A stretch of DNA of 64,000 nucleotides from NCBI RefSeq assembly GCF_007990755.1, contig NZ_BJXA01000050.1, positions 1 to 64,000 on the forward strand. The letters run 5' to 3'. Source of the DNA: Nocardia ninae NBRC 108245. GTDB lineage: Bacteria > Actinomycetota > Actinomycetes > Mycobacteriales > Mycobacteriaceae. The notes under the pieces are model-generated. The model did no database searches, was not told the DNA's origin, and saw only the letters and a list, made by a program, of their open reading frames with translations. Within the stretch, counting starts at the first letter, position 1; the number at the start of each line of letters is the position of its first letter. The translations under genes and the position numbers were made by a program. Below are positions 1 through 64,000 of the stretch, in pieces.

Positions 1-278
1 CGGTCGTTCACCGCGACCAGCGCGCCGTGCCTGCGCGCGGCGGCCTTCAGTTCGGCGAGGGCGCCGAGTTCGGCGCGCGCCTCCAGCGGGCCGAACTTCG
101 CTTCGCCGGGCGAACCCTTGTCCCTGAGCTGGATGATGTCGACCCCGCCTGCGAAGGCCGCTTCGGCGAACTTGGCCAGATCGCCCTTGTCCCGTCTGGC
201 GTCGGTACAGAGATAGAGGCGAGCGGTTGCCAAGCGCTCCCGGGGCGATGCGGGTCGAGCGGGGTGGGAGGGTTGCAC
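1..278 (-). CDS. thiE: Thiamine-phosphate synthase ThiE, N-terminal part (cut by window edge)
   Basis: ThiE joins the thiazole phosphate and HMP-pyrophosphate moieties to give thiamine phosphate in the cytoplasm. About 92 N-terminal codons are present; the rest lies left of base 1. The reverse-strand translation contains [13 protein letters not shown], then [12 protein letters not shown] (the pyrophosphate-binding first strands of the TIM barrel) and ends in AVNDR, all typical of ThiE. The start is inferred as GTG at 278 (MQPSHPARP); a TTG about 13 codons further in is a weaker alternative. The gene is divergent from thiOSG, as in mycobacteria. It was not reported as an open frame because it has no internal ATG and is truncated. 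Confidence 0.85.
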
Positions 279-353
279 GCCCTCGACCGTAGCCGCGCTA
301 CCGTGGGGATGCGAACGGCGGCACGAGCGCCGGGCCGACGAGGCGGTCGCGGC

Positions 354-371
354 GGTCCCTGCGAAGGGACC
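354..371 (+). other. GNRA-capped hairpin in the thiE-thiO intergenic region
   Basis: GGTCCCT and AGGGACC form a perfect 7-bp stem closed by a GCGA (GNRA) tetraloop, in the 5' region of thiO. The 196-bp intergenic region has no recognisable TPP riboswitch (no CTGAGA core on either strand), so this hairpin is the only clear structure in it. Role unknown; it may be an mRNA leader stem or a fortuitous GC-rich fold. Confidence 0.3.
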
Positions 372-474
372 CGCGCCCGCCACACATCGACCACAGCGGC
401 GGGCCCGTAGCCGGGTCGACCAGGACGGGACCCGAGCACGCCGCCCCTCGGAGACCAAAGGCAGGTGGAAACGG

Positions 475-1568
475 ATGCGGACGCTGGCCGTCGTAGGTGG
501 CGGCGTCATCGGGCTCGGTGTGGCCTGGCGGGCCGCCGAGGCGGGCTGGTCGGTCACCCTGTTCGATCCCGCCGTCGGATCCGGCGCGTCGTGGGTGGCG
601 GGCGGCATGCTCGCCCCGTTGTCCGAGGGCTGGCCGGGGGAGGACCGGGTGCTCGCGTTCGGCGCCGCCTCGCTGGCCCGCTGGCCGGAGTTCGCGACCC
701 GCGTCGAAGCCGCCACCGGCGTCTCGGTGCTGGTGGCCGACGCGACACTGACCGTCGCGCTGGACGCGGCCGACGCGGCGGACCTGCGCACGGTCGCCGA
801 GTGGGTCGGTGGCCGCGGGCACGAGCTCCAGGTGCTGGACCGCGCGGGTGTCCGCGCGCTGGAACCGAATCTCGCACGCACGGTGCGGGCCGGGCTGCAC
901 GCGTCCGCCGAGCCCGCCGTCGACAATCGTCGCCTGCTCGCCGCGCTCCGCGAGGCCGCGGCGGCCGCCGGCGTGCAGGTCCGCGCCGAATCCGTCACGG
1001 CGCTCGACGAACTCACCCACGATCAGGTCGTACTCGCCGCGGGCGCCAGCTCCGCGCGGCTGTGGCCCGAACTGCCGGTCCGTCCGATCAAGGGCGAGAT
1101 CCTGCGCCTGCGCCATCGTCCCGGCGTTGCCCCCGCACCGCTTCGCGTCGTCCGGGCGAGGGTGCACGGCCGGTCGGTGTATCTCGTTCCCCGTCCCGAC
1201 GGAATCGTGGTCGGGGCAACACAATACGAGGCAGGTTTCGATACCGCGGTGACCGTCGCCGGTGTCCGTGACCTGATCGCCGACGCCGAGGCCATCTTCC
1301 CTGGCATCGGCGAATACGAGCTGGCCGAGGCGAGCGCGGGTTCGCGCCCGGGCACCCCGGACAACCTGCCCTTGCTCGGTAGACTGAGCGACCGGGTGAT
1401 CGCGGCCACCGGCCACGGCCGCAACGGCATGCTGACCATGCCGCTTACCGTGGACGCGGTACTCGCCCAGCTCGCCGATACCCCGTTGCCCGAGGCGGAA
1501 CCCGCCGACCCGCAACGTTTTTCGACGGCTCACCAGCCGTCCCCTTTGTCATCCGCAGGAGGAGTTCG

Positions 1569-1572
<4 letters not shown>
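475..1572 (+). CDS. thiO: Glycine oxidase ThiO
   Basis: FAD-dependent glycine oxidase that supplies dehydroglycine (iminoacetate) for thiazole synthesis in aerobic thiamine producers. The 365-residue protein starts with MRTLAVV followed by the dinucleotide-binding GGGVIGLG near residues 8-15. Further on are PIKGEILRL and a C-terminal GHGRNGML, a DAO/ThiO-family FAD signature. The start at 475 follows AGGTGG at a usual spacing. The stop overlaps the thiS start (ATGA), so thiO, thiS and thiG should be translationally coupled. Length is normal for the family. No TPP riboswitch was found upstream, unlike thiC in this window. Confidence 0.93.
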
Positions 1573-2553
<981 letters not shown>

Positions 2554-2625
2554 CCAGGTCGTCTACCTGATCTTGCCTGCTCAGGGGTGGGTCAGGGTGC
2601 CGTAACAGGGGTAGTCAGGGTGCAG

Positions 2626-2641
2626 TCATCCTCGAGGATGA
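2626..2641. promoter_or_regulatory. Perfect 16-bp palindrome upstream of the ABC exporter
   Basis: TCATCCTCGAGGATGA is a perfect dyad 58 nt before the ABC ATPase start at 2700. Just upstream, the 10-mer GTCAGGGTGC occurs twice, at 2591-2600 and 2614-2623, with a related TCAGGGGTGG at 2581. The dyad plus phased direct repeats suggest a dedicated regulator for the exporter operon; the regulator is not adjacent. Function is inferred. Confidence 0.45.
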
Positions 2642-2699
2642 TCGAACTCGACACTTTGTAGTGACGCGCGTCGCGGCATTTTCCGGAATGCTGGTGGTC

Positions 2700-3644
2700 A
2701 TGATCGAGCTGAGAGGGCTGACCAAGCACTACGGGCAGACCGTCGCGGTTCAGGATCTTTCCTTCACCGTTCGACCCGGACAGGTGACGGGGTTCCTGGG
2801 CCCGAACGGAGCCGGTAAGTCGACGACGATGCGGATGATCCTGGGGCTGGACAAGCCGACCGCAGGTACCGCACACATCTTGGGCAAGCCATACCGCGAA
2901 CTGGACCATCCGCTACGCACCGTCGGCGCGCTGCTCGACGCCAAGTGGGTGCATCCGAATCGCTCGGCGCGCGCCCACCTGGAGTGGATGGCCGCGTCCA
3001 ACGACATCGCCAAGTCCCGGGTGGAGGAGGTGCTGCGGCTGGTCGGCCTGTCCGAGGTGGCGGGCAAGACCGCGGGTGGCTTCTCCCTGGGCATGTCCCA
3101 GCGGCTCGGCCTGGCGGGCGCCCTGCTCGGCGACCCGCAGGTGCTGCTGTTCGACGAGCCGGTCAACGGCCTCGACCCCGAAGGCATCCTCTGGATCCGC
3201 CGCTTCATGCAGCGGTTGGCCGCCGAGGGACGCACCGTCCTGGTCTCCAGCCACCTGCTCTCGGAGATGGCGCAGACCGCCGAACACCTCGTGGTGATCG
3301 GCCGTGGCCAGCTCATCTCCGACACCACCACCCAGGAATTCATCGAGCGCGCCTCCGAGCAGTCGGTGCGCGTGCGCAGCCCGCAGCTCGACCAGTTGCG
3401 CAGCGTGCTCACCTCGAACGGCATGACGGTCCGCGAAGACGGCAGCGGTCAGGACGGGCCTGCGCTCGTCGTGGCGGGTGTGCCCAGTGACGCGGTCGGC
3501 AAGCTGGCCGGCGCGAACGACATCACGCTGTTCGAGCTTGCGCCGCAACGCGCTTCGCTGGAGGAGGCGTTCATGCGGATGACCGGTGGCGCCGTGCAGT
3601 ACCACGGCGAAGGCTTCGATCAGGCGATGGGAGGTGCGCTCTGA
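2700..3644 (+). CDS. ABC transporter ATP-binding protein
   Basis: ATPase subunit of a two-gene export-type ABC system, of the family often linked to antibiotic or peptide export and self-protection. From the ATG at 2700 it has 314 residues: Walker A GPNGAGKST near residues 34-42, a signature-like SLGMSQ, and Walker B VLLFDEPVNGLDP followed by the switch-histidine segment SSHLLSEM. The C-terminal 100 residues are the divergent domain common in such ATPases. An in-frame GTG at 2661 and ATG at 2688 exist; 2700 (MIELRGL) matches the usual family N-terminus, although no strong ribosome binding site is seen for any of them. The stop overlaps the permease start (TGATG). Confidence 0.85.
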   Translation: MIELRGLTKHYGQTVAVQDLSFTVRPGQVTGFLGPNGAGKSTTMRMILGLDKPTAGTAHILGKPYRELDHPLRTVGALLDAKWVHPNRSARAHLEWMAASNDIAKSRVEEVLRLVGLSEVAGKTAGGFSLGMSQRLGLAGALLGDPQVLLFDEPVNGLDPEGILWIRRFMQRLAAEGRTVLVSSHLLSEMAQTAEHLVVIGRGQLISDTTTQEFIERASEQSVRVRSPQLDQLRSVLTSNGMTVREDGSGQDGPALVVAGVPSDAVGKLAGANDITLFELAPQRASLEEAFMRMTGGAVQYHGEGFDQAMGGAL

Positions 3645-4405
3645 TGGGCGTGCTGGCAGCAGAACGAATCAAGCTCACCTCGACCAGGTCGCCCTGGTGG
3701 TGCTCCGGCATCGTCGTGGTGCTCGCCATCGGGCTCGCCGCGCTGTTCGCGCTGGTCACCAAGTCCGCGGGCGACAACCCCGCGGAGGGGACCCCGGTGC
3801 TCGACGTGAGTACCGCGACGGCGGGTGTCGTCGGCTTCGGCGTGATGGTGCTGATGATCATGGCGGCGTTGACCGTGACCAGCGAGTACCGGTTCGGCGT
3901 CATCCGGACGACGTTCCAGGCGGTGCCCAATCGCATCAAGGTGCTGGTGACCAAGACGGTCCTCGTCGGTGCCTTCAGTGCCGTGCTCACCACCATCCTC
4001 GCCTTCGTCGCCATCGGCGTGGCCAAGGCCATCGGCGGGTCCGCTCCCGCGGCGAACCTGACCTTGGACGGGCAGTGGCGGGCCGTCTACGGCATCCCGA
4101 TCTACGCCTTCCTGATGATCGCGGTCGCCATCGGCGTCGGCGTGCTGGTCCGCCAGTCCGCGGCGGCGATCTCGCTGATCGTGCTGTGGTCCTTGCTGAT
4201 CGAGCCGCTGCTCGGCGCCTTCGGCAGCTTCGGCCGCAATGTCACCCCCTTCCTGCCCTTCCAGAACGCGAGCCACTTCCTCAGCGTCTCCGAGTCCGGT
4301 GCCAACTGGCACTGGGGTCCGTGGGGCAGCCTGCTCTACTTCATCGGCTTCACCGCGATCGTCTACGGTGCGGCGCTGGTTATGGTCAACCAGCGCGACG
4401 CCTGA
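3644..4405 (+). CDS. ABC transporter permease
   Basis: Membrane subunit of 253 residues that pairs with the ATPase encoded just upstream, with a one-base stop/start overlap. Hydrophobic segments are visible at about residues 20-40, 60-80, 105-130, 155-175, 180-200 and 225-245, giving six transmembrane helices as in the ABC-2 family. The sequence TVTSEYRFGVIRTTFQAVPNR is typical of actinobacterial ABC-2 permeases. Substrate is unknown. A strong terminator hairpin follows about 110 nt after the stop. Confidence 0.8.
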   Translation: MGVLAAERIKLTSTRSPWWCSGIVVVLAIGLAALFALVTKSAGDNPAEGTPVLDVSTATAGVVGFGVMVLMIMAALTVTSEYRFGVIRTTFQAVPNRIKVLVTKTVLVGAFSAVLTTILAFVAIGVAKAIGGSAPAANLTLDGQWRAVYGIPIYAFLMIAVAIGVGVLVRQSAAAISLIVLWSLLIEPLLGAFGSFGRNVTPFLPFQNASHFLSVSESGANWHWGPWGSLLYFIGFTAIVYGAALVMVNQRDA

Positions 4406-4767
4406 CGGCACAAGCCACCCGAGTCGCCTTCCCTCGCCACTCGGGTCTGGGGCGCCGACCTTGTCGGGAGGTCCGCGCGCCCCGTCACCGCCCCGCCACT
4501 GCCCGGCGGACGGTGTGACATCGGCCCGGTGCGATTCCTTCGCACCGGGCCGATGGCGTTAGGGAAAGGGCCGCTTGGAGCGCTTGCGAGCGCGGATGCG
4601 CGAGGCCGCATTATTACTGGTCAATGGCCCATGTGAACATCGCAAAAACTGTGAAACACGTCGCTTCAACCATGCCGAAACCGCGAGTAGAGTTCGAGTC
4701 AGCAACCAGCTCGTTATCCATCGGCGGCCCCAATGTCGTGCCCGCTCAGTCCGTCGGGAGGTAGCAG
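4406..4767. other. Non-coding interval between ABC permease and adenylate cyclase
   Basis: This 362-bp stretch holds the terminator at 4519-4555 and then the presumed promoter region of the cyclase gene. Bases 4610-4700 are locally AT-richer than the surroundings and contain two TGTGAA direct repeats. An open frame from 4575 runs across the region, but it has no family features and overlaps the cyclase in another frame, so it is not called. Nothing else was recognised. Confidence 0.6.
4519..4555 (+). terminator. Strong hairpin terminator after the ABC operon
   Basis: Arms 4519-4534 and 4540-4555 are perfectly complementary over 16 bp (CATCGGCCCGGTGCGA on the left), with a 5-nt loop. There is no U-tract, as is usual for actinobacterial intrinsic terminators. 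Confidence 0.8.
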
Positions 4768-5745
4768 GTGGCCATGATCAGCGATCCGCCGACGACAGGT
4801 CGGCTGAGATACCCTCTGGGCGTGAGCGAAACACCTCCCGGCGGTGCTGCGCCCGGGTCGGAGCCGGAGGACGAGCACGGCCGTCCGCCCGAGGTCGTCA
4901 TCCCGCTGGTGCCCGCAGACGAGGACGGTCCGATCCGTCGTTCCCGTGCTGGGCTGCATAAAGGTCAGCTCTCGGCGTTGATGAACGTGGCGAACAATCG
5001 GTCGGACTTCATCGGTGTGCTCCGCAAGGCGCGGGAGCAGCTGCCAGGTGATCCCTCGTTCGGCGATCCACTGTCGGTGACCGGTCCCGGTGGTGCGCGC
5101 GCCGTCGCTCGTGCCGCGGACAAACTGGTCGGTGACACTCCGAGTGCGGCTCGGGAAATCGGTTTCGGCGCCTTGCAGGTCTGGCAGGCGATGCTGGAAC
5201 GTGTCGGCCGCGGCAAAGGTAACGCGGAAGTAACTGTCATGTTCACCGATCTGGTGGCCTTCTCCAGCTGGTCGCTCTCCGCGGGTGACGAGGCGACGCT
5301 GGAGCTGCTGCGCCGGGTCGCCAAGGCCATCGAGCCGCCGATCGCCGAGCGCGGCGGTCAGGTGGTCAAGCGGATGGGCGACGGCGTGATGGCGGTGTTC
5401 CCCTCGGCCGAACGGGCGGTGCGCGCCGCGATCAATGCCAAGCGCAACCTGACCGACGTCAAGGTGCGCGACTACCGCCCGCAGATGCGGATCGGACTAC
5501 ACACCGGCTCACCGCGGGAGATCGGCGGCGACTGGCTCGGCGTGGACGTCACCATCGCGGCCAGGGTGATGGAGGCGGGCGGCAACGGCAACACCATGCT
5601 GTCCGAGGCGACGCTGCAGTCGCTGCAGCCGGAGACCCTGGCCGAACTGGGTCACACGGTGAAGCCGTACCGCCGCAGCTTCTTTGCCGCGCCGCTCAGC
5701 GGGGTCCCCGAGGACCTGCGCATCTTCAAGCTGTCCGAGAACTGA
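4768..5745 (+). CDS. Class III adenylate/guanylate cyclase
   Basis: Makes a cyclic nucleotide, probably cAMP, from its triphosphate. The 325-residue protein has an N-terminal region of about 140 residues unlike known sensors (LSALMNVANNRSDFIGVLRK), then a cyclase homology domain. That domain contains MFTDLVAFSSWS (first metal Asp), VVKRMGDGVMAVF (Lys and second metal Asp) and MRIGLHTG. In the transition-state segment the usual Asn is replaced by Thr (VTIAARV) while the Arg is kept. No membrane segment is seen, so it should be cytosolic. GTG at 4768 follows GGGAGG with 7-nt spacing; an ATG lies two codons downstream. Confidence 0.87.
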   Translation: MAMISDPPTTGRLRYPLGVSETPPGGAAPGSEPEDEHGRPPEVVIPLVPADEDGPIRRSRAGLHKGQLSALMNVANNRSDFIGVLRKAREQLPGDPSFGDPLSVTGPGGARAVARAADKLVGDTPSAAREIGFGALQVWQAMLERVGRGKGNAEVTVMFTDLVAFSSWSLSAGDEATLELLRRVAKAIEPPIAERGGQVVKRMGDGVMAVFPSAERAVRAAINAKRNLTDVKVRDYRPQMRIGLHTGSPREIGGDWLGVDVTIAARVMEAGGNGNTMLSEATLQSLQPETLAELGHTVKPYRRSFFAAPLSGVPEDLRIFKLSEN

Positions 5746-5746
5746 G

Positions 5747-5908
5747 TCAGCCGCCGATCCACCAGGCGATGCCGCCCGCGATCGCCAGCACGGCGAGCAC
5801 CGCCAGCGCGATCGCCAGCTTCCGCGCCGTTTTCCAGGTGGAGTAGACGCCGCCGAGCAGAAACCCGGCAAGCGCGAACAGGATCAACACAGTGACGTCG
5901 GAGGACAT
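5747..5908 (-). CDS. Small membrane protein (53 aa), function unknown
   Basis: From the ATG at 5908 the protein reads MSSDVTVLILFALAGFLLGG and on to a second hydrophobic stretch ending WWIGG, with a short basic loop (STWKTARK) between. Two transmembrane helices are thus visible. The gene is convergent with the cyclase, with one base between the stops. A longer in-frame ATG at 6058 exists, but the added 50 residues are Arg-rich and have no family look, so the short form is preferred. No function can be assigned. Confidence 0.6.
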   Translation of the reverse strand: MSSDVTVLILFALAGFLLGGVYSTWKTARKLAIALAVLAVLAIAGGIAWWIGG

Positions 5909-6000
5909 TGTGTTGATTTTGCAGCGTCTGCGGCACTGCGTGTGCGCGGCCCCCTTTGGTCTCCGAACGGCGATTGCGTAACTCGCGCGTGCGGGTTGCG

Positions 6001-6044
6001 TCAGTGGTTTGATCGGCGCGGTCGGACGTGATCTGAACCACTGA
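6001..6044. promoter_or_regulatory. 9-bp inverted repeat upstream of the AtuA operon
   Basis: TCAGTGGTT (6001-6009) and AACCACTGA (6036-6044) are exact reverse complements separated by 26 nt. It lies just upstream of a second dyad at 6050-6069, in the leader of the acyl-CoA operon. It could be a regulator site or an mRNA hairpin. Confidence 0.35.
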
Positions 6045-6049
6045 TCATT

Positions 6050-6069
6050 AACAAGCACGCGCGCTTGCT
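6050..6069. promoter_or_regulatory. Candidate TetR operator of the acyl-CoA catabolic operon
   Basis: CAAGC and GCTTG flank a 6-nt ACGCGC centre; extended to AACAAGC/GCTTGCT it matches at 6 of 7 positions per arm. AGCAAGC-type dyads are common targets of TetR regulators of acyl-CoA metabolism. The last gene of the operon is a TetR gene (14720-15334), the natural candidate to bind here. Inferred. Confidence 0.5.
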
Positions 6070-6169
6070 TTTTTCTGGCGCGGGTGTGATGCTGGTCTCC
6101 GGAACGCGGACTTCATGGGTGCGGCACGCGGTTGTGCCCTGTCCGCCGTTACAGGAGGCATTCCCACTG

Positions 6170-7885
6170 ATGAGTGTGCTGGCCGCCGACCCGGATGTGC
6201 TCCGGATCGGCAACTGTTCCGGTTTCTACGGTGACCGCCTGAGCGCCATGCGCGAGATGCTCGAGGGCGGGCAGCTCGACGTGCTCACCGGCGACTATCT
6301 CGCCGAGCTCACCATGCTGATCCTCGGCCGCGACCGGATGAAGGATCCGAGCCTCGGCTACGCCAAGACCTTCGTGAAGCAGATCGAGGACTGCCTCGGG
6401 CTCGCGCTGGAACGCAACGTGCAGATCGTCGCGAACGCGGGCGGCCTCAACCCGGCCGGCCTGGCCCAGCGCCTCCGTAAGGTGGCCGCCGACCTCGGGC
6501 TGGACGCGAAGATCGCGCACGTCGAAGGCGACGACCTGCTCGCGCGCGCAAGCGAACTCGGCCTCGGCGCACCGCTCACCGCCAACGCCTACCTCGGCGC
6601 CTGGGGCATCGTCGAATGCCTGAACGCGGGCGCCGACATCGTGGTCACCGGCCGGGTCACCGACGCCTCGGTGATCGTCGGCCCGGCCGCGGCCCACTTC
6701 GGTTGGAGCCGAACCGATTACGACGCACTCGCGGGCGCGGTGGTCGCGGGGCATGTCATCGAATGCAGCACCCAGGCCACCGGCGGCAACTACGCGTTCT
6801 TCACCGAGCTCGAAGATCTGGGCAGACCGGGCTTCCCGATCGCCGAAATCCGCAGGGACGGCAGCAGCGTCATCACCAAGCACGACGGCACCGGCGGCGC
6901 GGTCACCGTCGACACCGTCGAAGCGCAGCTGATGTACGAGATCCAGGGACCGAGATACGCCGGGCCCGACGTGACCGCGCGACTGGACTCCATCCGCCTC
7001 GACGAGGACGGCCGCGATCGGGTGCTGATCAGTGGCGTCGTCGGCGAGGCCCCGCCGGAGCAGTTGAAGGTGTCGCTGAACACGCTCGGCGGATTCCGCA
7101 ACGAGATGGAGTTCATCCTCACCGGCCTCGACATCGAGGCGAAAGCCGCACTGGCGCAACGGCAATTGGAGTCCTGGTTGCCCACCCGGCCCGCCGAACT
7201 CGACTGGACACTGGCGCGGCTGGATCGCCCGGACGCCGAGACCGAAGAGCAGGCCAGCGCGCTGCTGCGCTGCGTGGTGCGCGATCCGGACCCGAACAAG
7301 GTCGGGCGTGCGTTCTCCAGCGTGGCCGTCGAACTGGCGCTGGCCAGCTACCCGGGTTGCAGCTTTACCACGTTGCCCGGCAACGGTTCTCCTTACGGTG
7401 TGTATACGCCGGGGTTTGTCGCCGCCACCGAGGTGCCGCATATCGCGGTGCTGCCGGACGGCTCGCGCGTCGATATCGCACCTGCCTCCGACACGCTGAC
7501 GTTGGCCGACGTTGCCGAGCCCGAACTGCCGGAACCGTTGCCCAGCAGCGAAACCCGGCGTGCTCCGCTGGGCACGATCGCGCTGGCCCGCAGCGGTGAC
7601 AAGGGCGGCAACGCCAATATCGGTGTCTGGGTGCGCACCGACGAGCAGTGGCGCTGGCTGGCGCACACGCTCACCGTCGAGCGCGTCAAAGAGCTACTGC
7701 CCGAAACGGCCCCGCTGACGGTCACCAGGCATATGCTGCCCAACCTGCGGGCGGTGAACTTCATCATCGAAGGCCTACTCGGTCAGGGTGTCGCCTACCA
7801 GGCTCGATTCGACCCCCAGGCCAAGGGACTCGGCGAATGGTTGCGGTCCCGTCATCTCGACATCCCATTGGAGCTGTTGTCATGA
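6170..7885 (+). CDS. AtuA family protein (DUF1446), first gene of acyl-CoA operon
   Basis: The 571-residue protein matches the AtuA/DUF1446 family, found in acyclic terpene utilisation (citronellol/geraniol) clusters, although its exact reaction is not known. Residues 10-440 form the main domain (LRIGNCSGFYGDRLSAM, NAGGLNPAG, VVTGRVTDASV, ATGGNYAFF). The last 100 residues are a second, fused AtuA-type domain (ALARSGDKGGNANIGVWV). The ATG at 6170 follows AGGAGG; earlier in-frame starts would read through the operator dyad. It overlaps the next gene by ATGA. Its place at the head of a carboxylase operon suggests a role in branched or terpenoid acyl-CoA breakdown. Confidence 0.85.
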   Translation: MSVLAADPDVLRIGNCSGFYGDRLSAMREMLEGGQLDVLTGDYLAELTMLILGRDRMKDPSLGYAKTFVKQIEDCLGLALERNVQIVANAGGLNPAGLAQRLRKVAADLGLDAKIAHVEGDDLLARASELGLGAPLTANAYLGAWGIVECLNAGADIVVTGRVTDASVIVGPAAAHFGWSRTDYDALAGAVVAGHVIECSTQATGGNYAFFTELEDLGRPGFPIAEIRRDGSSVITKHDGTGGAVTVDTVEAQLMYEIQGPRYAGPDVTARLDSIRLDEDGRDRVLISGVVGEAPPEQLKVSLNTLGGFRNEMEFILTGLDIEAKAALAQRQLESWLPTRPAELDWTLARLDRPDAETEEQASALLRCVVRDPDPNKVGRAFSSVAVELALASYPGCSFTTLPGNGSPYGVYTPGFVAATEVPHIAVLPDGSRVDIAPASDTLTLADVAEPELPEPLPSSETRRAPLGTIALARSGDKGGNANIGVWVRTDEQWRWLAHTLTVERVKELLPETAPLTVTRHMLPNLRAVNFIIEGLLGQGVAYQARFDPQAKGLGEWLRSRHLDIPLELLS

Positions 7886-9036
7886 GTGTCAGTCCGTGGA
7901 ATACGCCTGAGCGGCGCGAATTGCGCGCCACGGTAAGGGGTTTCGCCGAGCGTGAAGTCCTGCCCTATATGGATGATTGGGAGCGCGAGGGGGAGATCCC
8001 GCGCGAACTCCACAAGAAGGCCGGTGCGCTCGGCCTGCTGGGCATCCAATTCCCCGAGTCCGTGGGCGGTTCCGGCGGTGACGGCATCGACGCGATGATC
8101 GTCTGCGAGGAAATGCACCAGGCCGGCGCCTCCGGCGGCTTGTTCGCCTCGCTGTTCACCTGTGGCATCGCGGTCCCGCACATGATCGCCTCGGGCAACG
8201 CCGCGCAGATCGAGCGCTGGGTGCGCCCGACGCTGGCGGGGGAGAAGATCGGCTCGCTCGCCATCACCGAACCCGGCGGCGGCTCCGACGTCGGGCATCT
8301 CACCACCACCGCACGCCGCGACGGCGACCACTACATCGTCAACGGCGCCAAGACCTTCATCACCTCGGCCTGCCGCGCCGACTACGTGGTCACCGCGGTG
8401 CGCACGGGTGGCCCTGGCTCCGGCGGGATCTCGCTGCTGGTGGTGGAGAAGGGCACGCCGGGCTTCACGGTCAGCCGCAAGCTGGACAAGATGGGCTGGC
8501 GCGCCTCCGACACCGCCGAACTGTCCTACGTGGACGTGCGGGTGCCCGCGGAAAACCTGGTCGGCCCGGAGAACTCCGGCTTCTTCCAGATCGCGGGCGC
8601 GTTCGTCAGCGAGCGCGTCGGCCTTGCGGTGCAGGCGTATTCGAGTGCGCAGCGCTGTCTCGACCTGACCCTGGAGTGGGTACGCAGCCGGGAAACCTTC
8701 GGCCGCCCGCTGATCAGCAGGCAGGCCGTGCAGAACACGGTCACCGAGATGGCCCGCCGCATCGACGTGGCCCGGGTGTACACCCGAGACGTGGCGCAGC
8801 GCAGCGCGAACGGCGAGACCGACCTGATCGCCGAGGTGTGCTTCGCCAAGAACACCGCCGTCGAAGCGGGCGAGTGGGTGGCCAACCAGGCCGTCCAGCT
8901 GTTCGGCGGGCTGGGCTACATGCGCGAATCCGAGGTGGAGCGCCAGTACCGCGACATGCGCATCCTCGGCATCGGCGGTGGCACCACCGAGATCCTCACC
9001 GGCCTCGCCGCCAAACGATTGGGGTACCAGTCATGA
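7882..9036 (+). CDS. Acyl-CoA dehydrogenase (isovaleryl/citronellyl-CoA type)
   Basis: FAD flavoprotein of 384 residues that introduces an alpha,beta double bond into an acyl-CoA. Visible signatures are LAITEPGGGSDVG (FAD/substrate loop, about residues 127-139) and FGGLGYMRESEVERQYRD near the C-terminus. The usual catalytic Glu of the YEGT motif is replaced (IGGGTTE). A Glu in SERVGLAV (about residue 244) occupies the helix-G position used by isovaleryl-CoA and long-chain dehydrogenases, which fits a branched substrate. Start and stop overlap the neighbours by ATGA, so AtuA, this enzyme and the carboxyltransferase are coupled. Confidence 0.9.
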   Translation: MSVSPWNTPERRELRATVRGFAEREVLPYMDDWEREGEIPRELHKKAGALGLLGIQFPESVGGSGGDGIDAMIVCEEMHQAGASGGLFASLFTCGIAVPHMIASGNAAQIERWVRPTLAGEKIGSLAITEPGGGSDVGHLTTTARRDGDHYIVNGAKTFITSACRADYVVTAVRTGGPGSGGISLLVVEKGTPGFTVSRKLDKMGWRASDTAELSYVDVRVPAENLVGPENSGFFQIAGAFVSERVGLAVQAYSSAQRCLDLTLEWVRSRETFGRPLISRQAVQNTVTEMARRIDVARVYTRDVAQRSANGETDLIAEVCFAKNTAVEAGEWVANQAVQLFGGLGYMRESEVERQYRDMRILGIGGGTTEILTGLAAKRLGYQS

Positions 9037-10631
9037 CGACACTGCGCAGCACGCTGGACACCGCGTCGCCGGAGTACGCCGCGGCGGCGGAAGCCATGGC
9101 GGCCAAGCTGACTGAGGTCGAGGGCGAGTTCGCCAAGGCGATCGCCGGTGGCGGCCCGGACAAGCTGGCCAGGCATCGCAAGCGCGGCAAGCTGACCGCG
9201 CGCGAACGCGTCGAACTGCTCATCGACGAGGACTCGCCGTTCCTGGAGCTGTGCCCGTTGGCGGGCTGGGGCAGCGAATTCCACGTCGGCGCAAGCACTA
9301 TCGCGGGCATCGGCATTGTCGAGGGCGTCGAATGCATGATCGTCGCGCCCGACCCGACCGTGCGCGGCGGCACCTCGAACCCGTGGACGCTGCGAAAGAC
9401 GTTGCGCATCAACGACATCGTTCGGGAGAACCGGCTGCCGGTGATCTCCCTGGTCGAGTCCGGCGGCGCGGATCTGCCGACGCAGAAGGAAGTCTTCGTC
9501 CCCGGCGGCCGGATGTTCCGCGACCTCACCCAGGCCTCGGCCGCGGGTATCCCGACCATCGCTCTGGTCTTCGGCAACTCGACCGCTGGCGGCGCCTACA
9601 TCCCCGGCATGTCCGATCACGTGGTGATGATCAAGGAGCGCTCCAAGGTCTTCCTCGGTGGCCCGCCGCTGGTCAAGATGGCTACCGGCGAGGAGTCCGA
9701 CGACGAATCGCTCGGCGGCGCCGACATGCACGCCCGCGTTTCGGGCCTGGCCGACTATTACGCGGTCGATGAGCAGGACGCGATCCGCATCGGCCGTTCC
9801 ATCGTCCGGCGGCTCAACTGGCGCAAGCAGGGGCCCGCGCCGCGCACCGAGGTGATCGAGCCGCTCTACGACCCCGAGGACCTGCTCGGCATCGTCCCCA
9901 CCGACCTGAAGATCCCGTTCGACCCGCGTGAGGTGATCGCGCGCATCGTCGACGGCTCCGACTTCGATGAGTTCAAGCCGCTGTACGGCGGCAGCCTGGT
10001 CACCGGATGGGCTGAGCTGCACGGGTATCCGATCGGCATCCTGGCCAACGCGCGCGGCGTGCTCTTCTCCGAGGAGTCGCAGAAGGCGACCCAATTCATC
10101 CAGCTGGCCAACAAAACCGACACCCCATTGCTGTTCCTGCACAACACCACCGGCTACATGGTCGGCAAGGAGTACGAGCAGCGCGGCATTATCAAGCACG
10201 GCGCGATGATGATCAACGCGGTCTCCAACTCGAAGGTGCCGCACATTTCGGTGCTGATGGGCGCCTCCTACGGTGCCGGGCACTACGGCATGTGCGGGCG
10301 CGCCTTCGACCCGCGCTTCGTCTACGCCTGGCCCAGCGCGAAATCCGCCGTCATGGGCGGTGCGCAGCTGGCGGGTGTCATCTCGATCGTCGGCCGGGCG
10401 GCCGCCGAGGCCAAGGGCATGCCGTTCAACGAGGAGGCCGACGCCGGGATGCGCGCCATGATCGAGGCGCAGATCGAGGCCGAGTCGCTGGCCATGTTCA
10501 TGTCCGGGCGCCTGTTCGACGACGGCGTCATCGATCCGCGCGATACCCGAACGGTATTGGGAATGTCCTTGTCGGCCATTCACAATGCCCCGATCAAGGG
10601 CGCCGATGGCTTCGGCGTCTTCCGAATGTGA
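9033..10631 (+). CDS. Acyl-CoA carboxylase, carboxyltransferase (beta) subunit
   Basis: Transfers CO2 from carboxybiotin to an acyl-CoA. With 532 residues it has the size and motifs of 3-methylcrotonyl-CoA or geranyl-CoA carboxylase beta subunits: VESGGADLPTQKEVF, FGNSTAGGAYIPGMSD, LGGADMHARVSGLADYYA, then in the C-half FLHNTTGYMVGKEYEQ and MGASYGAGHYGMCGRAF. The crotonase-type N and C halves are both complete. Sequence reading alone does not separate methylcrotonyl from geranyl-CoA specificity; the adjacent AtuA leaves both open. The biotin-carrying subunit follows 8 nt downstream. Confidence 0.9.
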   Translation: MTTLRSTLDTASPEYAAAAEAMAAKLTEVEGEFAKAIAGGGPDKLARHRKRGKLTARERVELLIDEDSPFLELCPLAGWGSEFHVGASTIAGIGIVEGVECMIVAPDPTVRGGTSNPWTLRKTLRINDIVRENRLPVISLVESGGADLPTQKEVFVPGGRMFRDLTQASAAGIPTIALVFGNSTAGGAYIPGMSDHVVMIKERSKVFLGGPPLVKMATGEESDDESLGGADMHARVSGLADYYAVDEQDAIRIGRSIVRRLNWRKQGPAPRTEVIEPLYDPEDLLGIVPTDLKIPFDPREVIARIVDGSDFDEFKPLYGGSLVTGWAELHGYPIGILANARGVLFSEESQKATQFIQLANKTDTPLLFLHNTTGYMVGKEYEQRGIIKHGAMMINAVSNSKVPHISVLMGASYGAGHYGMCGRAFDPRFVYAWPSAKSAVMGGAQLAGVISIVGRAAAEAKGMPFNEEADAGMRAMIEAQIEAESLAMFMSGRLFDDGVIDPRDTRTVLGMSLSAIHNAPIKGADGFGVFRM

Positions 10632-10639
10632 GGGGGACC

Positions 10640-12685
10640 ATGACAACATCGCGCAGCGATTCCATGGGCGCCGGCGGCCGGCTGATCAACACTGTTCTGG
10701 TTGCCAATCGTGGCGAGATCGCCCGCCGGGTGTTCGCCACCTGCCGTCGGATGGGTCTGGGCACCGTAGCGGTCTACTCCGACGCCGATGCCGCGGCTCC
10801 ACACGTCACAGAAGCCGATGCGGCAGTGCTGCTTCCGGGCAATACGCCCGCGCAGACCTATCTGCGCGGCGAGCTGATCATCGAGGCGGCGCTGGCCGCC
10901 GGTGCGGACGCGATCCACCCCGGTTACGGATTCCTTTCCGAGAACGCCGATTTCGCCAAGGCGGTGCTCGCCGCCGGGCTGGTGTGGATCGGGCCGCCGG
11001 TCGAGGCCATCGAGCAGATGGGGTCCAAGGTCGCCTCGAAGAAGATGATGGACGCCGCCGGTGTGCCCGTGCTGGCCGAGCTCGACCCGGCCGAGGTCAC
11101 CGAGGCGCACCTGCCGGTCCTGATCAAGGCGTCGGCCGGTGGTGGTGGTCGCGGCATGCGCGTGGTGCGCAGCCTCGGCGACCTCGAGCCGCAGATCGAG
11201 GCGGCGCGGCGCGAGGCGGCGTCGGCCTTCGGCGATCCCACGGTGTTCTGCGAGCGGTACCTGGAGACCGGCCGCCACATCGAGGTGCAGGTGATGGCCG
11301 ACACGCACGGCACTATCTGGGCGGTCGGCGAGCGCGAATGCTCCATTCAGCGTAGGCATCAGAAGGTGATCGAGGAGGCGCCGTCGCCGCTCGTCGAGCG
11401 GGTCGACGGGATGCGCGACCGGTTGTTCGAGGCGGCTCGGCTGGCTGCGGGTGCCATCGGCTACACCGGTGCGGGCACCGTGGAGTTCCTGGCCGACGAG
11501 CGCGGCGACTTTTTCTTCCTGGAGATGAATACCCGCCTCCAGGTGGAACATCCGGTCACCGAATGCACCACCGGCCTGGATCTGGTTCGCCTGCAACTAG
11601 AGGTGGCCGCCGGGGCGGCACTGTCCGCCGAACCCCCTGCGATGTACGGGCATTCGATCGAGGTCCGGCTCTACGCCGAGGACCCGGCGCATGATTGGCA
11701 GCCGCAGAGCGGCACCGTGCACCACATCGACATCCCCTCGGTGGCAACGGAATTCGGGCTGCTGGACCGGCCGGGCGTGCGCTTGGACAGCGGCGTGGTG
11801 GACGGGTCGGTGGTCGGCGTGCACTACGACCCGATGCTCGCCAAGGTCATCTCCTATGCCGAAACCCGCAGCGAGGCGGCGCGATTGCTGGCCAACGCCT
11901 TGCATCGGGCAAAGATTCACGGTCTGGTGACCAACCGCGACCTGCTGGTGCGGGTGCTGCGGCACCCCGCCTTCCTCGCGGGTGATACCGACACCGCGTT
12001 CTTCGGCACGCACGGACTCGACACGCTGTCAGCACCTTTGGTGTCGGAGTCCGACGAGGCGTTGTCCATCGTGGCTGCCGCGCTGGCCGATGCCGCGGCC
12101 AATCGCCGCACCGCCCGGGTCGGCGGCGGGCTGCCCAGTGGCTGGCGGAACCTGCCGTCCCAGTCCACGCACAAGCTGTTCGAGAGCCGCACCAGCGGGA
12201 CACACGACATCGGCTACCGCTACACCCGCGGTGTCGTCTCGGTGGACGGTTTCGACGGACTCGAGCTCGTCGAAACGACACCGGATCGCGTCGTTCTCGC
12301 CGTTCCCGGCGAAAAAGGTGTGGTGCGAAGGCACTTCGCCGTCGCCCGCTACGGCGATCTGGTGTGCGTCGACTCCCCGCTCGGGCCGGTCAGCGTGCGC
12401 AGACTGCCGCGTTTCAGCGATCCCGCCGACCAGGTGGCCACCGGCTCACTGCTGGCACCCATGCCGGGCAGCGTGATCCGGCTCGGTGCCGAGGTCGGCA
12501 GCCACGTCGAACAGGGCCAGCCCATTCTGTGGTTGGAGGCGATGAAGATGGAGCACACCATCGCCGCGCCCGCCGCCGGTGTGCTCAGCGCCGTCAATGT
12601 CACCGTCGGCCAGCAGGTCGAAGTCGGTGCCGTACTCGCCGTCGTCGACCCTGCCGAGGGCACGGAATCCCAGGAGAGCAAATGA
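10640..12685 (+). CDS. Acyl-CoA carboxylase, biotin carboxylase/BCCP (alpha) subunit
   Basis: The 681-residue protein carries out ATP-dependent carboxylation of biotin. The N-terminal biotin carboxylase domain shows VLVANRGEIARR (residues 20-31), the ATP-grasp loop KASAGGGGRGM, and FFLEMNTRLQVEHPVTE. The C-terminal carrier domain has EAMKMEH with the biotinylated Lys at about residue 636, preceded by LLAPMPGSV. It is the usual length for MCC/GCC alpha subunits. ATG at 10640 follows AGGGGG. The next gene is separated by an unusual 73-bp spacer, unlike the tight junctions before it. Confidence 0.9.
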   Translation: MTTSRSDSMGAGGRLINTVLVANRGEIARRVFATCRRMGLGTVAVYSDADAAAPHVTEADAAVLLPGNTPAQTYLRGELIIEAALAAGADAIHPGYGFLSENADFAKAVLAAGLVWIGPPVEAIEQMGSKVASKKMMDAAGVPVLAELDPAEVTEAHLPVLIKASAGGGGRGMRVVRSLGDLEPQIEAARREAASAFGDPTVFCERYLETGRHIEVQVMADTHGTIWAVGERECSIQRRHQKVIEEAPSPLVERVDGMRDRLFEAARLAAGAIGYTGAGTVEFLADERGDFFFLEMNTRLQVEHPVTECTTGLDLVRLQLEVAAGAALSAEPPAMYGHSIEVRLYAEDPAHDWQPQSGTVHHIDIPSVATEFGLLDRPGVRLDSGVVDGSVVGVHYDPMLAKVISYAETRSEAARLLANALHRAKIHGLVTNRDLLVRVLRHPAFLAGDTDTAFFGTHGLDTLSAPLVSESDEALSIVAAALADAAANRRTARVGGGLPSGWRNLPSQSTHKLFESRTSGTHDIGYRYTRGVVSVDGFDGLELVETTPDRVVLAVPGEKGVVRRHFAVARYGDLVCVDSPLGPVSVRRLPRFSDPADQVATGSLLAPMPGSVIRLGAEVGSHVEQGQPILWLEAMKMEHTIAAPAAGVLSAVNVTVGQQVEVGAVLAVVDPAEGTESQESK

Positions 12686-12758
12686 GAGAGCGAAGCGAAC
12701 GAATCATGTGCCAGCGTGCGAAGCACATGCCGGAACCGAGCGTCAGCGAGGTGCAGGC
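12686..12758 (+). repeat. Intergenic repeat-like spacer inside the operon
   Basis: Unlike the other junctions of this operon, 73 bp separate the carboxylase alpha subunit and the second dehydrogenase. The spacer contains AGAGCGAAGCGAACGAATCA and GAGCGTCAGCGAGGTG-like blocks and is open in two frames. Such GCGAAGCGAACGAATC-type spacers recur between genes in related actinomycete genomes, as recalled from general knowledge. Its end provides the AGGTG ribosome binding site of the next gene. Only one copy is present in this window, so the repeat status is inferred. Confidence 0.4.
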
Positions 12759-13919
12759 ATGAGTTTCATCGAGACTGAAGAACAGACCGCTTTACGGGCT
12801 GCGGTCGCCGCGCTTGCCGCGAAGTACAACTACCGCGACTACGTACTGCCGAAAGCCCGCGCCAACGAGCCGCTGACCGAACTGTGGGACGAGGCAGGCA
12901 AACTCGGCTTCCTCGGCGTGAACCTCCCCGAGGAGTACGGCGGCGGCGGGGCAGGCCTGTACGAGCTGGCGCTGGTCATGGAGGAACTCTCCGCCCAGGG
13001 CGCAGGCCTGCTGCTCATGGTCGTCTCCCCGGCCATCTGCGGCACCATCATCACCAAGTACGGCACCGACGAGCAGAAGCAGCAGTGGCTGCCCAAGCTC
13101 GGCGACGGCTCGGCCAAGATGGTCTTCGGCATCACCGAGCCGGACGCGGGCTCCAACTCGCACCAGATCACCACCACCGCGCGTCGCGACGGGGACGACT
13201 GGATCCTCAACGGGCGCAAGATCTTCATCTCCGGCGTTGACCAGGCCGAGGCCGTGCTCATCGTGTCGCGCACCGAGGATCACAAGACGGGCAAACTCAA
13301 GCCCGCCTTGTTCATCGTGCCGACCGATGCCGAGGGTTTCCACAAGACGCCGCAGGAAATGGACATCATCGAGCCGGACCACCAGTTCACGCTGTTCCTC
13401 GATGATGTTCGCCTGCCCGGCAGCGCGCTGGTCGGCAAGGAGGACGCCGCACTGATGCAGCTGTTCGCCGGTCTGAACCCGGAGCGGGTGATGGGCGCCG
13501 CGATGGCCATCGGCCTCGGCCGCTACGCCATCGACCGCGCCGTGGAGTACGCCAAGGAACGCACCGTGTGGAAGACGCCGATCGGTGCGCACCAAGGCAT
13601 TTCGCATCCGCTGGCCCAGGTGAAGATCGAGCTGGAGCTGGCGAAGCTGATGATGCGCAAGGCGGCGACGCTCTACGACACCGGCGACGAGATGGGTGCC
13701 GCTGAGGCGGCCAACATGGCGAAATACGCTGCGGCCGAGGCGAGTATCAAGGCACTCGACCAGGCCATCCAGACCCACGGCGGCGCCGGTCTCACCAAGG
13801 AGTACGGCCTGGCCGCCATGCTGGCCGCTGCGCGGATCGGCCGGATCGCCCCGGTCAGCCGCGAAATGGTGCTGAACTTCGTCGCCCAGTACTCGCTGGG
13901 CCTGCCGAAGTCCTACTGA
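12759..13919 (+). CDS. Second acyl-CoA dehydrogenase of the operon
   Basis: FAD acyl-CoA dehydrogenase of 386 residues, clearly different from the first one at 7882. It has FGITEPDAGSNSHQ (residues 123-136) and HGGAGLTKEYGLAAMLAAAR near the end. Where the YEGT catalytic Glu would be there is IAPVSREM. A helix-G Glu is present in NPERVMGAA (about residue 242), again the isovaleryl/citronellyl-type arrangement. The ATG at 12759 follows AGGTG; longer in-frame readings run through the repeat-like spacer and are rejected. Two dehydrogenases in one operon suggest two oxidation steps or two chain lengths. Confidence 0.9.
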   Translation: MSFIETEEQTALRAAVAALAAKYNYRDYVLPKARANEPLTELWDEAGKLGFLGVNLPEEYGGGGAGLYELALVMEELSAQGAGLLLMVVSPAICGTIITKYGTDEQKQQWLPKLGDGSAKMVFGITEPDAGSNSHQITTTARRDGDDWILNGRKIFISGVDQAEAVLIVSRTEDHKTGKLKPALFIVPTDAEGFHKTPQEMDIIEPDHQFTLFLDDVRLPGSALVGKEDAALMQLFAGLNPERVMGAAMAIGLGRYAIDRAVEYAKERTVWKTPIGAHQGISHPLAQVKIELELAKLMMRKAATLYDTGDEMGAAEAANMAKYAAAEASIKALDQAIQTHGGAGLTKEYGLAAMLAAARIGRIAPVSREMVLNFVAQYSLGLPKSY

Positions 13920-13932
13920 GAGGCCTTCCCAC

Positions 13933-14715
13933 ATGACCGAGACCGTGACCGGTCCGTTCGTCCGCTATGACGTCGCGGACGGCTTCGCGACGCTCACCCT
14001 CGATTCGCCGCACAACCGGAACGCGTTGTCGTCCAAGCTCGTTGCCGAACTCCTGCAGGGACTCGACGACGCGGCCGCCGACGACGCGGTCCGGGGCATC
14101 GTGCTCGCGCACACCGGCAACACCTTCTGCGCGGGCGCCGACCTCACCGAGGCGAGCAATGCCGACCCCGCGGTGGCGGCCGACGACCGCACCCGCACCA
14201 TGATCGGTGTGCTGCGCCGCCTCCTCGCCACCCCGAAGCCGTTGATCGCCCAGATCGACGGCAACGTGCGCGCAGGCGGCATGGGCATCGTCGCGGCCTG
14301 CGATATCGCGGTGGCCGGTCCGACCAGCAGTTTCGCCCTCACCGAGGTGCGAATCGGGCTGGCCCCGTTCATGATCTCGCTGACCCTGCTGCCGCGGCTC
14401 ACCTCGCGTGCGGCCGGTAGGTACTTCCTGACCGGCGAGAAGTTCGGCGCCGACACCGCCGAACAGATCGGGCTGATCACCGCGAGTGCTACCGACCCGG
14501 TGGCCGAGGTGGCGCGGCTGCGCGCGGAGCTGCGCAAGGGCTCGCCGCAGGGGCTGGCCGAGAGCAAGCGACTGGTGAACGCGGCCATGCTGGCCGAGTT
14601 CGATGCCTCGGCCGACGAGCTGGCGAAGCGCTCGGCGAGCTTCTTCGGCACCGCCGAGGTGCACGAGGGCATGGCGGCCTTCCTGCAGCGCCGTCCGCCG
14701 AGCTGGGCAGAATAG
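13933..14715 (+). CDS. Enoyl-CoA hydratase family protein
   Basis: Crotonase-fold protein of 260 residues. The oxyanion-hole segments are visible as CAGADLTEA and RAGGMGIVAACDIAVAG. One catalytic-type Glu is kept in ALTEVRIGLAP, but the second Glu expected about 20 residues later is absent (AAGRYFLTG), as in several specialised hydratases. In this operon it is the probable hydratase for 3-methylglutaconyl-CoA or isohexenylglutaconyl-CoA, the product of the carboxylase. It starts 13 nt after the second dehydrogenase. No HMG-CoA lyase gene is in the cluster, so the last step must be encoded elsewhere. Confidence 0.85.
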   Translation: MTETVTGPFVRYDVADGFATLTLDSPHNRNALSSKLVAELLQGLDDAAADDAVRGIVLAHTGNTFCAGADLTEASNADPAVAADDRTRTMIGVLRRLLATPKPLIAQIDGNVRAGGMGIVAACDIAVAGPTSSFALTEVRIGLAPFMISLTLLPRLTSRAAGRYFLTGEKFGADTAEQIGLITASATDPVAEVARLRAELRKGSPQGLAESKRLVNAAMLAEFDASADELAKRSASFFGTAEVHEGMAAFLQRRPPSWAE

Positions 14716-14719
14716 CCCC

Positions 14720-15334
14720 ATGGCGACACCCCACGAACCCAAGCAGGACCGCAGCCGAGCCACCCGGCAGCGCCTGTTGGAGGCGACCATCGACTGCCTG
14801 GCCGAAACCGGCTGGGCGGCAGCGACGGTCGCGGTCGTCGCCGAGCGGGCCGGGGTGTCCAGGGGCGCGGCGCAGCATCACTTCCCGACCAGGGAAGACC
14901 TGATCACCGCCGCGCTCGAGTACATGTTCGACAGCCGGACCCAGCAGGCCAAGGACGAGGCGATCGCGGTCGCCGCCTTGGCCGACGGGGTCGGCCGCAC
15001 CGAGGCCGTGGTGGCCGGCCTGGTCGAGTCCTACACCAGCCCGCTGTTCAAAGCGGCGCTACAGGTCTGGACACACGCGGCCGCCGATCCGGCGCTGCGT
15101 GAGCGAATTGTCCCGTTGGAAGCCAAATTCGGGCGGGTCTCGCACCGGCGCGCGGTGGAGGCGCTCGGTGTCGACGACGCCGATCCGGTCACCCATCACC
15201 TGGTTCAGGCCACCCTCGACCTGGCCCGCGGTCTCGGCCTGGCCGACGTGCTCACCGATGACTCCGCGCGTCGCAAGCAGATCGTCCAGCAGTGGGCGGC
15301 GACGCTGCACGCGGCGTTGAACGCGCCGCGCTGA
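14720..15334 (+). CDS. TetR family regulator of the acyl-CoA operon
   Basis: 204 residues with an N-terminal helix-turn-helix (TRQRLLEATIDCLAETGW, then VAERAGVSRGAAQHHF) and a helical ligand-binding C-terminal domain. It begins 4 nt after the hydratase stop and is the last gene of the operon, so it is likely an autoregulated local repressor. The candidate operator is the CAAGC-n6-GCTTG dyad at 6050-6069. A CoA thioester of the pathway is the expected ligand, by analogy with other TetR regulators of fatty-acid catabolism. Confidence 0.85.
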   Translation: MATPHEPKQDRSRATRQRLLEATIDCLAETGWAAATVAVVAERAGVSRGAAQHHFPTREDLITAALEYMFDSRTQQAKDEAIAVAALADGVGRTEAVVAGLVESYTSPLFKAALQVWTHAAADPALRERIVPLEAKFGRVSHRRAVEALGVDDADPVTHHLVQATLDLARGLGLADVLTDDSARRKQIVQQWAATLHAALNAPR

Positions 15335-15388
15335 ATGTGCTGACCCGATCGGCGCGCAACAGTCCGTGCGTGCCTTAGGGTCTGCCGT

Positions 15389-16267
15389 ATGGACAGTGCG
15401 GAGTACGGCGGGCTCGAGCAGACCCTCGGCCAGCCGATTGCCGGTAGCGCGCCCGCCGAATGGGGGTTCCAGAACCGCACCGACCTGCTCACCCTCGCCG
15501 ACGGCGACCGGATGGTGCTGCAGCGCTACCGCAACCCCGACGACGCCGAACGCCGCCTGCGGGTGATGCACACCCTGCTGGAGCCCGCCGCCAAACGCGG
15601 CATCACCATTCCGCGCATCCGCCGCTTCGACCTCGACGCCGACCCGGCCTGGATCGTCTTCGACGCCCTGCCCGGCGTCCCGGTCCCAGCCAGCGGCGAA
15701 CTCGACCTCGACAGCCCGCGGTTCGCCGCTCTCGCCCGCGAGATGGGTACCCTGCTCGCCGCGTTCCGCCGTCTGCCGACCGCGGGTCTGCAACTCGACG
15801 ACCTCTGGGCCAGTCCCACCCGCCTGGTCGAAAGCGCGACCGGCTGGGTCGCACCCCTGAAACTCGGCCCGGCGCACCGAGCCAACTTCGACCGGACCCT
15901 GAAATCCCTGCCCACCCTCTTCGCCGACCGCCCCACCGTCCTCGCGCACGGCGATTTCACCCCCGTCAACATCCTCACCGACGGCGAAACCATCACCGGT
16001 CTGCTCGATTTCGAGTCCATCCGCCTCGCCGACCCCCTCTTCGACCCCGCCTGGTGGGCCTGGTCGGTCAGCCTCGCGGACTCCCTCCCCACCGCCTGGC
16101 CCGACTTCCTGGAGAGCGCGGGCTTCGACCCCACGGACCCCGACCTGCCCCTGCGCATCGAAGCCCTGCAAATCCTGCGCATGCTCGAACTCCTCGCCGA
16201 AAAGCCCGATCTCGCCCCCGCGGTCCGGGACGTAGTGCACGAGCGGCTCCTGACAATGCTCAGCTGA
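15389..16267 (+). CDS. Aminoglycoside phosphotransferase-like kinase
   Basis: Protein of 292 residues with the APH/choline-kinase fold. The catalytic loop VLAHGDFTPVNIL is at about residues 189-201 and the metal-binding GLLDFES about 10 residues later. The substrate is unknown; most chromosomal members are not antibiotic-resistance enzymes. TAGGGT at 15376-15381 ends 7 nt before the ATG, so the transcript is probably leaderless and the gene has its own promoter, separate from the acyl-CoA operon. Confidence 0.8.
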   Translation: MDSAEYGGLEQTLGQPIAGSAPAEWGFQNRTDLLTLADGDRMVLQRYRNPDDAERRLRVMHTLLEPAAKRGITIPRIRRFDLDADPAWIVFDALPGVPVPASGELDLDSPRFAALAREMGTLLAAFRRLPTAGLQLDDLWASPTRLVESATGWVAPLKLGPAHRANFDRTLKSLPTLFADRPTVLAHGDFTPVNILTDGETITGLLDFESIRLADPLFDPAWWAWSVSLADSLPTAWPDFLESAGFDPTDPDLPLRIEALQILRMLELLAEKPDLAPAVRDVVHERLLTMLS

Positions 16268-16324
16268 ACCCCCTGCTACCTGGGCTTTTACGGGATGTCA
16301 CACTCGCTGACGCTGCGTCGTCCT

Positions 16325-16358
16325 CTCTGTGAACGCGGAACAACGCAATGACACAGAG
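16325..16358 (+). promoter_or_regulatory. Inverted repeat covering the ribosome binding site of the NmrA-like gene
   Basis: CTCTGTG (16325-16331) and CACAGAG (16352-16358) are exact reverse complements. The right arm overlaps the AGAGGAG ribosome binding site of the gene starting at 16370. It could be a regulator site or a leader stem that hides the Shine-Dalgarno sequence. Confidence 0.35.
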
Positions 16359-16369
16359 GAGCGGGAAGC

Positions 16370-17143
16370 ATGACGACGACCAAGAAGATCGCGGTGGCCG
16401 GGGCGACCGGACGGCTGGGCAAGCATGTGGTGGATGTGCTGACCGAGCGGGGGCACGAGGTCGTCGCGTTCTCGCGGAAGAACGGCGTGGACCTCGAGAC
16501 CGGCGCGGGTCTGGTCGAGGCGCTCGACGGTGTGCAGGTCGTCATCGACGCCGCCAGCACCCCCTCCGCGGACAAGGACATCGCCACCGAATTCTTCACC
16601 GCGGCCGCCCGCAATCTGCATGAGGCAGGTCAGCAGGCCGGCGTCGAGCGCTTGGTCGCGGTCTCCATCATCGGCATCGACAACGCCACCGCGGGTTACA
16701 ACGCCGCCAAGCTGGTCCACGAGCAGAAGCTGCTGGAAGGCCCGCTGCCCGTGCGTATCCTGCGCGCCGCCCAGTTCCACGAACTGGTCGAGGTGATGAC
16801 CCAGTGGGGCACCCAGGGCGACACAGCGCATATCGCCGCCATGCGCACGCAGCTGGTGGCCGCCCGCACCGTCGCCGAGGCGCTCGTCGATCTCGCCGTC
16901 GACCCGACCGCCACCGCGGCTCCGTTCCCCGAAATCGCGGGCCCGCAACCCGAAACCATGGCAGGCGCCGCCACCCTCTTCGCCGCCCGCCGCGGCGGTC
17001 CGGCCCACATCATCGAAGTCGGCGACCCGCAGAACCCGGACCGCGAAGCCTTCGAAGACGGCACGCTGCTCCCCAGTCCGCACGCCGTCCTCGCCGGTCC
17101 CACCTACGCCGAATGGCTCGAAGCCACCTACCCGGCCGCGTAG
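16370..17143 (+). CDS. NmrA-like NAD(P)-binding protein
   Basis: Atypical short-chain dehydrogenase of 257 residues with GATGRLGKHV at residues 12-21 as the dinucleotide-binding loop and no YxxxK catalytic pair. RLVAVSIIGID and RILRAAQFHELVE are typical of the NmrA/HSCARG branch, whose members sense redox state or reduce quinones. Start at 16370 follows AGAGGAG. Neighbours do not suggest a pathway. It is convergent with the glycosyltransferase operon, and a bidirectional terminator separates them. Confidence 0.75.
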   Translation: MTTTKKIAVAGATGRLGKHVVDVLTERGHEVVAFSRKNGVDLETGAGLVEALDGVQVVIDAASTPSADKDIATEFFTAAARNLHEAGQQAGVERLVAVSIIGIDNATAGYNAAKLVHEQKLLEGPLPVRILRAAQFHELVEVMTQWGTQGDTAHIAAMRTQLVAARTVAEALVDLAVDPTATAAPFPEIAGPQPETMAGAATLFAARRGGPAHIIEVGDPQNPDREAFEDGTLLPSPHAVLAGPTYAEWLEATYPAA

Positions 17144-17152
17144 TAGCACCGT

Positions 17153-17185
17153 CCGTAGCGACAGCGAAACTCGCTGCCGCTACGG
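17153..17185. terminator. Hairpin between convergent genes
   Basis: CCGTAGCG (17153-17160) pairs with CGCTACGG (17178-17185); an inner AGCG/CGCT pair extends the stem. It lies between the NmrA-like gene and the end of the GT39 gene and can serve both. Confidence 0.65.
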
Positions 17186-17232
17186 GGCTTTCACGACACG
17201 TGCCGGGCCGTGATCCGCGGTCTCGGGTCGAT

Positions 17233-19245
17233 TCAGCGGGTGGTGAGGTCGTAGAGCGTGACTCCGTCTACTTCGGTGGCGGTGAAGTTCTCCTGAACCC
17301 ATTGGGAGATCTGGGAACTGGTGCCGGAGGGGGCGGGGCCGATCCCTCCGTAGTGTCCACCGCGGTTGCTGCCGATGAAGTAGTGGACCTTTCCTTGGGC
17401 TACATATTCTTTGAATTGATCGAGGGTGGGGGAGGGGTCGCTGCCGTTGAAGCCGCCGATGGGCATTACCGGGAGTTCGGTGGCGAGTTGGTAGCCCGCA
17501 GCGCTGTTCGAGCCGATGGCCGCGGCGGCCCAGGTGTAGGTGGTGCCGTTGTGTTCGAGCAGGGACACCACTTTTTCGCTCGGTTTGCCGGCGCCGAGTA
17601 GACCACCCGCGGTGATGATTTCCCGGCCGGGACCACCGGTCGGCATAGGGCCCTGACCCGGCCCGTTCCCAGGGTGCCTGCCGGGTGCGTGGCCGTTCGG
17701 TGCGCCGCCGGGCGGAGGCGCACCGGGACCGTCCATCCCCTCGGCCCACGGTGGCCTGCCGAACATGCCGAACGCGCCCACATTCGGACCCGCCGACGGG
17801 ATGGAACCCTCGTGCGGCGTGGCAATGGTGTCGATGGCATACGCGGTCGGCCCGGCCAGCCCGGTGAACGCGATGGTCAGCGCGGAGATGACGGCGAGTT
17901 TGCGCCGGGCGGGCACGAGCGCGGCGATTGTCGCGAGTACACCGACAACGAGCACGGTCCACCGCAACCACGGCACCCAATGCACACTGCGGGACAACAA
18001 CATCCACGCGGTCGCGGTGGTGAGCCCGACGGCGAGCGCGAGCATCGCCCGAACCCACAGTCGGTGCCGCGCACGCCACAGCAGCACCGCTCCCGCGCCG
18101 ACGAGTGCACCGACGGCCGGAGCAAGCGCCACCGTGTAGTACTGGTGGAAGATCCCCGCCATGAAGCTGAAGGTCAAGCCGGTCACCAACAGCCAACCGC
18201 CCCAAAGGATCAGCGAGGCCCGCTGTAGATCGGTTCGGGGAGCCTTGCCGCGCAACAGCATTCCGGCAACCACGGCCACCAGCGCGGCGGGGATCAGCCA
18301 GGCGATCTGGCCACCCTGCGCTGCCTCGAACATGCGGGTGATGCCGGTGCTACCCCACATGCCGTTGCCGCCGGGCGGCAGCTCACCACCGGGTCCGACA
18401 CTGCCGCTCTCGTTGCCGCTGAGCCGGCCGAGCCCGTTGTAGCCGAGTGTGAGCTCGAGAATCGAGTTGTTCTGCGACCCACCGATCCACGGCCGCGACG
18501 AGGCAGGCCACAGTTCCACGGCGAGCAACCACCAACCGGCCGCGACCACCATGGCGACACCCGCGGCCAATAGCTGCACGATGCGTTTGCCCAGCTTGGG
18601 CGGCCCCGCGAGTAGATAGGTCAGAGCCAGCGGCGGAACAACCAGCAGCACCTGCAGCTGCTTGGTGAGAAAGCCGAACCCGACGAACACCCCGGTCAGC
18701 ACCAGCCAGCGCCAGCGCCCGTCCTCGACCGCCCGGGTGATCGCCCACGCCGCGGCAACCATCAGGAAGACCAGCAGCGCGTCCGGATTGTTGAAGCGAA
18801 ACATCAGCACCGCAACGGGAGTCACCGCGAGCACCAGTCCGGCGAGCAGCCCGGCGGCGGGCCCGAACGGCCTGCGCACCGTCGCCCACAGCAGCGCCAC
18901 GCTCGCGACACCGAGCAGCACCTCCGGCACCAGAATGCTCCAGCTGTTCAACCCGAACGCCCGCACCGAGAGCTCCATCAGCCACAGCGCGGCGGGTGGC
19001 TTGTCCACGGTGATCGAGTTCGCCGCATCCGACGACCCGAAGAAGAATGCCTTCCACGACACCGAACCGGCTTGCACCGCAGCGGAATAGAACGAATTCG
19101 ACCAGCCGTTCACGCTCAGATTCCACAGGTACGCGACAGTCGTGCCGATCAGCAGGACCGCCAATGCCGGGTATTCCCAACGGGTCCTACGCTCGGGCGC
19201 GGGCTGTGCCGGAGCCGCGGTGGGCGGCGCGAGTGTCGCGGTCAT
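17233..19245 (-). CDS. GT39/ArnT-like membrane glycosyltransferase
   Basis: Polytopic protein of 670 residues that uses a polyprenyl-phosphate sugar donor on the outer face of the membrane. About a dozen hydrophobic helices follow an N-terminal Pro/Ala-rich tail. The first extracellular loop carries the family signature (TVDKPPAALWLMEL), and FRFNNPDALLVFLM follows. A Gly/Pro-rich linker is seen near residues 500-550, then a soluble C-terminal domain of about 120 residues. The start overlaps the stop of the upstream GT2-GtrA gene (ATGA), so the two are coupled. The longer in-frame reading into GT2 is spurious. The acceptor is unknown. Confidence 0.82.
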   Translation of the reverse strand: MTATLAPPTAAPAQPAPERRTRWEYPALAVLLIGTTVAYLWNLSVNGWSNSFYSAAVQAGSVSWKAFFFGSSDAANSITVDKPPAALWLMELSVRAFGLNSWSILVPEVLLGVASVALLWATVRRPFGPAAGLLAGLVLAVTPVAVLMFRFNNPDALLVFLMVAAAWAITRAVEDGRWRWLVLTGVFVGFGFLTKQLQVLLVVPPLALTYLLAGPPKLGKRIVQLLAAGVAMVVAAGWWLLAVELWPASSRPWIGGSQNNSILELTLGYNGLGRLSGNESGSVGPGGELPPGGNGMWGSTGITRMFEAAQGGQIAWLIPAALVAVVAGMLLRGKAPRTDLQRASLILWGGWLLVTGLTFSFMAGIFHQYYTVALAPAVGALVGAGAVLLWRARHRLWVRAMLALAVGLTTATAWMLLSRSVHWVPWLRWTVLVVGVLATIAALVPARRKLAVISALTIAFTGLAGPTAYAIDTIATPHEGSIPSAGPNVGAFGMFGRPPWAEGMDGPGAPPPGGAPNGHAPGRHPGNGPGQGPMPTGGPGREIITAGGLLGAGKPSEKVVSLLEHNGTTYTWAAAAIGSNSAAGYQLATELPVMPIGGFNGSDPSPTLDQFKEYVAQGKVHYFIGSNRGGHYGGIGPAPSGTSSQISQWVQENFTATEVDGVTLYDLTTR

Positions 19246-20531
19246 CGAACACCTTCCTCGTCGCCTGCGTCCGAACCAGCGTCGGAGCCGGCCGTTGCGA
19301 GCGCCTTCCGCGCCGGGTTCGGCGTATTCCGGAACACCCACCGCAAGCCGACGAATCGCAGGATCGTGGCCACCAGATTGGCGAGTACCAGCACGAACAA
19401 TTCCAGATGCACCGGCGCGTCCGGCGCCCAATGGTGCAGGGTGAACAGTGATCCGCTGGTCAGCGCCAGTCCGATCCCGAAGATCACCAAACCTTGGAAC
19501 TGATGCGACACCGCACCCGTCGCCCCGCGCACCCCGAAGGTGAACGCCCGGTTGGCCGCCGTATTGGCGACCGCCGTGATCAACAGCGCCAGGAAGTTGG
19601 CCACCTGCGCATCGGTGAACGATTGCAGCACCACATAGAGCAACAGATAGGCCAGCGTGCTCAGCACGCCGACGATCGCGAAACGAACCAGCTGGCCGAC
19701 CATCCCGAGCGGCACCCCCGGCACCAGCGGTTCGCGCCCCACCGCACGGCGCAGTTCCTCCAGCGGCAACGCCCCGGTGGCCAGCGCCCGCGTCAACCGC
19801 CCGATACCGAGCAGGTCCTTGCGCGCGGTGTCGACGATGTCGACCCGGCTGTCCGGATCGTCGATCCAGTCCACCGGCACCTCGTGGATGCGCAACCCGG
19901 CCCGCTCGGCGAGCACGAGCAGCTCGGTGTCGAAGAACCACTCCCCGTCGCGCACCAGCGGCAGCAACTGCCGCGCCACCTCGCTGCGCATCGCCTTGAA
20001 CCCGCACTGAGCGTCCGAAAAGTGCGCCTGGAGTGAGGCTTTCAGTAAAAGGTTGTAGCAGCGCGAGATGATCTCGCGCTTCGGCCCGCGCACCACCCGC
20101 GAGGACGCGCTGAGCCGGGTACCGATCGCCAGGTCCGAATGCCCGGTGATCAGCGGCGCCACCAGGGGCAGCAGCGCGTTCAGATCGGTGGACAGGTCCA
20201 CATCCATATAGGCGACCACTTGCGCATCGGAATGTTCCCAGGCCGCGCGCAGCGCCCGTCCACGCCCCTTGGCATCCAGGTGCAGCACCCGCACGCCGTC
20301 GAGTTCCTCGGCGAGCAGCTCGGCGACCTGCAGGGTGGCGTCGGTGCTGGCATTGTCGGCCACCGTGATCCGCGCCGGGAAGGGGAACCCTTCGCGCAGA
20401 TACGCATGCAGCCTGCGCACACAGATGCCGAGGTCGGTCTCTTCGTTGTAGACGGGTATCACCACGTCCAGCACGGGCGCACCCGATGTCTCGGCTAATT
20501 CCGCCGCCGCGACGGTCACAGTCTCGGTCAT
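19242..20531 (-). CDS. GT2 polyprenyl-phosphate glycosyltransferase fused to GtrA domain
   Basis: The 429-residue protein combines two functions. Residues 20-260 are a DPM/DpgS-like GT2 domain with VVIPVYNEETDLG and the metal-binding AYMDVDLSTD, plus AQCGFKAMR. Residues 290-400 are a GtrA membrane domain with four helices (VGVLSTLAYLLLYVV, ANTAANRAFTFGV). It probably makes a polyprenyl-phosphate sugar and helps flip it, feeding the coupled GT39 enzyme. ATG at 20531 (MTETVTV) is preferred over a longer frame to 20798 that crosses the promoter and the small gene on the other strand. Confidence 0.82.
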   Translation of the reverse strand: MTETVTVAAAELAETSGAPVLDVVIPVYNEETDLGICVRRLHAYLREGFPFPARITVADNASTDATLQVAELLAEELDGVRVLHLDAKGRGRALRAAWEHSDAQVVAYMDVDLSTDLNALLPLVAPLITGHSDLAIGTRLSASSRVVRGPKREIISRCYNLLLKASLQAHFSDAQCGFKAMRSEVARQLLPLVRDGEWFFDTELLVLAERAGLRIHEVPVDWIDDPDSRVDIVDTARKDLLGIGRLTRALATGALPLEELRRAVGREPLVPGVPLGMVGQLVRFAIVGVLSTLAYLLLYVVLQSFTDAQVANFLALLITAVANTAANRAFTFGVRGATGAVSHQFQGLVIFGIGLALTSGSLFTLHHWAPDAPVHLELFVLVLANLVATILRFVGLRWVFRNTPNPARKALATAGSDAGSDAGDEEGVR

Positions 20532-20691
20532 AGGGACTACCTTCGGCCGCCACGTTGTCACGGAGCTGGGCCCCAGCTGTGAGGTTCCTGGGGGGCGTGG
20601 CGACCAGCGCGGATCGGTCCCGGCGTGGGCGGGCGTAGCGTACGGTCGGGGGGACCGGGACCGTTCAGGTCCTCCGAGCAAAGGACCACGT

Positions 20692-20817
20692 TTGTCCGAC
20701 AAGTCTCCGCGCAGCTCGATGTCGAAGAAATCCGGGAAGTCGCTGAAAGAGAAGCGAGCGGACAAGAAGACCAAGTCCGCGCCCGAGCAGAGCATCATCG
20801 ATCCGAAGAAGCGCTGA
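20692..20817 (+). CDS. Small Lys-rich conserved-type protein (41 aa)
   Basis: TTG at 20692 follows AAGGA with 6-nt spacing and opens a 41-codon frame whose product begins with Ser-Asp-Lys-Ser-Pro-Arg, continues SKKSGKSLKEKRADKK and ends IIDPKKR. This pattern resembles a very short, strongly basic protein annotated as hypothetical in many actinobacteria (recalled, not searched). It lies in the gap between the divergent GT2 gene and the MFS gene, and a 12-bp hairpin terminator follows 4 nt after the stop, which supports a real transcript. Function unknown; the charge suggests nucleic acid or ribosome binding. Confidence 0.65.
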   Translation: MSDKSPRSSMSKKSGKSLKEKRADKKTKSAPEQSIIDPKKR

Positions 20818-20821
20818 CCGC

Positions 20822-20853
20822 CGCTGAGCGAGGCGCTCGGTCCTCGCTCAGCG
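20822..20853. terminator. Hairpin terminator after the 41-aa gene
   Basis: CGCTGAGCGAGG and CCTCGCTCAGCG are exact reverse complements (12 bp) with an 8-nt loop. It sits between the small gene and the convergent MFS gene and can serve both. Confidence 0.75.
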
Positions 20854-20895
20854 ACAGTTCCGTGACCCGGCCCGGAACAGCAGGCCGGGTGCCCG

Positions 20896-22413
20896 TCAGG
20901 CGGGCAGCTGTACCGCCTCTTCGGTCACTTCCCGCGCCGCCGCGCCGCGCCGCATCAGCAGCAACACGAGTGCGCCGCCGATCAAGCCGACGACACCACT
21001 GACCGCGAGCGTGCCCTGGACACCCGCCGCCGCGGCGGCCCGCACCGTCGCCGCCAGCGCGGACTGCGCCTCGCCAGGCACCTGCTGCACCAATACCGCG
21101 GCTTGGCCGCCGCCCACAGCGCGCGCCGAGGCCTGCGCGTCCGGCACCGCCCGCTCGGCGAGCACATCCGCCGCTCGGGCCGTGAAAACACTGCCCAGCG
21201 TGGCGATCCCGAGGGTGAAGCTCAGCTGCTGCGCGGTATTGACCGCGCCCGTTGCCATTCCGGCCCGCTGCCATGGAACCGCCGCCATCGCGGCCGAACT
21301 CAACGTCGCGGTGGCCAGTCCGACCCCGAGCCCGATGACCAGGAACCCGGGAACCAGTGCCGCCCAACCCGCCTCGCCGTGCACCAGCAGTGCGCCCGCC
21401 ACGCCGCCGAGGCCGGTGGCGAAGAGACCACCCGCGATGATCCGGCCGCGGTGCTCGCCGTGCAGATACCGGCCGAAGCCGCCGGATACCAGAAAAGCCA
21501 TGACGGACAACGGAAGTCCCACCGCGCCCGCCTGGATCGCGCTCAGTCCGAGCACCGACTGCAGCCAGATCTGGGTGTACATCAGCGCGCTGAAGGCGGC
21601 GAAGAACAGCGCACCCGCGGCGACGAGTACTCCTACGAACGAACGGTCACGCAGCAGCGCCAGGTCGAGCATCGGGTGGGCCGAAGCCCGTTCGACGAGC
21701 AGGAACACCACCAGCGAGACCGCCGCGGCCAGCAGCAACCACCAGGTCAGCGAATTCGACCAACCGTGCTCGTTGGCCCGGATCAGCGCGTAGGTAGCGG
21801 TCGCCGCGCTGACGGTGAACGCCGCCATGCCCGCGACGTCGATCCGGCCGCGCCGCGCCCGCTCCCCGTCGGCGAGTACCCACAGGCACAGCGCCACCGC
21901 CACCGCGCTGACCGGCAGGTTGACGAAGAAGATCCAGCGCCAGGACGCGAGATCGGTGAGGACGCCGCCGATGATCGGCCCGACGGCGCTGGACGCGCCC
22001 GCGACAGCGCCCCAGACCCCATACGCGGTGCCCCGGTCCCGTTCGGTGTACGAGTTGTTCAGCAGGGCGAAGGTGGTGCACGCCATGGTCGTCGCGCCGA
22101 TCCCCTGCACCACCCTGGCGAGGATGAGCACGGTCGGGTTCGGTGCGAGGCCGCAGACCAGCGAGGACGCCGCGAACAGCAGCAATCCGGCCAGGTAGGT
22201 GCGGCGATGCCCGGCCAGGTCGGCGATCGAGCCCGCCCCGAGCATGAGCGCTGCCATGGCGAGGGCGTAGCCGTCGACGACCCATTGCAGTGAGCTGAAC
22301 GACGCGTTCAAATCGTTCCGCATGTCGGGCAGTGCGACGTTCACGATGGTGACGTCGACCAACAGCATGAAGGTGCCCAGACACACCGTCAGCAGCGGCA
22401 GCCATTTGCGCAA
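20896..22413 (-). CDS. DHA2-type MFS drug exporter
   Basis: Proton-driven multidrug efflux protein of 505 residues with about 14 transmembrane helices (EmrB/QacA type). Motif C-like WGAVAGASSAVGPIIGG and motif A-like GAGSIADLAGHRRTY are present, with the helix-1 acidic residue in LLVDVTIVNVALP. The TTG start at 22413 (LRKWLPLL) follows AGAGGA with 8-nt spacing; a longer ATG reading from 22491 adds an Arg-rich tail reaching to within 30 bp of the divergent regulator start and is less likely. Divergent from the double AsnC regulator, which probably controls it. Confidence 0.85.
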   Translation of the reverse strand: MRKWLPLLTVCLGTFMLLVDVTIVNVALPDMRNDLNASFSSLQWVVDGYALAMAALMLGAGSIADLAGHRRTYLAGLLLFAASSLVCGLAPNPTVLILARVVQGIGATTMACTTFALLNNSYTERDRGTAYGVWGAVAGASSAVGPIIGGVLTDLASWRWIFFVNLPVSAVAVALCLWVLADGERARRGRIDVAGMAAFTVSAATATYALIRANEHGWSNSLTWWLLLAAAVSLVVFLLVERASAHPMLDLALLRDRSFVGVLVAAGALFFAAFSALMYTQIWLQSVLGLSAIQAGAVGLPLSVMAFLVSGGFGRYLHGEHRGRIIAGGLFATGLGGVAGALLVHGEAGWAALVPGFLVIGLGVGLATATLSSAAMAAVPWQRAGMATGAVNTAQQLSFTLGIATLGSVFTARAADVLAERAVPDAQASARAVGGGQAAVLVQQVPGEAQSALAATVRAAAAAGVQGTLAVSGVVGLIGGALVLLLMRRGAAAREVTEEAVQLPA

Positions 22414-22506
22414 AGCCGTTGTCCTCTCTCGAAATCGGGGAGTGTGGAGACGGCGTCGAGTATCCGGAGAATCGGGTCGAACGGACGCCACGATGCCGAC
22501 TCGGCG

Positions 22507-22512
22507 TACATT
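22507..22512 (+). promoter_or_regulatory. TANNNT -10 element of a leaderless AsnC gene
   Basis: TACATT ends 8 nt before the ATG at 22521, and no ribosome binding site is present (the leader reads TTCCTCCCT). This is the arrangement of leaderless transcripts known from mycobacteria. Confidence 0.5.
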
Positions 22513-22520
22513 TCCTCCCT

Positions 22521-23564
22521 ATGAGCGCCGCTGAAATAGGCAAAAACTCCATCTTGGACGGCGTCGATACGCAGATCGTGCAGGCGCTACAGCTCGATCC
22601 CCGGGTCTCGTTCAACCGGGTCGCCGCCGAACTGGGCGTCGCCGAGCAGACCGTCGCCCGCCGATACCGGCGGCTACGCCGCGACGGCGTGGTCCGGGTG
22701 ATCGGCGCGGTCGACTCCCGTGCGCTCGGCGAGAACGACTGGATCATCCGGGTGCACTGCCGTCCGGACGGCGCGCGGCAGGTCGGTGAGGCGCTGGCCC
22801 GCCGCGACGACGCGGCGTGGGTCGCCATCGCGGCGGCCGGCGCCGAGGTCAACTTCTCGCTGCACCCGCGCACCCAGCAGGATCGCGACGACCTGCTGGT
22901 GCAGCGACTACAGCGCACGGCGCCGGTGCACGACATCGCCGCGGCGATGATCCTGCACCGCTTCGTCGGACCGGGTGCGGTCGACTGGCGCGGCAGGCAG
23001 GCGAAGCGCATCGAGGGCGAGGACGCCACGGCCGCAACAGATTACACCGAGGCCGACCTACAGCTCCGGGACGAGGACGACGCACTGCTCGAGCTGCTGG
23101 CCCGCGACGGGCGCGCGAGCTACTCCGTGCTGGCACGTGCCACCGGCATGAGCATCGGCCGGGTGGCTCGCCGTATCGCGGCCCTACAGGCCGCAGGCAT
23201 TCTCTACTTCGATCTCGACATCGCCCCTGCCGCACTGGGTTCCAGCCTCTCAGCCTTCCTCTGGCTGCGGGTGGCCCCGGCGCAACTGGCTGCGGTCGGC
23301 CGCGCCATCGCCGAGCACGACGAAACCGCCTATGCCGCGGCGGTTACCGGGCCGTTCAACATCTTCGCCGTGCTGACCGCGGACACCTCCGACGATCTGT
23401 ATCACTATGTGACCACCAAGATGGCGACCCTCGACGGCGTGCACAGCTTCGAACTCACGCCGGTGCACGAACGACTCAAGCAGGCGGGCTCACGCACCAG
23501 CGCGGGCCTGCTGATTCCGCCGCCGCCGGTGCCACCTCGCTCCAGCACGGCCCGGCGTCGCTGA
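22521..23564 (+). CDS. Lrp/AsnC regulator with two HTH-RAM units
   Basis: At 347 residues this is twice the usual Lrp/AsnC length. The first winged helix-turn-helix is DTQIVQALQLDPRVSFNRVA...VAEQTVARRYRRL and the second starts near residue 180 (DDALLELLARDGRASYSVLA...MSIGRVARRI). Each is followed by a ligand-binding-like region. The C-terminal unit ends in a Pro-rich tail. It is divergent from the DHA2 exporter with about 107 bp between starts and is the likely regulator of that efflux gene, responding to a small molecule. ATG at 22521 was chosen because of the leaderless promoter; the upstream in-frame ATG at 22419 would overlap the exporter promoter. Confidence 0.85.
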   Translation: MSAAEIGKNSILDGVDTQIVQALQLDPRVSFNRVAAELGVAEQTVARRYRRLRRDGVVRVIGAVDSRALGENDWIIRVHCRPDGARQVGEALARRDDAAWVAIAAAGAEVNFSLHPRTQQDRDDLLVQRLQRTAPVHDIAAAMILHRFVGPGAVDWRGRQAKRIEGEDATAATDYTEADLQLRDEDDALLELLARDGRASYSVLARATGMSIGRVARRIAALQAAGILYFDLDIAPAALGSSLSAFLWLRVAPAQLAAVGRAIAEHDETAYAAAVTGPFNIFAVLTADTSDDLYHYVTTKMATLDGVHSFELTPVHERLKQAGSRTSAGLLIPPPPVPPRSSTARRR

Positions 23565-23574
23565 TCGCTCTGTC

Positions 23575-24423
23575 CTACAAGGCGATACCGAACCGTGCCG
23601 CCGTCCGCCTGCCCGCCCGGTACAGCGGGACGCCGAGGTCTTCGTAGGCCGGGCCGAGCAGGCGGGGGATCAGGTCGATGGCGCGGGCATCGGCGCCGAT
23701 CAGCACGCGGGCCTTGTTCTTGGTAACGCCGTGCAGGATGGTTTTCGCGGCGGAGTCCGGGCTGGTCAGGGTGAGCGCGTCGAAGCCGCGGCGGATCGTC
23801 TCCACGTCCACGTCGTCGGGGATGCCGCGGGCGCTCACCGCGATATTCGTCTTCACGCCGCCCGGATGCACGCAGGTGACACCGACCGGATGCCCGGCGA
23901 TCCGCATCTCCTGCCGCAGCGCCTCGGTGAAACCGCGTACCGCGAATTTGGCTGCGTTGTAGGCGCTTTGGGTCGGCACGCCGACCAGCCCGAACACCGA
24001 GGACACATTGACGATGTGTCCGTCGCCGGAGCCGATGAGGTCGGGCAGGAAGGCCTTGGTGCCGTGCGCGACACCCCAGAAGTTGATGTTCATCAGCCAG
24101 TCGAAGTCGTCCCACGTCATGTCCTCGACATCGGCGCCGAGGGCCACGCCCGCGTTGTTGATGACCAGGTTCACTTGTCCGAATTCGCCGCGCACGGCCG
24201 CCGCGTGCGCGTACACCGCAGCCCGGTGCGCGACGTCGAGCTCGTAGGGAACCGCTGTCGCACCGAGCTTTTCGCAACGCCCCGCGGTGTCGGCCACTGA
24301 TTCGGTGTTGATGTCCGACAGCGCCAGCCGAGCCCCGCGCCGGGCGAGTGCCAGTGCCAGCGCCCGGCCGATGCCGGAGCCCGCGCCGGTGATCACGGCG
24401 ACTTTGTCTGTGAAGTTCTTCAT
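23575..24423 (-). CDS. Short-chain dehydrogenase/reductase (SDR)
   Basis: Classical SDR of 282 residues: TGAGSGIGRA cofactor loop at about residues 12-21, NNAG at the end of beta-4, and catalytic Ser and YxxxK in VNVSSVFGL...SAYNAAKFA. The ATG at 24423 overlaps the stop of the upstream monooxygenase gene by ATGA. It probably oxidises an alcohol to the ketone used by the monooxygenase, a common pairing in actinobacterial ketone and sterol-side-chain catabolism. A longer in-frame reading to 24678 overlaps the monooxygenase and is rejected. Confidence 0.87.
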   Translation of the reverse strand: MKNFTDKVAVITGAGSGIGRALALALARRGARLALSDINTESVADTAGRCEKLGATAVPYELDVAHRAAVYAHAAAVRGEFGQVNLVINNAGVALGADVEDMTWDDFDWLMNINFWGVAHGTKAFLPDLIGSGDGHIVNVSSVFGLVGVPTQSAYNAAKFAVRGFTEALRQEMRIAGHPVGVTCVHPGGVKTNIAVSARGIPDDVDVETIRRGFDALTLTSPDSAAKTILHGVTKNKARVLIGADARAIDLIPRLLGPAYEDLGVPLYRAGRRTAARFGIAL

Positions 24424-26012
24424 TGAACGTCCTCGGGGTTGCGGGGCGGGCGGGTCGACCGACCGTTGCGGTGGGGCGTTGGAAAGGTTTGGATCGGAAT
24501 GTCTTCCAGGACGACCGTGCGCCGCGTCGGGGAACTCGGTGCGGGACCGATGAACTCGTACTCCGCCGGGTCGAGCCGCCTGGTCTGCAGCCAGTACTGC
24601 CAGGTGAGCCCGGACCACAGCGTCCGATTGTTCCCGTGCTCGTCCAGATACCAGCTCTGGCAGCCGCCGGTGTTCCACACCGAACGCGAAAGCCCTTGCT
24701 GCAGCCGAGCATTGAATCGGTCCTGCGCCGCCCGCCGCGGCACCAACGCGACCGCGCCCTGCTCGCGTACCCGCCGAATCGCCTGCAGCACATAGTGGAT
24801 CTGTGCCTCGATCATGAAGATCATCGAGTTGTGGCCTAGGCCGGTGTTCGGCCCGACCAGGAAGAAGGCGTTCGGCATGTCGGCGACCGTGATCCCGCGG
24901 TGCGCCTGCACGCCCTCCCGGTCCCAGCGCTCGGTCAGGTCCACCCCGCGCAGACCGACCATCGGCAGATTCTTATACGAATTCAGGACGTGAAAACCGG
25001 TGCCGTAGATGATCACATCGGCCTGGCGCTCGACACCGTCGGCGGTGACGATGCCGTCCTCGGTGAAATGGTCGATGCGTGCGGTGGCCAGCTCGGTCTT
25101 GGGATCGGCGAGCGCCGGATAGTAGGTGTCCGAGCCGAGCAGCCGCTTACAGCCCGCCCGATAGTCCGGCGTCACCTGGGCCCGCAGCACCGGATCTGCG
25201 ATCTGACGCTCGATGTGGCGCCTGCCGACCTGCTCGAGCACCTTCAGCAGCGCGGGCCGCCAGTTCATCGCGTACCCGCCGGCCTCGGCGCCCCAATAGA
25301 TTCCGTTGCGCAGCGCCAATCGCAGGCCGGGCACCCTGCCTAGCGCCCGCCGGAAACGTTCGGAGAACTCCACATCCGCGCGCGGCATCACCCACGGCGC
25401 GGTGCGCTGGAACACCGTCAACGCCGCCACCTCGCCGATGATCTCCGGCACGAATTGCACCGCGCTGGCGCCCGTTCCGATCACCGCGACCCGCTTGCCT
25501 GCCAGGTCGACCCCGTGATCCCACTGCGCGGAGTGGAACGCGGCACCGGTGAAGTCGGCGCTGCCGCGAAACTCCGGAATGCTCGGAATATGCAGGGCAC
25601 CCACCGCGGACACGAGGAACTGCGCGACATATTCCTGACCGTCCGCGCTGAACGCGTGCCAGCGTCGCTCGGCTTCGTCCCAATACCCGTGGGCCATGTG
25701 CTGCCGGAAACGGATGTGCGGCCGCAGCCGGTATTTGTCGGCGACGTCCTTCAGATAGTCGAAGATCTCCTGCTGCCCAGAGAACAGCCGCCGCCAAGTC
25801 GTGCGTGGCTCAAAGGAATACGAATACAAATGGGTCGGCACATCGCAGGCACAGCCGGGATAGGTGTTGTCGCGCCAGGTGCCGCCGATCTCCGCGGCCT
25901 GCTCCACGATGAGGTAATCGTGGATACCCGCCTTGTCGAGGGCGATGCCCATGCCGAGGCCGGAAAAACCGCTGCCGACAATGAGGACTCGGGTGTGGAT
26001 CGCGGACGTCAT
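24420..26012 (-). CDS. Flavin-containing (Baeyer-Villiger type) monooxygenase
   Basis: NADPH- and FAD-dependent oxygenase of 530 residues. The N-terminal GSGFSGLGMG Rossmann motif is followed by EIGGTWRDNTYPGCACD. The Baeyer-Villiger fingerprint FxGxxxHxxxW is present as FTGAAFHSAQW. The second nucleotide-binding motif is VIGTGASAVQF, and the C-terminal ATG-like motif is YGTGFHV. The ATG at 26012 (MTSAIHTR) follows GGTGGGG closely; a GTG at 26051 would add 13 residues. It forms an operon with the SDR and is divergent from a TetR gene, its probable regulator. The substrate is a ketone of unknown identity. Confidence 0.87.
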   Translation of the reverse strand: MTSAIHTRVLIVGSGFSGLGMGIALDKAGIHDYLIVEQAAEIGGTWRDNTYPGCACDVPTHLYSYSFEPRTTWRRLFSGQQEIFDYLKDVADKYRLRPHIRFRQHMAHGYWDEAERRWHAFSADGQEYVAQFLVSAVGALHIPSIPEFRGSADFTGAAFHSAQWDHGVDLAGKRVAVIGTGASAVQFVPEIIGEVAALTVFQRTAPWVMPRADVEFSERFRRALGRVPGLRLALRNGIYWGAEAGGYAMNWRPALLKVLEQVGRRHIERQIADPVLRAQVTPDYRAGCKRLLGSDTYYPALADPKTELATARIDHFTEDGIVTADGVERQADVIIYGTGFHVLNSYKNLPMVGLRGVDLTERWDREGVQAHRGITVADMPNAFFLVGPNTGLGHNSMIFMIEAQIHYVLQAIRRVREQGAVALVPRRAAQDRFNARLQQGLSRSVWNTGGCQSWYLDEHGNNRTLWSGLTWQYWLQTRRLDPAEYEFIGPAPSSPTRRTVVLEDIPIQTFPTPHRNGRSTRPPRNPEDVQ

Positions 26013-26037
26013 CGTCCCCACCGGCTCTCTGCGTTCG

Positions 26038-26057
26038 GAACCTGATACCACCGGTTC
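26038..26057. promoter_or_regulatory. Possible TetR operator between monooxygenase and TetR genes
   Basis: GAACC (26038-26042) and GGTTC (26053-26057) flank 10 nt in the divergent intergenic region. The arms are short, so the site is only a candidate. Confidence 0.25.
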
Positions 26058-26150
26058 TGGGTAGTTTTCCGAGTGTGTCCCACGCCTCAGCCGATGTCAA
26101 CGGCGCGACCCGGTCATCGGTACCGCTGGTAGCAGGTAGCATCCGGAATT

Positions 26151-26876
26151 GTGATGCGCAGCGGGCGAAAATTAGACGAGGTGCCACGCAAGCGCGTCGA
26201 CGCACGCACGGAGCGCTGGCGGGAGCACCGGCTGAAGGTGCGCGAGGAGTTCGTCGACGCGGCGTTCCGCGCGCTGGACAAGTTCGGCCCGGAAGTCAGC
26301 ATGGGCGATATCGCCAAGGAGGCCGGCGCGGCGAAACCCAAGCTGTACCGGCACTTCGAGGACAAGACCGACCTGTACAACGCCATCGTCGACCGGGTCC
26401 GCGACATGCTGTGGGAGCAGCTGATGTCGAGCGTGGATCTGACCAACGATTCGGCGCGCGAGCTGGTGCGCCGCGGCGCCGCGGAGTACGCGCTGGTGGT
26501 GTCGCAGCACCCCAACGTTTTCCGGTTCATGCTGCACAGTCATTTCGCGCAGCAGTCCGACGACTCCGAACGCGCGCTGCAATCGGCGCGGCAGTCCGCT
26601 AAACGGGCCGCTGATCTGTTCGCCGAATTGGTCGCCGACACCGCGGTCGAGGTGGACAGTGTCGAGCTCGTCATCTACTCGATTTTCGGCGCGGTCGGTT
26701 CGGCCACCGACTGGTGGCTCGGCGCGAACCGGTTGAAGACGCAGCCGATGCCGATCGAGAAGTTCGTTGCCTACCTTGCCGAGACCATCGCCGCGCTCAC
26801 CGAGGCCAATGCTCGGCTCAACGGCATCGTCATCGACACTGATCTGCCACTGCACCTTGCCTTTTCCGGCGAATAG
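26151..26876 (+). CDS. TetR family regulator
   Basis: 241 residues with a basic N-terminus and an HTH (VREEFVDAAFRALDKFG, MGDIAKEAGAAKPKLYRHF). A helical C-terminal domain follows, including a WWLGANR segment. GTG at 26151 is preceded by TAGCAT ending 8 nt upstream and no ribosome binding site, so the mRNA is probably leaderless; ATG one codon downstream is an alternative. Divergent from the monooxygenase-SDR operon, with about 138 bp between, and probably its repressor. Confidence 0.83.
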   Translation: MMRSGRKLDEVPRKRVDARTERWREHRLKVREEFVDAAFRALDKFGPEVSMGDIAKEAGAAKPKLYRHFEDKTDLYNAIVDRVRDMLWEQLMSSVDLTNDSARELVRRGAAEYALVVSQHPNVFRFMLHSHFAQQSDDSERALQSARQSAKRAADLFAELVADTAVEVDSVELVIYSIFGAVGSATDWWLGANRLKTQPMPIEKFVAYLAETIAALTEANARLNGIVIDTDLPLHLAFSGE

Positions 26877-27023
26877 CGCCTTGCCTCGCCGACCGCGGCA
26901 TCGCCGGGGCCGGCGCTGGAACTTTGGTCGCATCCACCCGAACGACGTTGTTCTGGTTCGACCGCTTCATCGAGGCCAACCGCGTTTGCGACACCTCTAT
27001 TGTCTCAGCACCCACCGACAAGA

Positions 27024-27053
27024 ACCGCCCCCTTAAGGGGCTGCTGGGGCGGT
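27024..27053. terminator. Hairpin between TetR gene and thiD
   Basis: ACCGCCCC (27024-27031) and GGGGCGGT (27046-27053) pair perfectly; the overlapping palindrome CCCCTTAAGGGG at 27029-27040 could form instead. It lies between two convergent genes. Confidence 0.55.
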
Positions 27054-27058
27054 GGATC

Positions 27059-27078
27059 ACCCCCCAATTTCCGGGGGT
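27059..27078. terminator. Second hairpin upstream of the thiD stop
   Basis: ACCCCC (27059-27064) pairs with GGGGGT (27073-27078) around an A/T-rich 8-nt loop, 12 bp from the thiD stop codon. Probably the thiD terminator. Confidence 0.5.
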
Positions 27079-27089
27079 CGCCCCCGATG

Positions 27090-27935
27090 TCAGTCGTGGT
27101 GCAACCGCCATAGCGGCGACACCGGACCGTGCCCCGCGCCGAGGTCGTACGACGCGGCGAGGCACCGATAGGTCCACTCCTTGGCGAACTCCACCGCCTC
27201 GGGCACCGGATACCCGTTGGCCAGCGCGCACGCGATCGCCGCGGCCAGGGTGTCGCCGCCGCCGTGGTCGTTGCCGGTGCCGATCCGCGGCGCGGTGAAC
27301 TCCAGGAACTGTGCGCCGTCGAAGAGCAGGTCGGTGCTGTACTCCGAGGCGCGCAGGTGCCCGCCCTTCACGATCGCCCACTGCGCACCCAGTTTGTGCA
27401 GTGCCTCGGCGGCCGAGCGGGCGGACGCGTCGTCGGTGACCTCGATGCCGGTGATCAGCCTGACCTCATCGAGGTTCGGCGTCACCACCGTCGCCAGCGG
27501 AATCAGCGTGTGCCGGACGGCGTCCAGGGCCTCCTCGTGCAGCAGCGGGTCGCCGTGCATGGAGGCGGCGACCGGATCGACCACCAGCGGGATCTGCCCG
27601 TCCCGGCCGATGCCCACCTCCCGGCAGACCGCCGCGACGGCCTCGATGATGGCGGTCGAGGCGAGCATGCCGGTCTTGGCCGCGCCGACCCCGATATCGG
27701 TGGCCACGGTGCGGACCTGGCCCGCCACGATGTGCGGCGGGATCTCGTGGAAGTCGCTGACCCCCACCGAGTTCTGCACCGTCACCGCCGCGACAGCCAC
27801 GCAGGCGTGCACCCCGCACAGGGCCATGGTGCGCGAATCGGCCTGGATTCCGGCGCCGCCACCGGAGTCGGTTCCGGCAATGGTGAGCACCCGGACGGGG
27901 GTCTGCCCGTCGGGGGTCAATGGCAACAGCTTCAC
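27090..27935 (-). CDS. thiD: Hydroxymethylpyrimidine/phosphomethylpyrimidine kinase ThiD
   Basis: Phosphorylates HMP and HMP-phosphate to HMP-pyrophosphate, which ThiE joins to the thiazole. The 281-residue ribokinase-fold protein has TIAGTDSGGGAGIQAD at its start, AAKTGML, and VVDPVAASMHG. The C-terminal anion-hole segment reads HGGGDTLAAAIA, with Asp where the E. coli enzyme has Cys. GTG at 27935 is supported by TAGGGT ending 7 nt upstream on the minus strand, a leaderless pattern. A longer in-frame start at 27977 is less likely. Confidence 0.92.
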   Translation of the reverse strand: MKLLPLTPDGQTPVRVLTIAGTDSGGGAGIQADSRTMALCGVHACVAVAAVTVQNSVGVSDFHEIPPHIVAGQVRTVATDIGVGAAKTGMLASTAIIEAVAAVCREVGIGRDGQIPLVVDPVAASMHGDPLLHEEALDAVRHTLIPLATVVTPNLDEVRLITGIEVTDDASARSAAEALHKLGAQWAIVKGGHLRASEYSTDLLFDGAQFLEFTAPRIGTGNDHGGGDTLAAAIACALANGYPVPEAVEFAKEWTYRCLAASYDLGAGHGPVSPLWRLHHD

Positions 27936-28003
27936 CAGACAAACCCTACGACCGTCGGGCCCAGTTGCCACGCGCAACCGGCGACCCGGCCTGCTGGCAG
28001 CAA

Positions 28004-28021
28004 ATGAAAACCATTATCATT
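28004..28021. promoter_or_regulatory. Zur-type operator upstream of the CobW gene
   Basis: On the minus strand the sequence contains TGATAATGGTTTTCA (28005-28019), which fits the actinobacterial zinc-uptake-regulator (Zur) box TGAnAATnnTTnTCA. It overlaps the TATCAT -10 element (28015-28020), which ends 6 nt before the CobW ATG. Zinc-bound Zur should therefore block transcription directly. Match judged by eye. Confidence 0.75.
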
Positions 28022-28026
28022 AAGCC

Positions 28027-29175
28027 ATGACCACCTCACCTCCCGCCGACCTGCTCCCCGTCACCGTGCTGTCCGGCTTCCTCGGCGCGGGCAAGACGAC
28101 ACTGCTCAATCACATCCTCGCCAACCGGGAGGGCCGCCGGGTGGCGGTCATCGTCAACGACATGAGCGAGGTCAACATCGACGCCGCGCTGGTGGCCGGC
28201 CAGGGGCACCTCGATCGCACCGAGGAGAAGCTCGTCGAGCTGACCAACGGCTGCATCTGCTGCACGCTGCGCGAGGACCTGATCGAGGCGGTGGGCAGGC
28301 TCGCGCGGGAGGGGCGGTTCGACCAGCTGGTGATCGAGTCGACCGGCATCTCCGAGCCGATGCCGGTGGCCGCCACCTTCGACTGGGAGTTCGAGGACGG
28401 GTTCAAGCTCGGCGATATCGCGCGGCTGGACACCATGGTGACGGTCGTCGACGCGTCCACCTTCCTCGCCGAGGTGGCCCGCGGGCAGGCGCTGGCCGAG
28501 CGGAATCTACAGGCGGGCGAGGGCGATGCCCGCACCATCGCCGACTTGCTGGTGGATCAGGTGGAATTCGCCGATGTGCTGCTGGTGAACAAGACCGATC
28601 TGGTCGGCGCCGCGGCTGCGGGTGCGGTGGAAGCGACTGTGCGCAAACTCAATCCGCGCGCCCATGTGTTGCGCACGACCAACGGTGTGGTCGAGTTGAG
28701 CGAGGTGCTCGGCACCGGCCGGTACAACCCGGTCGTCGCGGCGGAGGCCGAGGGCTGGGACGAGGAGCTGGCGGGCGGGCACACGCCGGAGACCGAGGAG
28801 TACGGCATCCGCAGCCTCACCTACACCGCCGACCGGCCGTTCCATCCGCTGCGGCTGTCCGAGGCGCTCGGTGAACTGCGTGGGCTGTTGCGTAGCAAGG
28901 GTTTCTGCTGGATCGCCAGCCGCGCCACCTTGGCGGCCGTCTGGTCCCAGGCCGGGCCGAATCTCGTCTTCGAGCCCGCCGCGTGGTGGTCGGCGCTGGA
29001 AGTGCCTGCCGGACAGGAGATCGTCTTCATCGGGATCAAGCTCGATCGGGACAAGGTGCGGGCCCTGCTCGCCAATGCACTGCTCACCGATGCGGAGTTC
29101 GCCGCCGGGTCGGCCGAGTGGGCCGGCTACCCGGATCCGTTCCCGGCCTGGGGTGAACTGCACGAGCACGCTTAG
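28027..29175 (+). CDS. CobW/COG0523-family GTP-binding metallochaperone
   Basis: G3E-family GTPase of 382 residues: GFLGAGKT P-loop at residues 17-24, the metal-binding CxCC motif (Cys76, 78, 79 in NGCICC), ESTGISEP switch II, and NKTD for guanine recognition. The C-terminal CobW domain begins after a Glu-rich linker ([14 protein letters not shown]). With the Zur operator in front it is most likely a zinc-starvation GTPase that supplies zinc to an essential enzyme, and not a cobalamin enzyme. The ATG is placed at 28027, 6 nt after a TANNNT -10, so the transcript is probably leaderless. Confidence 0.88.
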
Positions 29176-29272
29176 GACGAGAGTTGTTGGCTCAACGTAT
29201 TTTCGGGCAGTGGCGACCCACGCACCGGGGTTCGGAGCGTGGGCCGCGGCGCGTCGTGGCATGGCCGGCCAC

Positions 29273-29896
29273 TCAATGCGAGATGCCCGGGGTCTGCCGC
29301 AGGTAGGTGGTGTCGGTCAGCTGCTCGAGCATGAAGTCGGCGATGTCGGCGCGGGAGATCTTCAGCGCGAGCCCGCGCTCGTCCGCGGGGAAGCCGCGCC
29401 GGAAGCCACGGGTGCGCGGCCCATCGGTGAAGGCGCTGGGCCGCACGATCGTCCAGTCCAGGTCGCTGGCGCGGACGTAGGCCTCCTGCTGCACGTGGTC
29501 GGCGTAGGCCTGGCGCAGCAGCATCCCGAACATCAGGTACTTCCACACGAAGTTCAGGTTCGCCCGGCTCTCGCCCACGCCCAAGGTGGTCTGCACGATC
29601 AACCGCTTCACCCCGGTCCGATTCATGGCCTCGAGTACCGCGCGGGTGCCCTCGGCCCGGATCACGCCCTTGCGGCCCGCGCCGAGCGAGACGAGCACCG
29701 CGTCCTGACCGGCGACCGCGCGCTCGACCGAATGCGTATCCAGCACATCACCTTCCACGATGTGCAGCCGCTCGTGCCGCTGTTCGATCCCTGCCGCGCT
29801 GCGGGTGAAGGCGGTCACCTCGTGACCCTCCTCGATGGCTTGCGCGACGACCAGGCGACCGACCGTGCTGGTGGCTCCGAAGACCGCGATTTTCAT
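29273..29896 (-). CDS. NAD(P)H-binding (NmrA/SDR-like) protein
   Basis: 207 residues with the GATSTVGR dinucleotide-binding loop at residues 8-15 and an atypical SDR fold without YxxxK. GDVLDTHSVERAVAGQDAV and DLDWTIVRPSAFTDGP are typical of the BLVRB/flavin-reductase-like NAD(P)-binding family. ATG at 29896 follows AAGGAG. It lies alone between the CobW gene and the epoxide hydrolases; reaction and substrate are unknown. Confidence 0.77.
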   Translation of the reverse strand: MKIAVFGATSTVGRLVVAQAIEEGHEVTAFTRSAAGIEQRHERLHIVEGDVLDTHSVERAVAGQDAVLVSLGAGRKGVIRAEGTRAVLEAMNRTGVKRLIVQTTLGVGESRANLNFVWKYLMFGMLLRQAYADHVQQEAYVRASDLDWTIVRPSAFTDGPRTRGFRRGFPADERGLALKISRADIADFMLEQLTDTTYLRQTPGISH

Positions 29897-30023
29897 GGTG
29901 TTTCTCTCCTTGGTGAAAGCCGTTGAGCTGGTGGTGAACTAAGTACAACAGCGCAGAGCGAGACGAACCATGGCCGTGAGTCTCGATGGCATAAGAGACA
30001 GTCTCGAACGGTTGACGCATGCG

Positions 30024-30052
30024 ACGGCCCGCACCCGGTGGGGGTGCGGGCC
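30024..30052 (-). terminator. Hairpin terminator after epoxide hydrolase 1
   Basis: CGGCCCGCACCC and GGGTGCGGGCCG form a perfect 12-bp stem with a 5-nt loop, just past the stop of the gene at 30065. Confidence 0.75.
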
Positions 30053-30064
30053 GTGCGGCGGCAC

Positions 30065-31201
30065 TCAGCCGATCTCGGCGAAGAACTGCCGGATATCGCC
30101 GACGAGGAGCTCCGGCGCCTCGTGCGCGGCGAAGTGGCCTGCGGCATCGTTCGGACCGCCGATCACCGAGCCGGAGTCGTAGGAGTTCCAGCTGACGATG
30201 TTGCTGTGGTCGCGCTCGGCGAAGCGGCGGATCGACTGGAAATCACCTTTGAACATGGCGACCGCGGTCGGGGTCGTGGTCGGCCCGGTGGGACGGTCGG
30301 TGCTGTGCGCCTCTTCGTAGTAGAACCGGACCGACGACGACGCGGTGCCGGTGAGCCAGTAGAGGGCGACATTGCCGATGACGAACTCGGGGTCCAGGCT
30401 CTCGCCGAAAAGCTGTGCGTTCCAACCCAACAGCCCGATCGGCGAATCGGAGAGCGCGTAGGCCAGCGTCTGCGGCTGCTGGCTGCACAGGATATTGAAG
30501 GCCATCTTGTTGTCCTGGAACCACTTCAGGTGCTCCAGTGCCGCCAGGTCTTCCGCCGAGAGATCGACGAACTCGGCCGGGTCGCCGGACGGGAACGAAA
30601 ACAGCTGCGTCACATGGACGCCCACCACCCGGCCCGGCACCAGGCGACCGATCTCCGGTGAGACCATCGAGCCGCCGTCATTGCCGATCGCGCCGAAACG
30701 CTGGTAGCCGAGTCGGTCCATCAGCTCGATCCAGGCCTTTGCCACGCGCCGCATGGTCCAGCCGGTGCTGTGGGTGGGGCCGGAGAAACCCATGCCCGGC
30801 AACGCCGGAATCACCACGTGAAAGGCGGGGTCGTCGGCGGATTCCGGCGCGGTCAACGACTCGATGATGTCGAGGAACTCGAGCACGGAGCCGGGCCAGC
30901 CGTGGGTGAGGACGACCGGCAGCGCGTCCGCGCGGGCGGACCGGATGTGCAGGAAGTAGATGTTCTCGCCGTCGATCTCGGTGGTGAACTGCGGGTAGGA
31001 GTTCAGCTTCGCCTCCAGCGCCCGCCAGTCGAAACTCTCCAGCCAGTACTGCGCGAGGGCGCGCACCCGATCGCCGGGCACGCCGTAGGAGTCGCCGACA
31101 CCCGGCAGTTCACTCGGCCAGATGGCGCGGCGCAGCCGGTCCGCCAGATCGTCGAGCTTGCTCTGCGGGACGTCGATCTGGAAAGGCTTGATGGTGCTCA
31201 T
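30065..31201 (-). CDS. Epoxide hydrolase 1 (EHN domain, alpha/beta hydrolase)
   Basis: 378 residues with an N-terminal EHN domain (IKPFQIDVPQSKLDDLADRL) and an alpha/beta hydrolase core. The oxyanion loop is HGWPG (residues 100-104), the nucleophile Asp lies in GNDGG (about residue 175), and the acid/base His is near the end in GHFAAHEAPELL. This is the microsomal-type epoxide hydrolase family, which opens epoxides to diols. ATG at 31201 follows GAGGAG. It is a clear paralogue of the gene at 31363, and both promoters carry the same double operator, so both are probably repressed by the TetR protein at 32539. The physiological epoxide is unknown. Confidence 0.85.
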   Translation of the reverse strand: MSTIKPFQIDVPQSKLDDLADRLRRAIWPSELPGVGDSYGVPGDRVRALAQYWLESFDWRALEAKLNSYPQFTTEIDGENIYFLHIRSARADALPVVLTHGWPGSVLEFLDIIESLTAPESADDPAFHVVIPALPGMGFSGPTHSTGWTMRRVAKAWIELMDRLGYQRFGAIGNDGGSMVSPEIGRLVPGRVVGVHVTQLFSFPSGDPAEFVDLSAEDLAALEHLKWFQDNKMAFNILCSQQPQTLAYALSDSPIGLLGWNAQLFGESLDPEFVIGNVALYWLTGTASSSVRFYYEEAHSTDRPTGPTTTPTAVAMFKGDFQSIRRFAERDHSNIVSWNSYDSGSVIGGPNDAAGHFAAHEAPELLVGDIRQFFAEIG

Positions 31202-31216
31202 GGCGTTCTCCTCATG

Positions 31217-31268
31217 AAACGGAATGTTTCGTTCTGTTTCAACTCTAACAGAACGGATCATTCCGTTT
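31217..31268. promoter_or_regulatory. Double TetR-type operator of epoxide hydrolase 1
   Basis: Two copies of an AACGGA-n4-TCCGTT dyad lie at 31218-31233 (AACGGAATGTTTCGTT, one mismatch) and 31252-31267 (AACGGATCATTCCGTT, perfect arms), 34 bp apart. Together they make a large inverted repeat with 22-nt arms. The same arrangement occurs before epoxide hydrolase 2. Confidence 0.75.
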
Positions 31269-31321
31269 CAATACCTGGCGACAAGTTTTTGTTTGCCCAG
31301 TTGGATGGCTTGGGGACGCAA

Positions 31322-31351
31322 ACAGCCCACACCCGGCCGGGTGTGGGCTGT
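31322..31351 (-). terminator. Perfect 30-bp palindrome, terminator of epoxide hydrolase 2
   Basis: The left arm is ACAGCCCACACCCGG (31322-31336), and the right arm is its exact complement, leaving no loop bases on paper. It is 12 bp past the stop at 31363 and upstream of the hydrolase 1 operator, so it insulates the two genes. Confidence 0.75.
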
Positions 31352-31362
31352 GGATGCGACGC

Positions 31363-32454
31363 TCAGCGGTACTGCGCGAAGAACTCGGTGATCTCGGTGG
31401 ACATCAGCTCGGGCGCGACGTGGTGCAGGTAGTGCGTGTACACATCGTGGGTCCGCCACGCGACGATGTTGCTGTGGTCGCGCTCGGCGAAGCGGCGGAT
31501 GCCGTGGAAGTCGCCGTTGGATCCCGACAGTGCCAGCGGGACCGACGTCGGTCCGGTCGGCTGGTCTGCCTTGGACTTCTCGAAGTAGTGCCGAATCGCG
31601 GAACCCGCTGTGCCGGTGAGCCAGTGGATCGCGATGTTGGTCAGCACGAAGTCGTCGTCGAGGTCGGGTCCGAGCAGTTGGCTGTTCCAGCCGACGAGTC
31701 CGGCCGGCGAATCCATCAGTGCGTGCGCCAAGGTCTGCGGTTGCTGCGACTGCAGGATGTTGAACCCCATCTTGTTCTTGACGAACCAGTCCAGCGTCGC
31801 CAAGGACTGCGCCTCGTCCTCGGTGAGGTCGGCCATTTCGGCCGGATCGCCGGTCGGGAACGAGTAGACCTGGGAAACCTGCACGGCGACAACGTGTTCC
31901 GGATCGACGCGGCCGAGTTCGGGGGAGATCTGCGCGCCGCCGTCGTTGCCGACCGCGCCGTACTTGTCGTACCCGAGCCGCCGCATCAACTCGGCCCAGG
32001 CCTTCGCGATCCTGGTGTCGTTCCAGCCGGCTTCCGTTGTCGGACCGGAGAATCCGTACCCCGGCACCGAGGGGATCACCAGGTCGTGCCCGGCCGCGGT
32101 CAACGGCTCGATGACATCGAGGAATTCGACGAACGTCCCCGGCCAGCCGTGGGTCAGGATCAGCGGCAGCGCCTCGGCACTGTCCTGCTGGGACCGCACA
32201 TGCAGGAAGTGGATGTTCTGGCCGTCGATCTCGGTGGTGAACTGCGGGTACGCGTTCAGCGTCTCCTCGACCTTGCGCCAATCGAACCCGTCGCGCCAGT
32301 AGTCCACCAGGTGGCGGACCCGATCGACGCTCACCCCGTAGGTGTCGCCGGAGCCGGGGATCTGGTCGGCCCAGCGGGTGCGGGCCAGCCGGGCCTGCAG
32401 CTCGTCCAGCTCGGCCTGGTCGATGGCGATGCGGAAGGGGGTGATGGTGGTCAT
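31363..32454 (-). CDS. Epoxide hydrolase 2 (EHN domain, alpha/beta hydrolase)
   Basis: 363 residues with the same layout as hydrolase 1: EHN domain at the N-terminus, HGWPG at residues 102-106, nucleophile Asp in GNDGG (about residue 171), and C-terminal His in HYLHHVAPELM. Shared blocks such as YPQFTTEIDG and RRFAERDHSNIV show a tandem duplication that has since diverged. ATG at 32454 follows AAAAGGAG. It is divergent from the TetR gene at 32539, and their intergenic region holds the double operator. Confidence 0.85.
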   Translation of the reverse strand: MTTITPFRIAIDQAELDELQARLARTRWADQIPGSGDTYGVSVDRVRHLVDYWRDGFDWRKVEETLNAYPQFTTEIDGQNIHFLHVRSQQDSAEALPLILTHGWPGTFVEFLDVIEPLTAAGHDLVIPSVPGYGFSGPTTEAGWNDTRIAKAWAELMRRLGYDKYGAVGNDGGAQISPELGRVDPEHVVAVQVSQVYSFPTGDPAEMADLTEDEAQSLATLDWFVKNKMGFNILQSQQPQTLAHALMDSPAGLVGWNSQLLGPDLDDDFVLTNIAIHWLTGTAGSAIRHYFEKSKADQPTGPTSVPLALSGSNGDFHGIRRFAERDHSNIVAWRTHDVYTHYLHHVAPELMSTEITEFFAQYR

Positions 32455-32469
32455 CTGAACTCCTTTTGA

Positions 32470-32519
32470 AACGGAATGCTTCGTTCTGTTTAAACCGTAA
32501 CAGAACGGATCATTCCGTT
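32470..32519. promoter_or_regulatory. Double TetR-type operator between epoxide hydrolase 2 and TetR
   Basis: AACGGAATGCTTCGTT at 32470-32485 and AACGGATCATTCCGTT at 32504-32519 repeat the dyad spacing (34 bp) seen upstream of hydrolase 1. The right-hand copy is identical in the two regions. The site lies just upstream of the TetR -10 element (TATGCT, 32527-32532), so the regulator probably also represses itself. Confidence 0.78.
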
Positions 32520-32538
32520 CAAGTGCTATGCTGAAATC

Positions 32539-33186
32539 ATGCCGAAGTCATCAGATGCTCCAGCTCAGAAGGCCCTACCCGGCCGCAAAGCGCAGGCGGC
32601 TCGCAACGACGGGCTCATCCTGGACGCCGCGCGGTCGGTGTTTCTGGCCGACGCCAATGCCCCGATCGCCGCCGTCGCCGAGCGGGCCGGGGTGGGGATC
32701 AGCGCGCTGTATCGGCGCTACCCGAGCAAAGAAGTCCTGTTGCGCACGCTCTGTCACGAGGGCCTGCGCCGCTACAACGTGGAAGCCGATGCGGCACTGG
32801 CCGATACGGACGGCTGGCGGGCGCTGGTCGAATTCCTGGAGCGGGTCGTCGACGCCGACGTGCACTCGCTGACGGTGCACCTGGCCGGCACCTTCACGCC
32901 GGACGAGTCGTTCCTGCCCGACGTGATGCACTCCGCCGAGGCGAACAACGAGATCGTGCGACGCGCGCAGGCCACCGGCAAACTGCGACCCGGCGTCACC
33001 GCCGAGGATCTCGGACTGATCCTGGAATCGTGTGCCGCCATCGCCATGCCCGATCCGGACCGCACCGCGCAGCTGCGCCGCCGGGTGCTCGCCATGCTGG
33101 TGGCGGGCCTGTCCGTGGACGGTGATCTGCCCGGCCCCCCGCCCAAGGCCGGCGAGTTCGCGTGGCGGTGGGAGCGGCGTCCCTGA
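32539..33186 (+). CDS. TetR regulator of the epoxide hydrolases
   Basis: 215 residues with an N-terminal HTH (NDGLILDAARSVFLADAN, VAERAGVGISALYRRYPSKEVLL) and a helical effector domain (LEFLERVVDADVHSL). The ATG at 32539 comes 6 nt after TATGCT with no ribosome binding site, so the mRNA is probably leaderless. It is divergent from hydrolase 2 and the only regulator near the two paired operators. The likely inducer is an epoxide or its diol. Confidence 0.85.
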   Translation: MPKSSDAPAQKALPGRKAQAARNDGLILDAARSVFLADANAPIAAVAERAGVGISALYRRYPSKEVLLRTLCHEGLRRYNVEADAALADTDGWRALVEFLERVVDADVHSLTVHLAGTFTPDESFLPDVMHSAEANNEIVRRAQATGKLRPGVTAEDLGLILESCAAIAMPDPDRTAQLRRRVLAMLVAGLSVDGDLPGPPPKAGEFAWRWERRP

Positions 33187-33231
33187 CCGCGACCGCGATT
33201 CTCGGGCGCTGACAGTTCGAGTACCGCGAAC

Positions 33232-34476
33232 TCAGACCCGGCCGAACGCCAACGCCACGTTGTGGCCGCCGAAGCCGAACGAGTTGTTCAGGGCGTAGTC
33301 GATGCGCTGCTTGCGTGCTGCGCCGCGGACGATGTCCAGATCGATCGCCGGATCGCGATTGTCGAGATTCAGTGTGGGCGGGACGATTTGGTCGCGCAGC
33401 GTCAGCATGGTGACGAGGGATTCGAGCGCGCCCACCGCGCCGATCGAATGTCCCAGTGCGGATTTGGGGGCGTAAACCGACGCATCCGGTGCGACGGCGG
33501 CGATCGCGTTGGCCTCCGACGCATCACCGATCGAGGTGGAGGTCGCGTGGGCATTGATGTGCTGGATATCCGAAACCTGCAGCCCCGCAGTCTGTATCGC
33601 CTTGCGCATGGCCCGGGCCGCGCCGATGCCCGCCGGTTCCGAGGCGACGATGTGATAAGCGTCGGAGGTGATGCCCGCGCCGAGCACCCGGCCGTGCATC
33701 TCGGCGCCGCGGGCCCGTGCGTGCCGCTCGGATTCGAGCACCAGCAGCGCGCCCGCCTCGCCGAAGACGAAGCCGTCCCGGTCCCGGTCGAACGGCCGCG
33801 ACGCCCGCTCGGGTTCGTCGTTGCGGGTGCTCATTGCCCGCATCATCGCGAAACTCGCGATGGGCACCGCATCGATGTGACCCTCCACGCCGCCGGTCAC
33901 CACCACATCGGCTTCGCCGGTACTGATCAGCCGCCAGGCCTGCGCGATCGCCTCGGAGCCGGACGAGCACGCCGACACCGGTGTGAAAATGCCTGCCTTG
34001 GCGCCGATTTCGAGTCCGACGGTGGCCGCAGGCCCGTTCGGCATCACCATCGGCACCGACATCGGCGACACCTTCCGGTAGCCGCCTGCTCGCATCGCGT
34101 CTACCGCGGTGATCAAAGCGTCCCCGCCGCCGAGCCCGGTGCCGATGGCGACGGCGAGCCGTTCGCCGTCCACCTCCGGGGTGCCGGCCCGCTGCCAGAC
34201 CGCGCGGCCGAGCACCAGCGCCAGCTGTTCGATATAGGACAGCCGCCGCTGTTCGATCCGCGTCAGTTGTTCGCCCGGATGCGACTTCAGCTGCCCGCCG
34301 ATGCGCACCGGCAGGTCGTACTCGGCGACGAAGTCCGCGGTGAGCACGCCGATGCCGCTGCGCCCGAGCAGCAGCTCCGACCAGGTCGTATCCATGTCCT
34401 CGGCCAGCGACGTGGTGGCCGCGTACCCGGTGACGACCACGGATTCCCGAGTTTTTGAAGCGATTGTTACAGTCAC
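33232..34476 (-). CDS. Beta-ketoacyl-ACP synthase, KasA/KasB-like
   Basis: 414-residue condensing enzyme of the FabF/KAS II class with a full triad: Cys170 in [12 protein letters not shown], His310 in INAHATST, His343 in SALGHSIGA, plus Lys338. Long stretches ([43 protein letters not shown]) are nearly those recalled for mycobacterial KasA/KasB, which elongate mycolic acid precursors. Here it stands alone, without acpM, fabD or accD nearby. GTG at 34476 is the best in-frame start; ribosome binding site weak. It is divergent from a TetR gene and so is probably a conditionally expressed extra copy. Confidence 0.88.
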
Positions 34477-34503
34477 GATGACATGGATACCTGTACCAGT
34501 CGC

Positions 34504-34509
34504 TACAGT
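34504..34509 (+). promoter_or_regulatory. TANNNT -10 of a leaderless TetR gene
   Basis: TACAGT ends 6 nt before the ATG at 34516, with no ribosome binding site between. A related TTACAGTCACG block at 34467-34477 overlaps the KAS start, so one repressor could cover both promoters. Confidence 0.45.
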
Positions 34510-34515
34510 CAACCC

Positions 34516-35073
34516 ATGGCCCGCCCCCTCGACCACGCCAAACGCGCCGAGCTACTCGACGCCGTCGTGCGCTACATCGCCGACCACGGCCTCGTCGACC
34601 TGTCGCTGCGCCCGCTCGCCGCCGCCCTCGGCACCAGCTCGCGGATGCTGATCTACTACTTCACCACCAAGGAGGAGCTGCTGGTCCAGGCGCTGGCCAC
34701 CCAGCGCCCGGACCTCACGGCGCTCTTCGCGCAGGTTGCCGACGCCGCCGAACTGCGCACGCAACTGTGGGAGTTCTGGCAGGCCAACACCTCCGGCGAC
34801 GGCCGCACCAGCGTCCGGGTGATGCTGCAGGTTCTCGGTGCCGCGTGTGCGGCGCACAGCCCGTATGCCGAGTACGCCGAGACCGCCATCGCGACCTTCA
34901 TCGAGGCGCTCGCCGCGGGCCTGCGCGGCCTGCCCTCCGTCGGCGATCCGGAACTCGTAGCGACACTGCTTGTTTCGGGCTTGCGCGGCATCCTTCAAGA
35001 TCGCGTGATCACCGGCGACGTGGACCGCACCGATCGGGCCGCTCGCCTGCTGATCGACCAGTCGCTCCGATAG
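34516..35073 (+). CDS. TetR family regulator divergent from the KAS gene
   Basis: 185 residues. The HTH is [18 protein letters not shown]...[19 protein letters not shown], followed by a helical C-terminal domain ending [11 protein letters not shown]. The start at 34516 (MARPLDH) is chosen over the upstream ATG at 34483 because of the leaderless -10 element. It is 39 bp from the KAS start and 75 bp before an MFS exporter gene, and may control either or both. Confidence 0.83.
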
Positions 35074-35147
35074 CACCGGCGGCCTGGTTACTTGGTGTTT
35101 GCTGTGACTCGGTGAATGCTGGATCGGTGGGTGAGCGAGGAGGCAGG

Positions 35148-36686
35148 ATGGCGGCGAGCGTGCCGGAGACGAATGCCGCGGTTTCGACGGTGGGCGGCAC
35201 CCGCTGGGTGATGCTCGCCGTGCTGTGCGCCAGCCTGCTGCTGGTGGCGATGGATGCCACCATTCTCAACGTAGCGCTGCCTTCGCTGATCGCCGATCTG
35301 CAGGTGGGGCAGCTCGAGCAGCTGTGGATCATCGACGTCTACGGGCTGGTGCTCGGCGGCCTGCTGATCACCACGGGCGCGGTCGGCGACCGGGTCGGTC
35401 GAAAGCTGCTCTTCCTTGCGGGTTTCGTGCTCTTCGGCGTGGCCTCGGTGGTGGCGGCGACGTCGCAGAGCTCATGGCAGTTGATAGCCGGACGGGTGCT
35501 CCTCGCCATCGGCGGCGCGATGGTGATGCCGTCGACGCTGTCGCTGATCCGGAACATCTTCACCGACGCGCGCGAGCGCACCCTCGCCATCGGCATCTGG
35601 GCCGCGGTGGCCGGTGCGGGCGCGACCATCGGCCCGCTCGTCGGCGGCGTGGTGGTCGAGCAGTTCGGCTGGGCGTCGGCGTTCTGGTTGAACGTGCCGG
35701 TGGTCGTGCTCACGGTGCTGGTCGGTGCCTGGCTGCTGCCGGAATACCGTGCGCCACAAGCTGGCTCGCTGGACTGGCTGGCCGCCGTGTTGTCCATCGC
35801 GGGCATTGTCGGATTGGCCTGGGGGATCAAGCATGTCGCCAAGGGCACACCCGACCCGGTGGACTGGGTGATCCTGGTGCTCGGTGTGCTGCTGCTCGCC
35901 TGGTTCGCCCGCCGCCAGCTCCGCGCCGCCGATCCGCTGCTCGACGTGCGGCTGTTCCGCAACGGCGCCTTCTCGGCCGCCGCCCTCGCCACGCTGCTGG
36001 CCATGCTCGCGATCGGCGCCGCGCTGTTCCTGATCTCGCTGTGGTTGCAGTACGTGCACGGCTACTCGCCGTCCGAGGCGGGGCTACGCACCTTGCCCTC
36101 GGCCTTGACGCTGCTGGTCGCGTCGCTGGCGACCCCGTGGTTGATGCAGCACATCGGCGTTCGAGCCGTGCTCGCCATCGGACTCGGCGCGCTGGCGCTC
36201 GGCTTCCTCGGACTCGCGCTCAGTCCCGAGCCGACCACGTATCCCGTTGTCGCACTGGTGCTCGCGTCCTTCGGCCTCGGTGACGGCCTGGCGATCACCG
36301 CGGCCGCCGCCGTCCTGGTCTCGGCGGTGCCGCCCGAACGCGCCGGGCAGGCCGGTGCGGTCTCCGAAACCAACTACGAACTGGGCATCGGGCTCGGTGT
36401 CGCACTGCTCGGCAGCATCCACGGGCGCGTCTTCACCGAGGAGATGGTCGACCTGCCGTTGCATGGCGAAAACCTCGATACGGCAAAGGAATCCATCGGA
36501 GGTGCGGTGGAGGTGGCGGGCCGGCTGGACACCGCGACCCGCGAACAGGTCCTCGCCGCCGCCCGGCACGCGTTCGACGCGGCGCTCACCACCACTGCTT
36601 ACGTCTCCGCCGCCATTGTGGCCGTCGTCGCTGTTGTCGCCGTCTGGTTGGTTCCCAAGGGATTTCGGGTCACCGGCTCCCACTAG
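35148..36686 (+). CDS. DHA2-type MFS transporter
   Basis: 512-residue efflux-type permease with about 14 transmembrane helices. Typical segments are LLVAMDATILNVALPS (helix 1 with the acidic residue), TGAVGDRVGRKLLFL (motif A) and WAAVAGAGATIGPLVGG (motif C). The C-terminal half carries SAVPPERAGQAGAVSETNYELGIGLG, as in LfrA/QacA-like exporters. ATG at 35148 follows GAGGAGG. It is in the same direction as the upstream TetR gene. The substrate is unknown; a toxic lipid or cationic drug is plausible. Confidence 0.85.
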   Translation: MAASVPETNAAVSTVGGTRWVMLAVLCASLLLVAMDATILNVALPSLIADLQVGQLEQLWIIDVYGLVLGGLLITTGAVGDRVGRKLLFLAGFVLFGVASVVAATSQSSWQLIAGRVLLAIGGAMVMPSTLSLIRNIFTDARERTLAIGIWAAVAGAGATIGPLVGGVVVEQFGWASAFWLNVPVVVLTVLVGAWLLPEYRAPQAGSLDWLAAVLSIAGIVGLAWGIKHVAKGTPDPVDWVILVLGVLLLAWFARRQLRAADPLLDVRLFRNGAFSAAALATLLAMLAIGAALFLISLWLQYVHGYSPSEAGLRTLPSALTLLVASLATPWLMQHIGVRAVLAIGLGALALGFLGLALSPEPTTYPVVALVLASFGLGDGLAITAAAAVLVSAVPPERAGQAGAVSETNYELGIGLGVALLGSIHGRVFTEEMVDLPLHGENLDTAKESIGGAVEVAGRLDTATREQVLAAARHAFDAALTTTAYVSAAIVAVVAVVAVWLVPKGFRVTGSH

Positions 36687-36778
36687 TTCCCCGCGCGTGC
36701 TCCTCATAGGAGACCGCTTCTCGCGATTCGCCGCAGTCGTGTCCGCTGCCGTTCATGGACTCGCATCGGGGAGTGTTA

Positions 36779-37630
36779 TCAATCCCAGGTCGCCGTTTCG
36801 GGGTCGACGCCGTAGGCGCGGGCATTGGCGTCGATGATGTCGCGCAGCCACACGGTCAAGCCGGGCTCGATCGCGTCGTAGAACGCGGTGAAGCCCGGGT
36901 CGGCAGTGTGCCTGCGGCCCAAGCAGACCTGCATCGAATGAGTGCAGTCGAAGTAGAGGCCGATCGAGGCTCGGTGCCGCTCCGCCAGCGTGTTGGCCAA
37001 GTCGCTGCCCGGCGCCGTCCCGGCGCGATACGCGGCGGCCAGGTCCGCGTTGAGCGCCTCGACACTCTCGGCGATCTGTTGCCACTGTTCGGCGGTCCGA
37101 TCCGCGGCACGTTCGGCGAACTGCGCCCACTGGGCGGTGTCACCCCACTGCTCGCGCGCCTCGCCGGCCCAAGCGGGTTGCCAGTGCTGACCGAAGATCG
37201 CCACCTGTTCCTCGGCGGGCAGCAGGATGCCGGACTCCCTGGCTTCGATCAGGCGATCCAGGGCATCGCCCATCTGCTGTAGCCGGGCGACGCGCTCGCG
37301 AACCTGGTCGCGCTGTTTGCGCAGTGCCGCCGCCGCATCGGTTGCCGGTGCGTCCAGCAACGCACCGACCTCGTTCAGCGGTACCCCGAGCTCGCGGTAG
37401 ACCAGTACCCGATGGATGCGGGCGATGTCCGCCGCGGTGTAGAGCCGGTAGCCCGCGTAGCTGCGCTCGGAAGGGCAGACGAGCCCGATCGCATCCCAGT
37501 GGTGCAGCGTCCGGACGGTGACGCCTACCAGCGCGGCGACGGCACCGACCGTGCGGCCGGCGCCTATCGCCGACTCAGCGAAGGGACGATTCGTCACACC
37601 GTCCAGTGTGTCAGCCCCGACGCCGGTCAC
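36779..37630 (-). CDS. MerR regulator with TipAS-type ligand domain
   Basis: 283 residues from GTG at 37630, which overlaps the stop of the VOC gene by GTGA. A second in-frame GTG at 37597 would remove 11 residues. The N-terminal MerR HTH is TVGAVAALVGVTVRTLHHWDAIGLV, followed by a coiled-coil dimerisation helix. The C-terminal 110 residues match the TipAS antibiotic-recognition fold (WAQFAERAADRTAEQW, HRASIGLYFDCTHSMQVCLGR). Such domains bind large peptide antibiotics such as thiostrepton. The promoter at 38140-38170 has the MerR architecture, so this regulator probably activates its own operon. Confidence 0.85.
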   Translation of the reverse strand: MTGVGADTLDGVTNRPFAESAIGAGRTVGAVAALVGVTVRTLHHWDAIGLVCPSERSYAGYRLYTAADIARIHRVLVYRELGVPLNEVGALLDAPATDAAAALRKQRDQVRERVARLQQMGDALDRLIEARESGILLPAEEQVAIFGQHWQPAWAGEAREQWGDTAQWAQFAERAADRTAEQWQQIAESVEALNADLAAAYRAGTAPGSDLANTLAERHRASIGLYFDCTHSMQVCLGRRHTADPGFTAFYDAIEPGLTVWLRDIIDANARAYGVDPETATWD

Positions 37631-38133
37631 TGCTCGGGCGCCGGGATGCCCATGTCCCGCAGGTACTCGGCCGCCGCGCCGTTCGGCTCATAGGGCCGGG
37701 CCGCCGTCATGATCACCCGGATGTTCTCCGGCGTGACGACCTCCAGCTCCACCGAGTTCCACGGCATCTCCCGCGGCCCTGTTGTACAGCCCGGCCGCAA
37801 CTGCTCACACGCGGTCGCGATCTGCTCGAGCTGGCTCAGCACACACGCGAAACTCACGCTGAGCGCCGACGCATCGGCAGGCCGCTCACCCGGTACGAGC
37901 AACACATCCTGAAACGCCCAGCGGCGCAAGTGCGTAACCTGCCCCGGCGCCGTGAACAGATCGAAGAACCCGAGACCCCGAACCCAGAAATCCACCGACC
38001 CGGCGAGATCCGCCGTCGGCGCCGTGATGAACATCGGCATCGCGTAGATGCCGCGGTAGAGCTCCGCAGGTTCGGCGTCGACTGCGGGATCGGGAACGGG
38101 GCTGATATCGAATGCGGAAAACGTGTCGGTCAT
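37627..38133 (-). CDS. VOC (glyoxalase/bleomycin-resistance fold) protein
   Basis: 168 residues with VOC-fold features: GSVDFWVRGLGFFDLF in the first module and VSFACVLSQLEQI / SVELEVVTPENIRVIM in the second. Family members bind and sequester drugs or act as metal-dependent lyases, isomerases or dioxygenases; the role here is not clear from sequence. ATG at 38133 lies 6 nt after the GACGAT -10 of a MerR-type promoter, so the message is probably leaderless. It is the first gene of an operon with the TipAS-type MerR gene, which suggests that it protects against the compound the regulator senses. Confidence 0.78.
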   Translation of the reverse strand: MTDTFSAFDISPVPDPAVDAEPAELYRGIYAMPMFITAPTADLAGSVDFWVRGLGFFDLFTAPGQVTHLRRWAFQDVLLVPGERPADASALSVSFACVLSQLEQIATACEQLRPGCTTGPREMPWNSVELEVVTPENIRVIMTAARPYEPNGAAAEYLRDMGIPAPEQ

Positions 38134-38139
38134 GAATGC

Positions 38140-38170
38140 ATCGTCGAGCCTCACGCAACGTCAGGGTCAA
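38140..38170 (-). promoter_or_regulatory. MerR-type promoter with 19-bp spacer
   Basis: On the minus strand TTGACC (38165-38170) and GACGAT (38140-38145) are separated by exactly 19 bp. The spacer region holds the dyad CCTGACGTTGCGTGAGG (38149-38165). The overlong spacer with a centred dyad is diagnostic of MerR-activated promoters, and the only MerR gene in the window is second in this operon. Confidence 0.78.
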
Positions 38171-38326
38171 GCGCAATGAGCTCCGACTTGCGTTGAACCG
38201 GGGTGACACCGCTGCTCCGGCGTGGCGCGAACGCGGAAGTTATGGATTGCCATTGAATAGGTTCATGGGCGTATCGCCGGGCTGTCGGTCACCGAAGACC
38301 ACGGATTCCGAAGTTGGGGTAAGGCC

Positions 38327-38770
38327 GTGATGGGTCGGTGGCTACTGTCTATAGCCGCTGTCGGCAACGCCGTTCTGCAGTGGGTCGACGACTACAACTC
38401 GACGCACATTTTCAATCCCGCTTTCACCGCACATGCCAAATTCCATGACGGTATTACGATCTCGCTGGCCACTATCCTGGGTGGACTGGCACTGATCTAT
38501 CTCTGGCGCCCCGGCTATGGGCCGGAGCGACTGGCGGTGGGCGCGTTGTTCGCCGGTGTCTGGTGGACCGGTGCGGCCTGTGCGTTCCTGTTTCCGGGTG
38601 CGTCGCACCGTGACGCACAGTTCGCTGCCGATGTCCCGCACCTGTTCGGCATGCCGATCGATCTGCGCACGATCGTGCCCGCGATGATCGCCGTGGTCGC
38701 TCTGGGATATCTGTTGGAACGCCGCCGCCTCCGGACTATCCCCCGGAGCGCTCCGCTGCCACCGCCTTAA
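38327..38770 (+). CDS. Membrane protein of unknown function (147 aa)
   Basis: Four hydrophobic helices are visible at about residues 3-20, 42-62, 68-90 and 112-133. The protein ends in a basic, Pro-rich tail. No family was recognised with confidence. GTG at 38327 and ATG at 38330 are both possible after GGGGTAAGG. It lies between the VOC-MerR operon and the SOS-controlled gene, in the direction of the latter but 146 bp away from its start. Confidence 0.6.
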   Translation: MMGRWLLSIAAVGNAVLQWVDDYNSTHIFNPAFTAHAKFHDGITISLATILGGLALIYLWRPGYGPERLAVGALFAGVWWTGAACAFLFPGASHRDAQFAADVPHLFGMPIDLRTIVPAMIAVVALGYLLERRRLRTIPRSAPLPPP

Positions 38771-38860
38771 GAATCCGAAGCTCTGCAGGTACGTACTCTG
38801 CTGTCTCGGATCGGCCCAGCCACAGCTGACCTGGCCGCGGATCTGCTACACCGTCTCACT

Positions 38861-38876
38861 TCGAACGTATGTTCGA
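38861..38876. promoter_or_regulatory. SOS box (LexA operator), perfect consensus
   Basis: TCGAACGTATGTTCGA matches the mycobacterial/actinobacterial LexA consensus TCGAAC-n4-GTTCGA without mismatch. TACACT at 38877-38882 directly follows and fits a TANNNT -10 element, so bound LexA would block RNA polymerase. The downstream gene is uncharacterised. Confidence 0.88.
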
Positions 38877-38916
38877 TACACTGGAAGGAGGTGGTATCGA
38901 CCGAGAGCGAGGGGTC

Positions 38917-39807
38917 ATGCGGGAGTCGTCCTCGGGATTGTGGAAACTGCTGGTCAGTGAGGTTGCGCTGCGGCACGGGTTCGGGTGCGAGGAGTCGGAC
39001 GGGGAGTTCGTGCTCAGTGGTGCGGCGGGGGTTCGGATCGTGCTGCCGAGTACGCGGCTGGCGCGGCGGGTTGCTCGGGCGCCGCGGCAACGGTGGGCGG
39101 CGCTGGTCGGTGATCGGCTGGAGATGCAGATCGCGGATCTGACCGCGGGGCATCTGGATATGGCGCGGCTGGAGTCGGTGCGGCCGCTGCTGCGGACTCG
39201 GCTCTGCTCGGCGCGCACGAAGGGGTTGATCAATGATGTGCGGCGGTTGGTCGCGCCCGGCCTGCTGCAGCGGGTGCTGGTCGACTTCGGTGAGATCATG
39301 ACGCCGGTGACTTACACGGCTGCATTGCGTTGGGGCGCAAAGGAATCTGATCTGTTCGAGATCGCCGAGCGCAACACCCGCGCGGAGGGCGGGCTCGACC
39401 TGATGGCGGCCGAGATCGACGGTATGGACGACATTGATATCCAAACGCTCTACGGTGCTTCGGATTTCGTCACGGCGCACGTGCGCTGGCTCGACGACTA
39501 TCCGGTCGTCGGACCCTGGGGTGCACTGCTCGTCATCCCGAGGCACACCCACCTGCTCGTGCACCCGATCACCGGCCCCACCGTCTTCGCAGGAATGAGC
39601 CTGCTCGCCCAGCTGCTCGTCGCGGGCGAGGCGGAGTCGAGACCGGTCAGCCGCTCGATCTACTGGTGGCGCAACCGGATCACCGTCGACATCGCCGCGA
39701 CCATTCGCGGCAGCGGCGACCGGATGGAAGTCGTCCCCGCCGATCACCTCGAGTCGCTGCTGGCGATCATGCGCAGGGACGGAAACGACCGATTCCCGCA
39801 CACCTGA
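38917..39807 (+). CDS. Uncharacterised protein under SOS (LexA) control
   Basis: 296 residues from ATG at 38917; the in-frame ATG at 38869 lies inside the SOS box and upstream of the probable transcription start, so it is rejected. A GAGCGAGGGG stretch is the likely ribosome binding site; a stronger AAGGAGGTGG at 38884 has no in-frame start after it. The protein is soluble-looking. The C-half (IPRHTHLLVHPI, then a Trp-Trp pair in IYWWRNRITVDI) faintly recalls the YtpQ/DUF1444 layout, but this is weak. No nuclease, polymerase or prophage motif was recognised. It is convergent with thiC. Confidence 0.75.
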   Translation: MRESSSGLWKLLVSEVALRHGFGCEESDGEFVLSGAAGVRIVLPSTRLARRVARAPRQRWAALVGDRLEMQIADLTAGHLDMARLESVRPLLRTRLCSARTKGLINDVRRLVAPGLLQRVLVDFGEIMTPVTYTAALRWGAKESDLFEIAERNTRAEGGLDLMAAEIDGMDDIDIQTLYGASDFVTAHVRWLDDYPVVGPWGALLVIPRHTHLLVHPITGPTVFAGMSLLAQLLVAGEAESRPVSRSIYWWRNRITVDIAATIRGSGDRMEVVPADHLESLLAIMRRDGNDRFPHT

Positions 39808-39860
39808 AGCGATGTGCGGGAACCGGATGCGTTGCCGGACAGGCGAACCCGTCGACGAAG

Positions 39861-41607
<1,747 letters not shown>

Positions 41608-41717
41608 GTGAAATTTTCCAAGCCGACAGTACCTGCTGACCCTGAACGCGCGTCAGGTGATCGGTGGAAGACGCAGGTCGGCGCCGGTGGCATCGGTCCG
41701 GCGCCGGCCGTACGAGC

Positions 41718-42200
41718 TCAGTCCGTCTTGCCGTGGTAGGCGTCGCGCATCTGCTGCAGGACGATCTTCCGCATCCCGAGCATGGCCTGCATGGCGCGGT
41801 TCACCGCTTCCCGATCGTCGCCGGTGACCAGCTCGGTGGCCTCGGCGGGCCAGATCTGCCACGGCACCCCGTATTTGTCGTTGAGCCAGCCGCATTCGAT
41901 CTCCTTGCCGCCGTCGGCGAGCAGTGCCTCCCAGAGCCGGTCGACCTCGTCCTGGCTTTCGCAGTTGACCAGCAGCGACATGGCATGGGTGTAGTTGTAG
42001 TCGCCGCCACCGTTGATGGCGGTGAACTGCTGTCCGTTGAGTTCGAAGTCGACGGTGATCGCCAGATCCGTCGGACGGTTGGTCGCCTCGGTGTGGTACT
42101 GGACGTGGGTGATCTTCGAGTCGGCGAACAGCGAACAGTAGAACTCGGCGGCTTCTTCTGCCTGGGTGTCGTACCAGAGGTTGGTGACGATCTTCTGCAT
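41718..42200 (-). CDS. PhnB-like VOC-fold protein
   Basis: 160 residues with the PhnB/3-demethylubiquinone-methyltransferase-like VOC pattern: IVTNLWYDTQAEEAAEFYCS, FELNGQQFTAINGG and CGWLNDKYGVPWQIWP. The true function of this family is unknown. ATG at 42200 follows GGGAGGACC; a longer reading to 42263 lacks support. The gene sits alone between the thiC riboswitch and the lipase terminator. Confidence 0.8.
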   Translation of the reverse strand: MQKIVTNLWYDTQAEEAAEFYCSLFADSKITHVQYHTEATNRPTDLAITVDFELNGQQFTAINGGGDYNYTHAMSLLVNCESQDEVDRLWEALLADGGKEIECGWLNDKYGVPWQIWPAEATELVTGDDREAVNRAMQAMLGMRKIVLQQMRDAYHGKTD

Positions 42201-42279
42201 GATGGTCCTCCCGGCCGGAGTTGATAGATATCTGTGCAGACGTGATGGGTGACCGGAATTCATCGCTGTGGAATGAGAA

Positions 42280-42321
42280 AAGCCTGCCGTCGACCGGTGG
42301 GTTCCGGTCGGCGGCAGGCTT
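42280..42321 (-). terminator. Long hairpin terminator after the lipase gene
   Basis: AAGCCTGCCGTCGACCGG (42280-42297) pairs with 42304-42321 over 18 positions with one mismatch and a 6-nt loop. It lies 12 bp past the lipase stop. Confidence 0.78.
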
Positions 42322-42333
42322 CGGACGTTGTTA

Positions 42334-43755
42334 CTAACGCTCGCGAGGGCCGATCGGGAAACCGAGCGCGCCGAAGGTGGCGTTCAGGTTGATCTCGATC
42401 TGCGTCAGCAGCGCGTTGAAATCAGCCAGCATGGACACGACATTCTCGGTTCGGCAGCCGAACTGATCGGGTGCGTTCGGCGCGAGCCGCGCCTTCAGCC
42501 AGTTGAGCGTGTCGGCCATGCCGAGCGACGGCAGGCTCAAATGCTCGCTGAGATGATCGCGCTTGTAGAGCACCGATGCGCCACCGGCACACCACTGCTG
42601 GGACAGCCGGTCATTGGTCCACACCGGCACCGCCTCGTCGAACACGCCCTGGTACAGGAAGATCGGTGCGGTAGGAATATTGCGGCCGAGCACGGTCGAG
42701 TCGAAGACCTCCTTGATCTCGGGCACCGCGAGGAAGTCCGGGATCGGAATGGTCAGCAACCGGCCGTAGTCGACGAACATCTGGGTGAGCGCGTTGCGCG
42801 GCAGGCATTGCCGTTCGGTCTGGTCCATCAGCGCCCGGCCCTCCGGCTTCAGATACCGGTCGGAGGCCTCCCGGAACTTCGGATAGGCCTTGCGCAGTGA
42901 GGAAATGCCGATGCCGATCAGCGAGGAGAACATCGAGCCGTTCACATGCAGCAGCGACACCACATCCGAGGTCGGCGCGCCGAGCGCGATGCCTTTCACG
43001 TTCAGTTCGGGTGCGTAAGTCGGCTGCATTTCGGCCGCCCAGCCGGAGCCCATACCGCCGCCCGAGTAGCCCCAGAACGCAACGGGGGTGTTTGCTCCAT
43101 CCAGCCCCAGCGGCTCGAAACGTTCGGCGGCACGGACGCCGTCGAGTGTCATGTAGCCCGGCTCCTTGGGCACGGTGAGGTGACCGTTGACGCCCTCGTA
43201 GTCCGGAATGGAGACCGCCCAGCCTTGGCTGATCAACGCGGCCAGCCCGAGCAGTTCGCTCTGTGAATGGATGCCTTCGAGTCCGGCCAGGCCCGCGCCC
43301 TGCTGCAACACGAACGACGGCGAGCAGTCCAGATTGGCGCTGTCGTAGTAGAACTGCAGCGATACCAGTGGCCGGGACCGATTCGGATCGGCTAGCGCGG
43401 GGAGCACCACCGTGGTCACGGCCGCGGTGGGTTGTTCGTTCAGATCCGTAGTGCGATAAAGCAATTGCCAGGCCCGTACATTCACCGGAAGAACGGTCAG
43501 CGCCGCGAGACGTACCTCGCGGGATCGGAGAATGGCGCCGGGCTCCTGGGCTTCGAAGCCTTCGGGCGGCTGGTAGAACGAATCTTCGTGCGGGAGTGGA
43601 ATTGCGGTGGCCTGCGTGGGAGTGACTGCGCCGGCGAGCAGCACGGCGGCCATGGCGCACGCCATGGTCACCAGCGTGGCAACCGTGCGCCCCGACCGGG
43701 TACGACCGGTCCGATCCCCTGTGATCACTGACACGTGTGCGTCCTTCCTCATCAT
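42334..43755 (-). CDS. Secreted lipase (LIP family)
   Basis: 473 residues with a twin-Arg-free but basic N-terminus, a hydrophobic stretch (about residues 25-44) and a likely signal cleavage near residue 50, so it is probably exported. The alpha/beta hydrolase nucleophile motif is GYSGGG (Ser about 231), preceded by SIPDYEGVNG. Asp and His candidates are in YQGVFDEAVPVW and RDHLSEHLSL. This is the family of Nocardia and fungal triacylglycerol lipases. ATG at 43755 or 43752; no clear ribosome binding site. It is divergent from the TetR gene at 43831, 75 bp away. Confidence 0.85.
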   Translation of the reverse strand: MMRKDAHVSVITGDRTGRTRSGRTVATLVTMACAMAAVLLAGAVTPTQATAIPLPHEDSFYQPPEGFEAQEPGAILRSREVRLAALTVLPVNVRAWQLLYRTTDLNEQPTAAVTTVVLPALADPNRSRPLVSLQFYYDSANLDCSPSFVLQQGAGLAGLEGIHSQSELLGLAALISQGWAVSIPDYEGVNGHLTVPKEPGYMTLDGVRAAERFEPLGLDGANTPVAFWGYSGGGMGSGWAAEMQPTYAPELNVKGIALGAPTSDVVSLLHVNGSMFSSLIGIGISSLRKAYPKFREASDRYLKPEGRALMDQTERQCLPRNALTQMFVDYGRLLTIPIPDFLAVPEIKEVFDSTVLGRNIPTAPIFLYQGVFDEAVPVWTNDRLSQQWCAGGASVLYKRDHLSEHLSLPSLGMADTLNWLKARLAPNAPDQFGCRTENVVSMLADFNALLTQIEINLNATFGALGFPIGPRER

Positions 43756-43830
43756 GTGACAGCGATTACAACATGAGAGCCTGTTATCAACAAGAACTCT
43801 TTCTAAAGCTTGTCGAGCTATGGTCGAGGT

Positions 43831-44520
43831 ATGACCCGCAGCAAATCCGCCGCGCGGCCTGCCGAGGGGCCGGCTCGTCGCCGGATCCGTGGACTCGACG
43901 CCGAACAGCGCAGCGCACAGCGGCGCAATCAACTGCTCGACGCGGCCACCGAACTGTTTGCCGAGCACAGCTATTCGGGAACATCGATCGAGCAGATCTG
44001 CCAGCGCGCGTATGTCGGAACCAAGGGGTTCTACGACCATTTCGACAGCAAGGAAGCCTGCTACATCGCACTGCTAGAGAAACTCACCGCGCAGATCCAG
44101 CAACGAGTGATCGCCGGCGCCGCCGCGGCCGCCGACTTGGCCTGGCCCGAGCGCGCCGTGCCGGTGATCGAGGCGTTCGTGCACGCGATCGCCGACGACC
44201 CGCGCTTGGCCAGGGTGACTTTCGGTGAGGCGGGCGGCATCTCGCCCGCGGTGGAGCGGATGCGGCGCAGCAACCGGCGTTGGTCGGCGGCCTTCCTGGA
44301 CCGGGTGTGGAGCGGTGAACCGGCGAGCGACGCCGGTGTGCAGCGGGCTCGGCTGGCCTTGGCGCTGGCCACCATCGGCGGCATGTTCGAACTCGTCGCG
44401 GACTGGCTGCACCATCACGACGACGGTGGCGCCCCGGACGGCGTCGACACCCTCACCGAGGATCTGATCCGGTTCGTGACCGTGGTCAATGCCGGACGCG
44501 GAGCTGTTGCGGGACAATAG
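43831..44520 (+). CDS. TetR regulator divergent from the lipase gene
   Basis: 229 residues with an Arg-rich N-terminus and a clear HTH (RRNQLLDAATELFAEHSYSGTS, CQRAYVGTKGFYDHFDSKE). A helical effector domain follows. ATG at 43831 is 6 nt after TATGGT (43819-43824), a leaderless layout, and is preferred to the earlier in-frame start at 43810. A TGTT-n3-AACA dyad lies in the shared intergenic region with the lipase gene (near 43785-43795), a possible common operator. Lipid-derived effectors are plausible. Confidence 0.83.
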   Translation: MTRSKSAARPAEGPARRRIRGLDAEQRSAQRRNQLLDAATELFAEHSYSGTSIEQICQRAYVGTKGFYDHFDSKEACYIALLEKLTAQIQQRVIAGAAAAADLAWPERAVPVIEAFVHAIADDPRLARVTFGEAGGISPAVERMRRSNRRWSAAFLDRVWSGEPASDAGVQRARLALALATIGGMFELVADWLHHHDDGGAPDGVDTLTEDLIRFVTVVNAGRGAVAGQ

Positions 44521-44529
44521 TTTATGACA

Positions 44530-44572
44530 AACGACGCGGGGCGGCCGAATGATTCGGCCGCCCCGCGTCGTT
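44530..44572. terminator. Bidirectional terminator, near-perfect 21-bp stem
   Basis: Arms 44530-44550 and 44552-44572 are exact reverse complements (AACGACGCGGGGCGGCCGAA on the left), with effectively a TGA-sized loop. It separates the convergent TetR gene and fumarylacetoacetase and serves both. Confidence 0.85.
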
Positions 44573-44590
44573 GTTGTCCGGCTACTCGGG

Positions 44591-45772
44591 TCAGTCGCGA
44601 CGACGCGCGGGCTGAATTCTCCCCCGGACCTCGCCGAGGCCGATGCGCCCGGTGCCGGGGCCCGGTGCGGACGCGGTGATGACCACCTCGTCGCCGTCCT
44701 CCAGGAACGTGCGCTTCTGGCCGCCCACCAGTACGGGTTCGCTACCGCCCCAGGAGAGTTCGATGAAGGACCCACGCTGGTCGGGCTCCGGGCCGGAGAT
44801 GGTGCCGGACGCGTACAGATCACCGGTGCGGGTGGCGGCGCCGTTCGCGGTGAGGTGGGCCAGCATCTGCGCGGGCGACCAGTACATCCGGGAGAACGGC
44901 GGGTGCGCGACCACCTCCCCGTTCCAGGACACCGTCAGGTCGATGTCGAGACCCCACGGCTCCTTTTCTCGCAGGTAGGGCAGGGGCTCCGGGGATTGCT
45001 CCGGTGTCGGTACCCGTGCGGATTCCAGCGCGGCCAGCGGCGTAACCCAGGGTGCGATCGAGGTCGCGAAGGACTTGCCGAGGAAGGGGCCGAGCGGCTG
45101 GTACTCCCACGCCTGGATATCGCGGGCGGACCAGTCGTTGACCAGTGCGACGCCGAACACCCGCTCGGCGAACTCGCCGGTCTCGATCGGATCGCCGAGT
45201 TCGGAACCGACACCGACCAGGAAGCCGAGCTCGGCCTCGATGTCCAGGCGCCGGGACGGACCGAAATCCGGTGTGCCCGAATCGGTCCGGCGCTGGCCGG
45301 ACGGCCGGATCACCTCGGTGCCGGACACCACCACGGTGCCTGCCCGCCCGTGGTAGCCGACCGGCAGATGCCGCCAATTCGGCAACAGGGGTTCGCTGTC
45401 CGGCCGGAACAGGCGGCCGAGGTTCGTCGCGTGGTCGATGCTGGCGTAGAAGTCGACGTAGTCGCCGATCGGCACCGGCAGGCCGAGCTGCACCTCGGAC
45501 AGCGCATGTACTGCGGCGCTATCGATTTCGTTGCCTACCAGTTCGCGGATGCGTTCACGCACCTCCCGCCAATGGTCCGGACCCCGTGCCATGAGGGCGG
45601 CCAGGCTCGGTTCGGCGAACTCCGGATCACCCAGTGCCGCAGCGAGGTCGATGACCGAATCGCCCAATCGTGTTCCGACACGGTAGTGCTGGCCCTCCGG
45701 AGCGAACACCCCGTAGGGCAGGTTGTCCGCACCGAACAGGGAATCGTCGGGTACTTCGACGCGAGTCTTCAC
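44591..45772 (-). CDS. fahA: Fumarylacetoacetase
   Basis: Hydrolyses fumarylacetoacetate to fumarate and acetoacetate, the last step of tyrosine/homogentisate breakdown. At 393 residues it has the short N-terminal domain and the metal-binding hydrolase core: FYASIDHATNLGRLFRP, ELGFLVGVGSELG, NDWSARDIQAWEYQPLGPFLGKSF (split here), and LYASGTISGPEP. GTG at 45772 overlaps the stop of the homogentisate dioxygenase gene by GTGA, so the two are coupled. No maleylacetoacetate isomerase gene lies between or near them. Confidence 0.93.
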   Translation of the reverse strand: MKTRVEVPDDSLFGADNLPYGVFAPEGQHYRVGTRLGDSVIDLAAALGDPEFAEPSLAALMARGPDHWREVRERIRELVGNEIDSAAVHALSEVQLGLPVPIGDYVDFYASIDHATNLGRLFRPDSEPLLPNWRHLPVGYHGRAGTVVVSGTEVIRPSGQRRTDSGTPDFGPSRRLDIEAELGFLVGVGSELGDPIETGEFAERVFGVALVNDWSARDIQAWEYQPLGPFLGKSFATSIAPWVTPLAALESARVPTPEQSPEPLPYLREKEPWGLDIDLTVSWNGEVVAHPPFSRMYWSPAQMLAHLTANGAATRTGDLYASGTISGPEPDQRGSFIELSWGGSEPVLVGGQKRTFLEDGDEVVITASAPGPGTGRIGLGEVRGRIQPARRRD

Positions 45773-46965
45773 GCGGGCCCCCGTCCGGACCAGGTCCACG
45801 CGTACGCCGGGTCTTCACAGGCGAGAGCGCCTTCGCCGAGTTCCAGCGGCCGGAAGGTGTCGACCATGACCGCGAGTTCGTCGAAGTAGTCGAGCCCGAT
45901 GCTGCGCTCGTAGGCGCCGGGCTGTGGGCCGTGCGCGTAGCCGCCGGGATGCACCGACACCGAACCCTGTGCGATGCCGGATCCCTTGCGCGCCTCGTAG
46001 TTTCCGCCGCAGTAGAACATGATCTCGTCGGAGTCGACGTTGGAGTGGTAGTACGGCACCGGGATGGACAGCGGGTGATAGTCCACCTTGCGCGGCACGA
46101 AATTGCAGACCACGAAGTTGGTCCCCTCGAAGACTTGATGAGCCGGCGGCGGCTGGTGGATGCGGCCGGTGATCGGCTCGAAATCGCTGATGTTGAACGT
46201 GATCGGATACAGGCAGCCGTCCCAGCCGACCACGTCGAACGGGTGGGTGGCGTACACCAGCCGGGTGCCGACGACCTTGCCGCCGGGGCGGTGCTTGACC
46301 AGCACCTCCACGTCGGTGCCGGTCGCGGTCAGGATCTCCGCCGGGCCGTGCAGGTCGCGCTCGCAGTAGGGCGCGTGCTCGAGCAGCTGGCCGAACTTCG
46401 ACAGGTACCGCTTCGGCGGGGTGATATGGCTGGACGCCTCGATCACATACGCGCGCAAGGGTTCCGGGCCGGTGGGCAGCCAGCGGTGGGTGGTCGCGCG
46501 CGGGATGAGCACCTGGTCGCCCTGGCGCGCGGGCAGCGGGCCGAAGACCGTCTCGACCACCGCGGCACCGGATTCCACATAGACCAGCTCGTCGCCGATC
46601 GCGTTGCGGTACAGCGGTGAGCTGCCCTTCGCCACGACATAGGAGATGCGCACATCGGTGTTGCCGAGCAGCAGCCGTCGTCCGGTCACCGCGTCGGTCC
46701 TGGCCGGGGTGTCGTCGGGGAACAACTCGGGCAACCGCAGATGTCGGTGGCGCAGTGGATGATTCGGAGTGGTGGACTGATCGGGCAGCTCCCACACCGT
46801 CGAGTCGACGATCGCGGGCGGCAGCCCACGGTGGTACAGCAGTGAGGAATCGCCGGAGAAACCCTCCTCGCCCATCAGCTCTTCGTAATAGAGCTGCCCC
46901 TGCTCGTCCCGGTGTTGCGTATGCCGTTTCGGCGGCACCGCTCCTACTTGTCGATAGAACGCCAT
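45769..46965 (-). CDS. hmgA: Homogentisate 1,2-dioxygenase
   Basis: Fe(II) enzyme that opens the aromatic ring of homogentisate to maleylacetoacetate. The 398-residue protein has the cupin-like fold with metal and substrate motifs in the C-half: YHSNVDSDEIMFYCGGNYEAR and SVSVHPGGYAHGPQPG. ATG at 46965 (MAFYRQVG) follows AGGAGG; a longer reading from 47001 lacks support. It is upstream of fumarylacetoacetase in a two-gene operon. The TetR gene on the same strand, 167 bp upstream, is a candidate regulator. Confidence 0.93.
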   Translation of the reverse strand: MAFYRQVGAVPPKRHTQHRDEQGQLYYEELMGEEGFSGDSSLLYHRGLPPAIVDSTVWELPDQSTTPNHPLRHRHLRLPELFPDDTPARTDAVTGRRLLLGNTDVRISYVVAKGSSPLYRNAIGDELVYVESGAAVVETVFGPLPARQGDQVLIPRATTHRWLPTGPEPLRAYVIEASSHITPPKRYLSKFGQLLEHAPYCERDLHGPAEILTATGTDVEVLVKHRPGGKVVGTRLVYATHPFDVVGWDGCLYPITFNISDFEPITGRIHQPPPAHQVFEGTNFVVCNFVPRKVDYHPLSIPVPYYHSNVDSDEIMFYCGGNYEARKGSGIAQGSVSVHPGGYAHGPQPGAYERSIGLDYFDELAVMVDTFRPLELGEGALACEDPAYAWTWSGRGPA

Positions 46966-47121
46966 GACCGCACCTCCTGCCTGGCTTGTGGCCTGGTTCA
47001 ACTGGTCCCCATCGTAGTGATGGGCGCGCGGGTGCAGTGGCGGAATCCGCCCCCGTCAGCGCGGATTCTGCCGGAACATCGGGTGATCGGGAGGCATTTC
47101 GACTAGCTGTTCAGAAAGTTG

Positions 47122-47136
47122 CTGACAATTTGTCAG
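47122..47136. promoter_or_regulatory. Palindrome between TetR gene and homogentisate operon
   Basis: CTGACAATTTGTCAG has 7-bp arms around a single central T. It overlaps the TetR stop codon. Reading leftwards, TTGTCA within it is followed after 17 bp by TAGTCG, a possible -35/-10 pair for the homogentisate operon, so the palindrome could be its operator. Confidence 0.4.
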
Positions 47137-47759
47137 GCGTGGCGCAGGGCGCGGTAGACCGCTGCGCCGACGAAGGCGCCGAGGTCCTGGGCCGTCCAGC
47201 CGCCCTCGCCTGCCAGCAGTGTGCGCACCGCGCCTTCGCCGGCCGACACCCACAGCTCCACCAGCACCGGCAGCTTGCGTTCGGCGTCTTCGGTGCCCCA
47301 GGCGCGCAGGGTCGGGCGCAGCAGGGTGCTGCAGCGTTCGATGGCCAGGGCGCGGCCGCGGCCGAACGAATCCGCAACGGCCGGATCGGGATTGCCGTAG
47401 AGCAGGCGCCAGGCGTCGGGCCGGGCGGCGGCCTTCTCCAGTAGTGCGCGGAAGCCTTCGATGAACACGGTTTCGCCGGCGTCCACGTCGCGGCGGCGCA
47501 TCACGCCGAGCAGATCGTCGACCAGGTAACTCTCTTCGCGCTGGATCAGCGCTTCGATCAGTTCGACGCGGTCGGCGAAGCAGGCGTAGACCACCGGCCG
47601 GGTCACGTTCATCCGTTCGGCGATGGCGGCCATGGTGATCGCCGCGATGCCGTGCTCCACGGCGATGGCCAGCGCGGTGTCGAGCACCTGCGGGCGGCGG
47701 CGTTCCGGGCCGAGGTGCGGCGCTCGTTGCCGCGGTCGCACGGCCGAATCGCTACCCAT
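47133..47759 (-). CDS. TetR family regulator
   Basis: 208 residues with the HTH at residues 25-70 (VLDTALAIAVEHGIAAITMAA, RMNVTRPVVYACFADRVE) and a helical C-terminal domain ending GAAVYRALRHA. ATG at 47759 is 6 nt downstream of TATGTT on the minus strand, so the mRNA is probably leaderless. The CAACAT/ATGTTG dyad at 47765-47784 overlaps that -10, which suggests autorepression. It is divergent from the acyl-CoA dehydrogenase at 47942 and upstream of the homogentisate operon; either could be its target. Confidence 0.82.
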   Translation of the reverse strand: MGSDSAVRPRQRAPHLGPERRRPQVLDTALAIAVEHGIAAITMAAIAERMNVTRPVVYACFADRVELIEALIQREESYLVDDLLGVMRRRDVDAGETVFIEGFRALLEKAAARPDAWRLLYGNPDPAVADSFGRGRALAIERCSTLLRPTLRAWGTEDAERKLPVLVELWVSAGEGAVRTLLAGEGGWTAQDLGAFVGAAVYRALRHA

Positions 47760-47764
47760 GAGCA

Positions 47765-47784
47765 CAACATAGCAGCGCATGTTG
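47765..47784. promoter_or_regulatory. TetR autoregulatory operator candidate
   Basis: CAACAT (47765-47770) and ATGTTG (47779-47784) are exact reverse complements around 8 nt, and the left arm overlaps the -10 element of the TetR gene. A second dyad, AGTCGGC/GCCGACT at 47860-47881, lies in the leader of the divergent dehydrogenase gene. Confidence 0.5.
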
Positions 47785-47941
47785 CGGAGTTCTCGCTGGT
47801 CCTGCGCCTGTAGATCAACTTCCTACGCGTGTGAATGTTAATGCTACAGTCGTGCATGAAGTCGGCTGGGTAGTGCCGACTGTCTTTGTCGAGCGACCTG
47901 CACGCGGGTGCGAGCGCTATGCCACAGCCGAGGAGTCAGCG

Positions 47942-49864
47942 ATGACCGAAACCCTGTTCAACCCGAAGACCTGCGAATTCACCGAGTTCGACGCGGAGAC
48001 CCGCCGGTTGCTGCGCGCGACCGTCGATTGGTTCGAGACCCGCGGCAAAGCGGTGCTCAAGCAGGAGGATCGGGATCGGGTCTGGTACGCGGAGTTCCTC
48101 GATTTCGTGAAGCGCGAGGCGGTCTTCGCGACTTTCCTCACACCGGCCGCCGAGGCGGACGGCGATCCGAACAAGCGCTGGGACACCGCGCGGATCGCGA
48201 TGATGAGCAAGATCCTCGGCTTCTACTCCATGCAGTACTGGTACGTCTGGCAGGTCAGCATTCTCGGCCTCGGCCCGATCTGGCAGAGCGACAACGCGGC
48301 GGCCAAGCGGCGCGCCGCCGCCCTGCTGGCTGCCGGCGAGATCTTCGCCTTCGGTCTGTCCGAGAAGGAGCACGGCGCCGACGTCTACTCCACCGACATG
48401 ATGGTCGCGCCGCAGCCCGGCGGCGGCTACCTGGCCACCGGCGCCAAGCACTACATCGGCAACGGCAATCAGGCCGCGCTGGTCTCGGTGTTCGGCCGGC
48501 GCTCCGACAAGCCGATCATCGACAGCTCGAAGGCGCTGGAAAGCAAACCGACACAGCAGGATTACGAGGGATACCTGTTCTTCCTGGCGGACAGCCAGCA
48601 CGAGAACTACCACCTGCGCGGCAATGTCGTGGACAGCCAGATGTATGTGGCGGCCTTCGATCTGGAGAACTATCCCGTTGCCGAGGAAGACATCCTGCAC
48701 CGCGGCGAGGCGGCTTTCCACGCGGCGATGAACACCGTGAATGTCGGCAAGTTCAATCTCGGCTTCGGTGCTGTCGGCGCCTGCGAGCACGCCTACTACG
48801 AGGCCGTGACGCACGCCGAGAACCGAATCCTGTTCGGGCACAAGGTGACCGAGTTCCCGCAGGTACAGTCACTGCTGACCGACTCGTACGCGCGGCTGAT
48901 AGCGATGAAGCTCTACAGTGAGCGGGCCATCGATTACCTGCGGTCGGCCTCCCCGGAAGACCGGCGCTACCTGCTGTTCAACGCGATCGAGAAGATGACC
49001 GTCACCCGGCAGGGGCAGCGGATCATCGAGGACCTCGCCGATGTGATCGCGGCCCGCGGTTTCGAGAAGGACATGTACTTCCCGATCGCGATGCTCGGCC
49101 TGTTCGGCCTGCCCCGGCTCGAAGGCACCGTGCACGTGAACATGGCGCTGTCGCTGAAGTTCATGGCCAACTACATGTTCCACCCCGCCGACGCGGGCCT
49201 CGCCGCCCTGCGCTTCCTGCCCGGTGCCGGTGCCGCACCGAAGAGCACGGTCCGCGCCGTCTCCGGTGCACTGAGCTGGTCGAGTCGCAAGCTCGCCCCG
49301 CGTGCCGGCGCCGCCATCCCGAAGCTGCGCACCGAACTGGCCGGCGCCGCCTACGCCCCGGTACCCACCCGCCGCGACCCCGCCGACGACGAATTCCTCT
49401 TCCGCCAGGGACCGAGCAGCGGCCTCGGCCGCATCCGCTTCAGCGACTGGCGCCAGGTCTTCGAAAAGTTCACCCACATACCGAATGTCGCCGTCTTCCT
49501 CGACCAGGCCCTGGCCTTCCAAACCCTGCTCGCCGCCGCATCCCCCACCGCCACCCAGCAACGCGACGTCGACTTCCTCTTCGCACTCGGCGAACTCTTC
49601 ACCGCCCTGCCCTACGCCCAACTGGTCCTCGAACAAGCAGAAATCGAAGGCACCGACCCAGCCCTGCTGGACCAGATCTTCGACAATTTCGTCCGCGAAT
49701 TCGCCAAGAACGCCCTCACCTTGCACACCAAGCCCACCGCAACCAAGGCCCAGCAAACCCGAGCCCTCGACCTCATCCGCCGCCCGATCGCCGATCGCCC
49801 CCGCTTCGAAAAGGTATTGACCCAAGCCAGGTCCCTCGCCGGAACATACGAAATGAACCCGTAA
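47942..49864 (+). CDS. Acyl-CoA dehydrogenase/oxidase-like flavoprotein (640 aa)
   Basis: Long member of the acyl-CoA dehydrogenase superfamily. Residues 130-450 carry the catalytic core with FAFGLSEKEHGADVYSTDM, GAKHYIGNGNQAALVSVFGRR and a conserved C-terminal helix region (IIEDLADVIAARGFEKDMYFP). A C-terminal extension of about 170 residues is unlike normal dehydrogenases and resembles the extra domain of acyl-CoA oxidase-like or very-long-chain forms. ATG at 47942 follows GAGGAG. It is divergent from the TetR gene. Substrate unknown; a long or branched acyl-CoA is likely. Confidence 0.82.
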   Translation: MTETLFNPKTCEFTEFDAETRRLLRATVDWFETRGKAVLKQEDRDRVWYAEFLDFVKREAVFATFLTPAAEADGDPNKRWDTARIAMMSKILGFYSMQYWYVWQVSILGLGPIWQSDNAAAKRRAAALLAAGEIFAFGLSEKEHGADVYSTDMMVAPQPGGGYLATGAKHYIGNGNQAALVSVFGRRSDKPIIDSSKALESKPTQQDYEGYLFFLADSQHENYHLRGNVVDSQMYVAAFDLENYPVAEEDILHRGEAAFHAAMNTVNVGKFNLGFGAVGACEHAYYEAVTHAENRILFGHKVTEFPQVQSLLTDSYARLIAMKLYSERAIDYLRSASPEDRRYLLFNAIEKMTVTRQGQRIIEDLADVIAARGFEKDMYFPIAMLGLFGLPRLEGTVHVNMALSLKFMANYMFHPADAGLAALRFLPGAGAAPKSTVRAVSGALSWSSRKLAPRAGAAIPKLRTELAGAAYAPVPTRRDPADDEFLFRQGPSSGLGRIRFSDWRQVFEKFTHIPNVAVFLDQALAFQTLLAAASPTATQQRDVDFLFALGELFTALPYAQLVLEQAEIEGTDPALLDQIFDNFVREFAKNALTLHTKPTATKAQQTRALDLIRRPIADRPRFEKVLTQARSLAGTYEMNP

Positions 49865-49881
49865 AACTGAGGTGCGCCGTC

Positions 49882-49912
49882 TAGCAGTGGGCTGCGGCGA
49901 TCCCCGCTGCTA
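49882..49912. terminator. Hairpin between convergent dehydrogenase and xthA
   Basis: TAGCAGTGGG (49882-49891) pairs with CCCGCTGCTA (49903-49912) with one G-T wobble. It overlaps the xthA stop codon and can stop transcription from both sides. Confidence 0.5.
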
Positions 49913-50725
49913 AACGGTGAATTCGGCGATTACCGGGGCGTGGTCGCTGGCGCCCTTGCCTTTTCGTTCCTCGCGGTCGACGAAGGCGTCCTTGGTGGTG
50001 GTGGCGAGGGTGGGGGAGGCGAGGATGAAGTCGATGCGCATGCCCTCTTTGCGGGGGAAGCGGAGTTGGGTGTAGTCCCAGTAGGTGTAGACGCCGGGGC
50101 CGGGGGCGTAGGGGCGCATGACGTCGGCGAAGCCGGTGTCGAGGAAGGCTCGGAAGGCGTCGCGTTCGGGTTGGGAGGTATGGGTCTTGTGGATGAAGAG
50201 CTCGGGGGCCCAGACGTCGTCGTCGGTGGGGGCGATGTTCCAGTCACCGACCAGGGCGATCTTCGCCTGTGGGTCTTCGGCGAGCCAGCGGGCACCGCTT
50301 TCCCGCAGCGCGGCAAGCCATTCCAGCTTGTAGGCGTAGTGCGGGTCGGCGAGGGCGCGGCCGTTGGGCACGTACAGGCTCCACACTCGGACACCGCCGC
50401 AGGTGGCGCCCAGCGCGCGTGACTCGACGACGGGCGCGCTGATCAGCGATTCACCGGCCTCCTTGTCGAAGCCGGGCTGGTTCGGGAAGGCGAGCTCGAC
50501 GTCGGTCAGCCCGACCCGGGAGACGATCGCGACCCCGTTCCACTGGTTGATGCCGAGATGGGCGACCTCGTACCCGAGTTCGTCGAACCGCTCGAACGGG
50601 AACTGGTCGTCGCGGCACTTGGTCTCTTGGAGGGCCAGCACATCGATGTCCTGGCGGTCCAGGAACTCCGCAACCCGATCGAGCCGGGAGCGGATCGAGT
50701 TGACGTTCCAGGTGGCGAGACGCAC
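49910..50725 (-). CDS. xthA: Exodeoxyribonuclease III (AP endonuclease)
   Basis: DNA repair enzyme that cuts at abasic sites and trims 3' ends. 271 residues with the EEP-fold motifs LATWNVNSIRSR (metal site), LQETKCRD, a catalytic-Tyr region (WSLYVPNGR), the GDWNIAPTDDD active site and C-terminal GASDHAPV with the catalytic His. The GTG start at 50725 begins right at the conserved MRLATWNVNS. This is the Rv0427c-equivalent position in the backbone order, with the acetyltransferase and def genes upstream on the same strand. Confidence 0.95.
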   Translation of the reverse strand: MRLATWNVNSIRSRLDRVAEFLDRQDIDVLALQETKCRDDQFPFERFDELGYEVAHLGINQWNGVAIVSRVGLTDVELAFPNQPGFDKEAGESLISAPVVESRALGATCGGVRVWSLYVPNGRALADPHYAYKLEWLAALRESGARWLAEDPQAKIALVGDWNIAPTDDDVWAPELFIHKTHTSQPERDAFRAFLDTGFADVMRPYAPGPGVYTYWDYTQLRFPRKEGMRIDFILASPTLATTTKDAFVDREERKGKGASDHAPVIAEFTV

Positions 50726-50758
50726 AGCTGCCTTCCTTGATACGGGTCTTATTCCGTT

Positions 50759-51766
50759 CTACCGCAGGTCGGCAGTACGGGCGAGCGCGGCAGGCGCCGC
50801 ATAGCGATACATGTGGTGTTCGACGAAACCGAGCTCGCGATACAGCGCGATGGCAGCACTGTTGCCTTGCTCGACCTGAAGGTACGCGTGCGTCGCGCCG
50901 CGCCCGTGACCCCACCGGATCAGCTCGGCGCACACCAGCGAACCGAGCCCTTTCCTACGGTGCTCCGCGCCCACCGCGACGCAGGTGAGCCCGATCCAGC
51001 GGCGCCCGTCCGGCGCGGTGGTGAGCGCGCCACGCCCGATCGCGATCGGCGTCGGCACGCCGAGCGAGGCGAATCCGAGCTCGCCGTCGCGTACCGCGGT
51101 CAGCACCTCGACATTCGGCTCCGGCGTCGAAAGTCGCTGCGGCGTCACCACTTCGCCCTCGAAACGGTTCAACTCCAGCCAGGCGTCGTCCGGCGCGGCG
51201 GCGATCCGCACCATCGACGGCCCCTGCGGGAGCACGAAATTCTCGATGTCGATGGCCAGCACGACGGTCTCGCGCCAGCTGTCCCACCCCGGCGGGATGG
51301 GCGCGAGCCGGTCGGGCAGCGCGAGCAGCAGCGGCAGGCCCTGCGCGGTGTACCACTCGCCGACCCGGTGGATGGCGTCCGGCGTCAGCACCGCGGGGCC
51401 TTCGGAACCACCCAGGGGCAGCGCGGAATTGGCGCGTCCGGTGTACCCGTGCCCGGCCCGCACGAACCAGCCGTCGATCCAGGTGTGCTCGACACCGGGC
51501 CAGGCGTCCGCCGCCGCGGCCTCCAGCGACCTGATCTCCTTGGTGCGAATCGGCCTGGGCCCCACCGCTTTCAGCGCGACCACCCGGTCCGGGGTCACCG
51601 AAACGGTCCGCCCGTCGGCGTCGCGAACGGTCGGCGGATCCAGCGAGATCAGTTCGCCGATCACATCGGTGAGTGGTTGTGGATAACCCGCGGGCAACCG
51701 GTAGCGCAGGACGACTCGACGGCCGAGCGGGATCTGCGGAAAGGTGCCGTCCGCGTCAGTCGTCAT
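50759..51766 (-). CDS. GNAT-family acetyltransferase (Rv0428c-like)
   Basis: 335 residues; the first 60 form a small beta-rich domain ([11 protein letters not shown]), the middle part is unusual, and the C-terminal 120 residues are a GNAT fold with the acetyl-CoA loop [12 protein letters not shown] and the final [23 protein letters not shown] at 51766 overlaps the end of the def gene by 11 nt, so it is translated with it. The substrate is not known. The def-GNAT-xthA order is the same as in mycobacteria. Confidence 0.85.
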
Positions 51767-52346
51767 GGCCGAACGGATCCGCGACGGTCCCGGGGATCCA
51801 GCTGAGTCCCGGTATGCCCCAACCGTTGCGCTTGATCGCCTTCTTCGCCGCGCGGGCATTGCGCCCGATCAGCACGTCGACGTAGAGGAAGCCGTCCAGG
51901 TGCCCGACCTCGTGCTGCAGCATGCGGGCGAAGAAACCCTTGCCCTCGATCTCCACCGGTTCACCGCGTTCGTCGGTGCCGGTGACTTTGGCCCACTCGG
52001 CCCGCCCGGTCGGGTACTGCTCACCGGGCACCGAGAGGCAGCCTTCTTCGTCGTCGTCCGGGTCCGGCATGGTCTCCGGGATCGCCGAGGTCTCCAGCAC
52101 CGGGTTGATCACCGCGCCGCGGCGCCTGCTCGCGGTGCCGTCGGGCGCGACGTCGGGGCAGTCGTAGACGAACAGGCGCAGCGGCACGCCGACCTGATTG
52201 GCGGCCAGACCGACACCGTGCGCGGCGTCGAGGGTTTCGTACATGTCCGCGATGAGCTCGGCCAGTTCCTCCGGTGACTGGGTGACCTGCTCGGTCGGGT
52301 TGTGCAGAACCGGGTCGCCGACGATCACGATCGGGAGGATAGCCAT
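51756..52346 (-). CDS. def: Peptide deformylase
   Basis: Removes the formyl group from nascent protein N-termini. The 196-residue protein has all three motifs: [10 protein letters not shown] (44-53), EEGCLSVPG with metal ligand Cys103, and QHEVGHLDG with the HExxH pair His145/His149 and Glu146. The C-terminus carries an extension beyond the core. ATG at 52346 follows GGGAGGA. Essential housekeeping gene; divergent from the DUF3263 gene. Confidence 0.95.
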
Positions 52347-52534
52347 GAACACAATTATTGCCGCGCCGCTGGGCCGCCGGCCGTGCGGGGGCGGCAACCT
52401 TCCCGCGACACGCTTACCGGCAGGTAGCGAACACGCCGCGCCGTACCCCTGGCTATCCCACGGTCTCGTGGTTGAATGATCCGCGACGTACAAGCACCAT
52501 TTTTCGTCTGGTGGTAACTCGGCGAGGGAGCAAG

Positions 52535-52879
52535 ATGGACGGCGCAGCGGCACGGAATCTTTCCGCGATCCAGGGCGACCCTTCCGCGAGCGACGATGTC
52601 ACGGCAGCGGAATCGACGGGCGACGGCGACAGTCTCAGCCGTCGCGAACACGACATCCTGGCCTTCGAACGCCAGTGGTGGAAGTACGCGGGGGCCAAGG
52701 AAGAAGCCATCCGGGAGCTGTTCGGCATGTCGCCCACCCGGTATTACCAGGTGCTCAATGCCGTTGTGGATCGGCAGGAGGCGCTCGCCGCCGACCCGAT
52801 GCTGGTCAAGCGGCTGCGCCGGTTGCGAGCGAGCAGGCAAAAAGCCAGGGCCGCGCGACGGCTCGGATTCCAGGTATGA
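52535..52879 (+). CDS. DUF3263 protein (Rv0430-like)
   Basis: 114 residues with an acidic, disordered-looking N-terminus and the DUF3263 block [20 protein letters not shown]...[16 protein letters not shown]. This looks like a compact DNA-binding helical domain, but its function is unknown. ATG at 52535 follows GAGGGAG. It is 19 bp upstream of the LytR_C-domain gene, as in mycobacteria, although the latter seems to have its own leaderless promoter. Confidence 0.88.
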
Positions 52880-52898
52880 CCGGGCTAGGCTCGAGTAG

Positions 52899-53492
52899 GT
52901 GAGCTACCCGAATCCCACCTCCGGTGGGCCGCCATTGCGAGCGTTGGCGATGGTGTTGATCGCACTGGCCATTGTGTTCGGCGGACTGGGTGCGATGTCG
53001 CTGTCCAAGTCCGATGCGGACAACGCGGGATCCGACCAGTCGGCGTCGGCGACTACCGTCCCGCAGGCCCCGGCCCCCACCGCGGCCGTCAAGCCGACCA
53101 CCGCCGCGCCGACCTCGGCCGACGCACCCACCTCGGCCAGCACGGTGCCGCCGTCGTCCACGACCGCGCCGCCGACCACCACCCCGGCGCCGACCACCCC
53201 CACCGGTGCCGCGGCCAAGTCCGTTCCGGTGCGCGTGCTCAACAACAGCATGATCGCCGGGCTGGCAGGCAAGACCGCCAATCAGCTCACCGCCGAAGGC
53301 TGGAATGTCGTCGAGACGGGCAACTACCCCGGCGTCAATATCCCGAAAACGACCGTGTACTACGGCAATTCGGCGGGCGACAAAGAGGCCGGACTGGCCA
53401 TCGCGCAAGAGTTGGGCATCACCGCAGAACCGAAGTCGAGTGGTTTGGGCGAGTCCTCGCCCGGTGTAACCGTCATCGTGACGGGTAACTGA
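52899..53492 (+). CDS. Membrane-anchored LytR_C-domain protein (Rv0431/VirR-like)
   Basis: 197 residues: a short cytoplasmic N-terminus, one transmembrane helix (about residues 15-35), a Thr/Pro/Ala-rich linker (about 45-105), and a C-terminal LytR_C domain (VPVRVLNNSMIAGLAGKTANQL, VYYGNSAGDKEAGLAIA). The M. tuberculosis counterpart at this position, Rv0431 (VirR), controls extracellular vesicle release; the same role here is inferred from synteny. GTG at 52899 is 7 nt after TAGGCT, a leaderless layout. Confidence 0.87.
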   Translation: MSYPNPTSGGPPLRALAMVLIALAIVFGGLGAMSLSKSDADNAGSDQSASATTVPQAPAPTAAVKPTTAAPTSADAPTSASTVPPSSTTAPPTTTPAPTTPTGAAAKSVPVRVLNNSMIAGLAGKTANQLTAEGWNVVETGNYPGVNIPKTTVYYGNSAGDKEAGLAIAQELGITAEPKSSGLGESSPGVTVIVTGN

Positions 53493-53642
53493 CAACTGGC
53501 GACCGGTCGCCGCAACTGGGTGACCTGCCGCTGAGCGGGCCTGTCACTGCGCAACACGGCGGGCGTGGCATCATCTTGTCCGGTAACGAACGTGTCCACC
53601 CAGCTTTACTCGTAAACTCGGTACTCGTAAAGGAGTTCCCCG

Positions 53643-54329
53643 ATGGCCCCGTCCACAACTCGACGCCCGTCCTGGCGGACTGTGACCCCGGTGCTCGCGG
53701 TCGCGGTACTCGGCCTCGCAGGCTGCACCAACAGCCAGGAGTCGAGTGACGTCAAGGGAACGACCCCGCCGGTGTGGAGCGGTGCGTCCGCCCCGCCGTT
53801 GAGCGAGTTCGGCAAGGAAACCGGTACCGCCGACGCGAACGCGGGCGTGAAGGTCGACCTGAAGGACGCCTCGGGCTCCTCGGTCGGCACGGCGAACTTC
53901 GTCAAGGACGGCAACCACCTGCAGGTCACCGTCGAGGCGCACGGCCTGCGCCCCGGGTTCCACGGCCTGCACGTGCACTCGATCGGCAAGTGCGAGCCCA
54001 ACTCGGTCGCGCCGACCGGCGGCCCGTCCGGCGACTTCCTGTCCGCCGGTGGCCATCTGCAGGTCGGCAGCGCGAACACGCACCCGGCCAGCGGCGACCT
54101 CAGCTCGCTGCAGGTGCGCTCGGACGGCTCGGCCAAGCTGGTCACCACCACCGACGCGGTGACCCTGGACGAGCTGAAGAACAAGGCGCTGATGATCCAC
54201 GCCGACGCCGACAACTTCGGCAACATCCCGAACCGATACCTCCGTGCCGACGGCGTTGCCGGCCCGGATGACACGACGCTAGCAACGGGCGACGCGGGTG
54301 GCCGCGTCGCCTGCGGTGTGATCCAGTAG
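53643..54329 (+). CDS. sodC: Cu/Zn superoxide dismutase, lipoprotein
   Basis: Periplasmic/cell-surface enzyme that dismutes superoxide. 228 residues with a signal sequence and lipobox LAGC (lipidated Cys about 28), then the SOD fold: HGLHVHSIGKCE (copper ligands and disulfide Cys), AGGHLQVG, LMIHADADNF and GDAGGRVACGVI with the second disulfide Cys. ATG at 53643 follows AAAGGAG. Direct repeats of ACTCGTAA at about 53608 and 53623 lie just upstream and may be part of the promoter. Synteny matches Rv0432. Confidence 0.93.
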   Translation: MAPSTTRRPSWRTVTPVLAVAVLGLAGCTNSQESSDVKGTTPPVWSGASAPPLSEFGKETGTADANAGVKVDLKDASGSSVGTANFVKDGNHLQVTVEAHGLRPGFHGLHVHSIGKCEPNSVAPTGGPSGDFLSAGGHLQVGSANTHPASGDLSSLQVRSDGSAKLVTTTDAVTLDELKNKALMIHADADNFGNIPNRYLRADGVAGPDDTTLATGDAGGRVACGVIQ

Positions 54330-54342
54330 CGCAGGAGCCGAC

Positions 54343-55488
54343 ATGGCCGGGGCAGGCAGAGAACATGTTTCCTTCCCGGGTTCGCCCCGGCCCACCATCG
54401 GCATCGAGTGGGAGATCGCGCTCGTCGACAAGGTGAGTCGCGATCTGTCGAATACCGCTGCGGCGGTGTTCGATTCGCTCGGTGACCTGAAAGCGCACGA
54501 CGGCACCCCGCAGGTGACCAAGGAGCTGTTGCGCAACACCGTGGAGCTCGTCACGGGGGTGCACGACACCGTCGGCGAGGCGGTGGACGATCTGCGCGGC
54601 ACCATGGACGCGGTCCGGCGCGCCGCCGACCCGCTCGGCGTCGACCTGTTCTGCGCGGGCACCCATCCGTTCGCGCAGTGGTCGGCCCAGCAGCTGACCC
54701 GCTCGGAGCACTACGACGAGCTGATCGAGCGCACCCAGTGGTGGGGCCGCCAGATGATGATCTGGGGCGTGCACGTGCACGTCGGAGTTTCGCACCGGGA
54801 CAAGGTCTTTCCGATCCTGAACGCGCTGCTCATGCAGTACCCGCATCTGCTCGCGCTGTCCGCGTCCTCGCCGATGTGGGCGGGCGCCGACACCGGCTAC
54901 GCCAGCAACCGCACGCTGATGTTCCAGCAACTACCCACCGCGGGCCTGCCGTTCCAGTTCGAAAACTGGCACCAGTTCGAGCATTTCGTGCACGACCAGT
55001 TCAAAACCGGTGTGTTCGAACAGCTCGGCGGCATGCACTGGGACATCCGGCCCGCGCCGAAGTGGGGCACCATCGAGGTGCGGGTGTGCGACGGGACGTC
55101 GACCCGCGCCGAACTGGCGGCGCTGGCCGCGTTGATCCACTGCCTGATCGTCGATCTGGATCGCCGGATCGATGAGGGTGAGACGTTGCCGTCGTTGCCG
55201 CCGTGGCACGTGCAGGAGAACAAGTGGCGGGCCGCCCGCTACGGGCTGGACGCGATCGTCATCGTCGACGACAAGAGCAACGAGCGACTGGTCACCGACG
55301 ACGTGACGGATCTGCTGAACCGGCTGGAGCCGACCGCCAAACGGCTCGGCTGCTCGGACGAATTGGCCTTCGTCGCGGAGATCCCGGAGCGAGGTGCGTC
55401 ATACCAGCGGCAGCGCAAAGTCGCCGCCGCGGCGCAGGGCGACCTGGTCGCGGTGGTAGACGCGCTGGTCAAGGAGCTCGAGCAGTAA
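54343..55488 (+). CDS. YbdK-type carboxylate-amine ligase (GCS2 family)
   Basis: 381-residue ATP-grasp-like enzyme of the glutamate-cysteine ligase 2 family: TIGIEWEIALVD (residues 18-29), GTPQVTKELLRNTVELVTG, WGVHVHVGVSHRD and GTIEVRVCDGTSTRAEL. Actinomycetes of this group use mycothiol instead of glutathione, so the true product is unlikely to be gamma-glutamylcysteine for glutathione. It starts 13 nt after sodC and corresponds to Rv0433. Confidence 0.9.
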   Translation: MAGAGREHVSFPGSPRPTIGIEWEIALVDKVSRDLSNTAAAVFDSLGDLKAHDGTPQVTKELLRNTVELVTGVHDTVGEAVDDLRGTMDAVRRAADPLGVDLFCAGTHPFAQWSAQQLTRSEHYDELIERTQWWGRQMMIWGVHVHVGVSHRDKVFPILNALLMQYPHLLALSASSPMWAGADTGYASNRTLMFQQLPTAGLPFQFENWHQFEHFVHDQFKTGVFEQLGGMHWDIRPAPKWGTIEVRVCDGTSTRAELAALAALIHCLIVDLDRRIDEGETLPSLPPWHVQENKWRAARYGLDAIVIVDDKSNERLVTDDVTDLLNRLEPTAKRLGCSDELAFVAEIPERGASYQRQRKVAAAAQGDLVAVVDALVKELEQ

Positions 55489-55563
55489 GACCCCCGGCGA
55501 TCGGTCGCCCACTGTTCAGTCGGGCAGTGGGATGGCGTTCACCCCCCGTTTACTATGGTCGAC

Positions 55564-56922
55564 GTGCTTGTCGAAGACCCGGGACCCAGAGTAGGAAGCG
55601 CCGCTCCTCGGTTGCGTGTGCCGCCGACCCGGGTGTGGGTCGCGGCGGGCGTTGCCGCGGTGCCGGTGCTGTTGATCGCGCTGCAGATCGTGGCGGTACG
55701 CGAAGGGTTCCAGGGTCCGCTCGGGAGTCTGTGGCAGGACTACGTCGGTACCCCCAAATCGATGTCGGTGCCGTGGGCGGGCTTGATCCTTGCGCTGGTC
55801 GGCATTTCGACGCGGCACCGGATCATCGCGCTGAGCGCGGCCGTCGCCATCGACGCGGTGTGGGCGGGCATCCGGCTGCTGAGCGGTGCGTCGTTCGCGA
55901 TCGGCAACGGACCGGTCATCGTGCTCACGGGGCTGGCGATAGTCGCGTGGCTGCGCTGGGACGGGACCGAGCGACGCAGCGCGCTGCACGCCGCCGCACT
56001 AGGCGCGTTGCTCATCCTCGCCACCAAGGTCGGCGACGTGTGGTTGCACGTCACGATCATGAGCAGGCCTGCGGTGCTCGACGAATACGTGCTGCTCGCC
56101 GACCACGCGCTGGGCGATCCGTCCTGGGTGATGGGGCGGGTGCTCGACGTGCTCGGCCCGGTCGTCTACGGGGTGCTGCACTGGGTGTACATCGAGCTGC
56201 CGGTCGCGGCGATCGCGGTCGCGGTGTGGCAGCTGCGCCGGGTGGTGTCCAGCGGTCGCTGGCCGAGTCACTATCTGGTGCGCACGTTTCTGGTGCTCGG
56301 GCTGGTCGGCCCGGTCGTCTATGTGATCTTCCCGGTGGTCGGGCCGATGTTCGCGTTCGGCGCGGACGGAAACGGGCTGCAACTGGGCAACTATTGGCCG
56401 GGCGTGGTGCCGCCGCTGGACCGCAATCCGATGCCGATGCCGTTCGACTCGGTGACGCCGCGTAACTGCATGCCGTCCATGCACACGGCCTGGGCGCTGT
56501 CTGTCTTCCTGCACACCCGTCGCGACACCGACGGCGGCCCCGCGCCCAGCCTGGTGCGCTGGGGTGGCGCGTTCTGGCTGCTGGCCACGGTGATCGCCAC
56601 CCTCGGCTTCGGCTACCACTACGGCGTCGACCTGGTCGCGGGCGCGGTGCTGTGCCTGACCGTCGAGTCGGCGCTGCGCGATCCGGAACGCGGCTGGGGC
56701 TGGTTCCGCATCCGGCTCGTCGCGGGTGGCACCGTGGTGCTCGCCGTGCTGCTGCTGTCCTACCGCTACCTGTCGGTGCCGATGGCCGAATACCCGGTGC
56801 TGGCAGGCACGGTTGTGCTCGCGCTACTCGCAGGCATGGCCGCGGGCTTCCACGCCACCTGGTTCGCCGGACAGCGGCAGACCGTTGCCTCGCAACGCGT
56901 AGTCGAGTCCGTCACGCGCTGA
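55564..56922 (+). CDS. PAP2-superfamily membrane phosphatase/transferase
   Basis: 452-residue polytopic protein with about 10 transmembrane helices. The PAP2/Aur1-type active-site motifs are CMPSMHTAWAL (motif 2) and GYHYGVDLVAG (motif 3). This class includes phospholipid phosphatases and inositol-phosphate transferases. GTG at 55564 is chosen because TACTAT (55551-55556) ends 7 nt upstream; the in-frame ATG at 55555 would overlap that -10 element. The end is convergent with mrpG. Probable role in envelope lipid or lipoglycan synthesis, inferred. Confidence 0.8.
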   Translation: MLVEDPGPRVGSAAPRLRVPPTRVWVAAGVAAVPVLLIALQIVAVREGFQGPLGSLWQDYVGTPKSMSVPWAGLILALVGISTRHRIIALSAAVAIDAVWAGIRLLSGASFAIGNGPVIVLTGLAIVAWLRWDGTERRSALHAAALGALLILATKVGDVWLHVTIMSRPAVLDEYVLLADHALGDPSWVMGRVLDVLGPVVYGVLHWVYIELPVAAIAVAVWQLRRVVSSGRWPSHYLVRTFLVLGLVGPVVYVIFPVVGPMFAFGADGNGLQLGNYWPGVVPPLDRNPMPMPFDSVTPRNCMPSMHTAWALSVFLHTRRDTDGGPAPSLVRWGGAFWLLATVIATLGFGYHYGVDLVAGAVLCLTVESALRDPERGWGWFRIRLVAGGTVVLAVLLLSYRYLSVPMAEYPVLAGTVVLALLAGMAAGFHATWFAGQRQTVASQRVVESVTR

Positions 56923-56948
56923 GCGGAATTCGCTCGGCCGGGCCGTAT

Positions 56949-57290
56949 TCAGTCGACCGAGTCGATGGTGTCGCCGAGTTCGTTGACGGTGAGCAGGCCG
57001 TCGCGGTGGCGCTGTTCCCGGTAAGCGGTGCGGCTGATGAGATGGGCCACCACCGGGGCGGTGATCAGCGTGAACAGCCCGACCAGCACCAGAGCCCAGA
57101 CATTGCCGTGGCCGACCAGCTCGATCGCCGCGCCCTCCAGCACCAGGATCAGGCCGACCACCTGAGGTTTGGTGGCGGCGTGCATGCGGGTGAGCGTGTC
57201 GGGGAAGCGCACGATCGCGATCGACGCGGTCAGCGCCAGGGTGGCGCCGAACAGGATCAGCACGGCGGAGATCCACTGCCACACGGTCAT
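56949..57290 (-). CDS. mrpG: Mrp Na+/H+ antiporter subunit G
   Basis: 113 residues with three transmembrane helices, the MnhG/PhaG family segment FPDTLTRMHAATKPQVVG, and an acidic C-terminal tail. Last gene of the Mrp operon, which exchanges Na+ or K+ for protons as a large multi-subunit membrane complex. ATG at 57290, 58 bp after the mrpF stop. Confidence 0.92.
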   Translation of the reverse strand: MTVWQWISAVLILFGATLALTASIAIVRFPDTLTRMHAATKPQVVGLILVLEGAAIELVGHGNVWALVLVGLFTLITAPVVAHLISRTAYREQRHRDGLLTVNELGDTIDSVD

Positions 57291-57348
57291 CGGTGGCCGC
57301 CGTCCCGAGATATCCGTTGTCTCAGCATCATTGGTCTCCGTCGAGGTG

Positions 57349-57609
57349 TCACTGTTCGTCCTTCACCCGGAAGCGGGTGACGGCGGCCGAGCCGAGGAAG
57401 CCGACCAGCGCCAGCGCGATGATCGCCGGGATGATGGTGGTGTCCTGGCTGTAGGCCGCCCAGACGGCCAGCCCGGACGCGGCGATCGCCATCAGCGAGT
57501 CGATGCCGACGATCCGGTCCAGGGTGCTCGGGCCGGCCAGAATGCGATAGCTGGTGATCACGGCGGCGGCCGTCAGCAGCACGCCGGCGATGATGGCGAC
57601 GATCGTCAC
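57349..57609 (-). CDS. mrpF: Mrp Na+/H+ antiporter subunit F
   Basis: 86 residues with three hydrophobic helices and the family segment RILAGPSTLDRIVGIDSL. GTG at 57609 overlaps the mrpE stop (GTGA). A much longer open frame reaching 58218 is an out-of-context extension across mrpE and is rejected. Confidence 0.92.
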   Translation of the reverse strand: MTIVAIIAGVLLTAAAVITSYRILAGPSTLDRIVGIDSLMAIAASGLAVWAAYSQDTTIIPAIIALALVGFLGSAAVTRFRVKDEQ

Positions 57610-58154
57610 AGTTCCGCCTCCGGCACCTTGCTGGAACGCCATTCGGAGTGGCGCTCGAACGAGTCGATGAGCAGTTTCTCCAGCCGTCGGGTGGTCCGAT
57701 AGAACTTGTCCACCGCCGCATCGCTGCTCACGTCCAGCACGTGCACGTAGACTACGCAGCGGCGTCGATCGATCTCCAGCACCATGGTGCCCGGGATCAG
57801 GTTCAGCAGGTCCGTGCACAGCACGAGCACCAGGTCGGACTTGGTGCTCAGGTAGACGCGCAGCACCCCGGAGACCGGCGGCGGCGCGGGCCGGATCGCG
57901 AACCACGCCACCTGCAGGCTGGACTCGATCGCGTAATACGTTGCCACCACGACCAATTCGACCAGCGACAGCGGATGCAGCCGCCCGTTGACCGGCACCC
58001 TCGGCAGCGGCAGCGCCACCATGATCAGCGCGCCCACCGCGAGCCCGGCCAGCAGGTTGGCGATGCTGAGATCGCCCCACAGCGCGATCCAGACGACGGT
58101 GAGCCAGCTCAGCACGCTGATCCGCACGACGGTCTCGCGGCTCACTCCGCTCAT
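57606..58154 (-). CDS. mrpE: Mrp Na+/H+ antiporter subunit E
   Basis: 182 residues: two N-terminal transmembrane helices and a C-terminal cytoplasmic domain with PGTMVLEIDRRRCVVYVHVLD (split at 20), typical of MnhE. The start overlaps the end of mrpD by 4 nt and the stop overlaps mrpF. Confidence 0.9.
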   Translation of the reverse strand: MSGVSRETVVRISVLSWLTVVWIALWGDLSIANLLAGLAVGALIMVALPLPRVPVNGRLHPLSLVELVVVATYYAIESSLQVAWFAIRPAPPPVSGVLRVYLSTKSDLVLVLCTDLLNLIPGTMVLEIDRRRCVVYVHVLDVSSDAAVDKFYRTTRRLEKLLIDSFERHSEWRSSKVPEAEL

Positions 58155-59764
58155 CGGCTCGCCCCCGATCCGTCCACCCCGTTGCCGAGCACCGCGGTGA
58201 TGTACACGCCGGGGTCACGCAGATCCGCCGCCGCCCGGTCGGCGATGCCGAGGATCGGGCCGGCGAGCACCGTCAGGCTCAGTCCGATCACCACCAGCGC
58301 CGCCGTCGATCCGACCATCAACAGCGGCATCCGGCCCGGGCGCGGGCGATCGTCGTAGTGCACGTCGGTCGAATCCTCGATCAGCGACGGCGTTTTCGCG
58401 GCGGTGAGGTGCCCCTCCGGCGCCTCCACCCGCGGTCGCCAGAACGCCTTGCTCCACACCCGCGCGACGGCGTACAGCGTGAGCAGGCTGGTGAGCACCG
58501 AGCCCGCCACCAGCGTCCAGGCCAGCACGCTGCCGTCCTGCACGCCCGCCTGCAACAGCGTGGCCTTGCCGATGAAGCCCGAGAACGGCGGTATGCCACC
58601 GAGATTCAGCGCGGGAATCAGGAAAAGCACGGCCAGCAGTGGACTCGCCGAGGCCAGCCCGCCCAGCCTGCGCAGCGAGGTCGAGCCCGCCTGCCGTTCG
58701 ATCAGCCCGACCACCAGGAACAGCGCCGTCTGCACCAGAATGTGGTGCGCCACATAGAAAACCGCGCCGGCCAGTCCGGCGGTGCTGGCCAGCCCGACGC
58801 CGAAGATCATGTACCCGATGTGACTGACCAGGGTGAACGACAGCAGTCGCCGGATGTCGCTCTGCGCGATCGCGCCGAAGATGCCGACCAGCATGGTGAG
58901 CAACCCGCACACCAGCAGGATCGAATCGAACTCACCGCCGGGAAACAGCAGCGAGTGCGTCCGGATGATCGCGTACACACCGACTTTGGTGAGCAGGCCG
59001 GCGAACACCGCGGTCACCGGCGCGGGCGCGGTGGGGTAGGAGTCGGGCAGCCAGTTCGACAGCGGGAACACCGCGGCCTTGATGCCGAACGCCACCAGCA
59101 GCACCGCGTAGATGGCGGTGCGGGTGCCCTCGGGCACCGCGCCGATCCGCTGCGCCAGCTGGGCCAGGTTGAGCGTGCCGGTGGCCGCGTAGGTCATGCC
59201 GATGCCGGTCAGGAAGATCAGCGACGCCAGCATCGAGACCATCACATAGGACACGCCCGCGCGAATACGCTCCTCGGTGCCGCCGACGGTGAGCAGCACG
59301 AACGACGCGGCGAGCAGGATCTCGAAGCCGACGAACAGGTTGAACAGGTCACCGGCCAGGAACGCGGCCGAAACACCGCCGGTCAGCACCAGGTAGGTGG
59401 GCCGGTAGATCGAGGTGGGCTGCCGCTCGTCGCCGTCGCGGATGTTCTGCCCCGAACCGTAGATCGCGACGGCGAGCAGCACGATGGACGAGACGAGCAG
59501 CATCGCTGCGGACAGCCGGTCCACCACCAGGGTGATGCCGATCGGGGTCTCCCAGCCGCCGACCTGCAGTGCGGTGGTGCCGTCGCGGTCGGCCAGATAC
59601 AGCAGCAGCCCGCAGATGACGACCACCGCGCTCAGCGCACCGAGCATGAGCGTGCGCTGGGTCCGTGGCCTGCGCCCGAAGACCAGGGTGCCCGCCGCGG
59701 CGAGCAGTGGCACCAGCACGGGGAGCGGCATGAGGGTCGGCAGCAGTCCGGGGGAGAGGCTCAA
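58151..59764 (-). CDS. mrpD: Mrp Na+/H+ antiporter subunit D
   Basis: 537 residues with about 14 transmembrane helices, homologous to the proton-pumping subunits (NuoL/M/N) of complex I. Key features: VGFEILLAASFVLLTVGGTE with the helix-5 Glu, LLVAFGIKAAVFPLSNWLPD with the helix-7 Lys, and LVSHIGYMIFGVG. TTG at 59764 overlaps the mrpC stop (TTGA), which decides the start. Confidence 0.92.
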   Translation of the reverse strand: MSLSPGLLPTLMPLPVLVPLLAAAGTLVFGRRPRTQRTLMLGALSAVVVICGLLLYLADRDGTTALQVGGWETPIGITLVVDRLSAAMLLVSSIVLLAVAIYGSGQNIRDGDERQPTSIYRPTYLVLTGGVSAAFLAGDLFNLFVGFEILLAASFVLLTVGGTEERIRAGVSYVMVSMLASLIFLTGIGMTYAATGTLNLAQLAQRIGAVPEGTRTAIYAVLLVAFGIKAAVFPLSNWLPDSYPTAPAPVTAVFAGLLTKVGVYAIIRTHSLLFPGGEFDSILLVCGLLTMLVGIFGAIAQSDIRRLLSFTLVSHIGYMIFGVGLASTAGLAGAVFYVAHHILVQTALFLVVGLIERQAGSTSLRRLGGLASASPLLAVLFLIPALNLGGIPPFSGFIGKATLLQAGVQDGSVLAWTLVAGSVLTSLLTLYAVARVWSKAFWRPRVEAPEGHLTAAKTPSLIEDSTDVHYDDRPRPGRMPLLMVGSTAALVVIGLSLTVLAGPILGIADRAAADLRDPGVYITAVLGNGVDGSGASR

Positions 59765-60144
59765 TCTTCCGGGTCCTCTCGCTCGCGTCTGCGGGCGACG
59801 TCGATGTCTTCCTGGTCGTTCTCGACATCGTCGGTGGTGGTGATGGTGAAGGAGCGGTAGGCGAGCGCGAGCACGAAAGCCGCCAGGCCCATGGTGATCA
59901 CGATGGCGGTGAGCACCATGGCTTGGGCGAGCGGGTCGGCGGTGTCGCGGTGGGTGGTGTCGGTCTGGCCCTGGATCGGCGCTCGGCCGTCCGGGCCGCC
60001 GAGGGTGATGATCAACAGGTTCACCGCGTTGCCGAACAGGATCATGCCGAGCAGCATCTTCGAGACCGCGCGCTCGAGGATCAGATACACCCCGCAGGCG
60101 ACCAGGATCCCGATCACGATCAACAGCGTCAGGTTGGCCGTCAT
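59761..60144 (-). CDS. mrpC: Mrp Na+/H+ antiporter subunit C
   Basis: 127 residues, three helices, resembling NuoK: GVYLILERAVSKMLLGMILF and AQAMVLTAIVITMGLAAF. A charged C-terminal tail of about 25 residues (DDVENDQEDIDVARR) extends into the cytoplasm. It overlaps the mrpA stop by 4 nt. Confidence 0.92.
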   Translation of the reverse strand: MTANLTLLIVIGILVACGVYLILERAVSKMLLGMILFGNAVNLLIITLGGPDGRAPIQGQTDTTHRDTADPLAQAMVLTAIVITMGLAAFVLALAYRSFTITTTDDVENDQEDIDVARRREREDPED

Positions 60145-63074
60145 CGCGCCGAACCTCCGGACACGGAGGTGGTTTCGTTCGAGGCGAGTTCGCTGTCCAG
60201 GCGGGCGCCGAGGCTGCGCAGCACGTCGAGCACCAGGCCGACGACGATCAGGTACACACCGAGATCGAAGAACAGCGCGGTCACCAGCTTGATGTGGCCG
60301 AGCACCGGCAGCGTCACCTCGAAGATCGCCGAGGACAGCGGCGGTGCGCCGAAAAACAAGGAGGTGACGGCGGTTCCGGCGGCCAGGGTCAGTCCCGCGC
60401 CGAGCAGGTGGCCCGCGTCGACCGGCAATGCTTCACCGAGTTCGTAACGGCCGCCGGCGAGGTAGCGCAGCGTGAGCGCGAGTCCCGCGGTGAGCCCACC
60501 CGCGAAGCCGCCGCCCGGGGCGTTGTGGCCGGAGAAGAAAAAGTACACCGACAGCACCATGATGGTCGGGAACACCAGCCGGGTGGTGATCTGCATGACC
60601 ATCGACCGGTCCGCCCGATCGACCAGTCGTCCGGCGGGCAGCCAGCTCACCAGATCCGGGTCGTAGTGCGGGGAGTCGGCCGCGCGCGGCGCGCTGCCGA
60701 AGCGGCGACTGCGGAACACCAGCGAGGCGACACCGGTCGCGGCGACCACCAGCACCGAAATCTCGCCGAGGGTGTCCCAGGCGCGGATATCGACGAGCAG
60801 TACATTGACGGCGTTCTTGCCGCCGCCGAATTGGTATGCGGCGTCCGGGATTCGGTGCCAGATCGGCTCGGCCGTGCGGGCGGCGACGGCGAAGGCGCCC
60901 AGCACCGTGACGGTCGCGCCGACGAGTGCGGCCAGCACCGCCCTGCGCGCCTTGAACGGGGTGGCCCGGCCCGCCTCGATCTCCGCCGGGAAAGCCCGCA
61001 GCACCAGCACGAAGATCACCAGGGTCAGTGTCTCGACCAGGAATTGGGTCAGCGCGAGATCGGGTGCGCCGTGCAGCGCGAAGATCACGCCGCAGCCGTA
61101 GCCGGTGACCCCGACCACCAGCACGCTGGCCAGCCGGTTACGCAGCACCGTCGCGCCCAGCGCCATCGCGACCATGATGCCGCCGAGCACCGCCTGCAAC
61201 GGTGAATCCCACAGGCGCAGTTCGACTCCGGTGCGGGTGCCGAGGGCGAGCAGCACCGACGGCAGGATGATCAGCGTGCCGAGGATGGTCGCCTGACTCA
61301 GCGGCAGCGACCCGCGCTGCACCGCGCCGGTCATCCGCAGCGAAAGCTGGTCCATCCCGCGCAGGGCCGCGTCGTAGGCCCGGTCGGCATTGCCGAGCCG
61401 CGGCCGGGTGGGATCGCGGAGCCGATCGCGCAGCTGGAACAGGGCGATGCCGCCCGCGATCACCAGGACGGTGAGCGCCAGCGGGACGGTGAAGCCGTGC
61501 CACAGCGAGAGATAGGACAGTAGTTCCTCGGAAAACGTTCCCGCGTAGGGGCTGAGCAGGCGATCCGTCCACGGCGCCCCGAGTCCGGCTACCAGGCTCG
61601 CCACCGCGAGGATCGCGGGCGCGGCCAGGAACAGCGCCCCCGGCGCGTGCCAGCCGCCGTCTTCGCGCACGTGCCCGTCCGTGTCACCGGAATCCGCAGC
61701 AGGCCCGGCACTTTCGGGGGCGTAGTCGGCGACGCGGCGCACCCGGTGCGCCCCGTGCGCGGTCGGCCGCGCGACCTGGGGCTTGTCCGCGAAGGCGCCC
61801 CAGACGAAGCGAATGCTGTAGCCGACGGTCAACATCGACCCGAGCACCACGCCGGCCGCCAGCGCCACCCGCGCGGGCGCGGCGAGGCTGTCCGCCTCGA
61901 GGATCGCGCCGAGCGCGCTCTCCTTGCCGACGAAGCCGACCAGCGGCGGAATTCCCGCCATGCTCAACGACGCGAGGATGGCGATGCCGCAGAGCACCGG
62001 AGCGCGCCGGCCGAGCCCGGACAGCCTGCGCAGATCCCGGGTGCCCGCCCCGTGATCGATGATCCCGACCACCATGAACAGGCACGCCTTGAACAACGCG
62101 TGCGCCACGATCATCGCGACCCCGGCCAGCGCCGCGTCCGGGGTGCCGAGGCCGACCAGCACGATCAGGAAGCCGAGCTGGCTCACCGTGCCGAAGGCCA
62201 GCACCAGCTTCAGATCCACCACCTCGAGCGACCGCAACCCGGCGAGCAGCATCGACACCACGCCGAGGGTGAGCACCAGCGGATGCCAGACGGGGTTCTC
62301 CGCGAACACCGGCGCCAGCCGCGCCACCAGGTACACACCGGCTTTCACCATGGCCGCGGCGTGCAGATAGGCGCTGACCGGGGTCGGCGCCGCCATCGCG
62401 CCGGGCAGCCAGAAGTGCAGCGGCACCACGGCGGACTTGCTCAGCGCGCCGATCAAGATCAGCACCACCGCGACGTTGACCGCGAGACCGTTCGGTGGCT
62501 GCGCCCGCGCCAGCAGATCGGAGAGCAGGTAGCTGTCGTTCGCCTCGCCGAGGATGATCAGGCCGACCAGCATCGCCAGCCCGCCCGCGGCGGTCACCAG
62601 CAGCGCCTGGATGGCGGCGCGCCTGCTGTTCGCCTGCTCGGCATTGTGGCCGACGAGCAGGAACGACAGCACCGTGGTCAGTTCCCAGAAAACGAACAGC
62701 AACAGCATGTTGTCACTGGTCACCAGGCCGAACATGGCGCCGGCGAAGCCGACCATCTCGGCCGCGAACACCCCGAGGCGCGGCTCGTCGTCCTCGAAAT
62801 ATCTGGCGCAGTAGCAAAGGATCAGCGCACCGATGCCGAGCACCAGCGCCGACATGATCGCGGCGAGCGAGTCGAACCGCAGATCGATGTTCATCTCGAT
62901 GCTCGGCGCCCACTCCAGCCGAACCTGCTGTGTGCTACCCCAATTCGCGATCACCCAGATCAGGCCGCCGAGCGGGACCAGCGCGAGCACGTAGAAAGCG
63001 TTGCGCCCCAGTGCCCTTACCCACAGCGGCGCCACGAGCGCGGCTGCGGCGAGGGCGAGCAGGATTGCGAGCAA
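60141..63074 (-). CDS. mrpA: Mrp Na+/H+ antiporter subunit A fused with B
   Basis: 977 residues. The first 500 are NuoL-like, with the conserved helix-5 Glu in FVFWELTTVLSFLLVG and LSKSAVVPLHFWLPGAMAAP (Lys helix). A non-conserved cytoplasmic loop (SAGPAADSGDTDG) and a middle MrpA domain follow (LRNRLASVLVVGVTGYG, DLALTQFLVETLTLV). The last 150 are an MrpB domain (FFFSGHNAPGGGFAGGLTAG), so A and B are one polypeptide and no separate mrpB exists. The TTG at 63074 follows GACGGAG at normal spacing. First gene of the Mrp operon. Confidence 0.92.
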   Translation of the reverse strand: MLAILLALAAAALVAPLWVRALGRNAFYVLALVPLGGLIWVIANWGSTQQVRLEWAPSIEMNIDLRFDSLAAIMSALVLGIGALILCYCARYFEDDEPRLGVFAAEMVGFAGAMFGLVTSDNMLLLFVFWELTTVLSFLLVGHNAEQANSRRAAIQALLVTAAGGLAMLVGLIILGEANDSYLLSDLLARAQPPNGLAVNVAVVLILIGALSKSAVVPLHFWLPGAMAAPTPVSAYLHAAAMVKAGVYLVARLAPVFAENPVWHPLVLTLGVVSMLLAGLRSLEVVDLKLVLAFGTVSQLGFLIVLVGLGTPDAALAGVAMIVAHALFKACLFMVVGIIDHGAGTRDLRRLSGLGRRAPVLCGIAILASLSMAGIPPLVGFVGKESALGAILEADSLAAPARVALAAGVVLGSMLTVGYSIRFVWGAFADKPQVARPTAHGAHRVRRVADYAPESAGPAADSGDTDGHVREDGGWHAPGALFLAAPAILAVASLVAGLGAPWTDRLLSPYAGTFSEELLSYLSLWHGFTVPLALTVLVIAGGIALFQLRDRLRDPTRPRLGNADRAYDAALRGMDQLSLRMTGAVQRGSLPLSQATILGTLIILPSVLLALGTRTGVELRLWDSPLQAVLGGIMVAMALGATVLRNRLASVLVVGVTGYGCGVIFALHGAPDLALTQFLVETLTLVIFVLVLRAFPAEIEAGRATPFKARRAVLAALVGATVTVLGAFAVAARTAEPIWHRIPDAAYQFGGGKNAVNVLLVDIRAWDTLGEISVLVVAATGVASLVFRSRRFGSAPRAADSPHYDPDLVSWLPAGRLVDRADRSMVMQITTRLVFPTIMVLSVYFFFSGHNAPGGGFAGGLTAGLALTLRYLAGGRYELGEALPVDAGHLLGAGLTLAAGTAVTSLFFGAPPLSSAIFEVTLPVLGHIKLVTALFFDLGVYLIVVGLVLDVLRSLGARLDSELASNETTSVSGGSAR

Positions 63075-63187
63075 ACTACACTCCGTCGGGTTAGGGGCGG
63101 CGGGGTGGTGCGGGACAATCCTACGTGGAGCCTGGGGATTTCCGCGTACTCGCCGGGTATGGCGTCGGCTATACGGTGGCGATGGGG

Positions 63188-64000
63188 CTATATATCCGCT
63201 AACGCCGCGTCCGCCGCGGGGTCGGTCGATTGCGGGCGGCCGCGCGGCCGGAAGCGGTGCAGCACGGCGAGGCCGACCGCGCTGCCGAGCACGATGGCCA
63301 GCGCGGCCCGCCCGGGTGTCGAGTCGTGTGCCGCGCCGTCGGGCAGCTGCCAGCTCTTGTTATCGTCGGGCAGCACGGAGATGACCGTCGGCAGGTACAG
63401 GGCGGCAATCGCCAGCACCCCGCTCGGTGCATGCCGCGGCCGGGCGGTGGCGCAGCAATAACCCGCGGTGAGCGCGAGCACCACGCTGCCTGCCGAGAAC
63501 AGAATCCAGTTCGATTCCGGCGGCACGATGATGGCGAAGACGGCGAGCCCGGCGAGCAAGGTGACGGCCAACGGCGCCGAGGGCATGCGGGCGCCCGCGA
63601 GCATGCCGACCGCCGCCAGTGCGAGCAGGATCCAGACACTCCAGCCGGGCCGGTGGGCGTACCCGAAGGCATCGGCGGTCGCGGTGAGACCGACCGCGAG
63701 ATAGACGCCGTACCCGTCGCGGCCGGGCAGCAGCATGGCCGCCGCGGTCGCGGCGCACACGGTGGCGGCGGCGGTGAACCCGATATCGACCGCGTGGTTG
63801 ATGGCGGGCGCGGTGATGTACTGCCGTTGCAGCCATTCGGTGACCGCGAGGATCACCAGGGCCAGCACCATCGCCGCGAGGATCGGCGCCACCGGGAGTT
63901 CGATCGACAGCCGCAGCGGCTCGGGTTCACCGATTCTGGACCGATTGCGCAGGGCGCTGACGATCGACAGTGCTAGCACCAGCACGATCAGCCAGCTGGG
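63188..64000 (-). CDS. Membrane protein of unknown function (N-terminus beyond window)
   Basis: The reading frame is open from the right edge of the window to TAG at 63188, giving at least 270 codons. The frame upstream of an in-frame GTG at 63985 continues as PSWLIV, so the true start is probably outside. About eight hydrophobic helices can be seen (for example VAPILAAMVLALVILAVTEW and APLAVTLLAGLAVFAIIVPP). No family was recognised. It is on the same strand as the Mrp operon, 113 bp upstream, and may be its first gene or a separate unit. Confidence 0.65.
   Translation of the reverse strand, partial: PSWLIVLVLALSIVSALRNRSRIGEPEPLRLSIELPVAPILAAMVLALVILAVTEWLQRQYITAPAINHAVDIGFTAAATVCAATAAAMLLPGRDGYGVYLAVGLTATADAFGYAHRPGWSVWILLALAAVGMLAGARMPSAPLAVTLLAGLAVFAIIVPPESNWILFSAGSVVLALTAGYCCATARPRHAPSGVLAIAALYLPTVISVLPDDNKSWQLPDGAAHDSTPGRAALAIVLGSAVGLAVLHRFRPRGRPQSTDPAADAALADI

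Follow-up and report, generated by a model that had tools for sequence, protein, structure and literature searches.

A 296-codon gene of Nocardia ninae NBRC 108245 (38917..39807, + strand, TGA stop at 39805-39807) lies directly behind an exact LexA-type operator (SOS box), TCGAACGTATGTTCGA at 38861..38876, in the window, by which we mean the whole stretch of 64,000 nucleotides analyzed here. LexA control of this SOS-box gene is well supported by sequence comparison, and its product appears to be a very distant member of the YtpQ/DUF1444 superfamily, reached through Streptomyces-type relatives and representing an actinobacterial branch. Taken as a joint claim, with function left aside, LexA control and superfamily membership are likely correct.

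The box had been picked out in an earlier note made from the sequence alone, and it is indeed present on the + strand as an exact palindrome, the sole exact match in the window. The -10 element of form TANNNT that the note placed after it is TACACT at 38877..38882 (+), directly adjoining the operator, with a function that we infer. Looser sites are common, which would favor a palindrome arising by chance: nine sites with at most two mismatches occur in the window (3.1 expected; none of 100 dinucleotide shuffles reached nine), and 91 sites with at most one mismatch occur in the whole 9.7 Mb assembly (16 for a reversed-pattern control). Exact sites, however, number seven in the assembly and none for the reversed pattern, and the shuffles of the window contain a mean of 0.01 (one shuffle with a match), which together with retention of the box in orthologues makes chance exceedingly improbable; on the strength of that retention we reject it.

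A search of 150 Nocardia genomes yields 11 orthologues at 78-100% identity, the window's own included. The earlier note had offered loss of the box in orthologues as a way for its proposal to fail, and the proposal survives: the exact box with an adjacent TANNNT is kept in 11/11. Across the 55 pairs of these 11 orthologues, the 22 bp of box plus -10 element show a mean identity of 0.94, while the 60 bp upstream of the box show 0.29, near chance in this ungapped comparison, which for that reason understates the close pairs. One such close relative, G079, is collinear with the window throughout at 94%; four-fold sites among the orthologues differ on average by 0.33. Because the box is exact in every orthologue while the sequence upstream matches only near chance, the operator is, as judged from these alignments, under selection. 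Thirteen of 148 Nocardia genomes contain the composite of box and -10 element, always as a single copy, and 11 of these copies stand before the SOS-box gene; the remaining two (G062, G011) precede other genes, and the reversed control pattern is found 0 times in each of the 148. Family members of any kind are present in 41 of the 150 Nocardia genomes (109 have none at E 0.001), and the orthologue itself is missing from 139, so the gene is not generally needed.

The operator agrees with the motif reported from Streptomyces LexA ChIP-seq, tCGAAC-N4-GNNCGa (PMC9380542). The genome's own lexA and recA carry boxes with a single mismatch, TCGAACAGATGTTTGA and TCGAACATCTGTTCGT, respectively. Palindromes of such size serve many regulators, and some repressor other than LexA might bind TCGAACGTATGTTCGA, but the recurrence of the motif, with one mismatch, at the genome's own lexA and recA makes such a repressor improbable. 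Two marks of a LexA regulon member, a host-type LexA motif in the promoter and an operator conserved in orthologues, are thus found together at this locus. Like the genes of the mycobacterial and Streptomyces LexA regulons, the window gene has a 16-bp operator of the TCGAAC-N4-GTTCGA type in its promoter; it differs from them in its product, for which repair, mutagenesis and division families show no match, and in its box, which among the copies tested is limited to one Nocardia clade. In the titles and abstract openings of the literature searched, a partial coverage, no description of a Nocardia LexA regulon is found, and the abstracts and passages on DUF1444, likewise partially covered, make no connection with LexA.

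Other exact boxes in the same genome deserve mention in their own right. Three of them, at L002:1501-1787 (+) and in L005 and L006 (minus strand), each precede an almost identical short ORF whose core is NLE(N/Q)VRDQLLDAAAFGKYLPPEQLEHAAGKI, an unnamed small-protein family that, from this arrangement, looks SOS-controlled. A further exact box, at L001:1501-1516, overlaps the start codon of what we take to be a gene resembling the DUF222-HNH (13E12-like) type known in mycobacteria. Besides lexA, a second match to the LexA-type DNA-binding domain (69 bits) is seen at L120 (contig C1 of G000).

An open reading frame extends over 38869-39807, and its codon at 38869 falls inside the operator. The note's re-annotation of the start to 38917, giving a protein of 296 residues, is right: the ATG at 38917 is invariant in 11/11 orthologues, is preceded by the ribosome-binding sequence GAGCGAGGGG (38905..38914, +) or a near copy, and lies at a distance from the box that varies from 51 to 58 nt and not in steps of three, while the frame from 38869 is without conservation. 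The 16 bases of ribosome-binding sequence plus ATG have a mean pairwise identity of 0.90 (55 pairs). At the other end, a stop used by nine orthologues is absent in the window and in G079, which lengthens the protein by eight codons (39781-39804). Among the protein's named relatives, one from N. suismassiliense is closest, at 95%, and no family member besides the SOS-box gene is found in the window genome.

The gene stands alone, as the note had described it. The upstream gene ends at 38770, and the downstream gene (39861..41510, - strand), which we take to be thiC, is convergent, with its 3' end 53 bases beyond the SOS-box gene; it lies downstream in all 11 orthologue loci and serves as a marker of them, outside the unit. 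Neighbor analysis reveals no conserved operon, and the convergent downstream block is all that the orthologue loci have in common. No -35 hexamer upstream of the operator is conserved among them. In the four loci of the N. brasiliensis group (L084-L087), DNA identity is about 95% from the box onward, and homology stops no more than 18 bp from the left edge of the operator (5 pairs compared). There is therefore no conserved -35 element, and the promoter of the SOS-box gene appears to consist of the box and the -10 element. The DNA left of the operator, compared between the window (38800-38861) and these four loci, has been repeatedly replaced in the N. brasiliensis group and forms a variable slot, occupied in L085 by an integrase-core gene.

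The SOS-box gene would then be a one-gene, LexA-repressed transcription unit, its LexA binding, induction and promoter use being predicted from the arrangement of these elements. In undamaged cells, LexA bound at 38861-38876 would cover the promoter spacer up to the -10 element and block RNA polymerase. RecA on single-stranded DNA would trigger self-cleavage of LexA and lift the repression, with transcription expected to start some 7 nt past TACACT and translation at 38917.

The box does not extend to the rest of the family. Of the 52 non-orthologous Nocardia matches, 41 (20 + 21) were searched for a box over 350 bp, and the best sites, with two mismatches, lie at -317 in L099 and at -291 in L231; two more loci, L036 and L037, were covered over 200 bp only, and 9 short or weak matches were left out. 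Nor does any of the 29 Streptomycetaceae relatives examined (one start, L152, being wrong) have a box with fewer than three mismatches. A tree of 31 rows separates the 11 boxed genes from all other rows by a branch with support 100/99, and box state changes once, versus 9.4 times in shuffles. With two mismatches the fewest at any paralogue tested, the box distinguishes a single clade, and among the copies tested it is, on this evidence, restricted to that Nocardia clade. The proposal of a new member of the actinobacterial DNA-damage regulon is therefore supported as to the regulon, with an SOS-type box that is conserved and shared with lexA and recA, but "actinobacterial" is too wide, because the box is confined to one Nocardia clade and missing from the tested paralogues and Streptomyces-family relatives. 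In six of the 11 genomes with an orthologue there is another full-length copy, 33-39% identical, and no box with under three mismatches precedes it; these unboxed copies provide a natural comparison for the boxed gene.

The statement that the product has no recognized repair, toxin or phage motif is borne out, as neither the protein nor its family has a match above cut-off in Pfam, NCBIfam, PHROG or PADLOC. NCBIfam likewise lacks a match for five distant relatives, a PDB sequence search with the protein returns 0 matches, phage records contain no family member, and 0 relatives are confirmed among 41 pattern matches in viral contigs; plasmid records contain one relative, in a chromosome-sized Nonomuraea record that gives it no annotation. 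With a profile of the Nocardia members, 10 genomes in a phylum-wide sample of 396 have a match, counting that of the window; with a wider family profile, the figure for the Streptomycetaceae is 88 of 297 sampled genomes. At 20 Streptomycetaceae loci, one neighbor is common to 6, presumably an M24-peptidase-like protein, and two others are common to 7 each, which offers no functional clue.

The note had also hinted at DUF1444. Profile-profile comparison of the Nocardia rows alone against DUF1444 gives 2.8%, whereas 31 rows with the window sequence first give 72%, which means that intermediate relatives carry the link. Ten rows, mostly distant, give 94.1%; 27 mixed rows give 86.7% against one DUF1444 protein (hhalign score 49.8, the highest score among 200 unrelated decoys being 25.7) and 94.1% against three; and 22 mainly non-Nocardia rows give 95.8% against three, with E 6.9e-9. 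The three references were assigned to DUF1444 one by Pfam (421 bits), one by annotation and the third by similarity only. The alignment is full-length and collinear, the window protein is alike in length to DUF1444/YtpQ/CgoN of Bacillales (PF07285), and R92, D122, N152 and P206 of DUF1444 match its R93, D123, N153 and P208. Very distant homology is thus the part of the hint that holds. Membership of DUF1444 proper does not: Pfam DUF1444 (PF07285) is absent from the matches of 26 family members and finds nothing in 198 actinobacterial genomes; HTAET and NDGYD, which the three DUF1444 proteins share without variation, are mostly lost in the family; and of the DUF1444-invariant columns, those kept by half of the rows number 11 of 97 aligned in the 31-row set and 23 of 98 in the other set. 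The ytpQ gene is reported to be under Spx/PerR control; the window gene instead has a LexA box and no ytpPQR-like neighbors. Matches to DUF5688 (PF18941), weak but collinear in 7 of 26 family members (best E 0.071) and a 35-residue stretch in L017 (E 0.12), are far below cut-off and no evidence on their own. As a separate observation, a 163-kb record labeled Staphylococcus phage (OR844993.1, L136) contains a DUF1444 gene; since that gene is of the chromosomal type, the record may be host sequence.

The combination of a conserved DNA-damage switch and a YtpQ relative suggests that the product probably aids the cell when its DNA is damaged. Mutation of B. subtilis ytpQ is reported to derepress PBSX prophage genes as well as the Fur and PerR regulons, and the mutants to suffer more oxidative protein damage under methylglyoxal (PMC3176815). 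CgoN of Priestia is reported to have coproporphyrinogen oxidase activity in vitro with FAD (PMC10965808), and the contribution of YtpQ to heme in S. aureus has been judged minimal (PMC6620371), so that from these accounts the function of YtpQ is itself disputed. Full-length collinear homology, and the use of FAD by CgoN in vitro (PMC10965808), might suggest that the window protein is a genuine coproporphyrinogen III oxidase of the oxygen-independent CgoN/YtpQ kind, and that DNA damage induces it; the loss of most of HTAET and NDGYD, and the 109 Nocardia genomes lacking any family member, make this quite improbable. Our first choice, put forward tentatively, is instead a damage-limiting protein in redox, iron or tetrapyrrole chemistry, a preference based on Bacillus, where YtpQ is linked with both oxidative damage and iron homeostasis. 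In view of the phenotypes and activity reported for YtpQ/CgoN, it is plausible but unproven that an SOS-induced relative of YtpQ keeps redox or iron damage in check.

A role in immunity is our second choice, although an unlikely one. The relatives would neutralize secreted nuclease toxins, and the SOS-box copy would be an antidote induced by the DNA damage that such toxins cause. In 15 of 72 Streptomycetaceae genomes scanned (a subset of the 88 matched by the family profile), one open frame contains both a family member and Imm49 (PF15575) at adjacent coordinates (G878, G854, G879, G843, G821, G735, G633, G847, G685, G849, G575, G886, G682, G753 and G745); the Imm49 match in L122 reaches 2.9e-43. 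Imm49 is reported to be paired with REase-type toxins (PMC3482391). The Nocardia paralogues are patchy and often multiple, and a gene trio within about 6 kb is common to 2 of 20 paralogue loci (WXG100_2, DUF7674 and YbaB in L105; in L104 by BLAST clustering only). Against the antidote stand the window protein's lack of an Imm49 domain, the lack of a PADLOC match and the unfused state of most Streptomycetaceae relatives read. Moreover, no Pfam toxin family is found in the next-upstream gene of the 10 of 11 boxed copies scanned: these genes match DUF6640, RibD_C, MerR/TipAS, MOSC, integrase core, short-chain dehydrogenase, TfoX_N and DoxX, with two lacking a match, and no partner is constant. 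The eleventh copy (L079) has the same upstream neighbor as the window. Fusion to an immunity domain is therefore seen in relatives, and an adjacent toxin gene is not, as far as the next genes go. That a YtpQ-like protein has been recruited under LexA as immunity against DNA-cutting toxins is a more doubtful proposition still; if true, the toxin-inflicted DNA wound would itself turn on the antidote.

The SOS regulon is already known, and in one Nocardia clade the window gene would add to it a strongly conserved member from beyond the usual repair genes. A family of actinobacterial proteins so far lacking annotation, matched in those 88 of 297 Streptomycetaceae genomes, is also tied to the disputed YtpQ/CgoN superfamily, and the SOS-box gene would offer a damage-inducible handle on what that superfamily does.
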